From: Waterburya agarophytonicola KI4
GTDB lineage: Bacteria; Cyanobacteriota; Cyanobacteriia; Cyanobacteriales; Xenococcaceae
Direction of reading: 5' to 3'
Assembly: GCF_020640915.1 (NCBI RefSeq)
Contig: NZ_JADWDC010000009.1
Location: forward strand, 1-64,000
Length of the DNA stretch: 64,000 nt
Shown here in pieces: positions 1-64,000 of the stretch (its first letter is position 1; every line of letters starts with the position of its first letter). The notes beneath the pieces were generated by a model, which was not told the DNA's origin, searched no databases, and worked only from the letters and a program-made list of their open reading frames with translations. A program made the translations under genes and the position numbers.

Positions 1-87
1 TTTAATTTAAACCCTTTCTCTGCTTGGCTTTTGAGATTTAGGTGCGTCGCCCCTGGTAGTATGTCTATTACCCCTATTTAATGACTA

Positions 88-157
88 GAGGGAAGTTTGG
101 CAGGATTTCACTTTAATTACAGATTAAATCTGGCAAATCTTCCCGCCAAACTCCCTC
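88..157 (-). terminator. Inverted repeat downstream of pgm, possible terminator
   Basis: Positions 88-104 and 142-157 form an imperfect inverted repeat (GAGGGAAGTTTGGC against GCCAAACTCCCTC, with one bulge and a mismatch). It has a 37-nt loop that itself contains a small AGATT/AATCT stem. It sits 42 bp past the pgm stop on the minus strand. There is no clean T-run after the stem, so it may be a 3' stabilising hairpin rather than a classical terminator. Confidence 0.4.
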
Positions 158-198
158 TTTCTCAATATAATTCCAATTCCTAATTACTCGTTCTTTAA

Positions 199-1986
<1,788 letters not shown>

Positions 1987-2101
1987 CCCAGGTTATTAAA
2001 CATTACTCAAGTTTTTAACCTTTGTAGGATTCTCCCCATTACGCGAATTACCCCACTGTCCCACTACTAAACAAGTTCATTATGTATTTACCAATACTTT
2101 C

Positions 2102-2299
2102 TTAGTTTTTTTCAATGGCTAGTCTTTTAATCGTAGAGTTACCCATCAATTTGGCACTACTCAATGTGGGAAAGCTGCTATTGCAAGTATATATTTGACC
2201 CATGACGTTGAATACGCTAAAGCGATATGTTTGATCGACACATCGATAAACAGCAAGGGTACAGTCATCAATTCCTACTAAAATTTCGATAGTCATCAT
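2102..2299 (-). CDS. Small protein of unknown function (65 aa)
   Basis: I do not recognise this protein. It is 65 residues long, with no signal peptide and no membrane segment. The pattern of short alternating polar and hydrophobic stretches in its first half (EILVGIDD, YRFSVFNV, QIYTC) suggests a small beta-rich fold. Two cysteines lie in the first half (CTLAVYRC) and a third near residue 39. The start is preceded by a T-rich stretch on the plus strand, so no clear ribosome site is visible. It lies 36 bp downstream of another very small gene on the same strand, and the two are probably co-transcribed. Small paired genes of this kind are common in cyanobacteria, but the function is unknown. 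Confidence 0.5.
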   Translation of the reverse strand: MMTIEILVGIDDCTLAVYRCVDQTYRFSVFNVMGQIYTCNSSFPTLSSAKLMGNSTIKRLAIEKN

Positions 2300-2335
2300 T
2301 TTTTTATTATTTGCTTGTTATATATCTTGTTATTT

Positions 2336-2524
2336 TTATGCAGCTTGTTTAACTGCTGAAGCAGAAGCAGTCATTTTATAAGTTTTGAAACCAGTTTTAT
2401 TTCTTTTTTCTAATAGTTCCCACACTCTCAAACAGTTGTGCTGACAACCATAAGTTGCCAGTAGTTTTGTTTGTACGTAAATTCCCCATCGTTGGTTTGA
2501 TAACTGTTGGATTGAATAAGTCAT
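2336..2524 (-). CDS. Small protein of unknown function (62 aa)
   Basis: A 62-residue protein beginning MTYSIQQLSNQRWGIY, with a WGIY core, two cysteines around residue 27-31 (CQHNC) and a basic tail. It has no signal peptide or membrane helix. This style (a short strand, W-x-I-Y, then a CxxxC-containing helix) resembles small conserved cyanobacterial proteins I have seen, but I cannot assign a family. It is first in a likely two-gene unit with the 65-residue gene downstream. Its coding status rests on length and composition only. Confidence 0.5.
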   Translation of the reverse strand: MTYSIQQLSNQRWGIYVQTKLLATYGCQHNCLRVWELLEKRNKTGFKTYKMTASASAVKQAA

Positions 2525-2832
2525 ATTAAACCTTAGTATCGTGAGATTTACTTAAATTAAGATATATGTCTCTTTTTTTTTAAACCGTAATTATACGTAA
2601 TTGTTTTAGAATTGAATTTTTTTTAAGTATTTTTACTGAAGATATTACAAAAGAATAAAATCCTTGAATTATCAAACTTTTGAATTTTTAGTAGTTATTT
2701 TTACTTATAATTAATTGGTGACATTAATAATTAGTATTGATTATTGATATAGTTGGGCAAACTAAGACTAATTTTATTAGCAAAAAAATGCTATTTTTAC
2801 TTAGATAAAAGCTTAAATGGAGTGACTAAATA
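2525..2832. other. AT-rich intergenic region
   Basis: About 308 bp, very AT-rich, between the minus-strand small genes and the plus-strand lipoprotein relic. It must hold divergent promoters for both sides. A short direct repeat CGTAATT occurs near 2587-2600, next to a long T-run. I see no conserved RNA, clear -35/-10 pair or coding frame. Confidence 0.5.
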
Positions 2833-2936
2833 ATGTCTCAGGAAAAACATAAAGAGAATAAATACATAATTTCTCTAGCTATTTTCTTATCTTTATTTTT
2901 AATTTCGTGTAGTGGTAGTAGTTCGAGTAATAGCAG

Positions 2937-2945
2937 AGGAGAAAG
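2937..2945. repeat. Target-site duplication, left copy
   Basis: AGGAGAAAG directly precedes the left inverted repeat and recurs immediately after the right inverted repeat at 4644-4652. Removing the element plus one copy restores the reading frame of the host lipoprotein, which independently confirms the boundary. Confidence 0.9.
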
Positions 2946-2988
2946 GAGTGCGCTCAAAAACAGTTGGTAATGTCAATCAGGCGATCGC
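2946..2988. repeat. Left terminal inverted repeat of the insertion sequence
   Basis: The 43 bp are the exact reverse complement of 4601-4643; identity stops at 2989. The inner eight bases (2981-2988) are the HIP1 palindrome. Confidence 0.93.
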
Positions 2989-3061
2989 TTATTAACGATC
3001 TCGCTTTTGAGGAAATAGAAATTTCAAGCCGAAATCAACAGAATTAAAGAAGCCAAAAAAA

Positions 3062-3099
3062 GGCAGTGTTTAAAGAGATGAATCAATTAAGACACTGCC
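3062..3099 (+). promoter_or_regulatory. Hairpin abutting the transposase start codon
   Basis: GGCAGTGT at 3062-3069 pairs perfectly with ACACTGCC at 3092-3099, leaving a 22-nt loop. The transposase ATG follows at 3100 with no spacer. The loop holds a second ATG (3078) preceded by AAAGAG, which opens a 12-codon frame (stop 3114-3116) overlapping the transposase start in another frame. The arrangement would hide the initiation region of the transposase and could limit translation, as known for other insertion-sequence transposases. That role is inference. Confidence 0.5.
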
Positions 3100-4437
3100 A
3101 TGAATCAAAATTATAACGATCTTATTGAACAAATCAGCAATCTTCTATTTGAAAAGATAGTAGAGGAAGAGCCAAATCTAGCTGAAAAAGTAAATCAAGT
3201 TGACACAGACTTATTATCATTGTTACGAGCCATTGGCTTGAGGGTGATGTCAATGTTATTAAGTTTGTTAGTTAATCAAGTTACAAGCCAAGTAAAACAA
3301 CCTGGTTGGATTATCCATAGAAGACCGAAAATTAAATATACAGTAATCTTTGGGCAGTTGAAAATAGAGTCACCCTATTTATGGAATAAAAAAAATCAAC
3401 AAGGAATTCGTCCTGTTACTGAAAAATTAGGAATTGCTCACGGAGATTACTCTATAGGAGTGAAACGAATCTTAACCGAGTTTGGAGCAGAAGAATCCTT
3501 TGAAGGAGCAGCCAAGAGGTTTCAAGAACATTACGGCTTTTGGGTTGAAAAAAATGCAGTTAGAAGAGAAGTCGAAGCGATCGCTAATTTAGGACAGCAA
3601 TATATTGAGCATCGCTTGGATAGTCTTAAACAGCAAGCCGACGACCATAAAAATCAAACCCAAAGTTTACCCAGACTGATAGTTGAATTGGATGGTTGTC
3701 AGATTCGCACAGGAGTCTATGGGTGTGCTCAAAAAGCAGAATTAACTCCGAAACGTCAGCTCATCCAAAAAGAGCGAACAATTAATTGGCGTGAAGTCAG
3801 AGTTGGATTTGCACGTCCAGTTGACGACCGCCAAAAGCGAACTTTTATCGCTCGAATGGACAAATATCCTGCTGTAGTAAAACAACTGGTAGGTGCAGCT
3901 ATTAATCAAGGGATGGGCAAAGAAACGGAAGTGACTGCCATTGCCGATGGAGGAAATGGTTTACGTGAGGCTCTTGAAGTGGGATTTCCTAATCTTAAAT
4001 TTATTCTCGACCGTATTCATCTCAAACAACATATTTATCAAACTGCTGATGCTCTCAGCTTAACTGGTATACATTGTCAAATTTGGACTAGCCATCTTCT
4101 GAGCCTGATTGACCGAGGAAAAGCTAAAAAAGCGATTAAATTCGTCAATCGTTATTTTCACAACAGTCCAGCACTGAACAAATTAGACAACCTGTCCCAA
4201 TATTTACAACGGTTTGCAGACGCTTGCCACTACGAGCTTTATAAAATCCAAGGATTACCAATCGGTTCTGGAGAAGTTGAAAGTGCCCATCGTTATATTC
4301 CTCAAAAGCGATTAAAAATTCCAGGAGCGACATGGCACCCCGATTCAATTAATCCCATGTTAGCTTTACGAGTTATCCGAGCCAATGAATGGTGGTCAGA
4401 CTTTTGGACTCATCTCATCGAGAAAAAGCTGGCTTGA
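3100..4437 (+). CDS. ISKra4-family transposase
   Basis: A DDE-type transposase of 445 residues that would cut and join the element ends. The N-terminal third is helical and probably binds DNA. The catalytic core shows VELDGCQIRTGVYG near residue 200, IADGGNGLREAL near 285, the following LDRIHLKQH, and the C-terminal SGEVESAHRYIPQKRLKIPGATW. The last is highly characteristic of ISKra4-type enzymes in cyanobacteria. Length and motifs indicate an intact, potentially active enzyme. It contains HIP1 sites like the surrounding chromosome, so it has probably circulated in HIP1-rich hosts for some time. Translation may be restrained by the hairpin touching its start codon. Family assignment is from recognised motifs and has not been checked against a database. 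Confidence 0.9.
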   Translation: MNQNYNDLIEQISNLLFEKIVEEEPNLAEKVNQVDTDLLSLLRAIGLRVMSMLLSLLVNQVTSQVKQPGWIIHRRPKIKYTVIFGQLKIESPYLWNKKNQQGIRPVTEKLGIAHGDYSIGVKRILTEFGAEESFEGAAKRFQEHYGFWVEKNAVRREVEAIANLGQQYIEHRLDSLKQQADDHKNQTQSLPRLIVELDGCQIRTGVYGCAQKAELTPKRQLIQKERTINWREVRVGFARPVDDRQKRTFIARMDKYPAVVKQLVGAAINQGMGKETEVTAIADGGNGLREALEVGFPNLKFILDRIHLKQHIYQTADALSLTGIHCQIWTSHLLSLIDRGKAKKAIKFVNRYFHNSPALNKLDNLSQYLQRFADACHYELYKIQGLPIGSGEVESAHRYIPQKRLKIPGATWHPDSINPMLALRVIRANEWWSDFWTHLIEKKLA

Positions 4438-4600
4438 TTTTACTTCTAATTTGGCTACAAAATTAAGCTAAAAAGCCTTTCTTCTGCTTTTTAATTAACC
4501 TTAAATTTCTAGGGCATTTACAAAAATTCCCCATCTTCGTGCTGTTTGAAAAATCAATCATTGAGAGAGACGATTAGACTTTTTTTAGTTCTACTTGACC

Positions 4601-4643
4601 GCGATCGCCTGATTGACATTACCAACTGTTTTTGAGCGCACTC
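4601..4643. repeat. Right terminal inverted repeat of the insertion sequence
   Basis: Exact reverse complement of 2946-2988 over 43 bp. It is followed directly by the second copy of the target duplication. Confidence 0.93.
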
Positions 4644-4652
4644 AGGAGAAAG
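4644..4652. repeat. Target-site duplication, right copy
   Basis: AGGAGAAAG, identical to 2937-2945, immediately outside the right inverted repeat. After it the interrupted lipoprotein frame continues. Confidence 0.9.
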
Positions 4653-4824
4653 AGAAGATAATGATTCTATTGAAACCCAGCAAGAATGCTCTGATGGATT
4701 CGGTGATGCTAGCCGGTGTGATATTAGAGAGGAATTATAAATATTTAATGAACTAAAGCGATCGCCTATTTATCGTTTTCAATAATTTTATCTTCTAATA
4801 TTAAATTTTTAATTCTCTATTCTT

Positions 4825-5446
4825 ATGACTACCAACAAAAATATTCAAAATAATTATCAACAGCAATTAGTCAATTTAGCTCAAGCTAATGCTCAAATTT
4901 TATTGATTAAATTTGCTTCTGACGAACAGTTATTCGGAATTAACTTTTCAAGTAGGTTCGCAAGAATCATTTTTTGTCTCGGTAGAAACCAAAGGAGCGA
5001 ATCAGATAGGAGAATATAATCTGACTGTAGACAGTATTAATGTAAATAATTTTAATCTAGAAAATCAATCGCTAACAGCAATAGATTCAATTCAAACTAT
5101 AGATACTGTAACGGGCAGTTTAACGGATACAGATCTTGAATCATCTATTGAAATTGTTGAAGAAGATAGTTATTTGATAAAAAATGTAGAAGTCGGACAA
5201 GAGATTAAAGTAAGCTTTAGCAGTGATGTTTTTGATGGAAAACTCGATCTATTGCAAATCGATTCAACAGGAAGTATTCAATCTATTCTTGATGAAACTA
5301 ACGAAGTTATAGGTATTGGTACTACTGAAACTGCTACTTTTATTGTTGAAGCAGATGCTAACTATTTGATTAGTGTCATGGGAGGGACTAATAGTGCTGA
5401 TGCTATTAAAGTTGGCGAATATAATTTGATTTCCGAATTAATTTAA
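4825..5446 (+). pseudogene. Frame-broken PPC-like secreted protein fragment
   Basis: Two plus-strand frames read as one broken gene. Frame 1 starts with ATG at 4825 (MTTNKNIQNN) and is sensible for about 38 codons. Sense then continues in frame 2 from about 4920 to the stop at 5446, where the only start is a TTG at 4913. The second part shows one partial and one fuller copy of a beta-sandwich pattern (SFFVSVETKG..GEYNLTV; then NYLISVMGGT..GEYNLI) typical of bacterial pre-peptidase C-terminal (PPC) domains. There is no signal peptide and no catalytic domain. I read it as a truncated, frameshifted remnant. An alternative is that the 177-residue frame is expressed alone from TTG. It lies just downstream of the insertion-sequence target, in a decayed patch. 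Confidence 0.5.
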
Positions 5447-5578
5447 AAATCACGGAGAAGTTTGAGCTAGAAGTTTTAAATGTTGTTTTGGTAGATTTAG
5501 AAAAAGAAAAAAATTATCAATACTTATCCCAATTAGCGATAGGGTAATTTATGGCAGGAGAAAAATTCAGTTCCATAA

Positions 5579-7303
5579 ATGGTCAAAATTATCAAACATA
5601 CCGCTTCAATGCAAACTCGTGATGGGGTGAGGTTGGATGCAGATATATATAGTCCTGATACAAAGGAAAAACTACCAATTTTATTGATGCGTCAGCCTTA
5701 TGGTAGGGAAATTGCTTCGACTGTAGTCTATGCTCATCCTCGCTGGTATGCAGCCCAAGGGTACATTGTAGTAATTCAAGATGTACGAGGAAGAGGAACA
5801 TCAGAAGGTAACTTCGATCTCTTTAGTTATGAAATTGAAGATGGTTTTGATACGATCGCCTGGGTATCAAAGCTACCTAATAGTAATGGAAAGGTAGGAA
5901 TGTATGGTTTTTCCTATCAGGGAATGACTCAATTATATGCAGCAGTACATCAGCCCGAAGCATTAGTTGCGATCGCTCCCGCAATGGTTGCTTACGATCT
6001 TTATACTGACTGGGCTTATGAAAACGGTGCGTTTTGCCTCCATGCTAGTTTGGCTTGGGCAATTCAATTAGCAGGAGAAACAGCCCGTTTAAAAGAGGAT
6101 GAGGCTACTTATCTAGAATTATATAAAGCCAGTTGCAATCTACCTGTTAACGATCTTATTCCTGCTAACCCCGAACTAATGCAGAAGTTAGCACCAGATT
6201 CTTTTTATCATCACTGGTTAAATAATCCCCATCCAGATGCTGAGTATTGGCAAAAGCGATCGCCTAAATATTTATTAGAAAATATCGATTTGCCCATGCT
6301 TCATGTGGGAGGCTGGTTCGATCCCTATCTGCGGGGTACGTTAAACTTGTATCGAACTATGGCAGCTAAAAGCAAATATTCCCAACATCTTTTAGTAGGA
6401 GCCTGGGCGCATCTCCCTTGGGGCAGAAAATTAGGTAGGATTGATTATGGAATAGAAGCTCAAAATCCCATAGATGAGATTCAAATTCGTTGGTTCGATT
6501 ATTTTCTTAAGGGTATTGATACGGGGCTTTTGGAAGAATCTCCCATTAGTTTGTTTGAAATGGGTAGCAATAAATGGCGAGAGTTTGACAGTCTTCCTCA
6601 AAGCGATCGAGTATATTATTTAGCTAGTGATGGTTTGGCTAGTATTCGAGAAGATAGCGGAATGCTGTGGCAATATGAAGAACCAGGGGATGGGGATGCT
6701 ATTTCTCCTCGCGAATTATTAGAAACAGATTTAGCCGAACAAATGACGGAATTTGATAATAATATTGATATTATAGTTCGCGATCCCTGGCGACCTGTAA
6801 TGGCATTAGGGGGACACGCAACTTATCCTGGAGGTTCGTTCGATCGCAGTGCTTTAGATAGTCGTTCGGATATTCTAACTTACACTTCTGCACCCATAGC
6901 ATCAGATTTACATATTGCAGGAACAGTAAATTTAGCAGTTTATTGTAGTGTAGAAAAACCTAGTTTTGATTTATGTGCGGTTTTGTCTGTAGTCCAACCT
7001 GACGGTAAAGTGTTTAATTTTACTCAAGGCTATATTACTGTTAATTCAACTTCTCAAGAAATCCAAGCGGTTAATATTCCCTTACAGGATACTTGTATGT
7101 GTCTTGCAGCAGGAAATAGTCTGCGTCTTAGTATTAGTGCGGATTGTTTTCCTGCTTATCCTGTTAATCCTGGTACGGGTAAATTACCCTTTGAAACTCG
7201 TTTAATGGAAAGGGAAATTATTACGATCGCCATCCATTCTGGTGCGGATTATCCTTCACAAATCAAACTTACTACTGTAAATAAGAATAATTCTTATTTG
7301 TAA
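5579..7303 (+). CDS. CocE/NonD family hydrolase (peptidase S15-like)
   Basis: A 574-residue alpha/beta hydrolase that cleaves esters or X-Pro-type amide bonds; the substrate cannot be told from sequence. The N-terminal catalytic domain has the oxyanion-region motif DVRGRGTSEG near residue 67 and the nucleophile elbow GFSYQG near 114. A GGWFDPY segment near residue 236 is likely to carry the catalytic Asp, and GAWAHLPWG near 270 resembles the His-containing GPWxH motif. The C-terminal third is the jelly-roll domain of the S15/CocE family. There is no signal peptide, so it is probably cytoplasmic. The ATG at 5579 is used; an ATG at 5551 is out of frame. It converges on the calcium ATPase with only three bases between the stops. 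Confidence 0.88.
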   Translation: MVKIIKHTASMQTRDGVRLDADIYSPDTKEKLPILLMRQPYGREIASTVVYAHPRWYAAQGYIVVIQDVRGRGTSEGNFDLFSYEIEDGFDTIAWVSKLPNSNGKVGMYGFSYQGMTQLYAAVHQPEALVAIAPAMVAYDLYTDWAYENGAFCLHASLAWAIQLAGETARLKEDEATYLELYKASCNLPVNDLIPANPELMQKLAPDSFYHHWLNNPHPDAEYWQKRSPKYLLENIDLPMLHVGGWFDPYLRGTLNLYRTMAAKSKYSQHLLVGAWAHLPWGRKLGRIDYGIEAQNPIDEIQIRWFDYFLKGIDTGLLEESPISLFEMGSNKWREFDSLPQSDRVYYLASDGLASIREDSGMLWQYEEPGDGDAISPRELLETDLAEQMTEFDNNIDIIVRDPWRPVMALGGHATYPGGSFDRSALDSRSDILTYTSAPIASDLHIAGTVNLAVYCSVEKPSFDLCAVLSVVQPDGKVFNFTQGYITVNSTSQEIQAVNIPLQDTCMCLAAGNSLRLSISADCFPAYPVNPGTGKLPFETRLMEREIITIAIHSGADYPSQIKLTTVNKNNSYL

Positions 7304-7306
7304 GAT

Positions 7307-10093
7307 TTAACTTCTATTTAAGAACCATCGCTGGAATAGTTTTTCCATTTCAATCCAGACAAACATCAGCATACTAAAGCCAATGCAAATTCCTAACTCC
7401 GTAGGGCTAAGTAAATGAGTGTCAAAGAAATTGCGTAGGGGTTCGACGTAGATTAATAGTAGCTGTAATACGGTAGTTAGGGTTACTGCCCCTAATAAAT
7501 AAAGATTAGAAAAGGGATTCATCTCAATAGTTAGTTTAATATCAGAACGAACCGCCAGAGCATGACCCATCTGCGCCAGACAGAGGGTAGTAAATACCAT
7601 AGTTTTCCAGCGATCTGGGTTATGGTCGGCACTATCATAGTTGTAAGACCATACCATTAAGGTAATAGTCAATAGAGCAAAAATAATTCCGATTCTGACC
7701 ATATACCAGCCCATACCACGGGCAAAGATACTTTCTTTAGGACTATGGGGCGGACGACTCATTACATTGGGTTCGGCGGGTTCTAATGCCAAAGCCAGGG
7801 CGGGTAAACCATCGGTAACTAGGTTCATCCAGAGAATTTGCAAAGGAGAGAGGGGAACGCCACCCAAACCAAGTAAGGGTGCTGCTGCAATAACCAATAC
7901 CTCTCCGATATTGCTGCCTAAAATATATTTAATAAAGCGACGAATATTGTCGTAAACTACTCGTCCTTCTTCGGTGGCAGCGACGATGGTGGCAAAGTTA
8001 TCGTCTAGTAAAATCATATCACTGGCTTCTTTACTGACATCTGTTCCTGTAATGCCCATGGCAATACCGATATCAGCTTGCTTGAGGGCAGGGGCATCAT
8101 TAACCCCATCTCCCGTCATTGCCACAAATTCCCCCCGCTTTTGTAGGGCTTGAACAATGCGTAACTTGTGTTCGGGAGATACGCGAGCATAAACGTTTAC
8201 TTTTTCGACTGCCTGTTCTAATTCTGCTGTAGACATTACTTCTAATTCTTGTCCAGTCAAAGAAGAATCTGTCAGAGCAGCAATACCCAATTTTCCAGCG
8301 ATCGCCATGGCCGTTAGAGGATGGTCGCCAGTAATCATCATCGTACGTATTCCCGCTCTTTTACAGCGTTGTACTGCCTCTTTTACTTCTATACGGGGTG
8401 CGTCGAGCATTCCCACTAAGCCCAACCAAATCAGATCTCTTTCGCTCTCATCTTCTGTACTCGCGAGGGGAATTTCTTTTAGGGGTTTATAGGCGAAACC
8501 TAATACTCTCAAACCAATGCTAGCTAAATGATTATTAGTTTCTAGAATTTCTTGCTTTTGAGTAGAAGTAAAGGGTTCGGGACTGTCTTTAATAAAAATG
8601 CGATCGCACCTTTCTAAGATTGACTCCGTTGAGCCTTTGGTAAACATCTGGTAGGATAGTCTATTTTCATCCGCTACGATGACCGACATCCGCTTGCGCT
8701 CAGAATCAAAGGGAAATTCTTCTACCCGAGGCATTTGCTTTAGCTCTTCTTTAAAGATGCCTATTTTTCCCGCTAAAGTTAATAATGCTCCCTCGGTGGG
8801 ATCGCCTAAGATAGTCCAATCTGTAGTTTTAGTAACAGGATTATGTGTACTTTGTAAAAGGGCATCGTTGCACAAAACACAAGCCTGGAAGAGTTTTCTA
8901 ACTTCTAGAGAAATTTCTATTTGATTATTGTCCTGACAGTAAAATGTTCCTGATGGTTCGTAACCTTCTCCCGTAACGCTAAAGCGATCGGAGCCAGTAT
9001 ATACTTTTTGTACCACCATTTTGTTTTGGGTCAACGTTCCTGTTTTATCAGAACAGATCGTCGTTACCGAACCCAAAGTTTCTACTGCTGGCAGTTTGCG
9101 AATTAATGCCTGACGGCGAATCATTTTTTGCGTTCCAATTGCTAGGGTGACAGTTACTACCGCAGGTAAACCTTCAGGAACTACTGCTACCGCCATACTG
9201 AGAGAAATTTCTAACAGTTCGGCAAAAGCCGACCAACCCGATCGCAACACTCCCACAATGACTACCAAAGCTACTAATGCCATCGACCCCCCTACCAACA
9301 CGTTACCCAGTTGAGTCATTCGCTGCTGTAGGGGAGTGGGTTCGCTTTCTACTGCCTGAATCATGGCAGCTATTCGCCCAATCTCTGTCTCCATACCTGT
9401 TCTGGTGACGATCGCTTTAGCCCTGCCCTGAACTACTTCCGTGCCTTGAAAGACCAAATTAGTGCGATCGCCCAAAGGTGCATTCTCTATTAAAACCGCA
9501 CCAGCATCCTTGGCAATGGCAGTAGTTTCTCCCGTGAGGGTAGACTCGGCAATCTGAAAGTTACGGGTTTCGAGTAAACGTCCATCGGCAGCAATTTGTA
9601 CTCCTGCCTCCAGGAGCATAATATCTCCAGGTACTAATTCTTTGGCTTCTATCTCTTGGGTAGCTCCATCTCTTACAACCCTTACATGGGGAGACGATAA
9701 GCGTTTAAGGGCAGCCAGAGCTTTTTCGGCTCGACTTTCTTGAAAATAGCCCAAGATGCCGTTTAAAATGACAATGCTAAAAATTGCGATCGCATCTTTG
9801 GGAAAATTATTCTGACGCAGATCTAAAATCGCTGAAACTATTGCCACCGCAATCAGCATCACCAGCATAATATTGGTAAACTGATCCCAAAGTATTCCCA
9901 AAGCACCCCGCCTTGCCGTCTCTTTTAATTCGTTGCTGCCAAAGTACAACTGTCGCTCGTAAACCCGATCAATACTTAAACCCCGATCGCGATCACTTTT
10001 TAATAATTCGGTAGTTTTTTCTCCGCTCAAGGTATGCCAAAGTTCATCAGTCCGAGGCATAGTAGCCGAATTGGAAGTAGTAGGAAAATTCAT
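7307..10093 (-). CDS. Cation-transporting P-type ATPase, probably Ca2+ (type IIA)
   Basis: An ATP-driven pump, most likely exporting Ca2+ across the cytoplasmic membrane. The 928 residues contain a cation-ATPase N-terminal domain and the actuator motif TGET at 187-190. PEGLP in M4 lies at 306-310. The phosphorylation motif SDKTGTLT has Asp349, and a [17 protein letters not shown] hinge lies near 670. Ten membrane segments are expected, with the C-terminal cation ATPase domain complete. The length and PEGLP motif fit PacL/SERCA-like enzymes rather than heavy-metal (CPx) or Kdp pumps. A Na+ or K+ specificity (type IID) cannot be excluded. The next gene upstream on the same strand is a CaCA-family antiporter, 69 bp away, supporting a calcium role and probable co-transcription. 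Confidence 0.92.
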
Positions 10094-10162
10094 AATTATC
10101 GCTCTCTATAACAATGTCGTGCTGTCTTTAAGTAACTCAATTTGCCAATTTTTTAGTTGAAT

Positions 10163-11257
10163 TTATAACGATCTTCTTTTCCCTGCTGCTCTTTTTTCTC
10201 GTATGCTAATAGTAACTAGAGTAATGACAGTAAGAGGTATCACAAACCAAAGCATAATGTCTATGTATGTAGGCAAAGTATCTTGTTTGGTGACATCTAA
10301 GACAAGATAGCCAGTATAGGCTAGGTAATAAAATAAAAATAGCAAAGCTTCCCAGCGATCAATGCGTTGACCAGAATAAAAAATTGGCAGACAGGCAAAA
10401 GCCACTGCGATCGCGACTGGAAGATCGAACTGAATTAGAGTTTCGCTGACTTGAATGCCGTCGGGAGAAATTGTTCCTGAAACCCCTAGTACAGCTAAAA
10501 TATTAAAAATATTACTGCCTAAGACATTTCCCACCGCAATATCTCTCTCTCCTCGAAAACTAGCGACAACGGAAGTAGCAAGTTCAGGTAAGGATGTTCC
10601 AATAGCGACAATAGTTAGTCCAATTAGCAACTCATTGACCCCTAAAGCCGTAGCAATATTTACTGCTGAATCAACTAGCCAACGCGAACCTAACACTAGT
10701 AAAGCTAAACCACCAACAATCAAAATAATGTTCTTCAACCACAAGCCAGAAGTTACATTACCATCAAAACCATACTCTTGGGTAAATTCATCCTGGGTTG
10801 TCTTTTGTTTTTTACTTTGATACATCAAAGAAAGAGTATAGGCTATGGCACCAGTAAATAAGATAAGACTGTCAACTCGGCTTAATTTCCCATCCAGACA
10901 AAACATTAACAGTAACACCGAAACACCAATCATAATGGGCACATCAGAACGAATAATCTGTTTTGTCACAACTAGAGGGGTAACTAAAGCAGATAAGCCC
11001 AAAATCAGTAGCACATTGCAGATATTACTACCGACAACGTTGCCCATAGCAATATCACCCTGCCCTGACAAGCCAGACATAACGCTAACGAACATCTCTG
11101 GCGCGCTTGTACCATATGCCACAATAGTTAGTCCAATAATCAAAGGAGAGATTTGTAAAACAGCAGCGATGCGGGATGCACCCCTGACTAGGAATTCCGC
11201 TCCAGCCACTAGCAACACTAGTCCTGCCACTAAAAGCAAAAATGTTATTGAAGTCAT
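10163..11257 (-). CDS. Calcium/sodium (cation) antiporter, CaCA family
   Basis: A membrane exchanger of 364 residues with about ten helices, moving Ca2+ out against Na+ or H+. The two inverted alpha repeats are clear: GLTIVAYGTSAPE..GNVVGSNICN in the N-terminal half and GLTIVAIGTSLPE..GNVLGSNIFN in the C-terminal half. Each carries the GTS-x-PE and GN-x-x-GSN ion-binding motifs. A short charged loop around residue 150-165 separates the halves. This is the YrbG type of the family (K+-independent, bacterial). The gene precedes the calcium ATPase on the same strand, and the two make a plausible Ca2+ efflux pair. Ion specificity is inferred from family and context. Confidence 0.9.
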   Translation of the reverse strand: MTSITFLLLVAGLVLLVAGAEFLVRGASRIAAVLQISPLIIGLTIVAYGTSAPEMFVSVMSGLSGQGDIAMGNVVGSNICNVLLILGLSALVTPLVVTKQIIRSDVPIMIGVSVLLLMFCLDGKLSRVDSLILFTGAIAYTLSLMYQSKKQKTTQDEFTQEYGFDGNVTSGLWLKNIILIVGGLALLVLGSRWLVDSAVNIATALGVNELLIGLTIVAIGTSLPELATSVVASFRGERDIAVGNVLGSNIFNILAVLGVSGTISPDGIQVSETLIQFDLPVAIAVAFACLPIFYSGQRIDRWEALLFLFYYLAYTGYLVLDVTKQDTLPTYIDIMLWFVIPLTVITLVTISIREKRAAGKRRSL

Positions 11258-11301
11258 AAATTAAAAAGAAATAAAAGAAATAAATATAGCTATTTTTGTG
11301 C

Positions 11302-11793
11302 TTAAACTTCGCTGCCTATACAAGCTCCGTTGCTAAACACTAAATATTCATGTATCGAATCTGTATCAAATCCTTTGCCTTTGGCTTTGGCTAAAAATGT
11401 TCGCCCTTCGACGTATTCATCTACAGTGCTTTCTCTGCCATAAACTTCAAAGTTAACTATCTCATCAGCTCCTGAATAACAGCTCAAGAGATCGGATTTG
11501 GTCAAATTCTTTGGAGCTTGGGCGACAGGGCGATCTATAATACACAGTCCCCCAGCAAAATTTAAGTTTTGTTCTCCCCTATCGGTTTTCACTTTGACTT
11601 TGTGGGCAAATTTATATTCATCGGCAAAGGGACCCGATATCATTTCCTCCCGTAAAATTTCTCTACCGCCAGAAAAACAAACGATAATCCCAGGAGAAAT
11701 TTCAGGCTTAATTTGTCTGGCTGTTGCCGATCTCAGGTCAAAATTCAACCAAAAAAAACAGACAATTATCAGACACAGTAGAGCTTTAAACAT
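11302..11793 (-). CDS. Secreted protein of unknown function (163 aa)
   Basis: Not recognised. The N-terminus (MFKALLCLIIVCFFWLNF) is a hydrophobic signal peptide, with likely processing around SATA-RQ at residue 22-26. The mature part of about 138 residues is mixed alpha/beta with cysteines at VCFSGG, LCIID, LSCYSG and ACIGSEV. Four regularly placed cysteines suggest disulfides in the periplasm. Two CFSGG/CYSGA-like stretches hint at internal duplication. It is close to the antiporter gene (44 bp) on the same strand and may be co-transcribed with it, but no functional link can be claimed. Confidence 0.6.
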   Translation of the reverse strand: MFKALLCLIIVCFFWLNFDLRSATARQIKPEISPGIIVCFSGGREILREEMISGPFADEYKFAHKVKVKTDRGEQNLNFAGGLCIIDRPVAQAPKNLTKSDLLSCYSGADEIVNFEVYGRESTVDEYVEGRTFLAKAKGKGFDTDSIHEYLVFSNGACIGSEV

Positions 11794-11870
11794 TTTTGTA
11801 TTTACTCGCTTGTAGAAATGTTATTGAACCAATTTTGATATATTGCTAAAATCCAAACCGAATCTAAGCA

Positions 11871-12323
11871 TTAATAATGCAGTCCCACTCCCAAGCTAAT
11901 AGCGATCTCTGAAATAATTATTCCCGTTGCTTTTCCCCAGGAACGACAAATCCAGTTTTTAATCAACCACTGCACCAAAACACACCCTATCGCTACCACA
12001 GTTGTGGTTGATGCCAAAATAAAGATCAGTTTAAAAAAAGAGTTAGATAGAGACATTAGTAACACCATCAGTACAAAAGCCAAAATCATTACTCCAATCA
12101 ACCCCCCGACAAATAAGGTTTCCAAGTCAAATTTAATTTCCAAAATTATTCCCAATGCAATGCCCAATGCTAAAGCCAGATCTATTCCAGTAACATCAAT
12201 AGAAGAGATAAATTGAGTAAAACCAAAAGAGATTGCCAATAGCAAATATATTCCCAGCCAGGGTAAAGATTGAGAGAATGATAGAGGCGAAGTAGGAAGC
12301 ACAAACAAAGGCTTAATTTTCAT
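11871..12323 (-). CDS. Small integral membrane protein, unknown (150 aa)
   Basis: A very hydrophobic 150-residue protein with four to five predicted membrane helices (about residues 22-40, 46-62, 70-90, 93-115 and 125-145). There is almost no soluble part and no catalytic motif. The N-terminal stretch before the first helix is Pro/Ser-rich. It is the most upstream member of a same-strand group with the secreted protein, antiporter and calcium ATPase, but the 77-bp gap before 11793 leaves room for a separate promoter. Function unknown. Confidence 0.6.
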   Translation of the reverse strand: MKIKPLFVLPTSPLSFSQSLPWLGIYLLLAISFGFTQFISSIDVTGIDLALALGIALGIILEIKFDLETLFVGGLIGVMILAFVLMVLLMSLSNSFFKLIFILASTTTVVAIGCVLVQWLIKNWICRSWGKATGIIISEIAISLGVGLHY

Positions 12324-12668
12324 TGAGAATACCTTATAAGGAAATAAATAAGACTTACTTGCTAGTTGCCGAACCCCAATGCGTAATGGTTTTAAGAAAA
12401 TAAAAGTATTAAAAGTAGCGATCGCATCTTCATAATTAAGGACAAAAACCTTATCTGTTTTTTATTCGGTCACTAAATATACCAATTAGGTTTAGCATTG
12501 CTGTGACAGTTGTATGTCAGTTTTGATAAATCTTCAACAGCTTGGTTATTGGACTTTGGACAAAAAGAAAAGATAGTTTGCGGGCATCAGTCGCAAACTA
12601 TCTTCTCAAAAAAAGGGATGATAAAAGCGATCGCTTTTAGGAAAAGACAAAAATCACTATACTAAGCG
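12324..12668. other. Intergenic region, 345 bp
   Basis: Between two minus-strand genes. It contains the terminator of the Spondin-type gene (12570-12604) and HIP1 sites near 12420 and 12630. The remaining part should contain the promoter for the group starting at 12323. No coding frame or recognisable RNA element is seen. Confidence 0.5.
12560..12604 (-). terminator. Rho-independent terminator of the Spondin-type gene
   Basis: Read on the minus strand, a perfect 13-bp stem (AAGATAGTTTGCG paired with CGCAAACTATCTT, 12592-12604 and 12570-12582) with a 9-nt loop is followed by TTCTTTTTG. It lies 65 bp past the stop at 12669. This is a textbook intrinsic terminator. Confidence 0.82.
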
Positions 12669-14447
12669 TTAAATAGTATCTACGTAAAAAGCAATTCCCC
12701 CATCTCCTTCCGCCACAAAATCTTCATTACTTAAATATCCGTCTCTCTCTGCTGGGGAAGTTGTGTAGAAATGGGTATCTAGTTCTGTATTATAAAAGCG
12801 ATAAAGTGGTTCGGTATCTTCTATTTGTTGTTTATAGGCATAAAAACCAATCCCTTCAAAATTATAATTCTTTAGTCCCAGAACAGCGTCTCTTTCTACT
12901 TCAGAAGGGGTATAAAGATGTTGACCTGTAGAAGTATTGAAGAAGCGATATATAGGATCTCCCGTCGCTTCATCTCCTCCCAAAAATGCTATACCTTGGG
13001 AACGGTATTGAGGTAGGTTGTTCACAATATAGTCTCGTTCAATAATAGATGGGGTATAGAATTGTCGGAAAGAAACGATATCCAAAAAGCCATATATTTC
13101 TCGGCGAGTTGGCACTTGGGAAGAAGTAATCGTAATTCGGGCTAAATCGTAGTTAGGCTGAGTAAAATCAGCATTGCTAAAATCTGCCGCATTTAAAATA
13201 CTCCCCTCTGGTTTAAACCCAGGATGGGGTGTAACTACTCTATTTTGATTTTCCCCTGTATTGGGAGTTGTTTGTCCAAAAAAAGCAGTATTGCTAGGTA
13301 ATTCGTCATTTATTTCTGTTCCTGCATCTAAAACATCCGAACCTTTAACAGTCAGATCTACGCCCAAAAAATTACCATTGCGATCGAATATTTCGTGAGC
13401 AATACCATTACCATTAGCAACGAAAGCATCATTGGAAGGTAAGATCATTGAGGCGTAATTAAAGTAACGACTAGAACTTTGAGAACGATCTAGGATTACT
13501 TTGTGGGTTACTGTCTCTTCAGTGTCTAAAATTCCAGGATCAGCCCCTTTATTTCCATTAATTGTTCCCTGGACGTAACCCCAATCTCCTAGTGAAAATT
13601 CATTTGCTAAGATGCTCGCATCACCATCTTCGGCTAAACTTTCTAAACCAGGAGATGCAGGACGATTAGGATCGTAAGTTTCGTATGTACCATCGCTAAA
13701 GCCATACCAAACAGGGGATAATAAAGTGCCGTTCTCTGGGGCTAAATTAGTCACAGTAATGGTTAACTCGACTAAATTGGGATTAGTAACTATTCCGCTA
13801 CCATCGTGTACGGTAAGTTTGGCAATTTCGCGATCGCTATCTACCAGATTTTCCGCACCAGGATAAAGACTCTCTAGTCTACCGCCGTTGATATATCCCG
13901 AACTTGGGCTGACTACCCCACCTTCTGACGTTCCTGTATTGGGTTGTTCTTGTCCTGCAAAAGCCGTACTGTTTTCATTTTCATCGTTAACTTCTGTTCC
14001 CGCATCCCATAAGCGATCGCCATAAATAATATATTCCCCAGAGTTTAAATTTCCCGTGTCATCAAATAAATCTATACTCCGAGAATCTTCGTTAGCAATA
14101 AAAATATCGTTGGAAGGGATAAACATCGAGGCATAGGATAAATACTGATGATTGGGATTTTCAGTATTTAATTCCAAACTGATTTGGGCAATTTCTCTTG
14201 GATCTATTACCGATGGAGTTCTATCTCCACCCACAATAAGGCGATCGATCCCAGACTGATAGTTGAATTCTTGGCTTAAAACTTCTGTATTACCATCTTC
14301 GGCTAATCTTTCTAAGCCAACCGAAGCGGGACGAAAGCGATCGAATAGGTCGAATCTACCATCGTGTACTCCAATCCAGGTAGGTGTTAGGAAAGTTCCT
14401 GCTTCAGTTGATAGATTCTCAATTGAAATATATACAGTTTCTGGCAT
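12669..14447 (-). CDS. Tandem Spondin_N domain protein with DUF5648-like C-terminus
   Basis: A 592-residue protein with two copies of a Spondin_N-like domain (about residues 4-190 and 205-415). Each contains a P-x-W-x-G-x-x-DG core, an RPAS-GLE-LAEDG segment, a YASM-(I/F)-(L/I)PS-ND-F-(I/V)AN strand, and an NTAF-GQ-PNTG closing segment. The last 140 residues hold at least two repeats of the pattern YRF(F/Y)NT-x-T-H-(L/F)YT-S-ERD, as in the DUF5648 repeat. Spondin_N proteins are usually extracellular, yet there is no Sec signal peptide here. The strongly acidic composition would be compatible with type I or another signal-less export route. The gene has its own terminator. A surface adhesive role is inference. 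Confidence 0.8.
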   Translation of the reverse strand: MPETVYISIENLSTEAGTFLTPTWIGVHDGRFDLFDRFRPASVGLERLAEDGNTEVLSQEFNYQSGIDRLIVGGDRTPSVIDPREIAQISLELNTENPNHQYLSYASMFIPSNDIFIANEDSRSIDLFDDTGNLNSGEYIIYGDRLWDAGTEVNDENENSTAFAGQEQPNTGTSEGGVVSPSSGYINGGRLESLYPGAENLVDSDREIAKLTVHDGSGIVTNPNLVELTITVTNLAPENGTLLSPVWYGFSDGTYETYDPNRPASPGLESLAEDGDASILANEFSLGDWGYVQGTINGNKGADPGILDTEETVTHKVILDRSQSSSRYFNYASMILPSNDAFVANGNGIAHEIFDRNGNFLGVDLTVKGSDVLDAGTEINDELPSNTAFFGQTTPNTGENQNRVVTPHPGFKPEGSILNAADFSNADFTQPNYDLARITITSSQVPTRREIYGFLDIVSFRQFYTPSIIERDYIVNNLPQYRSQGIAFLGGDEATGDPIYRFFNTSTGQHLYTPSEVERDAVLGLKNYNFEGIGFYAYKQQIEDTEPLYRFYNTELDTHFYTTSPAERDGYLSNEDFVAEGDGGIAFYVDTI

Positions 14448-14534
14448 CGTCTCGCTTTCATCTCAATGTAATTGACTGAAATTAGAATGCCCAAAATTTA
14501 TTATTTATTTTCACAATTGAGAAAAATTATCAAA

Positions 14535-15572
14535 CTACTTGTTATTTGTTATTTCAATCAAAGATGGCGATCTCTTTAACTGGGATAAATCCTGATTTCC
14601 CGTACAAAACATGACGGTTTTAATTTCGGCAATTAATAGCTCAATCAATTCATCTAAAGCTGTTTCCGACTCTGAGGCTGCTTGTAAAAAAGGAAAAGCC
14701 AAACCTGCCAAATCTGCCCCCAAGGCGATCGCTTTAGCGACTTCCATGCCATCTCGCAAACCTCCAGAAGCAATTAAAGGTAGATCGGGATATTGCGTTC
14801 TAATATCAACAATACAGTCTGCGGTAGAAATGCCCCAATCAGCAAAGGTTCTACCCAATCTACGTTGTAGGTTATTTTCTGCTCTTTGACTTTCTACTTT
14901 TGCCCAAGATGTTCCCCCAGCACCCGCCACATCTATTACATCTATTCCTACATCAATTAATTTGGCTGCCATCTTAGCGGAAATACCATTGCCGACTTCT
15001 TTAGCAATGACGGGGACATCTATTTGTTGACAAAGCTGTTCTATCTTGGCTAATAATCCTTTAAATTGAGTATCTCCGTTGGGTTGAATACATTCTTGTA
15101 AAGGATTGAGATGCAAAATCAAAGCATCAGCTTGTAAGATATCTACTACTTTCAAACACTGTTCCAAACCATAAGTATAATTCAGTTGTACTGCTCCTAA
15201 GTTGGCAAACAACATTGCATCGGGAGCGAGGGATCGTACCGCAAAGGTATGAGCGACATCGGGGTTTTCTACGGCAATTCGTTGTGAACCGACACCCATT
15301 GCCAAACCATGTTTTTGGGCTGCTTTAGCCAGACGACAGTTGATTGTTTTTGCTTGTTCTGTCCCTCCTGTCATAGAAGATATCAAAAGAGGAGCATTAA
15401 GAGTTTTAGCTAAAAACTTGGTACGAAGATCGACTTGGCTCAAGTTTAATTCTGGCAAGCAAGTATGATCGAAACGATACTTATCCAAACCATTAGTCAA
15501 ATGGCGAAATTGTACGTCATCTTCCAGACAAATACGCAGGTGATCGGCTTTTCTGGTTTGCGTATTGGTCAT
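14535..15572 (-). CDS. fni: Isopentenyl-diphosphate delta-isomerase, type 2
   Basis: An FMN- and NADPH-dependent enzyme that interconverts isopentenyl and dimethylallyl diphosphate for carotenoids, phytol and quinones. It shows [16 protein letters not shown] at the start, [10 protein letters not shown] near residue 65 after re-starting, a GVGSQR motif, an LHLNPLQE motif, KEVGNGIS, and the glycine-rich FMN phosphate loops ([18 protein letters not shown]). I place the start at ATG 15572, because it is preceded by GGAGTCAAG and matches family N-termini. An in-frame ATG at 15602 would add ten unlikely residues. Cyanobacteria use this type 2 enzyme. Identification secure. Confidence 0.95.
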
Positions 15573-15640
15573 CGATCTTGACTCCATATTAAATAACTTC
15601 AATATGGTAATTTAATTTTTGTCAGATCCCGCAAAATATC

Positions 15641-15671
15641 AAAAAAAAGAGGCGAACTGTAATAATTCGCC
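15641..15671 (-). terminator. Intrinsic terminator of the 126-aa gene
   Basis: On the minus strand, GGCGAA (15671-15666) pairs with TTCGCC (15656-15651) around a 9-nt loop, followed by TCTTTTTTTT. It lies 64 bp past the stop of the gene at 15735. Confidence 0.75.
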
Positions 15672-15734
15672 CCAACTATGCTTTTAATTTTTAATTAATG
15701 TCAGTAACTAACACTGTAGATCGCTCTATAGTTT

Positions 15735-16115
15735 CTATCTACGGATGTTTTTCGCCATATTACGGAACATATCCATGCTGCTGTCAGACTTACGACGAGC
15801 TTGAGGTGCAGGTGCTTCAGGCTGTACCGAATTAGTTTGATTGACCGCAGAACCGCCAGTTATCCCAGGCTGAGATTGAGTGCTGGGAGTAGGGTTGAAT
15901 AAAGTATTAACAGCAATATTTTGGTTATTGTTGTTATTTTTGTACATTCCAGATCTGTCTTCCATAGCAGAAACTTCGTTTTCAATGGCAAACCCATTAG
16001 GGTTTTTTAAAGTTTTAGGAAAAGTTCTTCTAGTTCTTTTGCTTGTTCTCATGTAATTGATGTCGCCCATAGTCTGAGCATCATCAGGACTTAAGAAAAA
16101 ATCTTTATCTCCCAT
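15735..16115 (-). CDS. Conserved-looking small protein, largely disordered (126 aa)
   Basis: The N-terminus (MGDKDFFLSPDDAQTMGDIN) is compact and acidic, then a basic patch follows (TSKRTRRTFPKTLK). The middle is a long low-complexity stretch rich in Asn, Pro, Gln and Ser (about residues 55-108). A short amphipathic basic helix, MDMFRNMAKNIRR, closes the protein. There is no membrane segment and no catalytic motif. The start is well supported by TAGGAG eight bases before the ATG. The N-terminal style looks like a conserved cyanobacterial protein, but I cannot name it. The ends-conserved, middle-disordered layout suggests a linker or adaptor. Function unknown. Confidence 0.6.
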   Translation of the reverse strand: MGDKDFFLSPDDAQTMGDINYMRTSKRTRRTFPKTLKNPNGFAIENEVSAMEDRSGMYKNNNNNQNIAVNTLFNPTPSTQSQPGITGGSAVNQTNSVQPEAPAPQARRKSDSSMDMFRNMAKNIRR

Positions 16116-16418
16116 TTCGATCTCCTATTTCTTGATATTGTTTTGATTAATTTGATAATTGCTTTAGGTTAAATACTTTCGCTTTCTTTGTTAAGTTGCG
16201 GAAAGTAACCAAAGATTAAATAAAGTTAAGTATTATTTTACACATAAGTAATGTTAATAGTCAATAAAAATGCGGAATAGATTTAATAGATTTAAACTAC
16301 AGTTATGATTTTGATTCTTTAAACTCAGATTAACTATTAAAAAAAAGCAAGATAATCAAGGATTATCGACCAATATGCTATTTATTAAAGGATATAGTTG
16401 TTAATCTTGGAGCAAAAC
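16116..16418. other. Divergent intergenic region, 303 bp
   Basis: AT-rich spacer between the divergent genes at 16115 and 16419. It must contain both promoters. I see no clear consensus promoter, regulator palindrome or RNA gene. Confidence 0.45.
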
Positions 16419-16925
16419 ATGAGTAAACTACGTAATATTTTGATTGGTGCTGGGGTAGCAGCCGTCGGTGCGATCGGAACTAAAAAAGCAGTAGACTATA
16501 TGCGTAATCGCGACAAGGAAGAAGTTGTCGAAGAAAGTGAAGGCGACGCAGAAATCGTAGCAGCAGACGAAGTAGCCTATGCTGTGGTTGAACCTAGTTC
16601 GGTTCAAGACTTTTTGGATAAAAGTTTTGGCAACCCTGGTCGTTATGTTCCAACTCGATCGCCTAAAGTGTTTGAATATCAAGACGAACAATATATGGTT
16701 ATCTGGGCAAAAGATAATGAGAAAGATAAAAACCAGATGATGGCGTTTAAATATACTGATGCGGGTCGTCAAATGGTCGCCAGCGTTGGCTATACAGGAG
16801 ATGCAACTGATTACAATCTTAAATTAGACGGTACGGATTTCGCAGTAGAAGTTAACGGCGAAAAGCTAGTTAGCGGAACAGGTGCTACTGATGGCGCGGA
16901 TGAAGTTGATTTTGTTTTGGCATAA
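16419..16925 (+). CDS. Membrane-anchored acidic protein, unknown (168 aa)
   Basis: A short N-terminal hydrophobic segment (ILIGAGVAAVGAIG) is followed by KKAVDYMRNRDKEE, an acidic linker, and a C-terminal domain of about 110 residues with alternating beta-strand character (EYQDEQYMVIWAKD..MMAFKYTDAGRQMVASV..FAVEVNGEKLV). The helix plus charged stalk resembles YtxH-like anchors. I chose ATG 16419 because GGAGCAAAAC sits at the right distance; an upstream TTG at 16398 would add seven residues. The globular part is not recognised. A strong intrinsic terminator follows, so it is probably a single-gene transcript. Confidence 0.65.
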   Translation: MSKLRNILIGAGVAAVGAIGTKKAVDYMRNRDKEEVVEESEGDAEIVAADEVAYAVVEPSSVQDFLDKSFGNPGRYVPTRSPKVFEYQDEQYMVIWAKDNEKDKNQMMAFKYTDAGRQMVASVGYTGDATDYNLKLDGTDFAVEVNGEKLVSGTGATDGADEVDFVLA

Positions 16926-16977
16926 AGTTTGGGCATAAATTAACGTCAGAATAATTTCCTGGCAAATATTTGACGTG

Positions 16978-17007
16978 CGGTATACTCCATCGGGTATATC
17001 GTGCTTT
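16978..17007 (+). terminator. Intrinsic terminator after the 168-aa gene
   Basis: CGGTATACTC (16978-16987) and GGGTATATCG (16992-17001) form a ten-pair stem, with two G-U pairs, closing a CATC tetraloop. TGCTTTTTTG follows. It lies 52 bp past the stop codon. Confidence 0.8.
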
Positions 17008-17088
17008 TTTGTATTAATTAATCCGAAGAAAGTATTTAACTAGGTTACAATCGGCTGCGATAATGGATTTAACGGCTGAGAAATATCA

Positions 17089-18207
17089 ATGGTTGGATAT
17101 TTAGTTTTTCTGACAATATATGTGGGGTTGTATTCCCTGTTTGCCTTGGGATTGAATCTACAGTGGGGCTATGCAGGTTTAATTAATTTTGGTCATGTTG
17201 CTTTCATGACGGTTGGGGCATATACGACGGTTTTACTTAGCTCTCAAGGTGTTCCTTTAATTTTAGCTATTATTGCAGGTATTGCGATCGCAGCATTGTT
17301 GGGGCTATTGATTGGCATGTCTACCCTGCGGTTGCGCGAAGACTATTTAGCGATCGTTACTATTGGTGTTTCCGAATTACTGCGCTTAATTGCTCTCAAT
17401 GAAGAATGGTTGACTAAAGGCTCTTTTGGGATTCAACGTTTTCCCCTTCCTCTCGATCGCTTTGAACCTAATTTAGTTCAAGAATATCTTTTAATTGGTG
17501 TTTTAACTTTGCTGGCAATATTTGCTGCTTGGCAATTGGGTCAAGGATTGCGATCGCAATATCGCGAAGGAAAATCAATTCAAGGTAAAAGCTATCAGCC
17601 TACTAAAATCCTTAGTTTGATTATCTGGGGAATCTTAGGTTTAGGAATTATTTTAACTGTTTATATTAATGGTTGCGCTGCCCTCCTCGACTACAATTAT
17701 AAAGCGGGGTTGATGCTGCTTGTATTAATTGCCTTAGCAGTGGTTTATTGGGGCTTGGAGCTACTAGTTAAGTCACCTTGGGGTCGAGTCCTCAAAGCCA
17801 TTCGAGAAGACGAAGAAATAGCCAGGGCGTTGGGCAAAAACGTATTTTGGTATAAGCTACAGGCGTTTATGTTGGGTGGCGCGATCGCAGGTTTGGCAGG
17901 AGCATTTTATGCTTGGCAATTGACAACTATCTATCCTAGTAATTTTCAAACTCTGATTACGTTTAATGTTTGGACGATGGTAGTCTTGGGCGGTGCGGGT
18001 AATAACCCTGGGGCAATTTTAGGAGCGATCGTTTTTTGGGCTTATGATGCCCTAACTCGCTTTTATTTACCCAAACTGGGTTGGTTTAGCAGTTCGGAAG
18101 AAGGTGCATTTCGCGTCATGGTAATTGGCTTAATTTTGATGGTGCTGATGGTATGGCGACCACAAGGTATTTTGGGTAAAAAAGAGGAATTAACTTTAGG
18201 GAAATAA
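17089..18207 (+). CDS. Branched-chain/neutral amino acid ABC transporter permease (LivM/NatD type)
   Basis: An inner-membrane permease of 372 residues, one of two membrane subunits of a HAAT-type amino acid importer. It has about nine helices and the family signature LQWGYAGLINFGHVAFMTVGAYT near residue 25. A cytoplasmic EAA-like coupling segment, WGRVLKAIREDEEIARALGKNVF, lies near 232. The C-terminus ends WRPQGILGKKEE, as in LivM and the cyanobacterial NatD. No binding protein, partner permease or ATPase genes lie beside it, which is normal for cyanobacteria, where nat genes are scattered. The specific name NatD is likely but not proven from this sequence alone. Confidence 0.88.
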   Translation: MVGYLVFLTIYVGLYSLFALGLNLQWGYAGLINFGHVAFMTVGAYTTVLLSSQGVPLILAIIAGIAIAALLGLLIGMSTLRLREDYLAIVTIGVSELLRLIALNEEWLTKGSFGIQRFPLPLDRFEPNLVQEYLLIGVLTLLAIFAAWQLGQGLRSQYREGKSIQGKSYQPTKILSLIIWGILGLGIILTVYINGCAALLDYNYKAGLMLLVLIALAVVYWGLELLVKSPWGRVLKAIREDEEIARALGKNVFWYKLQAFMLGGAIAGLAGAFYAWQLTTIYPSNFQTLITFNVWTMVVLGGAGNNPGAILGAIVFWAYDALTRFYLPKLGWFSSSEEGAFRVMVIGLILMVLMVWRPQGILGKKEELTLGK

Positions 18208-18301
18208 TCGGTTATTTCTTAGGTAGTTGTTGATTCTATAGATTGATGACTCCACACGATCGCATTCAAAAGCTTGGGGACACAATAAAATAATTAGTAA
18301 G

Positions 18302-19222
18302 ATGAAACGAATAATTTCTCGATTATCGATGCAACCGATCTTAGTCTTAGGTATTCTGGTTGCTATTTTTGCCATAGAAACGATCGCCAAGGACAACGAA
18401 CTATTTGCCTTGACGACAAATACATCTGAAAATAGTCTAGATTTTTCTGATTTACAAGATCGAGAAAAATATCAAACTATCATTGAAGGCATCATTAATA
18501 ATAATTTAGAGCAAGTATCTTTTGGAGAAATAGTGCAGCAAGTAGCCCAAGAATTACTGGGTGCAGAATATAAAGCAGGGTTATTGGATCGATCGCCCCA
18601 CGAAACATTAATTATTTCCCTCAAGCAATTTGATTGTTTATTATTTGTCGAGACAGTATTAGCGATCGCCAATAATATTAAGCAACAAAACTATGGTTAT
18701 CAAGCCTTTAGTAGAGCCGTAGAAAATCAACGTTATTGGAATGGTAAAATGAACGGTTATTGTAGCCGTTTGCATTATTTCTCAGATTGGATTGAAGACA
18801 ATCAAAAAAGAGGTAACATCCAAAATATTACCGAGCAATTGGGTGGAGTCGATACAGTCAAAAAACTCAACTTTATGACCAGTCATAGCCATAGTTATCC
18901 TAACCTAGTCAAAAGCGATGCCAATTTTAAATGTATTGCGGAAGTAGAAGAAAGCTTGTCGGATAACTTTAACTATATTCCCACTAAAAACATCCATCGA
19001 GTATATGACCGACTACAGCCAGGGGATATTGTGGGGGTAGCTACCAATATTGCAGGATTAGACTTTACCCATACAGGATTTGTTTATCGTCAGCCTAATG
19101 GCAAAATCGGCTTAATTCATGCTTCCCCCGCAGGAAAAGTAGCGATCGCTCCAGACTTACAAAATTATGTGGGCAAAGTTAACCAAGCGATCGGTATTGT
19201 TGTCAGCAGAGCAAACAAATAA
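18302..19222 (+). CDS. DUF1460 family, N-acetylmuramoyl-L-alanine amidase-like protein
   Basis: A 306-residue exported protein of the NlpC/P60-related superfamily, expected to act on peptidoglycan peptides in the periplasm. A signal peptide covers about residues 1-28. The catalytic Cys is probably in LKQFDCLLFVETVLA (Cys around 113), and the His in LDFTHTGFVYR near 260. GDIVGVATN and GLIHASPAGKVAI are typical DUF1460 strands. The gene ends exactly where the convergent debranching-enzyme gene ends, with no intergenic base. The family is assigned from motif pattern; substrate and physiological role are unknown. Confidence 0.8.
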   Translation: MKRIISRLSMQPILVLGILVAIFAIETIAKDNELFALTTNTSENSLDFSDLQDREKYQTIIEGIINNNLEQVSFGEIVQQVAQELLGAEYKAGLLDRSPHETLIISLKQFDCLLFVETVLAIANNIKQQNYGYQAFSRAVENQRYWNGKMNGYCSRLHYFSDWIEDNQKRGNIQNITEQLGGVDTVKKLNFMTSHSHSYPNLVKSDANFKCIAEVEESLSDNFNYIPTKNIHRVYDRLQPGDIVGVATNIAGLDFTHTGFVYRQPNGKIGLIHASPAGKVAIAPDLQNYVGKVNQAIGIVVSRANK

Positions 19223-19234
19223 TTACTTATTTGT
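19215..19234. terminator. Hairpin covering two abutting stop codons
   Basis: ACAAATAA (19215-19222) and TTATTTGT (19227-19234) pair perfectly around TTAC. The stem contains the plus-strand stop (19220-19222) and lies against the minus-strand stop (19223-19225). It could serve both convergent genes, but it is AT-only with no T-run, so termination strength is doubtful. Confidence 0.4.
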
Positions 19235-21271
19235 CATTACTCGTTCGTATTCGTCGATTAACTTCCAACTTCTCAACACCTCTGCTACACTCCAAGCTTG
19301 AGCAAAACATCCTCTGGGAGCGAAGGGAGGATCGGCATCAAAAATTTCTCCAATCGTACCGATACATCCAGTTTCCAACAAATTTGCCATAGGAGTTAAA
19401 AATTCCCGTGCGGTTTCGGGTTGCTGGTAAACCTTGAGATGAGCCTGGACAAAATGACCGATAAGCCAAGCCCAGACAGTGCCTTGATGATACGCTCCAT
19501 CTCTCTCTTTGCGATCGCCTCCATAAGTTCCGTGATAGTCAGGATGGCTGGGAGCAAGAGTCCTCAATCCACAAGGCGTTACTAATTCTTGGGTAACTAG
19601 ATTGATAATGCTTTTCTGTTGTTCGAGAGTTAGTAGAGGGGGTGCCTGGCTCACGGATGGCAAAGAGACAGCGAAAATTTGATTGGGGCGAAAGGTATCA
19701 TCATTACCCCCAGAAGTATCTATTACGTCGTAGCAATAACCTAGTTCTTGATGCCAAAACTTTTGAAAGCCTTCCCTCACAGAACTTGCTAATTTGGTAT
19801 ATTCTGAGTGGGGGCGATCGATTTCCATCGCCAATTGCTCCATCACAATCAAAGCGTTGTACCATAAAGCATTAATTTCGACTGGCTTTCCCGTGCGGGG
19901 TGTAACTACCCAATCATCTACTTTGGCATCCATCCAGGTTAACTGATGTCCGTCTCCTCCTGCATATAACAAGCCGTCGGAGTCTTGATGAATATTGTAA
20001 CGAGTACCTCGACTGTAACTAGTAATAATATTAGCTAAAACGGGAAATAGCTCTTTAATCAGACTTTTATCTAGAGTATCTTGATAGTAGGCAAAAATAG
20101 CCTCAAAGTACCATAGAGTAGCATCGACAGTATTGTAGTCTGGTTTTTCTTTACCATCGGGAAAAACATTGGGTAGCATTCCGCGATCGACATATTCGGC
20201 ATAGGTGCGTAAAATAAAACGAGCTACACTAGGACGACCGATCGCTAGAGTTAATCCTGGTAAACTGATCATGGTATCCCTACCCCAATCATTGAACCAA
20301 GGATAACCTGCAATTATAGTCTTACCATCGTGGGCAACTTTAGTCGGGCGATCGACAATAAACTGATTTGCGGCGAGTACTAGTTTGCTGATCCACTGAG
20401 GCGGAATCGATCGCCCACTGCTTGGTTTGTTTAAGGTGACTCTTTGAGATTTATTGAGTAATTCTTGTTCGTATTTATATTGCTTTTTCCAAGCTGATTC
20501 GCCATCTAAATTTGGTCGAGGTTCAGTGCTAGCAATCACCGTAATTGAATCTTGTTCGTAGAGAGTTACCGTACCCGTAGCACCTAACAAATGATCTTCA
20601 CAATGAATCAGACCGCGATATTTTTCCGTTGATAGAGAATAATTGTGGCACCAAATATGATTGGGTTGCCAAGCAATCTTAATTTCTTGGTGAGGATCGC
20701 CAAAAAGATATAAAGACGCAGCGTCGGAGTAAGCTTGTATTTCAATTCCTTCTGCGATGGACTTAATTTCCATTTGCCAGTCATTATTATGGGTATCGCC
20801 ATGATGATCGCGATAGTTAACTAACGCCTGTAGGGATAATGTCAGAGGTAGTTCGCCACGGCGAAGGGTGTAACGAATATAAGTCGTATTTTCTCCCTGC
20901 TGCATCCAAATGCGCTTTTCTAATAAGGCATCGGCAAATTCATATTCCCAAACTGGAGTAGTGCCAACCAAAAAAAAATTGCTTATATGTTCGTAACCTT
21001 TAGGATGAACGACTCGATCTGCCCAGCGATCGCAATATAGTGGATATTTTTGCGTGTCATAGACGGCAGTTTCATTTAGCTTAGAGAGCAATAAAGTACG
21101 TTTCAAAGGAGGTTTCAGGGCAGCTATTAATAAGCCGTGATAGCGTCTGGTCAAAAGACCTGATATAGTCCCCGCACCATAGCCACCAATGCCATTAGCG
21201 ATCAGCCATTCCCTTGATTCTGAATTTGCCAAATCACTGTACAATATATCACTGCTAAGTTTGTCACCCAT
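19223..21271 (-). CDS. Glycogen debranching enzyme, amylo-alpha-1,6-glucosidase type
   Basis: Cleaves alpha-1,6 branch residues during glycogen breakdown. The 682 residues have the N-terminal GDE_N beta-sandwich (about 15-235), starting with the signature REWLIANGIGGYGAGTISG and RRYHGLLIAA. An (alpha/alpha)6 catalytic domain follows, with GYPWFNDWGRDTMISLPGL near residue 325, NVFPDGKEKPDYNTVDATLWY near 380, a WMDAKVDDWVVTPR segment near 445, and a C-terminal YHQGTVWAWLIGHF. These match the GH133 group of bacterial debranching enzymes, distinct from GlgX (GH13). It is a single-gene unit converging on the DUF1460 gene. Together with pgm at the window start it belongs to glycogen metabolism. Confidence 0.93.
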   Translation of the reverse strand: MGDKLSSDILYSDLANSESREWLIANGIGGYGAGTISGLLTRRYHGLLIAALKPPLKRTLLLSKLNETAVYDTQKYPLYCDRWADRVVHPKGYEHISNFFLVGTTPVWEYEFADALLEKRIWMQQGENTTYIRYTLRRGELPLTLSLQALVNYRDHHGDTHNNDWQMEIKSIAEGIEIQAYSDAASLYLFGDPHQEIKIAWQPNHIWCHNYSLSTEKYRGLIHCEDHLLGATGTVTLYEQDSITVIASTEPRPNLDGESAWKKQYKYEQELLNKSQRVTLNKPSSGRSIPPQWISKLVLAANQFIVDRPTKVAHDGKTIIAGYPWFNDWGRDTMISLPGLTLAIGRPSVARFILRTYAEYVDRGMLPNVFPDGKEKPDYNTVDATLWYFEAIFAYYQDTLDKSLIKELFPVLANIITSYSRGTRYNIHQDSDGLLYAGGDGHQLTWMDAKVDDWVVTPRTGKPVEINALWYNALIVMEQLAMEIDRPHSEYTKLASSVREGFQKFWHQELGYCYDVIDTSGGNDDTFRPNQIFAVSLPSVSQAPPLLTLEQQKSIINLVTQELVTPCGLRTLAPSHPDYHGTYGGDRKERDGAYHQGTVWAWLIGHFVQAHLKVYQQPETAREFLTPMANLLETGCIGTIGEIFDADPPFAPRGCFAQAWSVAEVLRSWKLIDEYERVMTNK

Positions 21272-21383
21272 AATTCCTAACGAAAGTTAAGTATAAAGAT
21301 AAAGAGAATAAAGGTAGAGAAGAATACTACTACAATAATGGCTGTTAATAAAATTGACGATAGTTATCAATTAACTTTGACTT

Positions 21384-21725
21384 ATGAGCGATACTATTTT
21401 TGGCAAAATCATCCGTCGCGAAATACCCGCAGATATTGTCTATGAAGACGATCTGGCTTTGGCATTTAAAGACGTCAACCCTCAAGCACCCACTCATATT
21501 TTGGTAATTCCTAAAAAACCCATTCCTCGTTTATCCGAGTCTACGGCAGAGGATACCGAACTGTTGGGACATTTGTTGATGACAGTTCAAAAGGTTGCCC
21601 AACAAGCTAATCTCACCAATGGATATCGAGTAGTGATCAATAATGGTAGCGATGGGGGACAAACAGTAGATCATCTCCATCTGCATATTTTAGGCGATCG
21701 CTCGATGAGTTGGCCTCCTGGTTAG
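21384..21725 (+). CDS. HIT family protein (HinT-like nucleotide hydrolase)
   Basis: A 113-residue histidine-triad protein, a typical full-length HinT that hydrolyses purine nucleoside phosphoramidates. It carries the N-terminal [18 protein letters not shown], the [11 protein letters not shown] strand, and the active-site triad HLHLH at 97-101 followed by [12 protein letters not shown]. It is soluble and probably dimeric. The gene is separated by 97 bp from psb28 and may be read through into it. Identity as HIT is certain; the physiological substrate is unknown. Confidence 0.94.
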
Positions 21726-21822
21726 GTCTATAACAACGCCAATTTTTAATGCTCTTGACTCCCTTAATTTATGAGATGATTAAAGATTATTAACAGATTG
21801 TCAAGATATTAGGAGTCGGAGT

Positions 21823-22158
21823 GTGGCAGAAATTCAATTTTCCCGAGGTATCAAAGAGGAGGTAATTCCTGAAATTAAAGTTACTCGTTCTAAAACGGGT
21901 AATACTGGCACGGCAACTTTTTATTTTACAGATCCCCAAATTTTGAGTAAAGATAGCTCGGATGAAATTACTGGGATGTATCTAATTGATGACGAAGGTG
22001 AAATTGTCAGCCGTGAAGTCAAGGGGAAGTTTGTCAATGGTGAAGCTAGGGGCATTGAAGCTGTATTGATTATGAAGTCGGAAGCTGAATTTGAACGCTT
22101 TGTGCGTTTTATGGACAAGTATGCCGCAGAAAACGGATTGGGATTAGATAAAAATTAA
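21823..22158 (+). CDS. psb28: Photosystem II assembly protein Psb28
   Basis: A small cytosolic-side factor (111 residues) that binds PSII assembly intermediates, near CP47 and the D1/D2 acceptor side. The N-terminus [22 protein letters not shown], the central YFTDPQIL and the [28 protein letters not shown]-like C-terminal region match the Psb28 (Psb13/Ycf79) family over full length. It uses a GTG start at 21823, with AGGAG about eight bases upstream; no in-frame ATG fits. Its presence strongly supports an oxygenic phototroph. Confidence 0.95.
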
Positions 22159-22268
22159 TCTATCCAAAGCAACCTTAAAAAAATCAATATAGATAACAAC
22201 ACGGGAGATTTCGTAGTTTGTACGAGATTTCCCTATTTTGTTTGTTGTTTGTTAATTATTTAGCGTTT

Positions 22269-22766
22269 ATGATTCCCCATCCCGACAGTAAAGCGATCGC
22301 GATTAATTGTGCCATTATTACCGTTAGCGATACTCGTACCCCCGAAACAGATAAAAGCGGTCAATTAATTAGGCAATTGTTAACCGATGCAGGTCACAAT
22401 GTAGTTACTTACGGTATCGTCAAAGACGAACCTGCTGCTATTGAAGAGTGGTTGATCAAACTCGATCGCAATTTGGAGTTAGATGTAATTATTTTTAATG
22501 GCGGTACGGGAATTGCTCCCAGAGATACTACCTACGACGTTATTAGTGGTTTGTTAGATAAGACTTTGCCTGGTTTTGGAGAAATATTCCGCTATCTCAG
22601 CTATCAAGAAATCGGTTCGAGAGCGATCGCTTCTCGCGCTGTTGCAGGAGTTAAAAATCATAAATTACTCTTTTCTTTGCCTGGTTCTTCTAATGCAGTA
22701 AAACTAGCAGTGAGGGAACTTATTTTACCTGAGTTGAATCATTTAGTAAGTCAACTAAAAGGATAA
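22269..22766 (+). CDS. moaB: Molybdenum cofactor biosynthesis protein B (MoaB/MogA family)
   Basis: A molybdopterin-binding, MogA-like protein that adenylates molybdopterin before metal insertion. From the ATG at 22269 it has 165 residues. TVSDTRTPETDKSG lies near the N-terminus, a FNGGTGIAPRDTTYDV motif near residue 75-92, and a LPGSSNAVKLAV motif near the C-terminus, all diagnostic for the family. An upstream TTG at 22218 would add 17 hydrophobic residues not typical of the family, so I prefer the ATG, although no strong ribosome site precedes it. No other moa genes are adjacent. Confidence 0.92.
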   Translation: MIPHPDSKAIAINCAIITVSDTRTPETDKSGQLIRQLLTDAGHNVVTYGIVKDEPAAIEEWLIKLDRNLELDVIIFNGGTGIAPRDTTYDVISGLLDKTLPGFGEIFRYLSYQEIGSRAIASRAVAGVKNHKLLFSLPGSSNAVKLAVRELILPELNHLVSQLKG

Positions 22767-22927
22767 TTACCAATAATCAACAATTATTAATTAATAATAA
22801 ATTAGATAAATTCTTGGCAAGAGACATCGTTAAATGTTGTGCTTAAATAAGTTTAGAGCAAAAAAAAACAATTAATGATTGCAAAGTCTCTTTCTTTTTT
22901 TGTAGTTACCAACGAAGTTAGTTAATT

Positions 22928-23236
22928 ATGATTAATCGATTATTTACTACTTTAAAATGCTCTGGAACTTTAACTATAGTACTGTTTGCAGTTAGAGCAT
23001 TTCCAGCTAATTCTACAGAATATGTATTTAGCGCGCCTCCTGAAGTCGATAATGAAGTGATCGAGATACGAGAACAAGCAGAAGATTATCCTTTTTACGA
23101 ATGCGATCGAGAAATTTCAGACCCCGAAGCAAAAGAGAAAAGCGAAGATACTGAAGCCGAGATCGACTCTCATGATTGTGACGACTTGCTTGAAAACGAA
23201 TACAAACAGGACAAATTAAGTTCGCGCAATAAATAA
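22928..23236 (+). CDS. Small secreted acidic protein, unknown (102 aa)
   Basis: The N-terminus (about residues 1-28, ending near AFPANS) is a Sec signal peptide. The mature part is about 75 residues, strongly acidic (runs of Glu and Asp), with two cysteines (YECDRE and HDCDD) that could pair. No domain is recognised. It ends five bases before the DUF1361 membrane protein and is probably translated with it and TerD as one unit. Acidic secreted peptides may bind cations, but that is speculation. Confidence 0.55.
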   Translation: MINRLFTTLKCSGTLTIVLFAVRAFPANSTEYVFSAPPEVDNEVIEIREQAEDYPFYECDREISDPEAKEKSEDTEAEIDSHDCDDLLENEYKQDKLSSRNK

Positions 23237-23240
23237 ATAA

Positions 23241-23855
23241 ATGACTGATTGGATTAGAATATCTCTCGACTTATTTAACCAAAGTAGCGATCGCATTATT
23301 TGGAATTTATTTCTAGCTTTTATTCCCCTGATACTTAGTTATTATTTATTTCGTCCCTTAGCTATTCGCAATCTAGTTTGGTGGATAGCATTAATTGTTT
23401 TTTTGGCATTTTTACCCAACGCGCCATATATTTTAACCGACTCAATTCATATTATTGAATTAAGCCAAAAAGACTATCCTCTTTGGGCAATTGCTTTTAT
23501 TTTAATTCCTCAGTATACATTTTTTATCACCGTAGGATTTGGGACTTATGTTGTTTCTCTAATTAAATTAGATCGATATCTTATTGATTTTATCGATCGC
23601 AAATATATAACTCTAATTAATGGGCTGGCTCACTTTTTATGCGTGGTTGGCATCTATCTAGGTAGATTTGAACGTTTTAATAGCTGGGATTTAGTTACCA
23701 AACCAGGAAAGGTAATTCTCACCACAGTCGAAGACTTGTTCGATATCTGGAAAATATTTAGTATTGCGATCGCTTTTTTCTTAATCTGGCTGCTTTCAGA
23801 ATTGATTAAACTAGTAAATAATTCTTTTGCTGTGCCTAATTCGGGCAATGACTAA
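23241..23855 (+). CDS. DUF1361 family integral membrane protein
   Basis: A 204-residue membrane protein with about six helices. The family hallmark LPNAPYILTDSIHI lies near residue 62-75, after WWIALIVFLAF, and GIYLGRFERFNSWDL near 138-152, both characteristic of DUF1361. Its role is not established in the literature I know. It is sandwiched between the small acidic secreted protein and TerD (five-base gaps), so a common operon is likely. Confidence 0.82.
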   Translation: MTDWIRISLDLFNQSSDRIIWNLFLAFIPLILSYYLFRPLAIRNLVWWIALIVFLAFLPNAPYILTDSIHIIELSQKDYPLWAIAFILIPQYTFFITVGFGTYVVSLIKLDRYLIDFIDRKYITLINGLAHFLCVVGIYLGRFERFNSWDLVTKPGKVILTTVEDLFDIWKIFSIAIAFFLIWLLSELIKLVNNSFAVPNSGND

Positions 23856-23860
23856 TTACG

Positions 23861-24451
23861 ATGGCAATCAATTTAAAAAAAGGACAACGAATCTCTCTCA
23901 CCAAAGAAGATCCTAGCCTCAAACAGATTATGTGCGGACTGGGTTGGGATGTCGCACCGAAGTCTGGTGGATTCTTTGGCAATAACAAACAATTCGATCT
24001 CGACTCTTCGGTAATCTGCCTCGATGCCGATAAAAAGCTGACCGATGTTAAAAATATAATTTACTTTGGCAACTTAAGACATAGTTCTAGCGCGATCTCC
24101 CATCAAGGAGACAATCTAACTGGCGCGGGAGAAGGAGACGACGAGGTAATTAATATCGATTTACCTCTAATTCCGTCTAATATTGTTTATTTAGTCCTCG
24201 CGATCAATATTTATAAGTGCCAAGAACGCAAGCAAGACTTTAGTATGGTTAATAATGCTTTTGTTAGGCTAGTGAATCGTACGACTAATCAAGAGCTTGC
24301 TCGTTATGACCTTTCAGGAACAGAATATCAAGGTATGACGGGGATGATTCTAGCGGATGTCTATCGTCATAATGATGAATGGAAAATGGCAGCAGTTGGA
24401 AATGGTTTTAAAGTAGCTACTTTAGCTGATATTGCTAAAATTTACACTTAA
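23861..24451 (+). CDS. TerD family protein
   Basis: A 196-residue TerD domain, a Ca2+-binding beta-sandwich linked to tellurite resistance and general stress. MAINLKKGQRISLTKEDP at the start, LGWDVAP, the DLDSSVICLD strand, the Ca-site region GDNLTGAGEGDDEVINIDL near residue 85-103, and FVRLVNRTTNQELARYDL are all typical. It is a single TerD gene without the rest of a ter cluster (no terABC). It is last in a probable operon with DUF1361, five bases upstream. The call is firm; the stress it answers is unknown. Confidence 0.92.
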   Translation: MAINLKKGQRISLTKEDPSLKQIMCGLGWDVAPKSGGFFGNNKQFDLDSSVICLDADKKLTDVKNIIYFGNLRHSSSAISHQGDNLTGAGEGDDEVINIDLPLIPSNIVYLVLAINIYKCQERKQDFSMVNNAFVRLVNRTTNQELARYDLSGTEYQGMTGMILADVYRHNDEWKMAAVGNGFKVATLADIAKIYT

Positions 24452-24458
24452 ATCTTCG

Positions 24459-24500
24459 AGCCAATAGCTATTAGCTATTGGCTATTGGCTACTAGCCAAT
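24459..24500. terminator. Tandem hairpins of AGCCAAT/ATTGGCT repeats between convergent genes
   Basis: AGCCAATAGCT (24459-24469) pairs perfectly with AGCTATTGGCT (24473-24483) around ATT. A second stem ATTGGCT/AGCCAAT follows directly (24484-24500, loop ACT). The second overlaps the last codons of the FKBP gene. The unit CTATTGGCT is iterated, as in short tandem repeats found in cyanobacterial intergenic DNA. A bidirectional terminator is plausible. Confidence 0.6.
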
Positions 24501-25034
24501 CTTTAATAATTCCACATCGAAAATCAAAGTTGCATTGGGAGGAATCACTCCACCTGCACCTCTTGCGCCATAACCCAATTCGGGAGGAATAATCAAAGTT
24601 CGTCTGTCGCCGACTTTCATATCAGCAACTCCTTCATCCCAACCTTTAATAACTTGTCCGACACCAATTTTAAAAGAAAAAGGACGATTGCGATCGCGAG
24701 AACTATCAAATTTTTTGCCGTCTTCTAATGTACCCGTATAGTGAACGGTAACATTTTCGCCAGTTTGAGGAGATGCACCATCACCTTCGTTGACGACAAT
24801 GTACTTCAATCCCGATTCTGTAGTGACAGCGTTGGATAAATCCATAGAAGTTTCCTCTTCAAATATATTATTTTGAGCGATTAGTTGGGGAGTATTTGTA
24901 GACTGTTGTCTTTCAGATGCGATCGCTTGTTGCCCAGGAGTGTTACCCGCAAAAGCAGAAAAGATTAATACAGAGCTACAAATCACAACAACAACAATGC
25001 TCGCTAAGATTTCATTACTCAATTTTTTGACCAC
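24492..25034 (-). CDS. FKBP-type peptidyl-prolyl cis-trans isomerase, exported
   Basis: Catalyses proline isomerisation during protein folding, probably in the periplasm or thylakoid lumen. It is 180 residues: an N-terminal membrane or signal segment (about 9-30), a variable linker, then a complete FKBP domain (about 75-179). The domain shows [62 protein letters not shown] and [14 protein letters not shown]. All the usual active-site aromatics and the GYG-A-G loop are present. The length fits the single-domain exported FKBPs of cyanobacteria. It converges on terD. Confidence 0.93.
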
Positions 25035-25113
25035 CTGTTACTGTATCCTTGTTTAAAGTTTAAGAATTACTCCAGAGATATTGTACATTTTTCGCAGGAT
25101 GAAGCATATTCGA

Positions 25114-26155
25114 TTAATTATTTTTGCTAGTTTGCAAAATAATAGCGCGATCGCCAACCACGGGGTTTCGAGCAACTAATGTACCCGTAGAATCTTGAAG
25201 TTGTAGCTGACCAAAATTCAACTGTCGCGATCGTTTAAGAATTTCATTAGCAAATTTATTTTGGCGAGATTCGTTTAACTCGTACCAATTATCTGTTACT
25301 TCTACTAAAAGGCTGTTGTTAGGCAAGTCTACTCGCACAGTCTCAAACAGTTCGGGATCGTAGTTGTCGATCACCTCTGCTAATTTGGCTTGCAACGCAG
25401 CAATTAGGCTTTGTTCGGGGGTAAAAGTTAATTCAGGTTCGATGGTGACTATTTTGAGTTGGGTGGCTCTTCCTGGGGAAACTAAGTCTTGAGGAATTGA
25501 TGTTTCTAGAGGAGTGTCTATCTCCAGGGTGGTAGATTGTTCTTCAAGGGGAGATTTTGCCTCTGGTACTGCATCGAGGGTAGGTTCGGGAATATTTGCA
25601 GGAATATCGATGGTTGTTGGCTGGGGTTCAATCGATCGATCGCCAATAATTTCAGTTGGTTCGGGAATTGAAGAGACTATACTTTTGTTTTGGGGCAGCC
25701 ATAACCAAATTAGGGCAATAACTGCTATAGAAATGGCGATCGCGCCAATAATTGCCAAACCTCGATTCTCTTTTTTCTTTTCTTGAGTCGGGTTTTTTGC
25801 CATCGGAGGATCTAAAGGAGGAGTTGCTTTAATTTCCTCTGGAGCAATGGTAATAGTCTCTTGTGGTGTTACTCCTGGCGGTGCTGTTTCTTCCACAACG
25901 GGGGGGGGGATTTGGAGCAGTTGGAGCTACAGAATCTGCCAATTCTTGAGTGGTGTTCAATAAAGTATTAATCGAGTCAGAGGAAGGCAAATCTTTGACA
26001 GAATTTTGGCTGATATCCTTGATCGTCGATTCTAGGCGATCAATACTTTCATTTAATAGCTTAATCGTTTCTGTTTTAGACAAAGATCGAGAATCATTAG
26101 ATTCTTCTGGCTGATTAGCTGGAGGCGATTTCTCTCGGTTTTCTGCTGATTCCAT
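25114..26155 (-). pseudogene. Single-pass membrane protein gene, frameshifted at a G10 run
   Basis: Two minus-strand frames join at a run of ten G (25900-25909). From ATG 26155 the first frame reads about 85 sensible residues: an acidic Ser-rich start, then a coiled-coil-like helix LLNESIDRLESTIKDI, ending APNPPP. The second frame continues VVEETAPPG to the stop at 25114. With nine (or twelve) G the two join into one protein of about 346 residues: Pro/Glu-rich linker, one membrane helix (GLAIIGAIAISIAVIALIWLW), a long Glu/Pro-rich stalk, and a globular C-terminal domain of about 100 residues (PEQSLIAALQAKL to the end). The ten-base run may be a sequencing artefact, a true mutation or a phase-variable tract. 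Domain function is unknown. Confidence 0.7.
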
Positions 26156-26272
26156 AACGAAGAATAAGTTATTGCGGTACTTTTTTCTGGCGATCGCGCT
26201 TAATCATAAAATCAATCCGATCTACAAAAGTATTAAAAATTCCTTCATCATAATAATTTAAACAAATATAGA

Positions 26273-26301
26273 TTGACATTAAGTAGCAATAAGTATCAAG
26301 A
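26273..26301 (+). promoter_or_regulatory. Candidate promoter for the riboswitch transcript
   Basis: A perfect -35 hexamer TTGACA lies at 26273-26278. The matching -10 at 17-18 bases is poor (TCAAGA or CAAGAT, around 26296-26302). Transcription would begin just before the cobalamin aptamer, which supports the assignment. Confidence 0.4.
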
Positions 26302-26304
26302 TAA

Positions 26305-26432
26305 GCTAATCGGTTTTAATGGAAATCCTTCATTAAACGTAAGGGGGAAAGCAAGAGTGAAAATCTCTCACTGTCCCGCAACTGTGAAGAGTTTGCCTGT
26401 GACAATCTCTATAGTCAGAATGCCCGCCGATA
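26305..26432 (+). ncRNA. Cobalamin (B12) riboswitch aptamer
   Basis: The stretch shows the ordered conserved blocks of the cobalamin riboswitch. These are CGGTTTTAATGGAAAT (26311-26326), then AAGGGGGAAAGC..GAGTGAAAATC, the highly conserved CTGTCCCGCAACTGTGAAG (26371-26389), and the closing AGTCAGAATGCCCGCC (26413-26428). The following 280 nt up to the hupE start would hold the expression platform. AACCAGTTAC (from about 26648) and GTAATTTGGTT (to about 26682) can pair near its end. When B12 binds, downstream expression should fall. An open frame of 94 codons across this RNA is accidental. Confidence 0.9.
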
Positions 26433-26713
26433 TTACAACTGGGAATACTATTCTAGATCTGCGAGGTACAGATTTTGTCGATCCGCAACAACCAAAAAGA
26501 TTTTCTACTTACTCTACAAAATATCAGTTTCATTCAGCATTTGTTACTAACGATTAAGCAAAACAAACGAAAGTTAACAACTGTGAATTCTTACGTTTAA
26601 TAGTTCTGTCGAACTAATTAGACTATAATGCTTTGCGCTTGCAAACAACCAGTTACTCCAATCATCTTGCAAGTAATTTGGTTGTATTTGATTAAAATTA
26701 AATTGGGCAAAAT

Positions 26714-27388
26714 ATGAATAAAAATAAAGTGTCGATTCAGCCTAGTCATCAGGCAATCGCCCTAGTCAGTTTCGTCTCTAGTATCGCATTGGCGATAAGT
26801 CTTGTCCTTAATGCTTCTCCTGTGTTGGCACATCATCCCAATGGAGGTAAAATTCCTAGCACCTTGATGGCAGGATTTCTCTCAGGGTTAGGTCATCCTG
26901 TGATCGGCATCGATCATCTAGTATTTGTGATTGCGATCGGTTTATTGGCAGCTTTGAGCAGTAGATTGGGCATGGTTATTCCTATAGCTTTTATTGTAGC
27001 TACGGCGATTGGTACGGGAGTACACCTACAAAGCATCGATCTACCTTTAGTCGAATTAATTATTTCTGCTTCAGTGCTAGGGATGGGCATCTTTTTGACG
27101 AGAAAAAAACAAGCTAACCTAGCTTTATTGACGGCAGTTAGCGCGATCGCAGGAATTTTTCATGGCTATGCTTATGGCGAGTCGATTGTAGGGGCAGAAA
27201 CTACTGCTCTGGGAGCTTATTTATTAGGCTTTTGCGCTATTCAATTAGGCATCAGTATCGTTGCTTATTATTTAGGCAAGCAAATGCTCCACCGCACAAC
27301 TTTACCAACCAATCTTCCCCTGCGTTTTGCTGGGTTTACTATCTGTGGCATTGGTTTGGGATTTCTTTCCAACACAATTTTAGGCTAA
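26714..27388 (+). CDS. HupE/UreJ family metal transporter, probably cobalt
   Basis: A 224-residue membrane protein with a signal-like first segment ending LAHHPNGG, then six more helices. The HupE/UreJ signature HPVIGIDHLVFVIAIGLLAAL lies near residue 58-78, and a His-containing FHGYAYGE near 144. HupE/UreJ proteins carry Ni2+ or Co2+, and members downstream of B12 riboswitches are predicted cobalt importers. This gene lies directly behind such a riboswitch and 26 bp before a CobW-type GTPase. No hydrogenase or urease gene is near, which further favours cobalt. Metal specificity is inferred from context. Confidence 0.9.
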   Translation: MNKNKVSIQPSHQAIALVSFVSSIALAISLVLNASPVLAHHPNGGKIPSTLMAGFLSGLGHPVIGIDHLVFVIAIGLLAALSSRLGMVIPIAFIVATAIGTGVHLQSIDLPLVELIISASVLGMGIFLTRKKQANLALLTAVSAIAGIFHGYAYGESIVGAETTALGAYLLGFCAIQLGISIVAYYLGKQMLHRTTLPTNLPLRFAGFTICGIGLGFLSNTILG

Positions 27389-27414
27389 TTCTTTCTCCAA
27401 AAAAATAATACATA

Positions 27415-28464
27415 ATGCATAAAATACCCGTTACTGTAATTTCAGGATTTCTCGGCGCAGGGAAAACAACTTTAGTCCGCCACCTGTTGCAAAATAACCA
27501 AGGAAGAAGAATTGCTGTCTTGGTGAATGAATTTGGCGAAGTTGGTATTGATGGGGACTTATTGCGATCTTGCCAAGTTTGCGACGAATCAGAAAGTCCC
27601 GATAGCAATATCGTAGAATTAACGAACGGGTGTTTGTGCTGCACAGTGCAGGAAGAGTTTTATCCTGTAATGCAAGAGTTACTCAAGCGACGAGATAAAA
27701 TTGACTGTCTCTTGATCGAAACTTCGGGATTAGCTCTGCCCAAGCCTTTAATACAAGCATTTCGTTGGCCAGCAATTCGCAATAGTGCTACGGTAGATGG
27801 AGTAGTTACAGTGGTAGACTGTTACGCCTTAGCAACGGGGAATTTGGTGGGAGATCTAGATGCTTTAGAATCTCAAAGACAAGCAGATCCCAATCTAGAA
27901 CACGAAACCCCCATCGAAGAACTATTTGAAGATCAATTAGCCTGTGCGGACATGGTCTTGTTGACCAAAACCGATCTAGTCGATCGCACGCAACTCGACA
28001 AAATTAAAGCCTGGCTCAAACAAGAATTAAAGCCTGGGGTAAAAATAGTCACTGTTAGCCAAGGAGAAATCGAGCCAGATCTATTACTCGGTTTTAATGC
28101 AGCAGTAGAAGATAATCTGGAAAGCCGTCATTCTCATCACGACGACGAAGAAGAACACGAACACGACGATGATATTAACTCAATCGAGCTTATTTTAGAT
28201 AGAGCTTTTGACCCCCAAGTCTTAACAGATAAGCTCAAACAACTACTACAAGAACAAGAAATTTATCGCGTCAAAGGATTTGTAGACGTGCCAAATAAAT
28301 CCATGCGTTTGGTATTACAAGGAGTAGGCAATCGTTTTGATACGTTTTACGATCGCCTTTGGCAACCCGACGAATCTAGACAAACCCGTTTAGTCTTAAT
28401 CGGACATAAATTAGAGCGCAATATTATAGAACAAGCAATTTTAGGAGACAAAATACTAGCTTAG
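27415..28464 (+). CDS. cobW: CobW-type GTPase (COG0523 metallochaperone)
   Basis: A 349-residue G3E-family GTPase. It has the P-loop GFLGAGKTT at 11-19, and the metal-binding CxCC motif GCLCC at 72-76, which also carries the Walker region of the family. TKTDL near 184-188 is the base-recognition motif. An acidic/His stretch (239-253) and the CobW C-terminal domain follow. It lies 26 bp behind hupE and under the same B12 riboswitch, so it is probably the cobalt-delivery chaperone for the cobalamin pathway rather than a zinc (ZigA/YeiR) paralogue. Additional cysteines at 53 and 56 might also bind metal. Confidence 0.9.
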   Translation: MHKIPVTVISGFLGAGKTTLVRHLLQNNQGRRIAVLVNEFGEVGIDGDLLRSCQVCDESESPDSNIVELTNGCLCCTVQEEFYPVMQELLKRRDKIDCLLIETSGLALPKPLIQAFRWPAIRNSATVDGVVTVVDCYALATGNLVGDLDALESQRQADPNLEHETPIEELFEDQLACADMVLLTKTDLVDRTQLDKIKAWLKQELKPGVKIVTVSQGEIEPDLLLGFNAAVEDNLESRHSHHDDEEEHEHDDDINSIELILDRAFDPQVLTDKLKQLLQEQEIYRVKGFVDVPNKSMRLVLQGVGNRFDTFYDRLWQPDESRQTRLVLIGHKLERNIIEQAILGDKILA

Positions 28465-28682
28465 TCAGTAATTAACTGATTTTCCCGCAAAATCACCAAT
28501 CACTAGAAACTGCCATCCCAGATATATGTGTGAATTTACGGTAAAATTTTCACAATTTGTCAGTATAGTATAGTTTCGGCTGAATCAAATTCAGCTAAAA
28601 TGAAGATGGAGTAAATATGTAGTTTATTTTATATAATTTACTTTGCTTTAAATGTAATAGCTCCTATATCTCAAGAAGTACT

Positions 28683-29219
28683 ATGAAAATCAGATCGTTA
28701 GCAGTCATGCTTGCTGGATTAAGCGTTGTTCTTGGCAGCGCGATCGCAAATCCCGCCAAAGCACAAACCAAAAATAACAACACCTATTACTGCGCCCAAT
28801 TAGATGGCAACTGGAATACTTTTGTCAACACTCCCAGAGGTCGAGTAACTCTAATTAATTGGGCAAACAAGTTTTCCGAAACCTGGACTCCTCAAAAAAG
28901 ATGTTCGACTATATCCCAGCGTTTTCAAAATTTTCTCGACGATGGCAACCTAAAATTTATTCGTACGGGTGAAATCAACAAAATGCCCGTACTCTGCGTA
29001 GCTAACGCTCGTGGTGGTGCTTGTCCTGAAGATAACGTTCTCATTACTCTCAAACCAGGAACAGATCCTGAAGGGGTTTTGATCAGATTAGTCGATTTCC
29101 GTCGCAGCGTCAGCGGTCAAACTTTAACTCTAAGTGCTGATGATGCGGGCTTCTATTCTGGCGGGGAGTTTTATGTAGATATGGATAAATTTATCGAATC
29201 AGTCCCCGTAAATAACTAA
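28683..29219 (+). CDS. COP23 domain protein
   Basis: A 178-residue exported protein whose mature part matches the circadian oscillating polypeptide COP23 family: YYCAQLDGNWNTFVNTPRG near the start, then SETWTPQKRCSTISQRFQ and LCVANARGGAC. A signal peptide spans about 1-27 (cleavage near AKAQ). Four cysteines (38, 79, 102 and 109 approximately) are probably disulfide-bonded outside the cytoplasm. COP23 of Synechococcus RF-1 is a clock-regulated peripheral membrane protein of unknown function. A short inverted repeat GCTGAAT/ATTCAGC lies upstream near 28580. The neighbours are a protease and a repeat-built protein. Confidence 0.85.
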   Translation: MKIRSLAVMLAGLSVVLGSAIANPAKAQTKNNNTYYCAQLDGNWNTFVNTPRGRVTLINWANKFSETWTPQKRCSTISQRFQNFLDDGNLKFIRTGEINKMPVLCVANARGGACPEDNVLITLKPGTDPEGVLIRLVDFRRSVSGQTLTLSADDAGFYSGGEFYVDMDKFIESVPVNN

Positions 29220-29281
29220 GTTACCGTTAAAAAATTGAATTTTCACCATCTAAACTCGCAAACATTTATCAACACTAGTGA

Positions 29282-30334
29282 ATGAAATGGCTACCCAGTA
29301 GAGGGTCACAAAAGCAAAATCAAGCAGGACAAACTGCTTCTGACAAAAACTTGCCCAAATCAATTCCCCTCGTCATTGGACTAACTTGTTTAATAAGTAC
29401 GGGGGCGTTTTTTTCCCTGAATAGATTTGGGCTAAAAAAGATTTTTGCCCTTAATTCTTTCCAAGAGTCATCTCCAGAAATCAAAGAAATTGCTGCGGAC
29501 ATAAGTATCAAAGTGTTGGATAAAGAGTTTTTAGGCTCTGGTTTTATAGTGCAGCAACAAGGGAATAAATATGTTGTGATTACTAACCAGCATGTCTTAA
29601 GGGCGGGAGAAGCACCCTACAACGTCCAAACCCCCGATGGAAAAATTCACTCTGCCGAAGTTATTTCTACTTTAGTTGAGAGCGATCGCAAATATGATTT
29701 AGCAGTTTTGCAATTTTCTGCTGATGTAAATTATCCCGTGGCAAAAATCGGTAGTTCGCTTTATTTGGAAGTGGGAGAGCCTATTTATGCTGCGGGTTTT
29801 CCTTATTCGGAAGTCGGAGTCAAAAATCCTGCGGAAAGAGACAGAGAAAATTCTCAAACCAACCCCTTAACAGGACTGGCTGTTAAAACAGGTAGAATAA
29901 CTATTATTTTAAATCAAGCTCTACTAGAAGGCTATCAAATAGGCTATACAAACGATGTCAAGAAGGGTATGAGTGGAGGAGCGTTGTTAAACAGTCAAGG
30001 GGAGGTTGTCGGGGTAAATGGTAAACACGCTTATCCTTTGTGGGAATCTCCAGAACTTTATCAAGATGGAACTCAACTTTGTTCGGCTTTAGAAAAATTG
30101 ATTACTCGCTCTAGTTTGGCTATTCCCATTGAAAAAACTATTGAGTTGAATCCTCAATTAAAATCTCTTAGACCATCTTCCAATATAAAAACAACTCCCA
30201 AATCCAATCTTGCAGCCGAAGATTCTAAAATAATTACCACAATGCAACAAGAAGCAGAATCACTTGTTAGAGACTGCCAAGAGCGTGGAATCAATTCTCT
30301 CGATCGCGAAGGCAAAATAGAAAACGAATTTTAA
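29282..30334 (+). CDS. Membrane-anchored trypsin-like serine protease
   Basis: A 350-residue protein with one N-terminal membrane segment (about 28-48), then a trypsin-like double-barrel domain expected outside the cytoplasm. The triad is visible: His104 in TNQHVL, Asp139 in KYDLAVLQ, Ser231 in KKGMSGGALL. The C-terminal tail (about 290-350) is Ser/Lys-rich and helical, and no PDZ domain is present, unlike HtrA/DegQ. It lies 62 bp after the COP23 gene and just before a small unknown gene, so it may be part of an envelope-related unit. Substrate unknown. Confidence 0.85.
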   Translation: MKWLPSRGSQKQNQAGQTASDKNLPKSIPLVIGLTCLISTGAFFSLNRFGLKKIFALNSFQESSPEIKEIAADISIKVLDKEFLGSGFIVQQQGNKYVVITNQHVLRAGEAPYNVQTPDGKIHSAEVISTLVESDRKYDLAVLQFSADVNYPVAKIGSSLYLEVGEPIYAAGFPYSEVGVKNPAERDRENSQTNPLTGLAVKTGRITIILNQALLEGYQIGYTNDVKKGMSGGALLNSQGEVVGVNGKHAYPLWESPELYQDGTQLCSALEKLITRSSLAIPIEKTIELNPQLKSLRPSSNIKTTPKSNLAAEDSKIITTMQQEAESLVRDCQERGINSLDREGKIENEF

Positions 30335-30352
30335 GAAATTTACTGTAGGTTG

Positions 30353-30646
30353 ATGCGAGTCAGAATAGAAGAAAATATTTTGTTGATTGCCCATGAAGAT
30401 TTACCACCCTATAAAAAAGGTGGTTCGGTAGTTCGAAATAGCTATTTTTGGGCTTTAAAATCCATAGCCTGTTTTACCTCTAGAAACAAAGATTGGGAGT
30501 ACGATCGAGAAGTGTGGGTTGCGCTGGCTAGAATGCTAGTCTCTTTTACCGAATCTGGATATTTAGGCGATCGCGAAACCAGCTTGGAGTTTTCCGCAGA
30601 TACTCCCATTCCTTCCCAATTACGTTCTGTTTCTAGCTATTTTTAA
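30353..30646 (+). CDS. Small protein of unknown function (97 aa)
   Basis: A 97-residue soluble protein, mixed charge, with a hydrophobic helix in the middle (REVWVALARMLVSF) and no signal peptide. I use ATG 30353, since the codon before it is a TTG at 30350. It follows the protease gene after 18 bp and is likely in the same transcript. No motif is recognised. Its position next to the protease suggests a regulator or partner, without direct evidence. Confidence 0.5.
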   Translation: MRVRIEENILLIAHEDLPPYKKGGSVVRNSYFWALKSIACFTSRNKDWEYDREVWVALARMLVSFTESGYLGDRETSLEFSADTPIPSQLRSVSSYF

Positions 30647-30772
30647 CTATTGCTACAATAGAGCAATCGAGGGAAACTTTAGATCGACATTACACCATCT
30701 TCATCTGCAAAAAATTAAACTAGAAGACATATAAGAAATTTTAGTCGATCGATTTTATAAAAGATTTATACT

Positions 30773-31810
30773 ATGTGGTTAATAGCAACAGGAATATTTC
30801 TTGGCACGCAGATTAATTTTCTCGAACCAGTTCAGTTAGATAGTGACTTCAATCTTCCCCAGAACAAGGTTCAAAGCGATCGCCTTGAGGGTTTGACAAT
30901 TACCGATAAAGAAGGAAATTATGCTCCCGATTTGATTTCTAGTTTTGCGATCGATCGGAACTTTGTTAGCTTGAGTCATGCTAATTTTTATAATTTTGAC
31001 GAACAATTAAGTTCTTTCCAGCCAGGAAAAACATCTTGGAAAACCGATACTACCGTAGGTTCTCTAAAATTTGATGGTAAGTTTAACGATCGCGCCCAAT
31101 TGACCGATGGAAAAGCTTTTTGGCAAACTAAAACCAAACTTGGTTCGGTAAATTTGGGTATCAACCTCAACGACGAGCTTAAACCCATCAAAAGCACTGC
31201 TGGATGGCAAACCGAGACATTTTTGGGTTCGTTCATCGTAGAAAGCAAATTTAACGAGGAAATTACCTTTTCTGGGGGAAATACCGCTTGGAAAGCTAAA
31301 ACAAAACTAGGAGAGATCGCAATCCAAGGAAATTTTAACGAAAAAACAACATTCACGGGAGGAAATGCAGCCTGGAAAGCCAAAACTAAGTTAGGCTCGT
31401 TGGCATTAAAAGGTAACTTCGATCGCCACACCGTATTTACAGGAGGTGATGTCACAATATCCACCAAGACTTTGATTGGTTCTTTAGTTGCCGATGTCAA
31501 ACTAGATGAAGCAACTAGATTTAGTGGAGGGAATGCTGCTTGGGATGCCAATCTCTTATTTGGTTCAAATATTGGCGTGAGTGGCAAATTCGACGAAAAC
31601 ACAACCTTTACTGGAGGTAGTCTCAAACTAGGTGCTAAGACTGCTCTAGGAACTTTGGGAGTCAAGGCTAACGTCGATGGCGAAACCACTTTCACTGGGG
31701 GGAGTGCTTTCTGGAAAGCTAAAACTGGATTGGGTTTAGTAGGTTTAGATGCCGATTTAGAAAAAGATGGCGAATTTGAATCTTCGATTAAATTAGAATT
31801 TCCTTTTTGA
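30773..31810 (+). CDS. Protein built of nine 28-residue repeats, beta-rich, unknown
   Basis: A 345-residue protein. Residues 1-80 are unique and begin with a short hydrophobic stretch (MWLIATGIFLG), which would be a weak signal peptide without the usual basic start. From residue 82 to the end it consists of tandem units of exactly 28 residues, starting at 82, 110, 138, 166, 194, 222, 250, then 279 (one residue longer) and 307, plus a closing stub. The consensus is F-T-G-G-N-A-A-W-K-A-K-T-K-L-G-S-L with strand-like alternation. The Gly at unit position 15 is present in all nine units, and the Trp at position 8 in most. The protein ends KLEFPF, with a terminal Phe like outer-membrane barrels. 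An outer-membrane or surface beta structure is inferred; no family is recognised. An in-frame stop 15 bases upstream fixes the start. Confidence 0.65.
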   Translation: MWLIATGIFLGTQINFLEPVQLDSDFNLPQNKVQSDRLEGLTITDKEGNYAPDLISSFAIDRNFVSLSHANFYNFDEQLSSFQPGKTSWKTDTTVGSLKFDGKFNDRAQLTDGKAFWQTKTKLGSVNLGINLNDELKPIKSTAGWQTETFLGSFIVESKFNEEITFSGGNTAWKAKTKLGEIAIQGNFNEKTTFTGGNAAWKAKTKLGSLALKGNFDRHTVFTGGDVTISTKTLIGSLVADVKLDEATRFSGGNAAWDANLLFGSNIGVSGKFDENTTFTGGSLKLGAKTALGTLGVKANVDGETTFTGGSAFWKAKTGLGLVGLDADLEKDGEFESSIKLEFPF

Positions 31811-31880
31811 CTTTAAAGATCGAAAACAGGATATCCTAACATAGAGAAAAACAAGCCAATGATTTAACAAGATAAAAGCG

Positions 31881-33161
31881 GTGCTAGACCTAAAACTAAT
31901 TCGATCCAACCCCGAAAAAATCCAAGAATTAATCGATCGCCGTCATGGTAATTACGAAGTGCGATCGATTGTAGAATTAGATCGATCTTCAAGAGAGCTA
32001 GAAACCAACCGCAGTCAGTTAAGCGCGCGGGGTAACGAAATTGGCAAATTAATTGGCAAAAAAATTGGTAGCGGTAGCGATCCTCAGGGAGAAGAGATCG
32101 CCCAGCTAAAAACTGAAGGAAACCAGATTAAAACTCAGTTAAGCGATTTAGAACCCCAAGAGAAAGAATTAAAAACTCAAATTGAAGCTTTGCTGTTGGA
32201 ATTGCCCAATTTACCCGACGAATCCGTTCCTTTGGGCAAAGGAGAAGAAGACAACGTAGAAATTAAACGTTGGGGCGATGAATATATCCCCGAAAATAAG
32301 GATATTTTGCCCCATTGGGAAATTGGTGAAAAACTAGGCATTCTCGATTTCAAAGGAGCAGTGAAAGTGGCTCAAAGTCGCTTTGTCAATCTTGTTGGTG
32401 CGGGAGCAGCTTTAGAAAGAGCTTTAATTAGCTTTATGCTTGATACTCAAATTGCTGCTGGTTATCTAGAAGTTATGCCTCCCGTCTTGGTTAATAGTGC
32501 TTCTCTGATTGGTACAAGCCAGCTACCCAAATTTGCCGAAGACAGTTTTAAATGCACTAATGACGATCTTTGGTTGACTCCCACTGCGGAAGTACCCGTT
32601 ACCAACCTTTATCGAGATGAAGTGATCGAAGATAGCCAACTGCCTATTCATCACTGTGCTTACACTCCCTGTTTCCGTCGCGAAGCTGGTAGTGCGGGCA
32701 GAGATAGCAGAGGTTTGATCAGACTCCATCAATTTAATAAGGTAGAACTAGTCAAGGTAGTCACCCCCGAAACTTCCGATGCCGAACATCAAGCTTTAGT
32801 AGAAAATGCGGAAGCTATTTTACAAGCTTTAAAATTGCCCTATCGCATTCTCGAACTATGTACGGGAGACATTGGTTTTGGGGCTGCAAAATGCTATGAC
32901 TTAGAAGTATGGTTGCCCTCGGCAAAAATGTATCGCGAAATTTCTAGCTGTTCTAATTTTCGAGATTTTCAGGCTCGTCGAGCCAATATTCGTTTTAAGC
33001 AAGCAGGAAAAAAAGGTACGCAGTACGTCCATACCCTCAATGGTTCGGGGTTGGCTATTGGTAGAACTATGGCAGCAGTTTTAGAAAATTACCAACAGCC
33101 AGACGGTACTGTTAAAGTTCCTGATGTTTTACAGCCTTATTTAAAGAGGGATGTTTTATAG
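31881..33161 (+). CDS. serS: Seryl-tRNA synthetase
   Basis: Charges tRNA-Ser; cytosolic class II synthetase of 426 residues. The N-terminal long coiled-coil arm (about 30-110) is followed by the catalytic core: [26 protein letters not shown] (motif 2 region, near 266) and [18 protein letters not shown] (motif 3, near 383). Length and domain order are normal for bacteria. It uses a GTG start at 31881 ([14 protein letters not shown]). It is probably monocistronic, with 70 bp before it and a convergent methyltransferase after it. Confidence 0.96.
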
Positions 33162-33187
33162 CTATACAAAGTTAGATTTAGATAGGG

Positions 33188-34108
33188 TTATAGTTTTTGA
33201 GCGATTATCGCTCTATGTCGGGGGCTATTGATCGTAATACTAGGAGTTGTAAAACGCTCTTTAGTAAATACCTGTTCCATATCTAGAGCAAAATACTGAT
33301 CCAAATAGGGTTCGGTGCTTTTTAGCAAGGTAAGAATATAGGGAGGCATTTTGAGAAATATTTCTGACTGGGGATTCATGTCCATAATCCCTAGATATCC
33401 CCCTGGGCGTAACAAGCGATGCGCCTCTTTAATAATTGCCTCCGCAGCATCAGTAGGCAATTCGTGAAACATCAAACAAGCAGAAACGAAATCAAAACTA
33501 GCATCGGGTAAGCCTGTGGTTTCCGCAGCAGCATGAACCCATCTAACATTTTGATTATTCTGTTGCCCGCGATATTTTGCCACTGCCAGAAAGTAAGGAG
33601 AAAGATCGACTCCTGTAACTTGAGCTTGGGGGTAAATATTTTGCAATTCAAAAGTACTCATTCCCGCCCCACAACCCAAATCGAGAATATTATGGGGTGC
33701 GATCGCAATGTTTTCTAGAATTGCTTGACTATAGCTTTGGCGTAGCATCGGATCGCCACTGACATCGCCACTCGACCAAATTTGAGCGTGAACGGCACGA
33801 GAAGCAGATTCCACTTCCCAAGCAGCTTTCCAGCTTAAATTACCTTCATCATAAGCATGAAATGAAGTGGTGTAATATGCAGGATATTCTAGATCGGGGT
33901 TTTCGACTGCGGTTAAATCTTCTGACCAATCGCGATCGCTTAATTGCCGAACATTTTCTCGCCAGGGTACGCCAATTGATTCGGCTCGTTTAATCATCAT
34001 GTTACGGGCGCGATTTTTGGCAAAGTTGGCTAAAGGTGCGATCGCCAGAACACCATTGACGAGACGAGAAGCTATTCCTATTTTGGTTTGGGATGTAGTG
34101 ACAGTCAT
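33188..34108 (-). CDS. Class I SAM-dependent methyltransferase
   Basis: A 306-residue protein. The SAM-binding motif I ILDLGCGAGMSTFEL lies at 141-155, followed by VTGVDLS (motif II) and a DASFDFVSACLMFHELP segment (motif III/IV), then HRLLRPGGYLGIMDMNP. This layout is shared with ubiquinone/tocopherol-type and small-molecule methyltransferases. The N-terminal 100 residues are a family-specific extension with a hydrophobic stretch near residue 18-30 that could touch a membrane. The substrate cannot be told. It converges on serS with 26 bp between stops. Confidence 0.85.
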   Translation of the reverse strand: MTVTTSQTKIGIASRLVNGVLAIAPLANFAKNRARNMMIKRAESIGVPWRENVRQLSDRDWSEDLTAVENPDLEYPAYYTTSFHAYDEGNLSWKAAWEVESASRAVHAQIWSSGDVSGDPMLRQSYSQAILENIAIAPHNILDLGCGAGMSTFELQNIYPQAQVTGVDLSPYFLAVAKYRGQQNNQNVRWVHAAAETTGLPDASFDFVSACLMFHELPTDAAEAIIKEAHRLLRPGGYLGIMDMNPQSEIFLKMPPYILTLLKSTEPYLDQYFALDMEQVFTKERFTTPSITINSPRHRAIIAQKL

Positions 34109-34395
34109 TAAAAAGGAATTGGTATTGAGTTGTTAAATGCTCAATTATTTTAAGATATAATCCCGGTCTTTTCTTTTTTCCTGAGGTAATAAATTACTAT
34201 TTTGTCCAAAGTCCAATAGTAGTAACAGCAGACTGATACTCTCCGAACATCTCATCATGGAGAGTGATCGCAAAATTAGTTTTATCCATACCAACTTCAG
34301 CGAGAACAATATTAGAATTGGAGCTAGTAAATTTCGGCAGATTGCCAAATTCAGAACTACTATCTAAGTTAGCGATCTCAAATTATCTAAATTTA

Positions 34396-35679
34396 ATGAG
34401 TAATGAATTAGAATCACTTCTAGAATTGTCATCTCGTCAAGGAGCGAGTCATGCAGAAGTTTATCAGGTAACATCCCAGTCTCAGCCAGTATTCTTTGAG
34501 GGAAACCGCCTCAAGCAGCTAGAAAGCTCTCAATCAATCGGCACGGCTTTAAGATTGTGGCAAGATAATCGTCCTGGTTTGGCAGTAGCCTATGGCAAAA
34601 TAGATCCCGAATTATTGGTAAAAAAAGCGATCGCTCTGGCTAAACTTAACGATCCTGAAATTATTGAATTAGCACCACCTAGAACAGCCATTCATAATTT
34701 AGAAGGTGCTACAGCTTCTGTACCCGAATTGATTCAGTTAGGCGATCAAGCAATTACTCAATTACGGAAAGAATGTCCCGAACTTATTTGTTCGGCAGAA
34801 TTGGAATCGGAACGAGAAACCACTATTTTAATTAATTCTCAGGGATTATCCTGTCAGTATAGTGAGTCTGCATTGAGTTATTATCTCGGTGCAGAATTGG
34901 TTAGAGGAGAAGATTTTTTAGGTATTTATGACGGGGAATATACCAAAGATAAACTAGATCTAAATTCAATTGTAGAACAGATTATTCAGCGTCTAAATTG
35001 GGCAAAGCAAAATGTTAATCCACCCCAAGGCAAAGTCCCCGTATTGTTAACAGCTAATGCTGCAACTTTACTCTGGAGTACGGTTTCTTCTGCTTTAAAT
35101 GGCAAGAGAGTCAAGGAAAAGTCTTCTCCCTGGAGCGATCGACTGCAACAGCTTGTTATTTCCGAACAAATTAGTTTATCCCAGCAGCCCGATAAACTAC
35201 CTTATGACTGTCCTTTTGATGATGAAGGAATGGTCACTGAAGAATTAAATCTAATCAACAAAGGAGTTTTAAATCAATTTTATTGCGATCGCACTATTGC
35301 TAGGGAGTTAAATATTCAATCGACAGGAAATGGTTTTCGTCCTGGTTTGGACACTTATCCCAGTCCTTCTTTAGTCAATTTGATTGTTAATTCTGGCAAT
35401 GCTAGTTTTGCCGAATTGATCGCTCAGTTAAATAATGGAATTATTGTTGATCAACTATTGGGTGGCGGTGCAGATATTAGTGGAGACTTTTCTGTCAATG
35501 TCGACCTGGGTTATCGAGTAGAAAATGGCAAAATAACTGGTCGGATTAAAGATACTGCGATCGCAGGTAATGTTTATCAAATCTTAAAACAAGAACTTGT
35601 TTTAGGCAATGATTCCATTTGGAATGGTTCTTGTTTTACTCCTTCAATTATGGTTGATGGTATTTCAGTTGTGGGCTAA
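34396..35679 (+). CDS. pmbA: TldE/PmbA-family metalloprotease subunit
   Basis: A 427-residue TldD/PmbA-family protein. In the TldD-TldE heterodimer, TldD carries the zinc site and TldE (PmbA) the partner subunit, which together trim unfolded peptides. The start MSNELESLLELSSRQGASHAEVY is a family N-terminus, reached from ATG 34396. Upstream in-frame codons from 34264 encode an unrelated stretch and are excluded. The C-terminal half shows PYDCPFDDEGMVTEELNLINKGVL and GNGFRPG, with ADISGDFSVNVDLGYRVENG near the end. No HExxxH zinc motif is visible, so I favour TldE over TldD. No TldD partner is in the window. Confidence 0.85.
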   Translation: MSNELESLLELSSRQGASHAEVYQVTSQSQPVFFEGNRLKQLESSQSIGTALRLWQDNRPGLAVAYGKIDPELLVKKAIALAKLNDPEIIELAPPRTAIHNLEGATASVPELIQLGDQAITQLRKECPELICSAELESERETTILINSQGLSCQYSESALSYYLGAELVRGEDFLGIYDGEYTKDKLDLNSIVEQIIQRLNWAKQNVNPPQGKVPVLLTANAATLLWSTVSSALNGKRVKEKSSPWSDRLQQLVISEQISLSQQPDKLPYDCPFDDEGMVTEELNLINKGVLNQFYCDRTIARELNIQSTGNGFRPGLDTYPSPSLVNLIVNSGNASFAELIAQLNNGIIVDQLLGGGADISGDFSVNVDLGYRVENGKITGRIKDTAIAGNVYQILKQELVLGNDSIWNGSCFTPSIMVDGISVVG

Positions 35680-35743
35680 ACTGCCAAACATCTAATTATT
35701 ATAGTTCCCAACCTCCTACTGATAGATACGCCTTATCTCTAAT

Positions 35744-36625
35744 ATGACTATTAGCATTCCTTTTCCCCGTCGATTTCGTCTTACCCTGTCTCAAAGCTTG
35801 ACTATTATTGGTCTAATAATTACTCTAACCTTTATTGCGATCGCTTTATTCGCCTCTGGGTTACAAGATATTGGTTGGCTGCAAGATCCCTTAGAAGCCC
35901 TAGCTAACCCCATACACGAAGCACCAGGGGCAAAACATTGGTTCGGCACAACTCGACAGGGATATGATGTATTTTCTCGCACTCTCTACGGCACTCAAGC
36001 AGCATTAAAAGTAGTAGTCTTGGCAACTACCATCAGTTTAATCCTTGGTGTTCCCTTAGGTTTAGTCAGCGGTTATTTGGGAGGTAAAATAGATAAGGTT
36101 CTCATATTTTTTATGGACACTATCTATACTTTGCCTGGGCTGTTATTATCAGTAACTTTAGCATTTGTGGTGGGAAAGGGAGTATTAAACGCAGCTTTGG
36201 CTTTGAGTATTGCTTATGTCCCTCAGTATTATCGTATCGTTCGCAATCATACCACTAGCGTTAAAACCGAATTATTTATCGAAGCAGCACAAGCAATGGG
36301 CGCGCCCACTAGTAGAATATTATCCCGCTACTTATTCTTCAATGTAATTCAAAGCGTCCCTGTCTTATTTACCCTCAATGCTGCCGATGCAATTCTCATT
36401 CTTGGTGGTTTGGGTTTTCTTGGTTTGGGGCTACCTCCAGAAGTACCAGAATGGGGTCACGATCTGCGACTTGCTTTAGATGCTTTGCCTACAGGAATTT
36501 GGTGGTCGGCTACTTTTCCTGGTTTAGCTATGACTTTGATGGTGACGGGTTTGTCTTTGGTAGGAGAAGGATTAGGGGACCTGTTAAATCCTGGTACGCG
36601 GAATTTGCGATCGCGCAATACGTAA
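35744..36625 (+). CDS. Peptide/oligopeptide ABC transporter permease (DppC/OppC type)
   Basis: An inner-membrane permease of 293 residues with about six helices. The DppC/OppC N-terminal domain carries HWFGTTRQGYDVFSRTLYGTQAAL near residue 66. The EAA motif EAAQAMGAPTSRILSRYLFFNV near 186 contacts the ATPase. Such permeases work with a DppB-type partner, a binding protein and ATPases, none of which lie nearby. Isolated dppC-like genes are usual in cyanobacteria. Specificity (dipeptides, oligopeptides, nickel) is not decidable from this subunit alone. Confidence 0.88.
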   Translation: MTISIPFPRRFRLTLSQSLTIIGLIITLTFIAIALFASGLQDIGWLQDPLEALANPIHEAPGAKHWFGTTRQGYDVFSRTLYGTQAALKVVVLATTISLILGVPLGLVSGYLGGKIDKVLIFFMDTIYTLPGLLLSVTLAFVVGKGVLNAALALSIAYVPQYYRIVRNHTTSVKTELFIEAAQAMGAPTSRILSRYLFFNVIQSVPVLFTLNAADAILILGGLGFLGLGLPPEVPEWGHDLRLALDALPTGIWWSATFPGLAMTLMVTGLSLVGEGLGDLLNPGTRNLRSRNT

Positions 36626-36824
36626 CGAAGCGTGGATATCATTACCTGCAAAAGAACGTAATGATTATCTAATTATCATTCCGCACTTCAGTTTGTAGTT
36701 GGTTAACAGTAACGAGAAGCGTCAATTCTTGACTGTGTTTTTACGATTGCCCTTTATACTGCCTAACAGAGTGCAGCTATGTTTTGTGCTTACGAACTGA
36801 AATTAAGATTAAGAGGATATAAAT

Positions 36825-37160
36825 ATGGGTTTTCTAGGAAAACTATTTGGTAAAAAAGAAGAAGATAAAGCAGCAGCAGCGGGTAATGTATCTGTTGCGG
36901 CAGCAGCCAAAGATAATGATATTGCTCCTGAAAAAGTGGGTCTAGACGGTCAATTCGACGAAAGTGGCTTGGCAAAGCGCGTTGCTAAAGCACTAGACGA
37001 TGCCAATATTTCTGATAGCGTCGGACTTTGGGTAGCTCAAACTGGTAGCACCGTAGTTTTAAAATACAATCCCGATGCAGAAGGAGTTTTAGCCCAAGCA
37101 GAAAAAGTTGCCCAAGGTGTGGATGGTGCAACTGACGTTCAAACTGTACCTAATAGCTAA
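36825..37160 (+). CDS. Small BON-like domain protein (111 aa)
   Basis: A soluble 111-residue protein beginning MGFLGKLFGKKEED, an amphipathic basic helix that could bind membrane, then an Ala-rich linker and a C-terminal domain of about 65 residues. That domain (ESGLAKRVAKALDDANISD, VVLKYNPDAEG, LAQAEKVAQGVDGATDVQTV) follows the alpha-beta-beta pattern of BON domains. A LysM domain is not visible. AGAGGATATAAATATG gives a plausible ribosome site. BON proteins are linked to osmotic stress and envelope stability, but the role here is open. Confidence 0.65.
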   Translation: MGFLGKLFGKKEEDKAAAAGNVSVAAAAKDNDIAPEKVGLDGQFDESGLAKRVAKALDDANISDSVGLWVAQTGSTVVLKYNPDAEGVLAQAEKVAQGVDGATDVQTVPNS

Positions 37161-37248
37161 TTAACTATTTCACCATTTAGCGATCGCATAACTTTCGCCT
37201 AATTTAATTACAATGGAGACTGTGATGTATTTTATCTAGTCTTCTTTT

Positions 37249-38421
37249 TTATTTTGTTGAAATAATTTGAGGAGTTGAAATATCTTGATAAACTCTAATT
37301 AATTTTTCAGCCACAATATCCCAAGTATAGTTTTGCAATATAAACGCGCGCGCGCGATCGCCCATACCTCTTGCTTGTTGAGGATGGTTTAAGCAATCAG
37401 TGAGTGCGGTGGCGATCTCCTTATCGTTAACTTCCACGACTTTAGCTGCTTGAGCTGTATTTGCTTCGGGGAAATTGCATTCCGTAGTAATAACGCAGGG
37501 TAAGCCCGATGCCATTGCTTCTAATACCGACATACTAAATCCTTCAGAATAGGAAGAAGCGACGTATAAACTGGCTGCTGATAAGACAGATTTTTTAATT
37601 TCACCTGTTAGCATTCCTGTAAAAGTAACTGCTTCTAGACATTTTTCTTGGCTAAAAAAATCTTTGACTTTTGGTAAGTAGTTAATATTATCTGGACCCG
37701 CAACAACTAAATGAGTATTAGGAAATTGATGGTGTATTTTACCAAAAGCTGCTGCTAATAAATCTAAACCTTTTTTCGGATCGATACGACCGAGAAAGAG
37801 AATTAAAGTTTTATGTTTTGTTGGAGGATATTGCTGATAAAAAATATTAGGGTCGGTTTTTTCCCTAAAGTCTTCGCGATGAATACCATTGGGTAAAATT
37901 GCTGTAGTCGATCTAATTCCCAAAGATTTAATATTATTGGATTCAGAATTGACTAAAGTATGAATGGCACTTGCTTTTTGTAATGCAGGTTTTTCCCATA
38001 AATTATAATAAATGCGCTTTTTTCTAGCTTTATAAGATAAAGCCCAAGGCTCTAACATTCCATGAGGAGTAATAATATATGGAATTTTAGCTAGTTGACA
38101 AATACTATGGGCGATCGAAATTAAAGGAGAAAATAAGGTATGAGTGTGAACTAAATCATAGTTAGATACGTTATTAAACAGCCAGCCAACTAAACTAAGA
38201 CTAATAATTAGATCGTCTTGATGCCAACAATTAAAATAGCGAATCCGATAATTATTTTTTGATATCCATTGATTTAAAATACACTCTTTATAATTAGCAT
38301 TGGTAGTGACTAAATCTATCTCGATATTAAATTTAGCTAAAGTATGAACTAACTCCAAAACCATCTTAGAAGTACCGCCATAAACCGAGCTAATATAAGG
38401 TGAGATCGCTAAAATTTTCAT
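37249..38421 (-). CDS. Glycosyltransferase family 4
   Basis: A 390-residue GT-B retaining glycosyltransferase. The N-terminal acceptor domain starts ISPYISSVYGGTSKMVLEL, with the usual glycine loop. The C-terminal nucleotide-sugar domain has LGRIDPKKGLDLL near residue 208, and SEGFSMSVLEAMASGLPCVIT (the E-x7-E region) near 285-305, as in GT4 enzymes. It is the last gene of the tight polysaccharide operon, only two bases after its neighbour. The run CGCGCGCGATCGC lies near its 3' end. Sugar and acceptor are unknown. Confidence 0.9.
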   Translation of the reverse strand: MKILAISPYISSVYGGTSKMVLELVHTLAKFNIEIDLVTTNANYKECILNQWISKNNYRIRYFNCWHQDDLIISLSLVGWLFNNVSNYDLVHTHTLFSPLISIAHSICQLAKIPYIITPHGMLEPWALSYKARKKRIYYNLWEKPALQKASAIHTLVNSESNNIKSLGIRSTTAILPNGIHREDFREKTDPNIFYQQYPPTKHKTLILFLGRIDPKKGLDLLAAAFGKIHHQFPNTHLVVAGPDNINYLPKVKDFFSQEKCLEAVTFTGMLTGEIKKSVLSAASLYVASSYSEGFSMSVLEAMASGLPCVITTECNFPEANTAQAAKVVEVNDKEIATALTDCLNHPQQARGMGDRARAFILQNYTWDIVAEKLIRVYQDISTPQIISTK

Positions 38422-38423
38422 TT

Positions 38424-39614
38424 TTAATTACTATTTTTAACTAGTAAAGTAGAGTCAATAGCTGCAAAAATCCCCCTGGCAAATACTGAAGGATGATATT
38501 TTTTAACTATTGTTTGACTGGCAATTCCCAAGCGATCGCGGGAAGCTGACTCTAAGCGATGAATTTTTAATAAAGCATTAGCCATATCCTGCTTATCTTC
38601 TGGGTTAAATAAATAGCCATTTTTCCCTTCTACTACTAATTCACGAGTAGCACCTACTGTATTACTGCTCAAAATTGGTAATCCCGCAGCACAGGCTTCG
38701 TTAACAACTAATCCCCACTGTTCTTGAATTGCAGGATGAACAAAAGCAGAAGCTAGACCATACCAATCGGGAGTGCGATCGTAGGTAATAAAACCAGGAA
38801 AGTGAACCCGATTTTCTAGCTTATAGTTATTGACAATTGTTTGGATATTGTCTAACTCTTGTCCGCTACCACAGACAACTAAATCCCAACTATCTTCTGA
38901 ATTTATTTCGCGATCGTACAAAGCATAAGCTTCTATTAATCTGGCAATATTTTTACGTTCGATCAATCTATTAGCTGTAAAAAAATAAGATTTATGAGGA
39001 ATATTAGGTTCTCTTTTTCTAGTACTAATAATGTCTTGTCTGGCTCGGCTAGCACCAGTAGAGAAATATTCATTATCAACCACATCGTAGCCCAAGAAAA
39101 TCTTTTCCTCGGCAAAACCTAATTTGACTAAATAATCTTTATGTTGTTGACTACCCACTAAACCCGCATCGTATTTTTTAATATATAACTGCGATTTTAA
39201 TAACTCTTTCCACCATTGTCGGGGTTCATCATCTTGTTTGCTCTCGCTCATTAGTATTGTCGGTACTCGATGTTTTTGGCACCAACTAAGAGCAGCACGA
39301 GAGACAGGAAAACCCCAACCAGGAATAGCAACAATATCGGGGTCGATATCTGTCAAGCATTCAGTAATTAAAGACGCAGCGACTTGCGAAAAAGGACTGC
39401 GATCTATAGTATTGGGTGTCGCTGCAATGGGTAATAAAGTCTTAACTTCAAACGACAACAAATCATCCATTTTTCCCCAGGGACGATCTGTCGTATTGTC
39501 GGTAACTTCTATTGCTGTAAAATCCCAACCTTTTTGTTGACAGACAAGATAAGTTTCTCTCAGACGTGCAGCATGATAACCGCCAATATTATAGAAAACA
39601 ATAACTAAGTGCAT
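38424..39614 (-). CDS. Glycosyltransferase family 4
   Basis: A 396-residue GT-B enzyme. The N-terminal half is divergent (starts MHLVIVFYNIGGYHAARLRE), with DPDIVAIPGWGFPVSRAALSW near residue 94. The C-terminal half is typical GT4: TANRLIERKNIARLIEAY, then GFITYDRTPDWYGLASAFVHPAIQEQWGLVVNEACAAGLPIL with the paired Glu. It lies 11 bp downstream of the polymerase-like gene and 2 bp upstream of the next glycosyltransferase, inside the operon. Donor and acceptor unknown. Confidence 0.88.
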   Translation of the reverse strand: MHLVIVFYNIGGYHAARLRETYLVCQQKGWDFTAIEVTDNTTDRPWGKMDDLLSFEVKTLLPIAATPNTIDRSPFSQVAASLITECLTDIDPDIVAIPGWGFPVSRAALSWCQKHRVPTILMSESKQDDEPRQWWKELLKSQLYIKKYDAGLVGSQQHKDYLVKLGFAEEKIFLGYDVVDNEYFSTGASRARQDIISTRKREPNIPHKSYFFTANRLIERKNIARLIEAYALYDREINSEDSWDLVVCGSGQELDNIQTIVNNYKLENRVHFPGFITYDRTPDWYGLASAFVHPAIQEQWGLVVNEACAAGLPILSSNTVGATRELVVEGKNGYLFNPEDKQDMANALLKIHRLESASRDRLGIASQTIVKKYHPSVFARGIFAAIDSTLLVKNSN

Positions 39615-39625
39615 AGTAAATTCAT

Positions 39626-40942
39626 TTAACGATAATGTTGCAACAATAAGCGTTTGGGAATTAATCTGGCTTTGTTCAATTCACGACGCTTAATCCATAA
39701 CAATAAAAAACAAGGCCAAAAAGCCATACCCACCCAAGCATAGATACCAGGTAAATCTCCGCCTCGTAATAAGGGAATCAAACAAGCACAGACTACCGCC
39801 CGTACAATTACTCCTGCAAAAGGTTTGAGACGAATACTATAGGTAGTTATTTTTGCTAAAGCCCAACCATAGATTAACGACCAACTGACAATACCGAATA
39901 TTCCCCCGTCAATATAAAAAGAACCAAACAAAGTAGGAGAAAAGCCTACCGTCATTCCTGTTGAAGCATCACTCAATCCCAAATACTCCATGTAGCTTCC
40001 TCCTACAGGCTTGCCCGCCCAAAGACTACGGGGAATAGGGCGCATCAAAATTTCCAAGTGTTCCATGCCATAACGAAAATCTAGATGTTTGGGAAAAAGA
40101 CTGCGGACAATCACAAAGCCATCGAGCATATTGCCATCCTCTGCACTCATAGCCCGCGCTATGGCAGCCTGTTCTAAAGATACTTCGGACAACGCCACAT
40201 TACGCATGGCACCAGCAAAAGCAAATAAGCCCAAACCAACAACAGCAGCTATACTAAAAACCCATAGTCTTTTTTGAGGTTTGAAAGAAGAAGAAAGAAT
40301 AATTGCGCTGGCTACAATCCAGCCAATGAATTGGAAACGAGATGCTGGACTGAAGGTTAAGTAAAATACCCCAATCAAAATTACAGTTGCCAATAATTTA
40401 TGTAATGTGCTGGGCAATCCACCAAATTTCCACAGGGTTATGGTCAATACCGCAATTCCAATTAAAACCATTGGAAATAGATACAGATAACCGCTGATTT
40501 CAAATGCTGCTGACTTACCGCTATTAATTTGAGCAAGAATACCGGAACGAGTAGCAATTACCAAAGGAAAACAAAGTAAACCTAGAAATAATACTTTTGG
40601 TCTTAACCAAGTTAGTAGGGAATTGTCATTTCCTGCTTTAGAGACAGATATAGCTTGCTTTTGACAATACCAATAGGTACTCAATAAACAGATTTGACCA
40701 AAGATGATACAAGCTAAGGCATTTAAACCATCAACCTCAGGATTGTCACTCAGAAAAGCCGTAACATTTACCCATCTGCCTAAATCTGATGTTACCGACC
40801 AATAGCGATAGGATGCAACATAGAATAAAAAACTACTGACTAGTAAAGGAACAACATCATTGCGTCGGATCAACCAATAAAGACTAACAATAATTAATAT
40901 AATTTGAGCGAAAAGTAATACTGGATATTCAAGTACAGCCAT
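39626..40942 (-). CDS. O-antigen polymerase (Wzy)-like membrane protein
   Basis: A 438-residue polytopic protein with about eleven or twelve helices. A large extracytoplasmic loop between late helices contains GMEHLEILMRPIPRSLWAGKPVG (about 285-310), a feature of oligosaccharide repeat-unit polymerases (Wzy/EpsG-like), which have low sequence conservation. Position between glycosyltransferases supports this. It overlaps the upstream glycosyltransferase gene by 14 bp, so translation is probably coupled. It would join repeat units delivered by a flippase; no flippase gene is in the window. Confidence 0.75.
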   Translation of the reverse strand: MAVLEYPVLLFAQIILIIVSLYWLIRRNDVVPLLVSSFLFYVASYRYWSVTSDLGRWVNVTAFLSDNPEVDGLNALACIIFGQICLLSTYWYCQKQAISVSKAGNDNSLLTWLRPKVLFLGLLCFPLVIATRSGILAQINSGKSAAFEISGYLYLFPMVLIGIAVLTITLWKFGGLPSTLHKLLATVILIGVFYLTFSPASRFQFIGWIVASAIILSSSFKPQKRLWVFSIAAVVGLGLFAFAGAMRNVALSEVSLEQAAIARAMSAEDGNMLDGFVIVRSLFPKHLDFRYGMEHLEILMRPIPRSLWAGKPVGGSYMEYLGLSDASTGMTVGFSPTLFGSFYIDGGIFGIVSWSLIYGWALAKITTYSIRLKPFAGVIVRAVVCACLIPLLRGGDLPGIYAWVGMAFWPCFLLLWIKRRELNKARLIPKRLLLQHYR

Positions 40943-42167
40943 GAGTAATAGCTTTAAGACGAGAGGATAAATTCTGGAGACTAAACTCAGAAGTAATATA
41001 AGATTGAGTAGCGAATTCTTGTAGTTGTTGGGGGTTTTGCTGACAAAACCTTAAAGCATTTGCGATCGCGTCTGGAGTTAACTCACGCAATATTAACCCA
41101 TTAATTTTGTTTTTGACCACCGCACCACAGTTTTCTGAAGCAATAATCGGTAATTGCCAAGCCTGTGCCTCTAATTGAGTTAGTCCAAAACCATCGGAAA
41201 GAGTGGGAAATAAAAAGATGTCCGCCTGTTGATAGTATTGGGCTGTAACGCTTCGAGGTACTGCTCCTGGCAATTTTATGTTTGGACTGATATTTTCTAG
41301 TTGAGTGATTCCCAACGAGCCAACCAGCCAGAATTCAATAGGCTCATCTTGAAGTACTTCGGCAGCTTTAATTAGATCTGCAATACCTTTACGTAAAATA
41401 ATTTGACCGAGAAATAAAACCCGTAGGGGACGTTGGTGAGTAAAAATACGGGGATAGGTGCGAATGAAATCTTGACCTACTTTTGGAGATTGATACGCTA
41501 GAGGAACAATATCTATCTTGTCTTGGGCAATAGTATTGGCTTGTAAAGCATTCTTAGACCATGCAGAATTAACAATAATTTTATCGGCTAGATTGCATTC
41601 TTGTTTCCAATCAGACCAATATTCAAATGGTGCTGGTTGCCAATGGGATTGATAATTGGGATGTTTGAGATGTTCTTGATTTACTATTTGTTCTTCAGTG
41701 ATACCAGGGTCTATTTGACCTAAAACAGTTTGCCAACCTCGATTTTTTGCATAGCGAAATAGTTTTAAAGCTGCATAACTATAGGCAAAAATAGTAATTT
41801 TGGAATTAAGCTTAGGAGGATATTTTTTAAGTACCTTCAAAGCTCGATCTTGAAACCAATCGTTACGGGCAATAATCTTCTTCCAGCCTCTACTCTGTCT
41901 GAGTTTTTGAGTTAATTCAAATTGAAACAAAGATTGATTAAAAGAATAAACTAACACGTTATTTAATTCTGGATGAAATCTTTCTCGTAAATTAGCTAAA
42001 TAGGGCTTTGGTAGCCGATTTAAAGGTGAATTAGGTTCGATCCATGTATCTGTAATTAAGTACTCTAATTGTCCTTGTTGATGCAAAGCTCTAGGAATAG
42101 CATAATGCTCTCTTGCTCCTATTTGGCAGCAGATCCAGGTTGAGTCGGGAGAGTTTTGAGCTAGCAT
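40929..42167 (-). CDS. Glycosyltransferase family 4
   Basis: A 412-residue GT-B enzyme. The N-terminal domain is divergent (QIGAREHYAIPRALHQQGQLEYLIT). The C-terminal domain carries LFLGQIILRKGIADLIKAAEVL and the classic PTLSDGFGLTQLEAQAWQLPIIAS with both Glu residues, then CGAVV and a KINGLIL segment. It is the middle member of the operon, 15 bp after the acyltransferase and overlapping the polymerase-like gene. Specificity unknown. Confidence 0.88.
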   Translation of the reverse strand: MLAQNSPDSTWICCQIGAREHYAIPRALHQQGQLEYLITDTWIEPNSPLNRLPKPYLANLRERFHPELNNVLVYSFNQSLFQFELTQKLRQSRGWKKIIARNDWFQDRALKVLKKYPPKLNSKITIFAYSYAALKLFRYAKNRGWQTVLGQIDPGITEEQIVNQEHLKHPNYQSHWQPAPFEYWSDWKQECNLADKIIVNSAWSKNALQANTIAQDKIDIVPLAYQSPKVGQDFIRTYPRIFTHQRPLRVLFLGQIILRKGIADLIKAAEVLQDEPIEFWLVGSLGITQLENISPNIKLPGAVPRSVTAQYYQQADIFLFPTLSDGFGLTQLEAQAWQLPIIASENCGAVVKNKINGLILRELTPDAIANALRFCQQNPQQLQEFATQSYITSEFSLQNLSSRLKAITHGCT

Positions 42168-42182
42168 AAAAAATACAATAAA

Positions 42183-43316
42183 TTATTCTACTTTTAAACG
42201 GGAGTGCATGAAGTTACGTTCGCACAATAGGAAAAACAAATGACACAACAATAAAGTAGCAATAGCTGTGACTAAAGCTAGCCAACCGTGCATTGGTCTT
42301 GTTCCAAATTTTTCAATAGTCCAGGCACTAACAAAAGCTACTAGAGGAAAATGACAGATATAAATCGTGTAAGATTCCATGCCGATAAATTCAAATAAAC
42401 GATGTATAGGATGATTGAAAATTGAGTTTGGCAAACTTACTACTATTAATAAGGTACTAGAACCAAGTAAACAATACAAAAAGAAGTTGAATGAGTCGGG
42501 AAAATTATAATTAATTGCAATAAAACTAATTGATAAGCTCAAATAACTAATAAATATAATCCATTTAGGTAATTGCTTTTTAACCAAAAATTCAGCAATT
42601 AATGCACCGCTTAACCAGATAGGATAATGAATTAAAATGGCGCGAATAAAACTAGGCGGTAAAAAATAATTTCCTGCGATCGCCAAAGTAAAGCCAGTTA
42701 TATAGCCTTGCCACGCTCCCAAACGGCGCACCATTAGCCATAAAGGATACAAAAGATAGTAAACAAATTCATAACCAAGAGACCAAAAAGGGCCATTTGT
42801 ACCAAAGTCTTTACCCAAACTACTGGGTAATAGAAATAAAGCAGGAATAATAGAAGTGAGAGAGAAATCTTTTCTGATGAAATTAGTATCTAATAAGATA
42901 TCTCCTGTGGCTGCATGATAAAGAGTTGGATATAAATAATAACCAATTAAATCTACTATTAAAGTTAAAATTAAAGCAAATATATAAGGTGGAACTAGTC
43001 GATGTAAACGACGCTTGAAAAAGCGAGTCAGATCGAAACTAAAGCTGTTTTTTTCTGCTAACTGCTTAGATATTCTTAAATGAATAAAAAAACCACTAAG
43101 AGCAAAGAAAATCATGACTACTTCATGACCATATCTGAGACTAGCCGAAGCAGTCGCCAAAATATCAGACCACCAAGAACGATCTATTTTGTTCCATTCA
43201 TTATTACCAGCCCAAAGTAACCAACGGCAATGTCCCAAAAGGACATAAACAGCTAATATACCTCGCAAAGCATCTAAGCTTTTTAGATTTAAAGATTTTT
43301 TGGTTTCAGTTAACAT
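42183..43316 (-). CDS. Acyltransferase 3 family membrane protein (OafA/YrhL-like)
   Basis: An integral membrane O-acyltransferase of 377 residues and about ten helices, expected to add acetyl or similar groups to a glycan. NLKSLDALRGILAVYVLLGH carries the essential R and H of the family, then HEVVMIFFALSGFFIHLR and the RFFKRRLHRLVPPYIFAL segment. It ends with a short cytoplasmic tail. I prefer ATG 43316: the longer frame begins with a TTG inside the sulfotransferase gene and would add a non-family stretch. It lies in the operon between sulfotransferase and glycosyltransferase. Confidence 0.88.
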   Translation of the reverse strand: MLTETKKSLNLKSLDALRGILAVYVLLGHCRWLLWAGNNEWNKIDRSWWSDILATASASLRYGHEVVMIFFALSGFFIHLRISKQLAEKNSFSFDLTRFFKRRLHRLVPPYIFALILTLIVDLIGYYLYPTLYHAATGDILLDTNFIRKDFSLTSIIPALFLLPSSLGKDFGTNGPFWSLGYEFVYYLLYPLWLMVRRLGAWQGYITGFTLAIAGNYFLPPSFIRAILIHYPIWLSGALIAEFLVKKQLPKWIIFISYLSLSISFIAINYNFPDSFNFFLYCLLGSSTLLIVVSLPNSIFNHPIHRLFEFIGMESYTIYICHFPLVAFVSAWTIEKFGTRPMHGWLALVTAIATLLLCHLFFLLCERNFMHSRLKVE

Positions 43317-43357
43317 TGCCACTTTTTTAAAATTCTTAATAATAAAAACAATATTAA

Positions 43358-44155
43358 TTACATCCAATTATTAGATTTTTCATAGCCTAATTGAATTAAT
43401 AAATCTCCTACTTCTGAATTTATGAACTTGCGATCTTCAAGGGTAAAAGCCGTTTGCCACTTTGATACTTTTTGACCGCGATAGTAACCAATGATTGCAG
43501 TACTTTCTGCTTTTCTTTGGGTTAATATAATCCAGCGACCATGCCATAAACTTTTAATTCTTGTAGGTAAGATAGGTTGCTGATGCAGTGGAGTTAATTC
43601 CAAATCGTGTTGAATATTTTCCAACACCGATTCAGTATTTTTAATAACATTTTCAAACTTTAATATCTTAACTTTTGGTTCGTCAAGCCACATTTTAATA
43701 TGATTAGCCCAGTTTTTGATTCTGCTCGTATCTCCTGTTTTTTGACGTATAAATTCACTAAGAGAACATCTAGTAGACGGATCGTAGGATTGCATAAATA
43801 AGTGCAAAGAACACATTACATCACGTCCATCTCTAAGCACATAATAAATATCTGCTTCTTTTTTTAGCCAATTGACCCAAGATATTTTTTCAGAAGATAA
43901 ATAAGAAAACTGAGGATAACAGTGAGTCTTTACTAAAGGTCTTTTTACTTGCTGTAAAATATTGAATGCTTGTAGATCGGATAGTAAATTTTGTGGATCT
44001 AAGCCACAATAGAGTCGATTTAAAGGTTCTCCTAGTTTTTTGCTAGACTGACATTCTTTGAATTGTTTCCGCAATAAATCTATCGTCAAATGAGTACCCG
44101 ATCGCGGATGACTAGCAATTACAATTGGCTTACCAATATCTTTGAATGTTTCCAT
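43358..44155 (-). CDS. Sulfotransferase domain protein
   Basis: A 265-residue PAPS-dependent sulfotransferase, probably acting on the sugar chain made by the neighbouring enzymes. The 5'-phosphosulfate loop ASHPRSGTHLTIDLL lies at 14-28. The 3'-phosphate-binding part YYVLRDGRDVMCSLHLFMQSY is near 105-125, and KILKFENVIKN follows near 160. There is no signal peptide. The length fits cytosolic bacterial sulfotransferases. Its presence suggests a sulfated exopolysaccharide, a trait known in several cyanobacteria. It lies 10 bp downstream of the hexapeptide acetyltransferase. Confidence 0.88.
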   Translation of the reverse strand: METFKDIGKPIVIASHPRSGTHLTIDLLRKQFKECQSSKKLGEPLNRLYCGLDPQNLLSDLQAFNILQQVKRPLVKTHCYPQFSYLSSEKISWVNWLKKEADIYYVLRDGRDVMCSLHLFMQSYDPSTRCSLSEFIRQKTGDTSRIKNWANHIKMWLDEPKVKILKFENVIKNTESVLENIQHDLELTPLHQQPILPTRIKSLWHGRWIILTQRKAESTAIIGYYRGQKVSKWQTAFTLEDRKFINSEVGDLLIQLGYEKSNNWM

Positions 44156-44165
44156 AATTAAATGC

Positions 44166-44705
44166 CTAAACTAACCAAGGTTGATAATTCAATTGATACT
44201 TTAAGTTGGGATTGCGCTTTTTAATAATGCGAGCAGGATTACCCGCTACTATAGTATTAGCTTCAACATCCTTCGTCACTACCGATCCCGCACCTATCAC
44301 CGCACCATCGCCAATAGTTACCCCTGGTAAAATAATTGCTCGATAAGCAATCCAAACGCGATCGCCTATAACAACATCACCTCCTTGGTCGGCAAATTCA
44401 GCAGACTGAGGATCGTGTCCAAGAGTAAGAATTGTAGCTTCAGGACCAATCGAGACATCCGAACCTGTTTTAATTTTGTAGTGACGACCATCAAATAAAC
44501 AACCAAAATTAATTACATTGCGATCGCCTAGAGATACTTTACGACCATTGAGAAACCGACACCCCATCTGTACGGAAGTTTTTTCTCCTACTTCAGCTAA
44601 ATAAGCTTGAAGATAAGACATTCTTAGTTTGTTGGATGGTAAGTAGCTAACAAAATGGCAATAAATATAGCTCAACGTGCTGCCAGCTAAAACTTTTTTT
44701 CTCAT
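44166..44705 (-). CDS. Hexapeptide-repeat acetyltransferase (WcaF/Maa-like)
   Basis: A 179-residue left-handed beta-helix acyltransferase. Hexapeptide repeats run from about residue 43 to 160. The catalytic His lies in TLGHDPQS, and the terminal signature [48 protein letters not shown] is typical. The first 25 residues are hydrophobic-basic and may touch the membrane. It would O-acetylate a sugar with acetyl-CoA. It sits second in the polysaccharide operon, 7 bp after the first acyltransferase. Confidence 0.9.
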
Positions 44706-44712
44706 TTATCTA

Positions 44713-45714
44713 TTACGCTTGTCCTAGTTTTTGATTAGCTTTTACTTGACGTCGGATGGTTTCAATTGGGTTTTTGATGTAAGTATTTAAAAGCCAAGAA
44801 ACAATTAAAATTGGCAATATAGAAGCAAACATAAGAGCTATACTTGGTCTTTGATACCCAATTCCTAAATTATCAAAGATGACTAGGATAAATAAGCCGA
44901 TTTGGTAATGAATTAAATACACAGGGTAGCTAAAACTGCCGATCCATTTATCTGTTTTTTTAGATATGTAAGGTAAGCTATCTATATTTAATAGGCTGAT
45001 AATTATTAGGGCATGAATTAAGCAATTAGTATAAAAACTAAAATTCCCAAATATTTCAAAGTTCAAACCTAAAAGCCAGTTAAAAATAAATAAAATCATT
45101 AAAGTAATTGGAGAGATAAAATATTCAAAATACTTTAATGATTCCAAGATTGAAATAAGTTTATTTTGATAAAAATATGTCAAACCTCCAATAGCAAAAG
45201 GAAGTGACGCAGCAGGAATTATAAAATACTGATAGTTTAATCCTAGTCCTTTGAAATTAATTAACAGATGGTATAAAACACTAAATAAAAACCAACCAAT
45301 GGTTAATGTTTTATTTTTAGATAATCCTAAAGCAATAACCATATAATAAAAAATTTCTACAGTTAAAGCCCATGCAGGAGGAGTTAGGCGAGGAGTTTCT
45401 TGGGTAGACAATAAAATAAAAATATTTTTGATTGCCGAAGTAATATTTTGAGGAAGGCATAGTGCTTCATGATAATTAAAAGCATAGTTTTTCCCTACCC
45501 ACAAAATAAGCAAGAGAGATATTAAGCAAGATAACCAATAAAGTGGATAAATTCTTAGAAATCTATTAAATGTAAATTTAATAATTCCATTAATAGAATA
45601 TCCATAACTTTTGTGCATAATTAGGGTCATCAAGTATCCACTCAAAATATAGAAGCCAAAAACTGCATATATGCCAATTAGCTTAATTCCTCCCAAATGA
45701 AGAGCAACAACCAT
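44713..45714 (-). CDS. Acyltransferase 3 family protein, N-terminus uncertain
   Basis: A polytopic acyltransferase of at least 333 residues with about nine to ten helices, including VFGFYILSGYLMTLIM and RFLRIYPLYWLSCLI. The ATG at 45714 begins inside the first helix and omits the family's N-terminal R. Without a stop, the same frame runs upstream for about 32 further codons and encodes VFGTYRTLLAF, which is a normal family start. That stretch has no ATG, GTG or TTG, so either a rare start (ATT or CTG) is used or the start codon has been lost. It is first in the operon. If the start is lost, its activity may be impaired. Confidence 0.75.
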   Translation of the reverse strand: MVVALHLGGIKLIGIYAVFGFYILSGYLMTLIMHKSYGYSINGIIKFTFNRFLRIYPLYWLSCLISLLLILWVGKNYAFNYHEALCLPQNITSAIKNIFILLSTQETPRLTPPAWALTVEIFYYMVIALGLSKNKTLTIGWFLFSVLYHLLINFKGLGLNYQYFIIPAASLPFAIGGLTYFYQNKLISILESLKYFEYFISPITLMILFIFNWLLGLNFEIFGNFSFYTNCLIHALIIISLLNIDSLPYISKKTDKWIGSFSYPVYLIHYQIGLFILVIFDNLGIGYQRPSIALMFASILPILIVSWLLNTYIKNPIETIRRQVKANQKLGQA

Positions 45715-46042
45715 AAATGCTAATAAAGTACGATAAGTGCCAAATACAATCTTCTCCGAGTAAACATTGAATTCAATGAGTAAATAAAAACATACTGCAA
45801 TATTCAGTGTTTTTGATTAAGTGTATCTTTTTAGTTATTTCTAGCATTTTAATTTTCATTTGACTTCAGTAATTACAATATAAGTAAAATTACTACGTTC
45901 AGAATATACTAGTATTTTTACTATTAGAGTTTTCATTTAATTACGTTACAAATATATCAAATAAAAAATAATGATAATTGTCAAAAAAAATTATAGACAA
46001 ATATTGACTATAGTCCACCAAACTATATTTTTAGCTCGACCT
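45715..46042. other. Very AT-rich region upstream of the polysaccharide operon
   Basis: About 330 bp. The part next to 45714 continues the acyltransferase frame to about 45807. The rest is low-complexity A/T with no convincing promoter boxes or RNA gene. It must hold the operon promoter. Confidence 0.5.
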
Positions 46043-46365
46043 ATGAAACGCTTTATAGAATTTTTGGACACACTTTTTTGACTTCTTTTAGCTTATCTGC
46101 TTGTTTATTAGTTTTACATCACAAGTCTGGTAGAGCCGAAGTATTCCATCATATCGTTGAATTATCTCAAAAAGCCGATTCATTCCTTGAAGGAAAAGAG
46201 GATAAAGATTTCATCAAAAAGCCAGATATAGCTCTAAAATTAGTCAATCAAACAATTAAAAGAAAATATCGTCTTACAAGTTCTTTCGCTGGTTACAAGA
46301 TAATGAGGAACTATTTGCTGAACATAAAGCTAATCGAGGATTTGTTTGGGGATAAAATCAAGTAA
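46043..46365 (+). pseudogene. Frame-broken gene remnant, unrecognised
   Basis: A start MKRFIEFLDTLF runs from ATG 46043 and stops at TGA 46079. An adjacent frame (46078-46365, TTG start) continues with 95 codons, including VELSQKADSFLEGKED and LKLVNQTIKRKYR. Near the end a third frame reads more protein-like (FFRWLQDNEELFAEHKANRG, about 46281-46342). Several frame changes in 300 bp indicate a decayed gene. I could not place it in a family; a transposase relic is one possibility. Confidence 0.35.
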
Positions 46366-46414
46366 CGTTGCATTTATTCTCTAAAATATCTTCGTAGCTA
46401 GAAAATATAGCTTG

Positions 46415-46506
46415 TCAATCATATTCAGCTTCAACTAATTGACGACTATTGGTTTGTAATGTTTGCCACAATTTGCGATCGCGAATCAGTTCGACAAACG
46501 CAACTC
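46415..46506 (-). pseudogene. C-terminal relic of a glycosyltransferase
   Basis: On the minus strand a short open stretch reads FVELIRDRKLWQTLQTNSRQ and then LVEAEYD before a TGA at 46417-46415. That is the usual tail of GT4-type glycosyltransferases (ELI-D-x-x-L...N-R-x-LVE-x-YD). It is preceded by an in-frame stop, so only about 29 codons remain. It suggests that the polysaccharide cluster once extended further. Confidence 0.4.
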
Positions 46507-46637
46507 AAAATTCTATCTCCAGAGGGAAGTTATTAGGATGAAAAATACAGCATCATAAGGTGCTGTTAATTTTTATGTAGCTTTTGATGCCAAAATCTTT
46601 GATAGTGGTAACTAATTTTTTAAAAAAATAAACAATT

Positions 46638-47114
46638 ATGATTCCTTCCTGGCTGGCAATTGGGGTTGTTACCCTAGCTGTTCCCTTTGCTTTTAATCGT
46701 TTAATCAGTAGTAGAGATTTTCGCTGGTTTAAACGCTTGCGTCGTCCCAACTGGCTGACCTTTGAGTGGGCAATTCCGATTATCTGGACAGTCGTATTTA
46801 TTTGTGGTGCTTGGTCGGCTTACAATGTCTGGGAAGCAAATCCAAGAGAGACTTCAACGTGGTTGTTGATGGGGTTTTATTTGCTAGTAGAGACAGCAAT
46901 TTCTTTGTATACTCTAGTGATGTGCAAAACTCGCAGCCTCAAGGTAGGAACGATTATTGGCGGAACGGGGTTTTTCTTGGGGGCAATGTTGGCAGTAATT
47001 ATATTACCCATATCTAGCGTTGCATTTTGGTTGTTAGTTCCCTATTTACTATGGAGTCCCGTGGGAACTTTTGTTACTTGGCAAATGATGCAGCTAAACC
47101 CTATTGATGCCTAA
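46638..47114 (+). CDS. tspO: TspO/MBR family tryptophan-rich sensory protein
   Basis: A 158-residue, five-helix membrane protein of the TspO/MBR (peripheral benzodiazepine receptor) family, which binds tetrapyrroles and takes part in stress signalling. Family marks: the RRPNWLTFEWAIPIIWTVVF stretch at about 34-54, GAWSAYNVWEA, and an LLVPYLLWSPVGTFVTWQMMQLN C-terminus. Trp residues are abundant. The first helix is a little longer than usual. It precedes a DUF389 gene by 34 bp. Name is by family. Confidence 0.86.
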   Translation: MIPSWLAIGVVTLAVPFAFNRLISSRDFRWFKRLRRPNWLTFEWAIPIIWTVVFICGAWSAYNVWEANPRETSTWLLMGFYLLVETAISLYTLVMCKTRSLKVGTIIGGTGFFLGAMLAVIILPISSVAFWLLVPYLLWSPVGTFVTWQMMQLNPIDA

Positions 47115-47148
47115 CGATAATTTTATTTTAATTTCTTGATCAAAAGCT

Positions 47149-48228
47149 ATGATACCTATATTTGCTGCGACTCCCAGATACGTTACTCGTTTCAAATACT
47201 TCCTCCGAATAGTTACTCGTCAATTACACCTCAAGAAACTGTGGGAAAAAGATAACGGCGATTGGAAGTGGGTCAAAGAAAAAGCAACTCCCATTGCCAG
47301 TCTCAATCGTACCTTGTGGCGTTTGTCTGTCCCCACTTTTAGTTTTCATTTTATGCTGGTGTTGTCGGCAATTATTTCTACATTGGGACTACTGGCAAAC
47401 AGCGTAGCTATCATTATTGGGGCGATGATCATTGCACCCTTAATGGGACCTATTATCGGGATGGCTTATTCCGTCGCGATGGGCAATCGTAAGCTATTGC
47501 GTCGCTCTAGTTTAACTTTATTTAAGGGCATAATTTTAACCATTGTCGCTTCTTGGTTGACCGCTTCAATTATTGGCTTAGAAACAGTTGAATCTGAAAT
47601 ACTTTCTCGTACTAACCCTACTTTAATTGATTTTGGTATTGCTATGGCAGCAGGGCTGGCTGGGGCTTTTACTCAAACTCGTCGCAGTATTGCTGATGCG
47701 ATTCCTGGTGTTGCGATCGCCGTAGCATTAGTCCCTCCTCTCAGTGTGATTGGTATTGGTTTGGGTTTGGGAGAACAAGAAATTGCTGTTGGGGCATTTT
47801 TGTTGTTTTTAACCAATTTAATTTGTATTATATTTTTTGGTAGTTTAGTATTTTTATTTCAGTCTTATGGCAATCTAAATCGGGCAAAGAAAGGACTAGC
47901 AATGTCTACTGCGGTCATGTTTGCCCTGGGGGTACCATTAACTCTTTCCATGCGAGATTTGATCCTTAAAAAGAATGTTACTTCTCAAATTTCCAATTTA
48001 ATTGTGGAAGAAACAGATATTTTTAAGAATGCAGATGTTAATTTTATTACTGTTACTCCTCGAAATAAGTTTCTTCAGATCAAAATAGAAGTTGCTGCAC
48101 CTTTAGATTCTATCTCTCAAGTAGATATAGATCGCTTGAGAAGAATATTGGCAGAAAACATTAATCAGCCGATTGATTTGAGAGTAGAAGTAATTCCTCT
48201 GCGAGTGATTAAGTCCCACCAAGATTAG
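47149..48228 (+). CDS. DUF389 family membrane protein
   Basis: A 359-residue protein. A basic N-terminal stretch of about 60 residues is followed by a DUF389 membrane domain (about six helices) with the hallmark GAMIIAPLMGPIIGMAYSVAMGN near residue 90-112. GLAGAFTQTRRSIADAIPGVAIAVALVPPLSVIGIGL lies near 170-205. A C-terminal soluble domain of about 80 residues is alpha/beta. The biological role of DUF389 proteins is not settled. It lies between tspO and a metallophosphoesterase, all plus strand with 17-34 bp gaps, likely one operon. Confidence 0.86.
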   Translation: MIPIFAATPRYVTRFKYFLRIVTRQLHLKKLWEKDNGDWKWVKEKATPIASLNRTLWRLSVPTFSFHFMLVLSAIISTLGLLANSVAIIIGAMIIAPLMGPIIGMAYSVAMGNRKLLRRSSLTLFKGIILTIVASWLTASIIGLETVESEILSRTNPTLIDFGIAMAAGLAGAFTQTRRSIADAIPGVAIAVALVPPLSVIGIGLGLGEQEIAVGAFLLFLTNLICIIFFGSLVFLFQSYGNLNRAKKGLAMSTAVMFALGVPLTLSMRDLILKKNVTSQISNLIVEETDIFKNADVNFITVTPRNKFLQIKIEVAAPLDSISQVDIDRLRRILAENINQPIDLRVEVIPLRVIKSHQD

Positions 48229-48244
48229 ATTTATTAGATAAAAA

Positions 48245-49801
48245 ATGAAATTTGTAAGGGATCCCGATATATCTGTCAAAATCCACCGCATGAAGCGCAG
48301 AGTGCGTTGGCAAGACGATCCAATCAAACAAAGAGCGATCGCCCAAACCAAACTAGTAATTGACCAGGAAGATACGGACAATCCTAATTTCTCTTTTACA
48401 GTAATTGGTGATAGTGGCTGCGGATCTCATCTCAAACACCATCCCCAACGCAAGATAGCTGAGATGATACTGCAACAGGATGATTCTTCTTTTCTGCTTC
48501 ATACTGGAGATGTTATATATCAGGTGGGTTCGAGGGAATATTATCCACAAAATTTTATCGATCCTTACCAAGAATTTTTAGTGGGAGGAGAAAATTCCAG
48601 TCGGCTTAAATATGATTCTCTAACTTTCAAATCGCCGTTTTTTCTCGTACCTGGAAATCATGACTATTACGATCTTCCTTTAATTTCTGGAATTTTAGCC
48701 CAGGCTACCTGGCTACCGCGACGTTTGTTACGAGGAAGAATCGATCTAGATGTAGGTTGGTATGGTTCGGATTGTGGAGATGCTTATGCAAGGGCTTTTC
48801 TAAATTACTTAGCCGATCTCAAAGACCAGTCTAGTTTAAAACAATATCTAGACGATCACTATACCGCTAACCATACAGGCGATCGCTGTTTGCATTATCA
48901 GCCAGGAAAATTTACCCGTTTACCCAACCGTTATTATACTTTTCGTTATGGTGGGATTGATTTTTTTGCTTTAGATTCTAATACTTTCAATCAACCCCTG
49001 GCTATTCCCGATACAGAAGAAGGAGAAAGCAGGAGAGAAAAACTATTAACTCGTCAAAGGGAACTAGAAAATCGCGAACAAAAAATTCAAGAGTCATTGG
49101 ATCGACTCGATCGCAACAATCCCGAAGATCTCGAAGAAATTGACGATTACTATGCAAAACTAGAGCATATCAGTGAAAGCCAGCGAGATATTAATAAACA
49201 ACTCAATAAACAGAACCAAGCAACTGATTGGGAGCAATTAGAATGGTTAAAGGATAGTTTGGTTGCATCTTGGCAAGATGAAGCAGCTAGAGGCAGAATT
49301 ATTTTCTTACACCACCCTCCCTATGTTACGGAAACTACCAAATGGAATCAGGGGCAGACTTTGGCGGTACGAGATCGCTTGCGTCAAGTATTTGATGATG
49401 CAGCTAAAGAAATAGGTGCATTACCCGAAGGGCGATCTCTAGTAGATATAGTATTATCGGGTCACGCTCACTGTCTGGAATATCTTTATACTAAAGAGAC
49501 GGGACATGGGGACTCCTATACTAATTGGATCGTCTGCGGTGGTAGCGGTCATAGTTTGCGCCGTCAACGTCATGAAGGAACAGTATTGTATCAAGATGCA
49601 GACTTGAACTCCGAACCTATCGGCCAGTCGCACCTATATGTAGGGCGCAGTGGTAGCGGAAGACATCACAAACGCCCTTATTCTTTTTTACGTATTGATG
49701 TGGAAGATGGGGATAAACCTAGGTTTACGATTAATCCTTTTGTAGCGGAATGGCATCAACGTCAATGGCACGAATATGCGATCGACTCTTTTGAAATTTG
49801 A
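48245..49801 (+). CDS. Calcineurin-like metallophosphoesterase with coiled-coil insert
   Basis: A 518-residue dimetal phosphoesterase with complete motifs: GDSGCG at 55-60, HTGDV at 86-90, GNHD at 137-140, HHPPY at 356-360 and GHAH at 406-409. Between the third and fourth motifs, residues about 259-325 form a highly charged heptad-like stretch (REKLLTRQRELENREQKIQ..), i.e. a coiled coil inserted into the catalytic domain. There is no signal peptide. The C-terminal 100 residues are basic and glycine-rich (SGSGRHHKRP). The substrate is unknown. It is third in the probable operon with tspO and the DUF389 gene. Confidence 0.87.
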   Translation: MKFVRDPDISVKIHRMKRRVRWQDDPIKQRAIAQTKLVIDQEDTDNPNFSFTVIGDSGCGSHLKHHPQRKIAEMILQQDDSSFLLHTGDVIYQVGSREYYPQNFIDPYQEFLVGGENSSRLKYDSLTFKSPFFLVPGNHDYYDLPLISGILAQATWLPRRLLRGRIDLDVGWYGSDCGDAYARAFLNYLADLKDQSSLKQYLDDHYTANHTGDRCLHYQPGKFTRLPNRYYTFRYGGIDFFALDSNTFNQPLAIPDTEEGESRREKLLTRQRELENREQKIQESLDRLDRNNPEDLEEIDDYYAKLEHISESQRDINKQLNKQNQATDWEQLEWLKDSLVASWQDEAARGRIIFLHHPPYVTETTKWNQGQTLAVRDRLRQVFDDAAKEIGALPEGRSLVDIVLSGHAHCLEYLYTKETGHGDSYTNWIVCGGSGHSLRRQRHEGTVLYQDADLNSEPIGQSHLYVGRSGSGRHHKRPYSFLRIDVEDGDKPRFTINPFVAEWHQRQWHEYAIDSFEI

Positions 49802-49973
49802 ACCTCCCATCGCTCTCCCGCGAGGGAATCCCTTTGAGACTCTTATACGACTACTGATAAATGATTCGACCAAGGCAAATTTTGATCATTTAAAATCTGC
49901 TTTAATTGTTGTGAAGCAATAAAATTTCTTTTTGGATACCTAAGCCATAGTTTAGTAGTAGAAATTAATGAAA

Positions 49974-50004
49974 AAGGCGATCGCATTTACAAAGCGATCG
50001 CCTT
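49974..50004 (-). terminator. Terminator made of two inverted HIP1 sites
   Basis: AAGGCGATCGC (49974-49984) and GCGATCGCCTT (49994-50004) form a perfect 11-bp stem around a 9-nt loop. On the minus strand TTTCATTAATTTC follows. It lies 24 bp past the stop of the FAD/Rieske gene. Confidence 0.72.
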
Positions 50005-50027
50005 GGCAGAATCTATTTGTAGAGAAT

Positions 50028-51545
50028 TTAAGACAAAGTTTTTACTTCTAAATCTTTGGTCGCAGGACTTTGAATAATCTTTCCTTCACAGGTAAAACGT
50101 CCACCATGACAGGGACAGTCCCAACTTTTCTCAGCACTATTCCAATTAACAATACAGCCAAGATGAGGACAGGTAGCATTTACTGCCGTGACTTTACCAG
50201 TTTCGTCTTTGTAAACGCCTACGGTTTCACCTTTATAGTTGATTAGCTTGCCTTCTCCTGGTTTAACATCATCCGTTGACCAGCTTGTTAATCCTTTTAA
50301 TCTATCGCCTACCCAGTGCATTCCTACGTCAAGATTATTTTTCATTGATTCCTTGGTTACAAAGGGAGTAGCCCGCAGCGAATCATATAAATCTACCCAA
50401 GGATTAGCTATACCCTGAACTAAATCAGACAAGATCATACCCGCCATTGTCCCTTTACTCATACCCCATAGGCTATAGCCTGTCGCCACATAAATGCGAT
50501 CGTTGGCAGGGGTTAGTTTACCAATAAAAGGCAGTTGGTCGAAAGACTCGTAATCTTGACTCGACCAACGATAGTCAATCTTATCAATTTCAAAGTGTGA
50601 ATGGGCGTAGCGTTCTAATTCTTGGTAAGACTCTTCGGTTTCACTTTTCTCACCTACTTTGTGACTGCCACCACCAATCATTAGCAGTAAATCTTTACCT
50701 TCTGTAGGAGTAGTACGAATAGAGTAATAATTATTACCTACGCCGATATACATCCCTTCAGGAGCTTTGGCAGAGTTAATCTTGGCACCAATAATATAAG
50801 AACGTTGAGGATAGGTTTTAGCAAAAAACAGTCCCTGATCCATAATTGGCAGATGAGTAGTCAGCAAGACGTCATTTGCCAGTAAGGTTGCATTGTCTGT
50901 AAACACTTTACAGGGTGTTCCCTCTTCTGCGGTTTTAACTCGACTATTCTCAAATACATAGCTACCATCACCAGGAATCAAATCTGCTAGATGCAGTAGA
51001 TACTTGCGGACGTGAAACTGTGCCTGGTTGTTAAATTTAACTGCTCCTGCAATATCAAAAGGCAGGGTAGTATCGGTGACAAATTCCGCAGGAAGACCTA
51101 ATTTGACGGCTGCGTCGTATTCTTTTTGTACCTTATCTAAATTATTTTTATCTTCAGCAAAAGAATAGGTATCGTTGCGTTGAAAATCACAGTCGATCCC
51201 TTCTTGTTCTACGGTAGAAGCAATAAACTCTACCCCTGCTTGATTAGATTCGCCATACAGTCTAGCCTTGTCTTCTCCATGCCTGTCAATCAGCTCGGCA
51301 TAAATCAACTGGTGTAAAGAAGTAACCTTTGCCGTTGTATGTCCGCTAGCACTGGCTGCGATATGTTGTCCTTCGATCAAAGCTACTTTCTTACCAGCTT
51401 TTTTGAGTAAGTAAGCTGCGGTGATACCTGTAATGCCCGCACCAACAATTGCTACATCAACGGTGACATTTTCCATTTGGGGATAAGTCGTTTTGGCAGT
51501 AGAATCGAGCCAAAAAGAAACTGGTTTCCCAGGTAAAGTTGTCAT
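50028..51545 (-). CDS. FAD-dependent oxidoreductase with C-terminal Rieske domain
   Basis: A 505-residue two-domain redox protein. The N-terminal DAO-type FAD domain has VAIVGAGITGITAAYLLKKAG near residue 30-50, ALIEGQHIAASASGHTTAKV after it, and a closing GYSLWGMSKGTMAGMILSDL near 360. The C-terminal Rieske [2Fe-2S] domain has Cys459/His461 in CPHLGC and Cys477/His480 in CPCHGG. This fusion (DadA-like plus Rieske) is known in bacteria, and its substrate is not fixed. It is a single gene with its own terminator, divergent from nothing close by. Confidence 0.92.
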   Translation of the reverse strand: MTTLPGKPVSFWLDSTAKTTYPQMENVTVDVAIVGAGITGITAAYLLKKAGKKVALIEGQHIAASASGHTTAKVTSLHQLIYAELIDRHGEDKARLYGESNQAGVEFIASTVEQEGIDCDFQRNDTYSFAEDKNNLDKVQKEYDAAVKLGLPAEFVTDTTLPFDIAGAVKFNNQAQFHVRKYLLHLADLIPGDGSYVFENSRVKTAEEGTPCKVFTDNATLLANDVLLTTHLPIMDQGLFFAKTYPQRSYIIGAKINSAKAPEGMYIGVGNNYYSIRTTPTEGKDLLLMIGGGSHKVGEKSETEESYQELERYAHSHFEIDKIDYRWSSQDYESFDQLPFIGKLTPANDRIYVATGYSLWGMSKGTMAGMILSDLVQGIANPWVDLYDSLRATPFVTKESMKNNLDVGMHWVGDRLKGLTSWSTDDVKPGEGKLINYKGETVGVYKDETGKVTAVNATCPHLGCIVNWNSAEKSWDCPCHGGRFTCEGKIIQSPATKDLEVKTLS

Positions 51546-51712
51546 AATCTTTAATTAGTAGAGAGGATTTGATCGTCTTTTAAGCCTAAATAACTATCAT
51601 CAAAAAATCTATCTATCAATAGCCTTATTTGTAAAGAATAGAACTAAAGTGTATCTGCCTATTTTTAGAGAAATATAGGATAAAAATAAACAGATATTTG
51701 CTGCTGGTTTGT

Positions 51713-52042
51713 TTAATCTAAATCTAAAGTTTCTTCAATTTCATCTAAATTTAATTTTTCGGCAATACTTTCTTGTTCCGCTTTTCTCTCGGCTTTTTCT
51801 TCAGCCTGTTTAGATCTTTGTGCTTGCTCTTGATTGCGACTTATTTTTGCTGATTCGTATTCTGCATCGTTTAATACATTATCTTCAGAAATACCAACGA
51901 TATCTTGTTTAAGTACTTCTGCCAAAGCGCGATCGCTATTGAGACCCCATGCCGAACTAAAAAATAGAGTAATTGAAATCAAACCAATAGCTATAACTCG
52001 ACGAAGCTGAGTTTTTGACAATAGAAACATTTTTTTACCCAA
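51713..52042 (-). CDS. Small exported protein, unknown (109 aa)
   Basis: An N-terminal hydrophobic segment (about 12-33, ending SAWGLNSDRALA) is probably a signal peptide cut near ALA-EV at residue 42. The remaining 67 residues are charged and helical, with a Lys/Glu/Gln-rich amphipathic stretch (QEQAQRSKQAEEKAERKAEQ) and an acidic tail LDEIEETLDLD. A coiled-coil is likely. An alternative start is the Met at position 5. Not recognised. The divergent neighbour is a cation/proton antiporter. Confidence 0.5.
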   Translation of the reverse strand: MGKKMFLLSKTQLRRVIAIGLISITLFFSSAWGLNSDRALAEVLKQDIVGISEDNVLNDAEYESAKISRNQEQAQRSKQAEEKAERKAEQESIAEKLNLDEIEETLDLD

Positions 52043-52152
52043 ATTTACTAAGGTTTCAATCTCTTATTAATCTATTGTTTGAGATGTTCCGCAATCATCC
52101 TCAAGACATACTTAATTATTCGTTCAATTCAGAATCAGAATCCAACTAATGA

Positions 52153-52181
52153 TTGACAGGTAAACAATACTTACTGTGATA
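52153..52181 (+). promoter_or_regulatory. Candidate promoter of the cation/proton antiporter gene
   Basis: TTGACA at 52153-52158, a 17-bp spacer, and a weak -10 GTGATA at 52176-52181, about 24 bp before the ATG at 52205. The -35 is perfect but the -10 is poor. Confidence 0.35.
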
Positions 52182-52204
52182 GGTTAGGACAACTCTAATA
52201 AATA

Positions 52205-53458
52205 ATGATGAATACCTATATTCTCAGTCTTTTAGTTATTGGCTTGCTATTGTTAGCTGTAACTTTAGGTTCGGGCTGGATAAAACGCTTACCTCTTTCC
52301 TATGCCCTAATTTATCTCATAGTAGGTATCGTATTAGGTTCATATGGCTTTGGATTAATTGAAATAAGACCAAACACCGAATTTTTGGAAAGACTGACCG
52401 AATTTGTAGTTATTGTTTCTGTATTTGGTTGCGGATTAAAAATTAATCGCCCCTTAAAACTTTGGGGATGGCAGTCTACGATTAGATTGATTGGGCTGCT
52501 GATGCCTATTTCTATCTTGGCATTAGCAGCGATCGCTCATTACGTTCTGGGTATGGGTTGGGGGGCTGCGGTACTGATGGGAGCTATACTTGCACCGACA
52601 GACCCCGTATTAGCTTCAGAGGTACAGTTATCTCATGTAGAAGATAAAGACGAGTTGCGCTTTGCCTTAACCTCCGAAGGCGGTCTAAATGATTCTTTAG
52701 CGTTTCCATTCGTTTACTTCGGCATCTATGCCTTTAAAGATGACAATTGGGACAACTGGTTTACCAAGTGGGTGGGAATCGATCTGCTCTGGGCGATCGC
52801 ATCAGGGATTATCATGGGTATTATTGTCGCTAAAGCCATAGTATGGCTTGATCGCCATCTGCAAAAGCGTCGTCCTGCCGATGACTTGATGGAAGATTTT
52901 GTGGCACTGAGCATTATTTTGCTGACTTACTCCCTAACCGAACTTGTGAACGGTTATGGCTTTTTGGCAGTGTTCGTAGCGGGGTTGGTGGTGCAGCGCA
53001 GTTATTTCACCCAGCAGGATAAACGCCTGGCACAGTTAGAATTTACCGAACAGATTGAGAAGCTATTAGAAGTTACGGCGATCGTTATTTTAGGCTCTAT
53101 GCTGTTAATCGAGCCGATGCTCAAATATGCAGGACAATCATTACTCGTTGCGGGGTTGCTGTTTTTAGTGATTCGTCCTGTAGGAGTATGGTTAGCTATG
53201 TTAGGAGGCGATTTACCTAAAACAACTCGTTCTCTTATGGGTTGGTTTGGTATTAAAGGCTTAGGTTCGATTTATTATCTTACCTACTCATTGGGTAAAG
53301 GACTTTCGGGAACTGTGGCAGAACAGATCGCCTGGATTACCTATACGGTAATAGTGCTGTCTATACTGGTTCATGGAATCAGCGCATCTCCTTTAATGGC
53401 TTGGTATGAGGGAGTTAAAGAGAAATCAAAAGCTTCTCCTACAAAAGCAGTTTCTTAA
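52205..53458 (+). CDS. Cation:proton antiporter, CPA1/NhaP type
   Basis: A 417-residue membrane protein with about twelve helices. The ion-site motif GAILAPTDPVLASEVQL lies near residue 140-156, with the conserved Asp of the family. TSEGGLNDSLAFPFV lies near 160-175, and GLVVQRSYF and FGIKGLGSIYYLTYSLG (about 360) complete the CPA1 pattern. It exchanges Na+, K+ or Li+ for protons and helps pH and salt homeostasis. There is only a short hydrophilic tail and no regulatory C-terminal domain. A small gene follows after 54 bp and then a lipid kinase. Confidence 0.9.
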   Translation: MMNTYILSLLVIGLLLLAVTLGSGWIKRLPLSYALIYLIVGIVLGSYGFGLIEIRPNTEFLERLTEFVVIVSVFGCGLKINRPLKLWGWQSTIRLIGLLMPISILALAAIAHYVLGMGWGAAVLMGAILAPTDPVLASEVQLSHVEDKDELRFALTSEGGLNDSLAFPFVYFGIYAFKDDNWDNWFTKWVGIDLLWAIASGIIMGIIVAKAIVWLDRHLQKRRPADDLMEDFVALSIILLTYSLTELVNGYGFLAVFVAGLVVQRSYFTQQDKRLAQLEFTEQIEKLLEVTAIVILGSMLLIEPMLKYAGQSLLVAGLLFLVIRPVGVWLAMLGGDLPKTTRSLMGWFGIKGLGSIYYLTYSLGKGLSGTVAEQIAWITYTVIVLSILVHGISASPLMAWYEGVKEKSKASPTKAVS

Positions 53459-53512
53459 AACGTTTAAATTTCAAAACAATACAAACCCAAAAAAATAATT
53501 AGGAACTTCGTG

Positions 53513-53731
53513 ATGCTATTAAAAATCAAAAAAGATGATGTACTAGTCGAAATTACTGAAATTATCGAACTGATTAATCCTTCCAGGGCAGAAGTAACAG
53601 CTCAAATTCAGGCAGGAGAAGAGGAACAACCACCCGAACCTTTTAAGAAGTCAGACTTAGTTTTTCCTTCTGGTGAAAATCTTCCTCAATGCTGGCTCGA
53701 TAGCAACTATAAATCTAAAAAATCTAAATAG
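53513..53731 (+). CDS. Small conserved-looking cyanobacterial protein (72 aa)
   Basis: A 72-residue soluble protein starting MLLKIKKDDVLVEI, followed by INPSRAEVTAQIQAGEEEQ and the C-terminal block KSDLVFPSGENLPQCWLDSNYK. I remember similar short proteins in other cyanobacteria, but no function. A GTG directly before the ATG (53510) is an alternative start. It sits between the antiporter and the YegS-like kinase, probably in their transcript. Confidence 0.55.
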   Translation: MLLKIKKDDVLVEITEIIELINPSRAEVTAQIQAGEEEQPPEPFKKSDLVFPSGENLPQCWLDSNYKSKKSK

Positions 53732-53768
53732 ACTTACTTCACCGTCAAACCTATTCTCCTCAAAAACT

Positions 53769-54725
53769 ATGAAGCGTTCAGCCTGTTTAATCTTTAATTC
53801 TGTCGCGGGACAGGGTGATTCTGACCAAGATTTAGCTATGATAAAAAGCATCTTAGAACCAGAATTTGACCTTGATATTCAGTTTACAACCAAAGAAGTC
53901 AGTGGCGGAGAGTTAGCCCGCCAAGCAGTCGAGGGCCATGCCGAAATAATTCTTGCTTCTGGAGGAGACGGTACGGTTTCAGCGGTAGCCGAGGCTCTAA
54001 TCAACACTGACATTCCTTTAGGTGCAATCTCTAGAGGAACAGCGAATGCCTTTGCTAATGCTCTGGGAATACCAGATACGGTTGAGGCAGCTTGCAAAGT
54101 AATTGTTGATGGTGCTACTCGAAAAGTGGATGCAGCAATGTGCAACGATAAACCGATGATTCTCTTAGCAGGAGTAGGTTTTGAAGCAGAAACCGTCGAA
54201 GATGCCGATCGCGAAGCTAAAGATCGCTTGGGTATGCTGGCTTATGTGTTATCTGGCTTAAAACAGCTTCGAGAAATGACTCAATTTACTGCCGAAATTG
54301 AAACTCCAGATAAAATAATTACGGTAGATACTGCTGCGGTAACTATTGCCAATGCTGCTCCGCCCTCTTCTGTACTAGCCCGGGGAACGGCAGGTGTAAT
54401 TTTTGATGATGGACTATTGGATATTACTATCCTTTCCCCACAAACCGCAGCAGGCGCGATCGCTACTTCGATTCAGCTATTGCAAAGCGCTGCTAATGAA
54501 GAGACGGTAGAAAGAGAGGGAGTGGGATATCTGCGTGCTAAATGGGTCAAGGTAACTACCGATCCCTCACAAAAGGTAGTGTTAGACGGCGAAATTATTG
54601 GTAAGACTCCCATCGAAGTCAAATGTATTCCTGGTGGATTGACTGTTTTTGTTCCTTTAGAGTCTGAAGAACAGGCTGACGAACAGTTAGATAATTTGCC
54701 TGGAATAGACGTTAAATTGAAGTAG
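53769..54725 (+). CDS. YegS/DAGK-type lipid kinase
   Basis: A 318-residue diacylglycerol-kinase-like protein. The nucleotide-binding motif ILASGGDGTVSAVAEAL lies near residue 61-77. LGAISRGTANAFANALGIP follows near 88, and the C-terminal domain shows LDGEIIGKTPIEVKCIPGGLTVFVP. I use ATG 53769; the 32 in-frame codons before it overlap the previous gene and do not resemble the family. Its lipid substrate is unknown. Confidence 0.88.
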   Translation: MKRSACLIFNSVAGQGDSDQDLAMIKSILEPEFDLDIQFTTKEVSGGELARQAVEGHAEIILASGGDGTVSAVAEALINTDIPLGAISRGTANAFANALGIPDTVEAACKVIVDGATRKVDAAMCNDKPMILLAGVGFEAETVEDADREAKDRLGMLAYVLSGLKQLREMTQFTAEIETPDKIITVDTAAVTIANAAPPSSVLARGTAGVIFDDGLLDITILSPQTAAGAIATSIQLLQSAANEETVEREGVGYLRAKWVKVTTDPSQKVVLDGEIIGKTPIEVKCIPGGLTVFVPLESEEQADEQLDNLPGIDVKLK

Positions 54726-54754
54726 TTTATTGCTGGGATTACACCACAGTCAGG

Positions 54755-55555
54755 ATGAAATCAGAGAAGATCGTAAAGGAAACTAATTTAGAAATTCCTA
54801 GCATTCCTAATGTTAGTTTGGTAGCTTTCTATGGTCATAAATCGCCCCAGTTAAAAGAATTAATTCAACAACTACAAAGAGAGATAACCAGTAGTCTGGG
54901 AGGAGATAGTTTTATTCCCTACCAACTAGAACAAGTCCATGCCACTGTTATTGGTTGTGAAGGCTTGAAAACTCAATCGGGGGTAATAAATAAATGGTTT
55001 TGCGATCGCAGACAAGAAACTAGGTATATAGATTTTCCTGGTTTAATTAATTATCTTCAACATCAAGTAGATTTACCTTTAACTATTCGTTTTGGGGGAT
55101 ACGATCGCGACGGGGAATATAATTATTTCAGTCGTAACGAACATCTTTATTATCGCTCGTTTCAACTCCAGCCAGCAAAAGAGGGGGTCATACCCATCTT
55201 AATTGGTTGGTCGTGGCAAGATAATCGAGTAACTTTAGGGATAGATAAGCTACGTCGTAATTTTCAGCAATTCAATTTGCTACATAAATATCATGAAACT
55301 ACCGATGCCATAGATAATGACTTTTATCTACGCTTGGGTACGATAAATTGTCAATCAAGGGATTCAGAAATACAAGCGATCGCTAATAATATTCGTAGTT
55401 TATTAGAAACCCAATCCCCATTATCTATTCCCGTCAAGAAAAATAATTTAGCTTTTGCTCGATATCAAGATTTATCTTTGACTCCCACAACGACCAAAAT
55501 AATCCCCATTGCTCAAATAACTGCCAATCTACTTGAGGAAATGTATCCCGTATAA
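54755..55555 (+). CDS. Hypothetical protein (266 aa), possible phosphoesterase-like
   Basis: A soluble 266-residue protein with no signal peptide. VSLVAFYGHKSPQL is near residue 20, and QVHATVIGCEGLK near 60-72 includes an H-x-T motif of the kind seen once in each half of 2H phosphoesterases. A second H-x-T is not visible, so I do not assign that family. It lies 29 bp after the lipid kinase, followed by an Hsp70-like gene. Function unknown. Confidence 0.6.
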   Translation: MKSEKIVKETNLEIPSIPNVSLVAFYGHKSPQLKELIQQLQREITSSLGGDSFIPYQLEQVHATVIGCEGLKTQSGVINKWFCDRRQETRYIDFPGLINYLQHQVDLPLTIRFGGYDRDGEYNYFSRNEHLYYRSFQLQPAKEGVIPILIGWSWQDNRVTLGIDKLRRNFQQFNLLHKYHETTDAIDNDFYLRLGTINCQSRDSEIQAIANNIRSLLETQSPLSIPVKKNNLAFARYQDLSLTPTTTKIIPIAQITANLLEEMYPV

Positions 55556-55638
55556 GTCTTGTTACCTAATTAATCAACCAAGATGCGATACACTAATTCC
55601 CAATTAATAAACTTATTAGACTGGCTTCAAATTCTGCA

Positions 55639-57255
55639 ATGGTAAATAATTCTAATTCTACTAGCTCTTACGCAATTGACTTTGGTACTAGCAATACGGC
55701 GATCGCCCGTTGGAATGCTGTTACCCAAGAAGGAGAATTAGTCAGGTTACCTAGTTTATCTCAACAATTTGCTTCTTTGCCCCCTCTAATTCCTAGTTTG
55801 ATATATGTAAAAAATGCCCAAAAGCGTGAAATTATTGCAGGACAAGCAGTACGCGATCGCGGTTTGGATTTTGCCAATAATCCGCGTTTTTTTCGTAATT
55901 TCAAGAGAGGAATTGCCACGGATATTCAAGGATTTTTACCCGAGCTAGATGGTCAAAATTTATCTTTCGAGCGGGTAGGAGAATGGTTTTTGCGAGAATT
56001 AATCGTCAATCTTCAAGGAGAAACAAAAGAGAATTTAGAGTCTCTAGTCTTAACTGTACCCGTTGATAGTTTTGAATCCTATCGCAATTGGTTGATGGGG
56101 GTGTGTCAGTCTTTAGCTGTCGAGCAAATTAGAATTCTAGACGAGCCGACTGCTGCTGCTTTGGGATATGGTGCAGTAGGAGGAGAATTGTTGTTAGTAG
56201 TGGATTTTGGTGGAGGTACGATCGATCTCTCCTTGGTGCAACTATCTACTACAGCGGTTCAAACTCGCGGTTATATCCTCAAGTGGGGGCAAAAAATGCT
56301 GGGGGAGAACTCAGCCCAAAAAAAGAACATCGCGCGGGTAATTGCCAAAGCTGGTGCTAACCTGGGAGGAGCAGATATTGATAATTGGCTAGTAGATTAT
56401 TTTGCTCGCACTCAAGAATTGCCCAAGTCTAGTTTGACTACTCGTTTGGCAGAAAGACTGAAGATTAAACTGTCTGAAGAGAAAGAGGCTAGAGAAGTTT
56501 ACTTTAATGATGAAACTTTAGAAACTTATGAATTAGGGTTAGATCGTCCAACTTTCGAGCGCATTTTAGAACAACAGGGTTTTTTCGATCGCTTGGACGA
56601 TTTGATGACTCAGGTTTTACAACAAGCAAGACGTAATGGTGTGGAAAATACTGAGATTGATAGTATACTTTTAGTAGGTGGATCAGTAAAAATACCAGCA
56701 GTACAAAACTGGATCAAACAATACTTTGATGAAGCTTTGATAAAGAATCAACGGCATTTTGAGGCGATCGCTACGGGAGCATTGCAAGTGTCTCAAAGCG
56801 TTGAAATAGAAGACTTTTTATACCACAGTTATGGCATTCGTTATTGGAATCGTAAAATCGGGCGTCACGATTGGCATCCAATTATTAAAACAGGGCAGCC
56901 TTATCCAACCAATCGCCCAGTGGAACTGGTTTTGGGAGCTTCTACCCCTAATCAAAGCAGTCTCGAATTAATTATTGGTGAATTAGCTGCCGAGACTGGC
57001 AATACAGAAGTTTATTTTGATGGGGATCGGCTGATTACTCATGCTGTAGATGCTGATAATACTCAAGTTCAGCCTTTAAACGATCGCGAAGGAGCAAGAA
57101 CAATCGCCAAGTTAGAGCCTCTGGGAAACCCTGGAAGCGATCGCCTAAAACTTCTCTTCAACATAGATTCTCAGAGATATTTACGCATCACTGTAGAGGA
57201 TTTATTGACCCAACAAACTTTACTGAATAATTACATTGTGGTGCAGCTAAATTGA
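55639..57255 (+). CDS. Hsp70 family protein (DnaK-like)
   Basis: A 538-residue Hsp70-type ATPase, shorter than DnaK (about 635) and without the usual lid and EEVD end. The ATPase lobes are intact: AIDFGTSNTAIARWN near residue 12-27, RILDEPTAAALGYG near 170-184, VVDFGGGTIDLSLVQ near 190-205, and the LLVGGSVKIPAVQNWI of the second lobe near 350. The C-terminal 140 residues form a divergent beta domain (LVLGASTPNQSSLELIIGEL). Such proteins bind substrates or partners other than general unfolded chains. No dnaJ or grpE lies beside it. Confidence 0.88.
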   Translation: MVNNSNSTSSYAIDFGTSNTAIARWNAVTQEGELVRLPSLSQQFASLPPLIPSLIYVKNAQKREIIAGQAVRDRGLDFANNPRFFRNFKRGIATDIQGFLPELDGQNLSFERVGEWFLRELIVNLQGETKENLESLVLTVPVDSFESYRNWLMGVCQSLAVEQIRILDEPTAAALGYGAVGGELLLVVDFGGGTIDLSLVQLSTTAVQTRGYILKWGQKMLGENSAQKKNIARVIAKAGANLGGADIDNWLVDYFARTQELPKSSLTTRLAERLKIKLSEEKEAREVYFNDETLETYELGLDRPTFERILEQQGFFDRLDDLMTQVLQQARRNGVENTEIDSILLVGGSVKIPAVQNWIKQYFDEALIKNQRHFEAIATGALQVSQSVEIEDFLYHSYGIRYWNRKIGRHDWHPIIKTGQPYPTNRPVELVLGASTPNQSSLELIIGELAAETGNTEVYFDGDRLITHAVDADNTQVQPLNDREGARTIAKLEPLGNPGSDRLKLLFNIDSQRYLRITVEDLLTQQTLLNNYIVVQLN

Positions 57256-57602
57256 TGAACCATACTGTAATATGTAGATAAGTAAATACCATGAGCCAAT
57301 ATTTTGAAGATTTAGTATCAATGTGGTAATTACTTAGTTATTTATGCGGTTAAATCCCGATTAAAGACAAATTTAAGTAAAAACTATGGTAAAAATCTAA
57401 CTTGAGATTGATACAGTCGTTCAAAAATACACTTTGGTAATTAATAAAACTACAACTAGACTGGGACGAAATACTACCTTTTTCTTGACAAATACTTAGT
57501 TATAAGTACTTAAAGGCATAAATCGAAAATATAAACGTAGAAGTATGACAAACCTGATAAATTAAGTATTCACCAGAAACTATACAAATATCTTAAAAAG
57601 CT
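57256..57602. other. Intergenic region, 347 bp
   Basis: Between the Hsp70-like gene and the WecG/TagA gene. A perfect TTGACA lies at 57485-57490 with no good -10 at 17 bp (ACTTAA). The palindrome TAAGTACTTA overlaps that expected -10 region and could be a regulator site. No coding frame longer than a few codons is convincing. Confidence 0.4.
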
Positions 57603-58391
57603 ATGAAAGCGAAGAGAGTAAATATACTAGATATTCAAATTGATAATATAGGCATGCAAGAGCTATTAGAAAAGCTCAGAGTTGGTGGGGTAGTATTTAC
57701 ACCAAATGTCGATCATTTGGTCAAATTACAAAAAGATCGTCAGTTTTATTGGGTTTATCAAGAAGCTGACTATCGAGTATGTGATAGCCAACTCATTATG
57801 TATGCTTCGCGTTTTTTGGGAAAACCCATTGGCGAAAAGGTATCGGGTTCGGATTTATTTCCTGCTTTTTACCAACGTTATGGCAATGACGAAAACGTTA
57901 AAATATTTTTGCTCGGTGGTTTAGAAGGGGTTGCAGAGCAAGCACGCCATAATATTAATCAAAAAGTAGGTCGTAATATGGTGGTAGAGACTTATTCTCC
58001 TCCTTATGGTTTTGAAAAGGATCCGATGGAGTGTCAGAAAATTATCGACTTGATCAATAACTCTGGTGCAAGTGTCCTCGCTGTGGGAGTAGGCGCGCCC
58101 AAACAAGAGAAATGGATTTGTCGCTACAGATCTCGCTTGACTTCGATTAAGACTTTTTTAGCCATAGGCGCAACTATCGATTTTGAAGCAGGAAACCTCA
58201 AAAGATCTCCTGCATGGATGAGTTCGATTGGTTTGGAATGGCTTTATCGACTTGTGTCAGAGCCTGGCAGATTGTGGAAAAGATATTTAGTCGAAGATCT
58301 GGCTTTTTTCGTGTTAATTTTTCGCCAAAAATTTAACTTAAACCGCAAAAGAAAATTTTCTCGTAACGAAAATTTATTTGAATCGAGATAA
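57603..58391 (+). CDS. WecG/TagA/CpsF family glycosyltransferase
   Basis: A 262-residue inverting glycosyltransferase of the GT26 family. The family marks are VVFTPNVDHLVKLQKDR near residue 30-47, the VCDSQLIMYASRFLGKPIGEKVSGSDLFPAF block near 60-90, and VGVGAPKQEKWICRYR near 160-176. The C-terminus ends in a basic membrane-binding region (RKRKFSRNE). Such enzymes add ManNAc or related sugars to lipid-linked intermediates in surface polysaccharide synthesis. It is unlinked to the 37-46 kb cluster but may feed the same pathway. Confidence 0.92.
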   Translation: MKAKRVNILDIQIDNIGMQELLEKLRVGGVVFTPNVDHLVKLQKDRQFYWVYQEADYRVCDSQLIMYASRFLGKPIGEKVSGSDLFPAFYQRYGNDENVKIFLLGGLEGVAEQARHNINQKVGRNMVVETYSPPYGFEKDPMECQKIIDLINNSGASVLAVGVGAPKQEKWICRYRSRLTSIKTFLAIGATIDFEAGNLKRSPAWMSSIGLEWLYRLVSEPGRLWKRYLVEDLAFFVLIFRQKFNLNRKRKFSRNENLFESR

Positions 58392-58433
58392 TTTTACGTA
58401 AGAATAACTTAAATAACTTATTCTTACGTAAAA
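58392..58433 (+). terminator. Perfect 15-bp palindromic hairpin after the WecG-type gene
   Basis: TTTTACGTAAGAATA (58392-58406) pairs exactly with TATTCTTACGTAAAA (58419-58433) around a 12-nt loop. It begins at the base right after the stop codon TAA (58389-58391). The following bases are A-rich, not T-rich, so it may be an mRNA 3' stabiliser or weak terminator. ACGTAA/TTACGT inside the stem is AT-heavy. Confidence 0.55.
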
Positions 58434-58623
58434 TAAAGACAAATCGAGATAGTTAGTTTGATTATTAGTTTGATTAGTCGAGAAGAATTTATCATATGTT
58501 TCAAACTTATAAAGTAAGTTTGAAGTTTTAGATTAAAAGTATAGATTTAGTTACAATTTTGTAGATTAACTAGCAAGAGTAAGACATACTATTATTATGC
58601 AAGACTAAAACGAGGAATTGATA

Positions 58624-58776
58624 ATGTTGGAAAGAATACTACTAGCGGGAATTGTTACATTTTGTATATATATATATTTGAATTTTGGTGGAAACTCATC
58701 TAACTCACCTACTTTAGATGGGAGAGTAAAAATAATGCCTGAATTTCTCAGCAAGGCTACTTTTTTTACTTGGTAA
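58624..58776 (+). CDS. Possible 50-residue single-helix membrane peptide
   Basis: ATG 58624, preceded by GAGG at a suitable distance (CGAGGAATTGATA), opens a frame to TAA 58776. The first half is a membrane helix (ILLAGIVTFCIYIYLNF); the second half is polar with a Phe/Trp end (LSKATFFTW). The layout resembles small membrane peptides, but nothing else supports it. The surrounding 417-bp gap (58392-58808) is otherwise only AT-rich sequence and the hairpin at 58392. Confidence 0.4.
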   Translation: MLERILLAGIVTFCIYIYLNFGGNSSNSPTLDGRVKIMPEFLSKATFFTW

Positions 58777-58808
58777 TGATGCTTTTAAATCAATAAGAGA
58801 TAAATCTT

Positions 58809-61800
58809 TTATTGCCAATTTTGTAGTTTTTGATTGTAGTTTTGTAATTTATTTGTTAAGCGATCGCGATTTTTTTCAAATCCAGCAGCGACAATAATAG
58901 AGACAATTCCTACTAACAAACCAACTACCCATTTTAAGAAACCATAGGCTGCAACTAAAGTTATTAATTGATAAATTACGCTCAAAATTAGGGTAACAGT
59001 GCCAGAAAATAATAAGGCTCTTATTTTTAAACCCAAACCGATGAATATTAGTATAAAGCTAATAACCCCAGGAATTATTCCTGGATCTTGATAGAAAAGA
59101 GCGACAAAGCAAATAATACTGCAACCCACCACCCGCAACAAGTGGCGTTGTCTAGGTTGAGATCTAAAATAAGGATCGAATTGAGCAATATATAATACTG
59201 ATAGGCTGGCAATTCCCGCCAACCAAATCAATTCTGTATTAAATTGCCAAACTAGTCTGATGATTCCCCAGTTGATAAATCCCAGACTGATATAACTCCA
59301 ACGTAGATTTTTTTGTCCGTAGGCAATACGCAGATAAAAAAGAGCAGTGACAAATAAACTGAAGTAGGATATATCTTCTGCTGTTACTAACGCCATCAGT
59401 GCGGGGGTAACTACGGCTGCTCGTTGCCAAGGAGTAACGCGCCAGCCCAAGTTTTGCCAGGGTATTTGATAGATTAAACAAGCAATGGCGCAGGTAAAGA
59501 TAACTCGCCAAGGATCGAAGAAACTCAGTTTGCTAATAATTAGTCTGCTATAAATCAAGGTAGCAATAATTTCGACTAATCCAACATATACCCACCAGTC
59601 ATTGGTTTGCTTGGAGGCGGCTGGGGTATCGCGATCTTTTCCTTGAATGACGGCATAGGCACCAAGACAAAAACTAGTAGCAATACTCAAGGGAGTTAGG
59701 CGGGGAGTAGTGCTTTCAATGGCGATACTGGCAGCAATAATTTTCAGGATACTACTAATTGCCCAATGGATGTGAGCGACTAAAATAACTCTCGATAAAC
59801 TGAGGTGAAAAAGAGTTTTGTGTTGGCGTTGACGACACCACCAAGCACTCAAACGATAGCAAAAAGCGATCGCGGCTGCCACTAAAGCTAAGATGGTTAA
59901 ACCATCAGCCGCACTACCTCCAGATGACTGTTGCATCTGATAAATCACTATTTCATAGATCCCCAACGAGATGCCAATAAAACCCAGGTAGTTAGTTACT
60001 AGATTTATCTTGCGGTTGGGTTGGGAGGTGTTGATTAGGATAAAGGCTGCACTAAGGGTTATTAAACCTGTATAGATATTGTAAAGAGATAATCGCCATA
60101 ATATGGCTAATGCGGTATATATTAGGGGGGTAGAAGCTAAGTTTAATTTTGCCCAAGATGAATTGTTTTTAACTGCTGGTTGCATCAAACTCCAGGCGCA
60201 TAATCCTAGAATGATGTTAGTAACGGCGAAGCTGAGATCTCTACCTCCTAAAAATGCCACTATTCCGATAGCTAGTAATTCTATTAACCAGCCAACGGTA
60301 TATAAAACTAAGTTGTGGGGTTGCTTTTGATAACGCCAGATAACTGCACCTAAAATTAACGCACTAGTTAATAGATACTGGGGATAGCGGTTGAAGTTGT
60401 CTAGATCTAGATAAACTATACTCAAGATAACTAGATTAATCGCCGTTAAAGCGATCGCCCAATAATCGGCTGCTTGAATATATTTTTCAATCAGTTTATA
60501 GTTTTTGGTTTCCATTCCCACTCCCAAAACTCCAAAAGCAGTGCGTTGGGAAATATAACTAAATTTGGGAGTTGCAATAATCTCTGTTAAATATTGGCGG
60601 AATTGATACAAGGCAAGAATAAGTATTGCACCTACGATTAACCAGTTTTCATTACTAACAACAATATCTAGCAGGCTGGCTAATAAACCCAAACCAAAAG
60701 CAACATGAATGACTGTTACCCAAGTACGTCGAAGATGAAAACCATTAAAATACATTAAGGCGATCGCCATACTCAAGCCAATCGATCTAGTTACGGGGTG
60801 TCCTAATATTAATAACTGGGGGATAATTAATGCTATACAACTCAAAGATGTTGCGATGCGACGCTGCTGCATCCTGCGAGTATGTTTAGCCACCCAGGTT
60901 AACATCCCAGGAGTAATCAACCAGATTAATCCCCAAGCTGAAGTAATTAGTTTTAGCGCACGAGAATCAACGATATGGGATGCAAAACAGAAATAACTAG
61001 CAGCAGCTAATAATAAACCTGCATACCAACAGGTTTCCTTGGCAACAGATAAAAAATTATATTTGGGTTTTTGGTAATTCTTGGTTTCCAGGCTATGAAT
61101 ATACCATTCTCCCGCCATTAATAAAACTAAGATGCTACCCCATACAGGTTGACTTAAATTGGGGAAAATTAGATCGATTCCGTTAACCAGTGTAATTAAT
61201 CCTAATAGATGAGTTAGATAAATTAACCAGATTCTAATGGGTTGGCGAATATAAGCTACATAACCTAGTGTTGCTGTAGAAAATAAGAAGTTGAGCGATC
61301 GCCATGTAAGGTTTGATAAACTGAGATAGGTTAATGCCACGCCCAACAAAAAAGTTAGAGTTTCGGCGTAGTTGGCTAATTCTGATTTTTGTCGGCGATA
61401 TAACCAAGAAGCAACAGCTACAAATAAAATTAGGTAAGGAAACAGGGTAACGCCAAATACTGACTCTGGTAGATATTCGCTTTTGCTAATCGTAACAGCT
61501 AGATTTAAGGCATTATCGGCGATATTATCGGGAATTAATTCTTTGGAGACAAAGACAGTTTGTAAACCAATCAAGAAGATGGCGGTTAAATCTCGTTTGC
61601 GCCAATAAAGAGTAAGTCGTTGGCTAAATAAATGAATAGTCAAGACACTTATACCGACAGTTTGCCAGAAAAATAACGGCGAATTAAATAAGCCTCCTAA
61701 TACAGAGATTGACCAAGTAACAATAAACAAGATAATACTAATTGTCTGCAATACTTTACTGAAAAAAGCATCAGTTAATTGCTCTATATCTGAAGGTGCA

Positions 61801-62798
61801 TCTAGAGAATTAATTTTTACTTGTTTTTCTTTGACTATATATATAGTTGCTAAAATCCAACCCAAGAGTGCGATCGCCAATCCACAGTCTAGGATTAAAT
61901 ATTCTTCGCTCAATAATACTCTAATTAATATTAACGACCAAGCAGATATTAGAAATAATAAATTGAATGCAGGATATGGTTTTTTTGGCAGTAAAAATAA
62001 ATAATGAATCGAGCTAATAATAAAAATACTGCCATACAAGGCGAGTAAAGGAGAAGGAATAAATTGCCAGACTAAATGAAGGGAGCTAAGTAAGATAAAA
62101 AGTGGAGTAAAAAACTTACTATTATATTTTTTGCTTAATGGGGGTTGCCAACAGACGACAATACTTAAAGCCACTAAGGAAACCAACAAAGTAATCCATT
62201 CTAAAATAGAATTACCCAAACTAAAGTGACTTATTGCCCAACAATTAATCGGTACTAATAATATCGCGATCACCCTTAATGTTTGAGAAGTTAAAGTTAG
62301 GTTTGCCTGTTTGCTTGACCAAAAACCAATTCCCCAAAACCCTAGGGTATAAATCAAAAGAATTAGATATTGTCCAAATTTAGGAAAATTATCCCATTGG
62401 CTAGCAGCCAAAACTCCAGAAGAAATAACAACTAAAAATATTCCTAAGAACAACAACCAGCGAATACTTAATTCATCTAAAAATCCCTGCCATACACGAC
62501 TAATAATACTAGGAGAGGATGCAACTTCTACTAATTCTTGTTCTATGGCAAGGTTAGATATAGTTTCAGTCTTTTGAGTAATAACTACTGCTTCCCTTTC
62601 TGGTAAAGCACAGCTTAAATTTTGACGGCAGATTTTGATTACCTGCATCTGACTAATCAAACCCAATTCTAACCAGCGATCTAAGCCGTTTAATAATTCA
62701 GGGTGATTAGATTTTAAATAAATTTCTAAGCTCAACCAAGAATCATGATTCTCAGGCTCAAAATTTGAATTATATTGATTATCGCCTCGTGAAGACAT
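58809..62798 (-). CDS. Giant polytopic membrane protein, unknown (1329 aa)
   Basis: The N-terminal 70 residues are soluble (SWLSLEIYLKSNHPELLNGL, then GLISQMQVIKICRQNL), with a GLIS-type helix like those at the start of DUF2157-type membrane proteins. From about residue 110 to 1300 the chain is almost continuous hydrophobic helices separated by short loops, roughly 35-42 in all. Loop motifs are scarce, with no transporter, kinase or glycosyltransferase signature. A basic C-terminal helix ends NYNQKLQNWQ. Very long proteins of this type exist in cyanobacteria without known function. Many parallel helices of one size suggest repeated duplication of a smaller unit. It is divergent from the FGGY kinase. 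Confidence 0.85.
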   Translation of the reverse strand: MSSRGDNQYNSNFEPENHDSWLSLEIYLKSNHPELLNGLDRWLELGLISQMQVIKICRQNLSCALPEREAVVITQKTETISNLAIEQELVEVASSPSIISRVWQGFLDELSIRWLLFLGIFLVVISSGVLAASQWDNFPKFGQYLILLIYTLGFWGIGFWSSKQANLTLTSQTLRVIAILLVPINCWAISHFSLGNSILEWITLLVSLVALSIVVCWQPPLSKKYNSKFFTPLFILLSSLHLVWQFIPSPLLALYGSIFIISSIHYLFLLPKKPYPAFNLLFLISAWSLILIRVLLSEEYLILDCGLAIALLGWILATIYIVKEKQVKINSLDAPSDIEQLTDAFFSKVLQTISIILFIVTWSISVLGGLFNSPLFFWQTVGISVLTIHLFSQRLTLYWRKRDLTAIFLIGLQTVFVSKELIPDNIADNALNLAVTISKSEYLPESVFGVTLFPYLILFVAVASWLYRRQKSELANYAETLTFLLGVALTYLSLSNLTWRSLNFLFSTATLGYVAYIRQPIRIWLIYLTHLLGLITLVNGIDLIFPNLSQPVWGSILVLLMAGEWYIHSLETKNYQKPKYNFLSVAKETCWYAGLLLAAASYFCFASHIVDSRALKLITSAWGLIWLITPGMLTWVAKHTRRMQQRRIATSLSCIALIIPQLLILGHPVTRSIGLSMAIALMYFNGFHLRRTWVTVIHVAFGLGLLASLLDIVVSNENWLIVGAILILALYQFRQYLTEIIATPKFSYISQRTAFGVLGVGMETKNYKLIEKYIQAADYWAIALTAINLVILSIVYLDLDNFNRYPQYLLTSALILGAVIWRYQKQPHNLVLYTVGWLIELLAIGIVAFLGGRDLSFAVTNIILGLCAWSLMQPAVKNNSSWAKLNLASTPLIYTALAILWRLSLYNIYTGLITLSAAFILINTSQPNRKINLVTNYLGFIGISLGIYEIVIYQMQQSSGGSAADGLTILALVAAAIAFCYRLSAWWCRQRQHKTLFHLSLSRVILVAHIHWAISSILKIIAASIAIESTTPRLTPLSIATSFCLGAYAVIQGKDRDTPAASKQTNDWWVYVGLVEIIATLIYSRLIISKLSFFDPWRVIFTCAIACLIYQIPWQNLGWRVTPWQRAAVVTPALMALVTAEDISYFSLFVTALFYLRIAYGQKNLRWSYISLGFINWGIIRLVWQFNTELIWLAGIASLSVLYIAQFDPYFRSQPRQRHLLRVVGCSIICFVALFYQDPGIIPGVISFILIFIGLGLKIRALLFSGTVTLILSVIYQLITLVAAYGFLKWVVGLLVGIVSIIVAAGFEKNRDRLTNKLQNYNQKLQNWQ

Positions 62799-62893
62799 AG
62801 AAAAATCGATCGATTTAGCTTACGCCTTAGTTATATCCTGGTTTGCTCGAAGCCAGTAGTATTTGTAATTATAATAATTTTAAAAGTTAACCA

Positions 62894-64000
62894 ATGACAA
62901 ATAACTATTACTTAGGTATTGACTTCGGTACTTCTGGCGCAAGAGCGATCGCAATTGACAAAGAAAAAAATATTGTCGCTACCAAACAAAATAGCTTTAC
63001 TAACATAACTGCCGATGAATTAACCCAGACTTGGCAAGATACCCTATACCAATTAATTGCAGAAATACCTCTAGACATTAGAAAACAACTACAAGCGATC
63101 GCAATTAATGGAACTTCCTCTACGGTATTATTATGCGATAGGGAAGGAAAAGCGATCGCACCACCGATACTTTATGACGATGCTCGCGGTAAAGAAGAAT
63201 TAGAGCAAATCAACAATATTGCACCCGATAATCACGTAGTAGTTAGTGCAACTTCTAGCTTGGCAAAACTGTTGTGGTGGCAAAAACAACCTTATTTTAA
63301 GCGAGCTAGTTATTTCCTCCATCAAGCTGACTGGCTGGGTTACTTATTACACGGCAAACTGGGTATCAGCGACTATCACAATGCCCTCAAACTTGGATAT
63401 GACGTAGAACATCTTAGCTATCCAATATGGTTGCAAAAGCAACCCTACAGCCATTTATATCCCCAAGTATTCACCCCTGGTGCGGTAATTGGGAACTTAA
63501 CTCCCCAGCAGAGCCATCGCTTTAACCTCCCTGCTAATTGTATAGTGCGGGCGGGAACTACCGATAGTATTGCAGCCTTCTTAGCTAGCGGTGTGAGTCA
63601 GCCAGGAGAAGCCGTTACTTCTTTAGGTTCGACTTTAGTTTTAAAATTATTGAGCCAAACTAAAATTAATTCGGCACTTTATGGTATATATAGTCATAGG
63701 ATAGGTAAATTGTGGCTAGCTGGCGGAGCATCAAATACAGGTGGTGCGGTGCTGCGACACTTCTTTAATGACGAACAACTGCAAAACCTTTCTCAACACA
63801 TAGATCCCAAGACAAGAAGTTCCCTAGAATATTATCCCCTGTTAAAGCCAGGCGATCGCTTTCCCCTCAACGATCCCGATTTAGCACCCCGACTATCCCC
63901 CCGTCCGACAAATTCCTCAGACTTTTTACAAGGTTTGCTCGAAGGGATATCTCGTATAGAAGCATTGGGCTATCAAAAACTACAAGAGTTAGGTGCAGAT
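62894..64000 (+). CDS. FGGY-family sugar kinase, cut by the window edge
   Basis: ATG 62894 opens a frame that runs unbroken to the last base of the window (369 codons), so the 3' end is missing. The N-terminus YYLGIDFGTSGARAIAIDKE is the phosphate-binding loop of FGGY kinases. GTSSTVLLCD follows near residue 75, and AGTTDSIAAFLASGVSQPGEAVTSLGSTLVLKLL near 220. This form with DFGTSGARA resembles the cyanobacterial/plant D-ribulose kinase group (SePSK, AtXK-1) rather than XylB or GlpK. The sugar is inferred from that similarity only. Confidence 0.85.
   Translation, partial: MTNNYYLGIDFGTSGARAIAIDKEKNIVATKQNSFTNITADELTQTWQDTLYQLIAEIPLDIRKQLQAIAINGTSSTVLLCDREGKAIAPPILYDDARGKEELEQINNIAPDNHVVVSATSSLAKLLWWQKQPYFKRASYFLHQADWLGYLLHGKLGISDYHNALKLGYDVEHLSYPIWLQKQPYSHLYPQVFTPGAVIGNLTPQQSHRFNLPANCIVRAGTTDSIAAFLASGVSQPGEAVTSLGSTLVLKLLSQTKINSALYGIYSHRIGKLWLAGGASNTGGAVLRHFFNDEQLQNLSQHIDPKTRSSLEYYPLLKPGDRFPLNDPDLAPRLSPRPTNSSDFLQGLLEGISRIEALGYQKLQELGAD

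Follow-up and report, generated by a model that had tools for sequence, protein, structure and literature searches.

The repeat-protein gene analyzed here, which is located in a 64,000-nucleotide stretch of Waterburya agarophytonicola KI4 DNA ("the window"), belongs to an undescribed protein family, the members of which add or drop whole 28-residue units through DNA duplication. The preferred reading of its product, to which a probability of about 0.5 is assigned, is that of an exported, lineage-restricted structural repeat protein with a β-solenoid array. The features of the gene and its product, with the evidence used where it applies, are the following:

30759..30772, + strand: weak ribosome-binding-like stretch AAAAGATTTATACT, directly 5' of the ATG (aligned start regions)
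30773..31810, + strand: repeat-protein gene, 345 amino acids, ATG start, TGA stop (one-copy orthologues, dN/dS)
30776..30832, + strand: N-terminal hydrophobic stretch, residues 2-20, putative signal peptide or signal anchor that lacks a basic n-region
30833..31015, + strand: variable linker, residues 21-81, with a single alternating β-strand immediately ahead of unit 1 (alignment; pLDDT 21-46)
31016..31099, + strand: unit 1, residues 82-109
31100..31183, + strand: unit 2, residues 110-137
31184..31267, + strand: unit 3, residues 138-165, the most degenerate one, without FTGG
31268..31351, + strand: unit 4, residues 166-193
31352..31435, + strand: unit 5, residues 194-221, closest to the consensus
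31436..31519, + strand: unit 6, residues 222-249, Trp replaced by Ile
31520..31606, + strand: unit 7, residues 250-278, extra Asn after G15-S16
31607..31690, + strand: unit 8, residues 279-306, Trp replaced by Leu
31691..31774, + strand: unit 9, residues 307-334
31775..31807, + strand: C-terminal tail FESSIKLEFPF (family alignment; comparison with barrel ends of the same genome)

The coordinates, the reading frame, and the unit starts at residues 82, 110, 138, 166, 194, 222, 250, 279, and 307 had been given by an earlier, sequence-only reading of the DNA and were all correct, as were the LEFPF end and the single unit that is one residue longer, which is unit 7 with 29 residues. The same reading had called the repeats exact. 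This holds for their spacing and not for their sequence, since the units have diverged to a mean pairwise protein identity of 34% and a unit-to-unit DNA identity of 37-62% in the window gene. The 28-residue periodicity is nevertheless far above chance: the identity at lag 28 was 34.3% across the repeat region, compared to a maximum of 18.1% in 5000 shuffles at lags 10-99. Contrary to the description of every unit as FTGG-containing and Trp-led, F[ST]GG is confined to units 4-9, and Trp occupies unit position 8 in seven of the nine units; the Gly described as invariant is indeed present in all nine as Gly15, the sole position conserved to this degree.

Translation from the indicated ATG is supported because AAGGA/GGAGA forms, which are better than the AAAAGATTTATACT of the window, occupy the spot in front of the ATG in some relatives. 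When the start regions of the relatives are aligned, their ATG codons coincide and are preceded by ribosome-binding-like bases and by in-frame stops; the window, too, has an in-frame stop 5 codons upstream of the ATG. An antisense ORF at 30988-31695 was judged to be mechanical. Rfam and promoter scans returned nothing of note, searches with the repeat protein in Pfam, NCBIfam, and PDB sequences gave no significant match, and no match was found in plasmid and phage records.

That the protein grew by duplication of its 28-residue unit had been proposed before, with the repeat number in relatives as a check. Segmentation of 14 relatives, among them L011 with an array truncated by the end of its contig, revealed 8 units in L012, 10 in L009 and L014, and 9 in most of the others. 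In L009, units 4 and 5 share 93% DNA identity and unit 6 is 85% identical to each of them; units 3 and 4 of L010 share 94%, and units 3-5 of L005 share 69-79%. Growth by unit duplication is demonstrated by these whole-step counts together with the 93-94% identical DNA copies. Gain and loss occurred mostly mid-array, in the zone of units 3-5, and orthology of the outer units is retained within the genus. Units 4-6 of L009 and units 3-4 of L010, with 85-94% DNA identity, arose recently by in-frame tandem duplication of 84 bases.

Of 27 genomes from the same taxonomic family (order Pleurocapsales), 14 contain a one-copy orthologue with an open frame. These orthologues occurred in 11 of 13 genomes of the same genus, the two genomes without an orthologue having a completeness of only 81-82%, and in two other genera. 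A phylum-wide sample of 386 genomes yielded strong matches in the own genus only, and a scan of named genomes added matches in Myxosarcina, Pleurocapsa, Hyellaceae, and Pleurocapsales records. The repeat protein is thus essentially confined to one Pleurocapsales family among the genomes sampled. It is under purifying selection, since dN/dS was 0.35, 0.16, 0.20, and 0.30 in close pairs.

The repeat gene has no conserved neighbor. Its flanking genes vary among the relatives, so there is no operon to lean on. In the window, serS (named from sequence) is located 3' of the gene. Upstream, a 98-amino-acid ORF (30350-30646, + strand) without a Pfam match encodes an uncharacterized conserved cyanobacterial protein; it occurs in 40 of 60 relatives from many families with about 55-87% identity and is mostly unlinked to the repeat gene. 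Five relatives (L029, L032, L022, L023, and L024) differ from the window in that their repeat gene has a neighbor of opposite orientation, the product of which resembles an amino-acid-type solute-binding protein. Further upstream in the window are a gene for a COP23-type protein (28683-29219, + strand; PF14218, circadian oscillating protein) and next, at 29282, that of a trypsin-like protease (PF13365), the N terminus of which contains a hydrophobic stretch. More distant are a gene for a single chain with spondin-N-like (PF06468) and DUF5648 (PF18885) domains (12669-14447, - strand) and one for a UPF0236-family protein (3100-4437, + strand; PF06782) with a transposase-like look, possibly an insertion element.

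The sequence-only reading had considered the lack of a good signal peptide a puzzle. The signal peptide of the window protein is indeed weak: the protein begins with MWLIATGIFLGTQINFLEPVQ, which is hydrophobic and contains neither a basic residue nor a clear cleavage site. The puzzle is eased, since some relatives bear ordinary signal peptides. By eye, L006, L007, and L008 start with MR..., followed by Lys and a hydrophobic core together with a VLA cleavage-like site, and L010 and L013 possess a plausible signal peptide with VSA-E. Together with the aligned start regions, this indicates that the family is probably Sec-exported, and the window member may carry a signal peptide that has degenerated or else a signal anchor.

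For the fold, AlphaFold2 (AF2) models were built from six sequences only. The model of the whole chain reached a pLDDT of 53.6, and that of residues 81-345 a pLDDT of 68.7 with a pTM of 0.62, the best value in a wide spread of 39.5-68.7 over five models of this region. Both models contained a single, bent, continuous 19-residue strand per unit at about positions 5-23, plus a 2-5-residue strand near positions 27-1 in most of the gaps. The turn at unit positions 15-16 that a hairpin needs was absent from both, at moderate confidence. This prediction, which had been suggested as a check, thus returned solenoid-like units, the outcome named beforehand as speaking against a barrel, and the equation of one unit with one β-hairpin, itself an inference, found no support in it. 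Among the Foldseek matches listed, parallel β-helices and solenoids prevailed (P22 tailspike, SufBD, ice-binding protein, FapC, CsgA, and hemolysin A), and an outer-membrane porin was absent. Parallel strand pairing is suggested by the DSSP strings and these structural neighbors. The E-values in the PDB were 0.28 or worse, so no solved relative backs the solenoid fold, and matches in the viral library were weak, too.

Evaluation of these models needs to consider that AlphaFold2 gives confident but false β-solenoids for repeat sequences, which are marked by internal charge stacking (PMC11795689). Owing to this over-prediction, the models neither prove the solenoid fold nor fully refute a barrel. 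Internal stacked charges are absent from the window family, because the 13 inward positions 1, 4, 6, 8, 10, 12, 14, 15, 17, 19, 21, 23, and 27 were charged in no more than 2% of the cases in 121 units from 14 proteins. Among these positions, Phe1 and Thr27 show the inward pattern, although a hairpin model would put both into an exposed loop. At position 24, an Asp/Glu column, adjacent units formed 52 like-charge pairs versus 1 opposite pair, and such outer charges, if stacked, need a counter-ion or another fold. Covariation of adjacent units, which might separate stacked from antiparallel arrangements, gave no signal with ten sequences, a number without power. On balance, a stacked-coil rod looks more like the product of this gene than an outer-membrane pore does.

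In the β-solenoid model, the N-terminal hydrophobic stretch would mediate passage across the plasma membrane by Sec, as judged from the relatives, and would be followed by the variable linker. Each 28-residue unit should form one coil, in which strand A (positions 5-14) would lead over a bend at the near-invariant Gly15-Ser16 into strand B (17-23), and a turn at Asp/Asn24-26, the short strand 27-1, and a Gly-Gly turn would complete the coil. Phe1, Ala6, Trp8, Ala/Thr10, Thr12, Leu14, Leu17, Val19, Gly21, and Phe23 would be stacked inside, and Lys, Asn, and Asp would face outward. Single coils would be gained or lost through mid-array tandem duplication of the DNA, so that the rod changes its length in single steps; such an open-ended array agrees with the 8, 9, and 10 units of the orthologues. 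The hydrophobic tail with its Pro-Phe/Leu end may cap the last coil or hold the protein at the outer membrane. In these colony-forming cyanobacteria, the protein may serve the cell envelope as a structural or surface component.

The alternative proposed by the sequence-only reading, an outer-membrane β-barrel grown by hairpin duplication with one hairpin per unit, is unlikely but retains several arguments. With Gly15-Ser16 as a two-residue periplasmic turn and DExxTFTGGN as a ten-residue outer loop, the 18 strands of the units, the strand that precedes them, and a tail strand would add up to about 20 strands, closed via the β-signal of the C-terminal Phe. A normal barrel hairpin is of the size of the 28-residue unit. 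The position pairs 14/17, 12/19, 10/21, and 8/23 suit a two-residue turn with one hydrophobic face; this hydrophobic parity cannot decide the matter, because a two-residue-turn hairpin and a bent solenoid coil have it in common. The C-terminal β-signal pattern, a terminal aromatic residue with hydrophobic residues at -3, -5, and -7, is present in FESSIKLEFPF, its Pro-[Phe/Leu] end is invariant in the family, and true outer-membrane barrels of the same genome end similarly with LEYFPF, VKPF, or RTTFTF. The C-terminal Phe therefore still fits a barrel, as do the signal peptides of some relatives.

Besides the missing turn and the absence of porins among the Foldseek matches listed, however, the composition disfavors the barrel: the repeat domain contains 0.1% Tyr and 4-11% Lys, compared to 1.6-3.8% Tyr and 0.6-2.8% Lys in 14 barrel domains of the own genome. 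Probabilities in hhalign comparisons of the repeat profile with OprB and Omp85 were 0.1-0.4%; the three-unit profile gave 0.1-0.2% for these two, compared to 21-33% for a β-helix adhesin stretch and for WG repeats, all below significance. Moreover, lipid contact would be made by Thr12 and Ala/Thr/Ser10, and every outer loop would contain Phe1 as a conserved aromatic residue. A barrel of specifically about 18-22 strands, with a hairpin number (8, 9, or 10) that is still changing among close relatives, is doubtful. If it were true, the family would be a live record of growth by duplication of single hairpins, the new ones being near-identical. The claim that this route is rarely visible in barrels was too strong, since 39% of prototypical barrels show recognizable internal hairpin repeats (PMC6340704) and a hairpin repeat signature exists in most outer-membrane barrel families (PMC6193526).

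Descent from a shortened WG repeat (PF14903), which would have lost about six residues and would form a β-meander as in WG arrays within a binding or scaffold domain, is improbable as an explanation of the protein. It draws on a gapless 22-residue match of GSLALKGNFNEKTTFTGGNAAW to the WG pattern GKIVIxxxFDEAxxFSEGLAxV and on WG proteins found in four genera with the family or unit profile. The hhalign score of 19.0 exceeded the maximum of 17.7 over 150 column shuffles; the probability was 33% with the three-unit profile (range, 17-33%), which is below significance. However, Pfam called PF14903 in none of 13 members, the KWGY core is missing, and the matches of the unit profile in the 386 genomes were at chance level, the match of the full-family profile being stronger. 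The WG similarity may serve as a lead to ancestry, not as a sign of membership.

A fibre- or amyloid-like protein of the extracellular matrix that would polymerize as a β-arch stack, like curli CsgA or FapC, is very improbable, since FapC and CsgA among the weak Foldseek neighbors and a domain rich in G, N, T, S, and A are opposed by diverged, non-identical units, a single copy per genome, and the lack of recognized secretion partner genes near the repeat gene.

Whatever the fold, gain and loss of whole β-units can be read in the DNA of this family at several ages, from 93-94% down to about 50% identity, and the relatives with 8, 9, and 10 units provide a small natural series on the growth of repeat proteins. 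Should the protein be a barrel, this series would bear directly on how pores widen.

Three known systems resemble the window family. WG_beta_rep (PF14903) shares F[ST]xGxA, an FD-to-F spacing of six residues, and the gapless G-strand-F segment with the window unit, which differs by its length of 28 against 34-35 residues, by the absence of the WG core, and by scores below Pfam and hhalign significance. Hairpin-amplified outer-membrane β-barrels such as PgaA (PMC6193526, PMC6340704) have in common with it the hairpin-sized unit, the C-terminal aromatic residue with alternating hydrophobic residues, and the likely export to the envelope; the window family differs in being modeled without hairpins, in its almost complete lack of Tyr and its high Lys content, and in having no profile similarity to OprB or Omp85. 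Parallel β-helix or β-solenoid proteins (tailspikes, ice-binding DUF3494, and the FHA/hemolysin A type) share the predicted array of one coil per unit with an inward hydrophobic ladder, the near-invariant bend Gly, and a composition poor in Tyr and rich in G, N, T, S, and A. Compared to these proteins, the window family has a mid-confidence model with Foldseek E-values of 0.28 or worse and no sequence relative in PDB or Pfam, and it is distinguished by its 28-residue unit and its Trp ladder.
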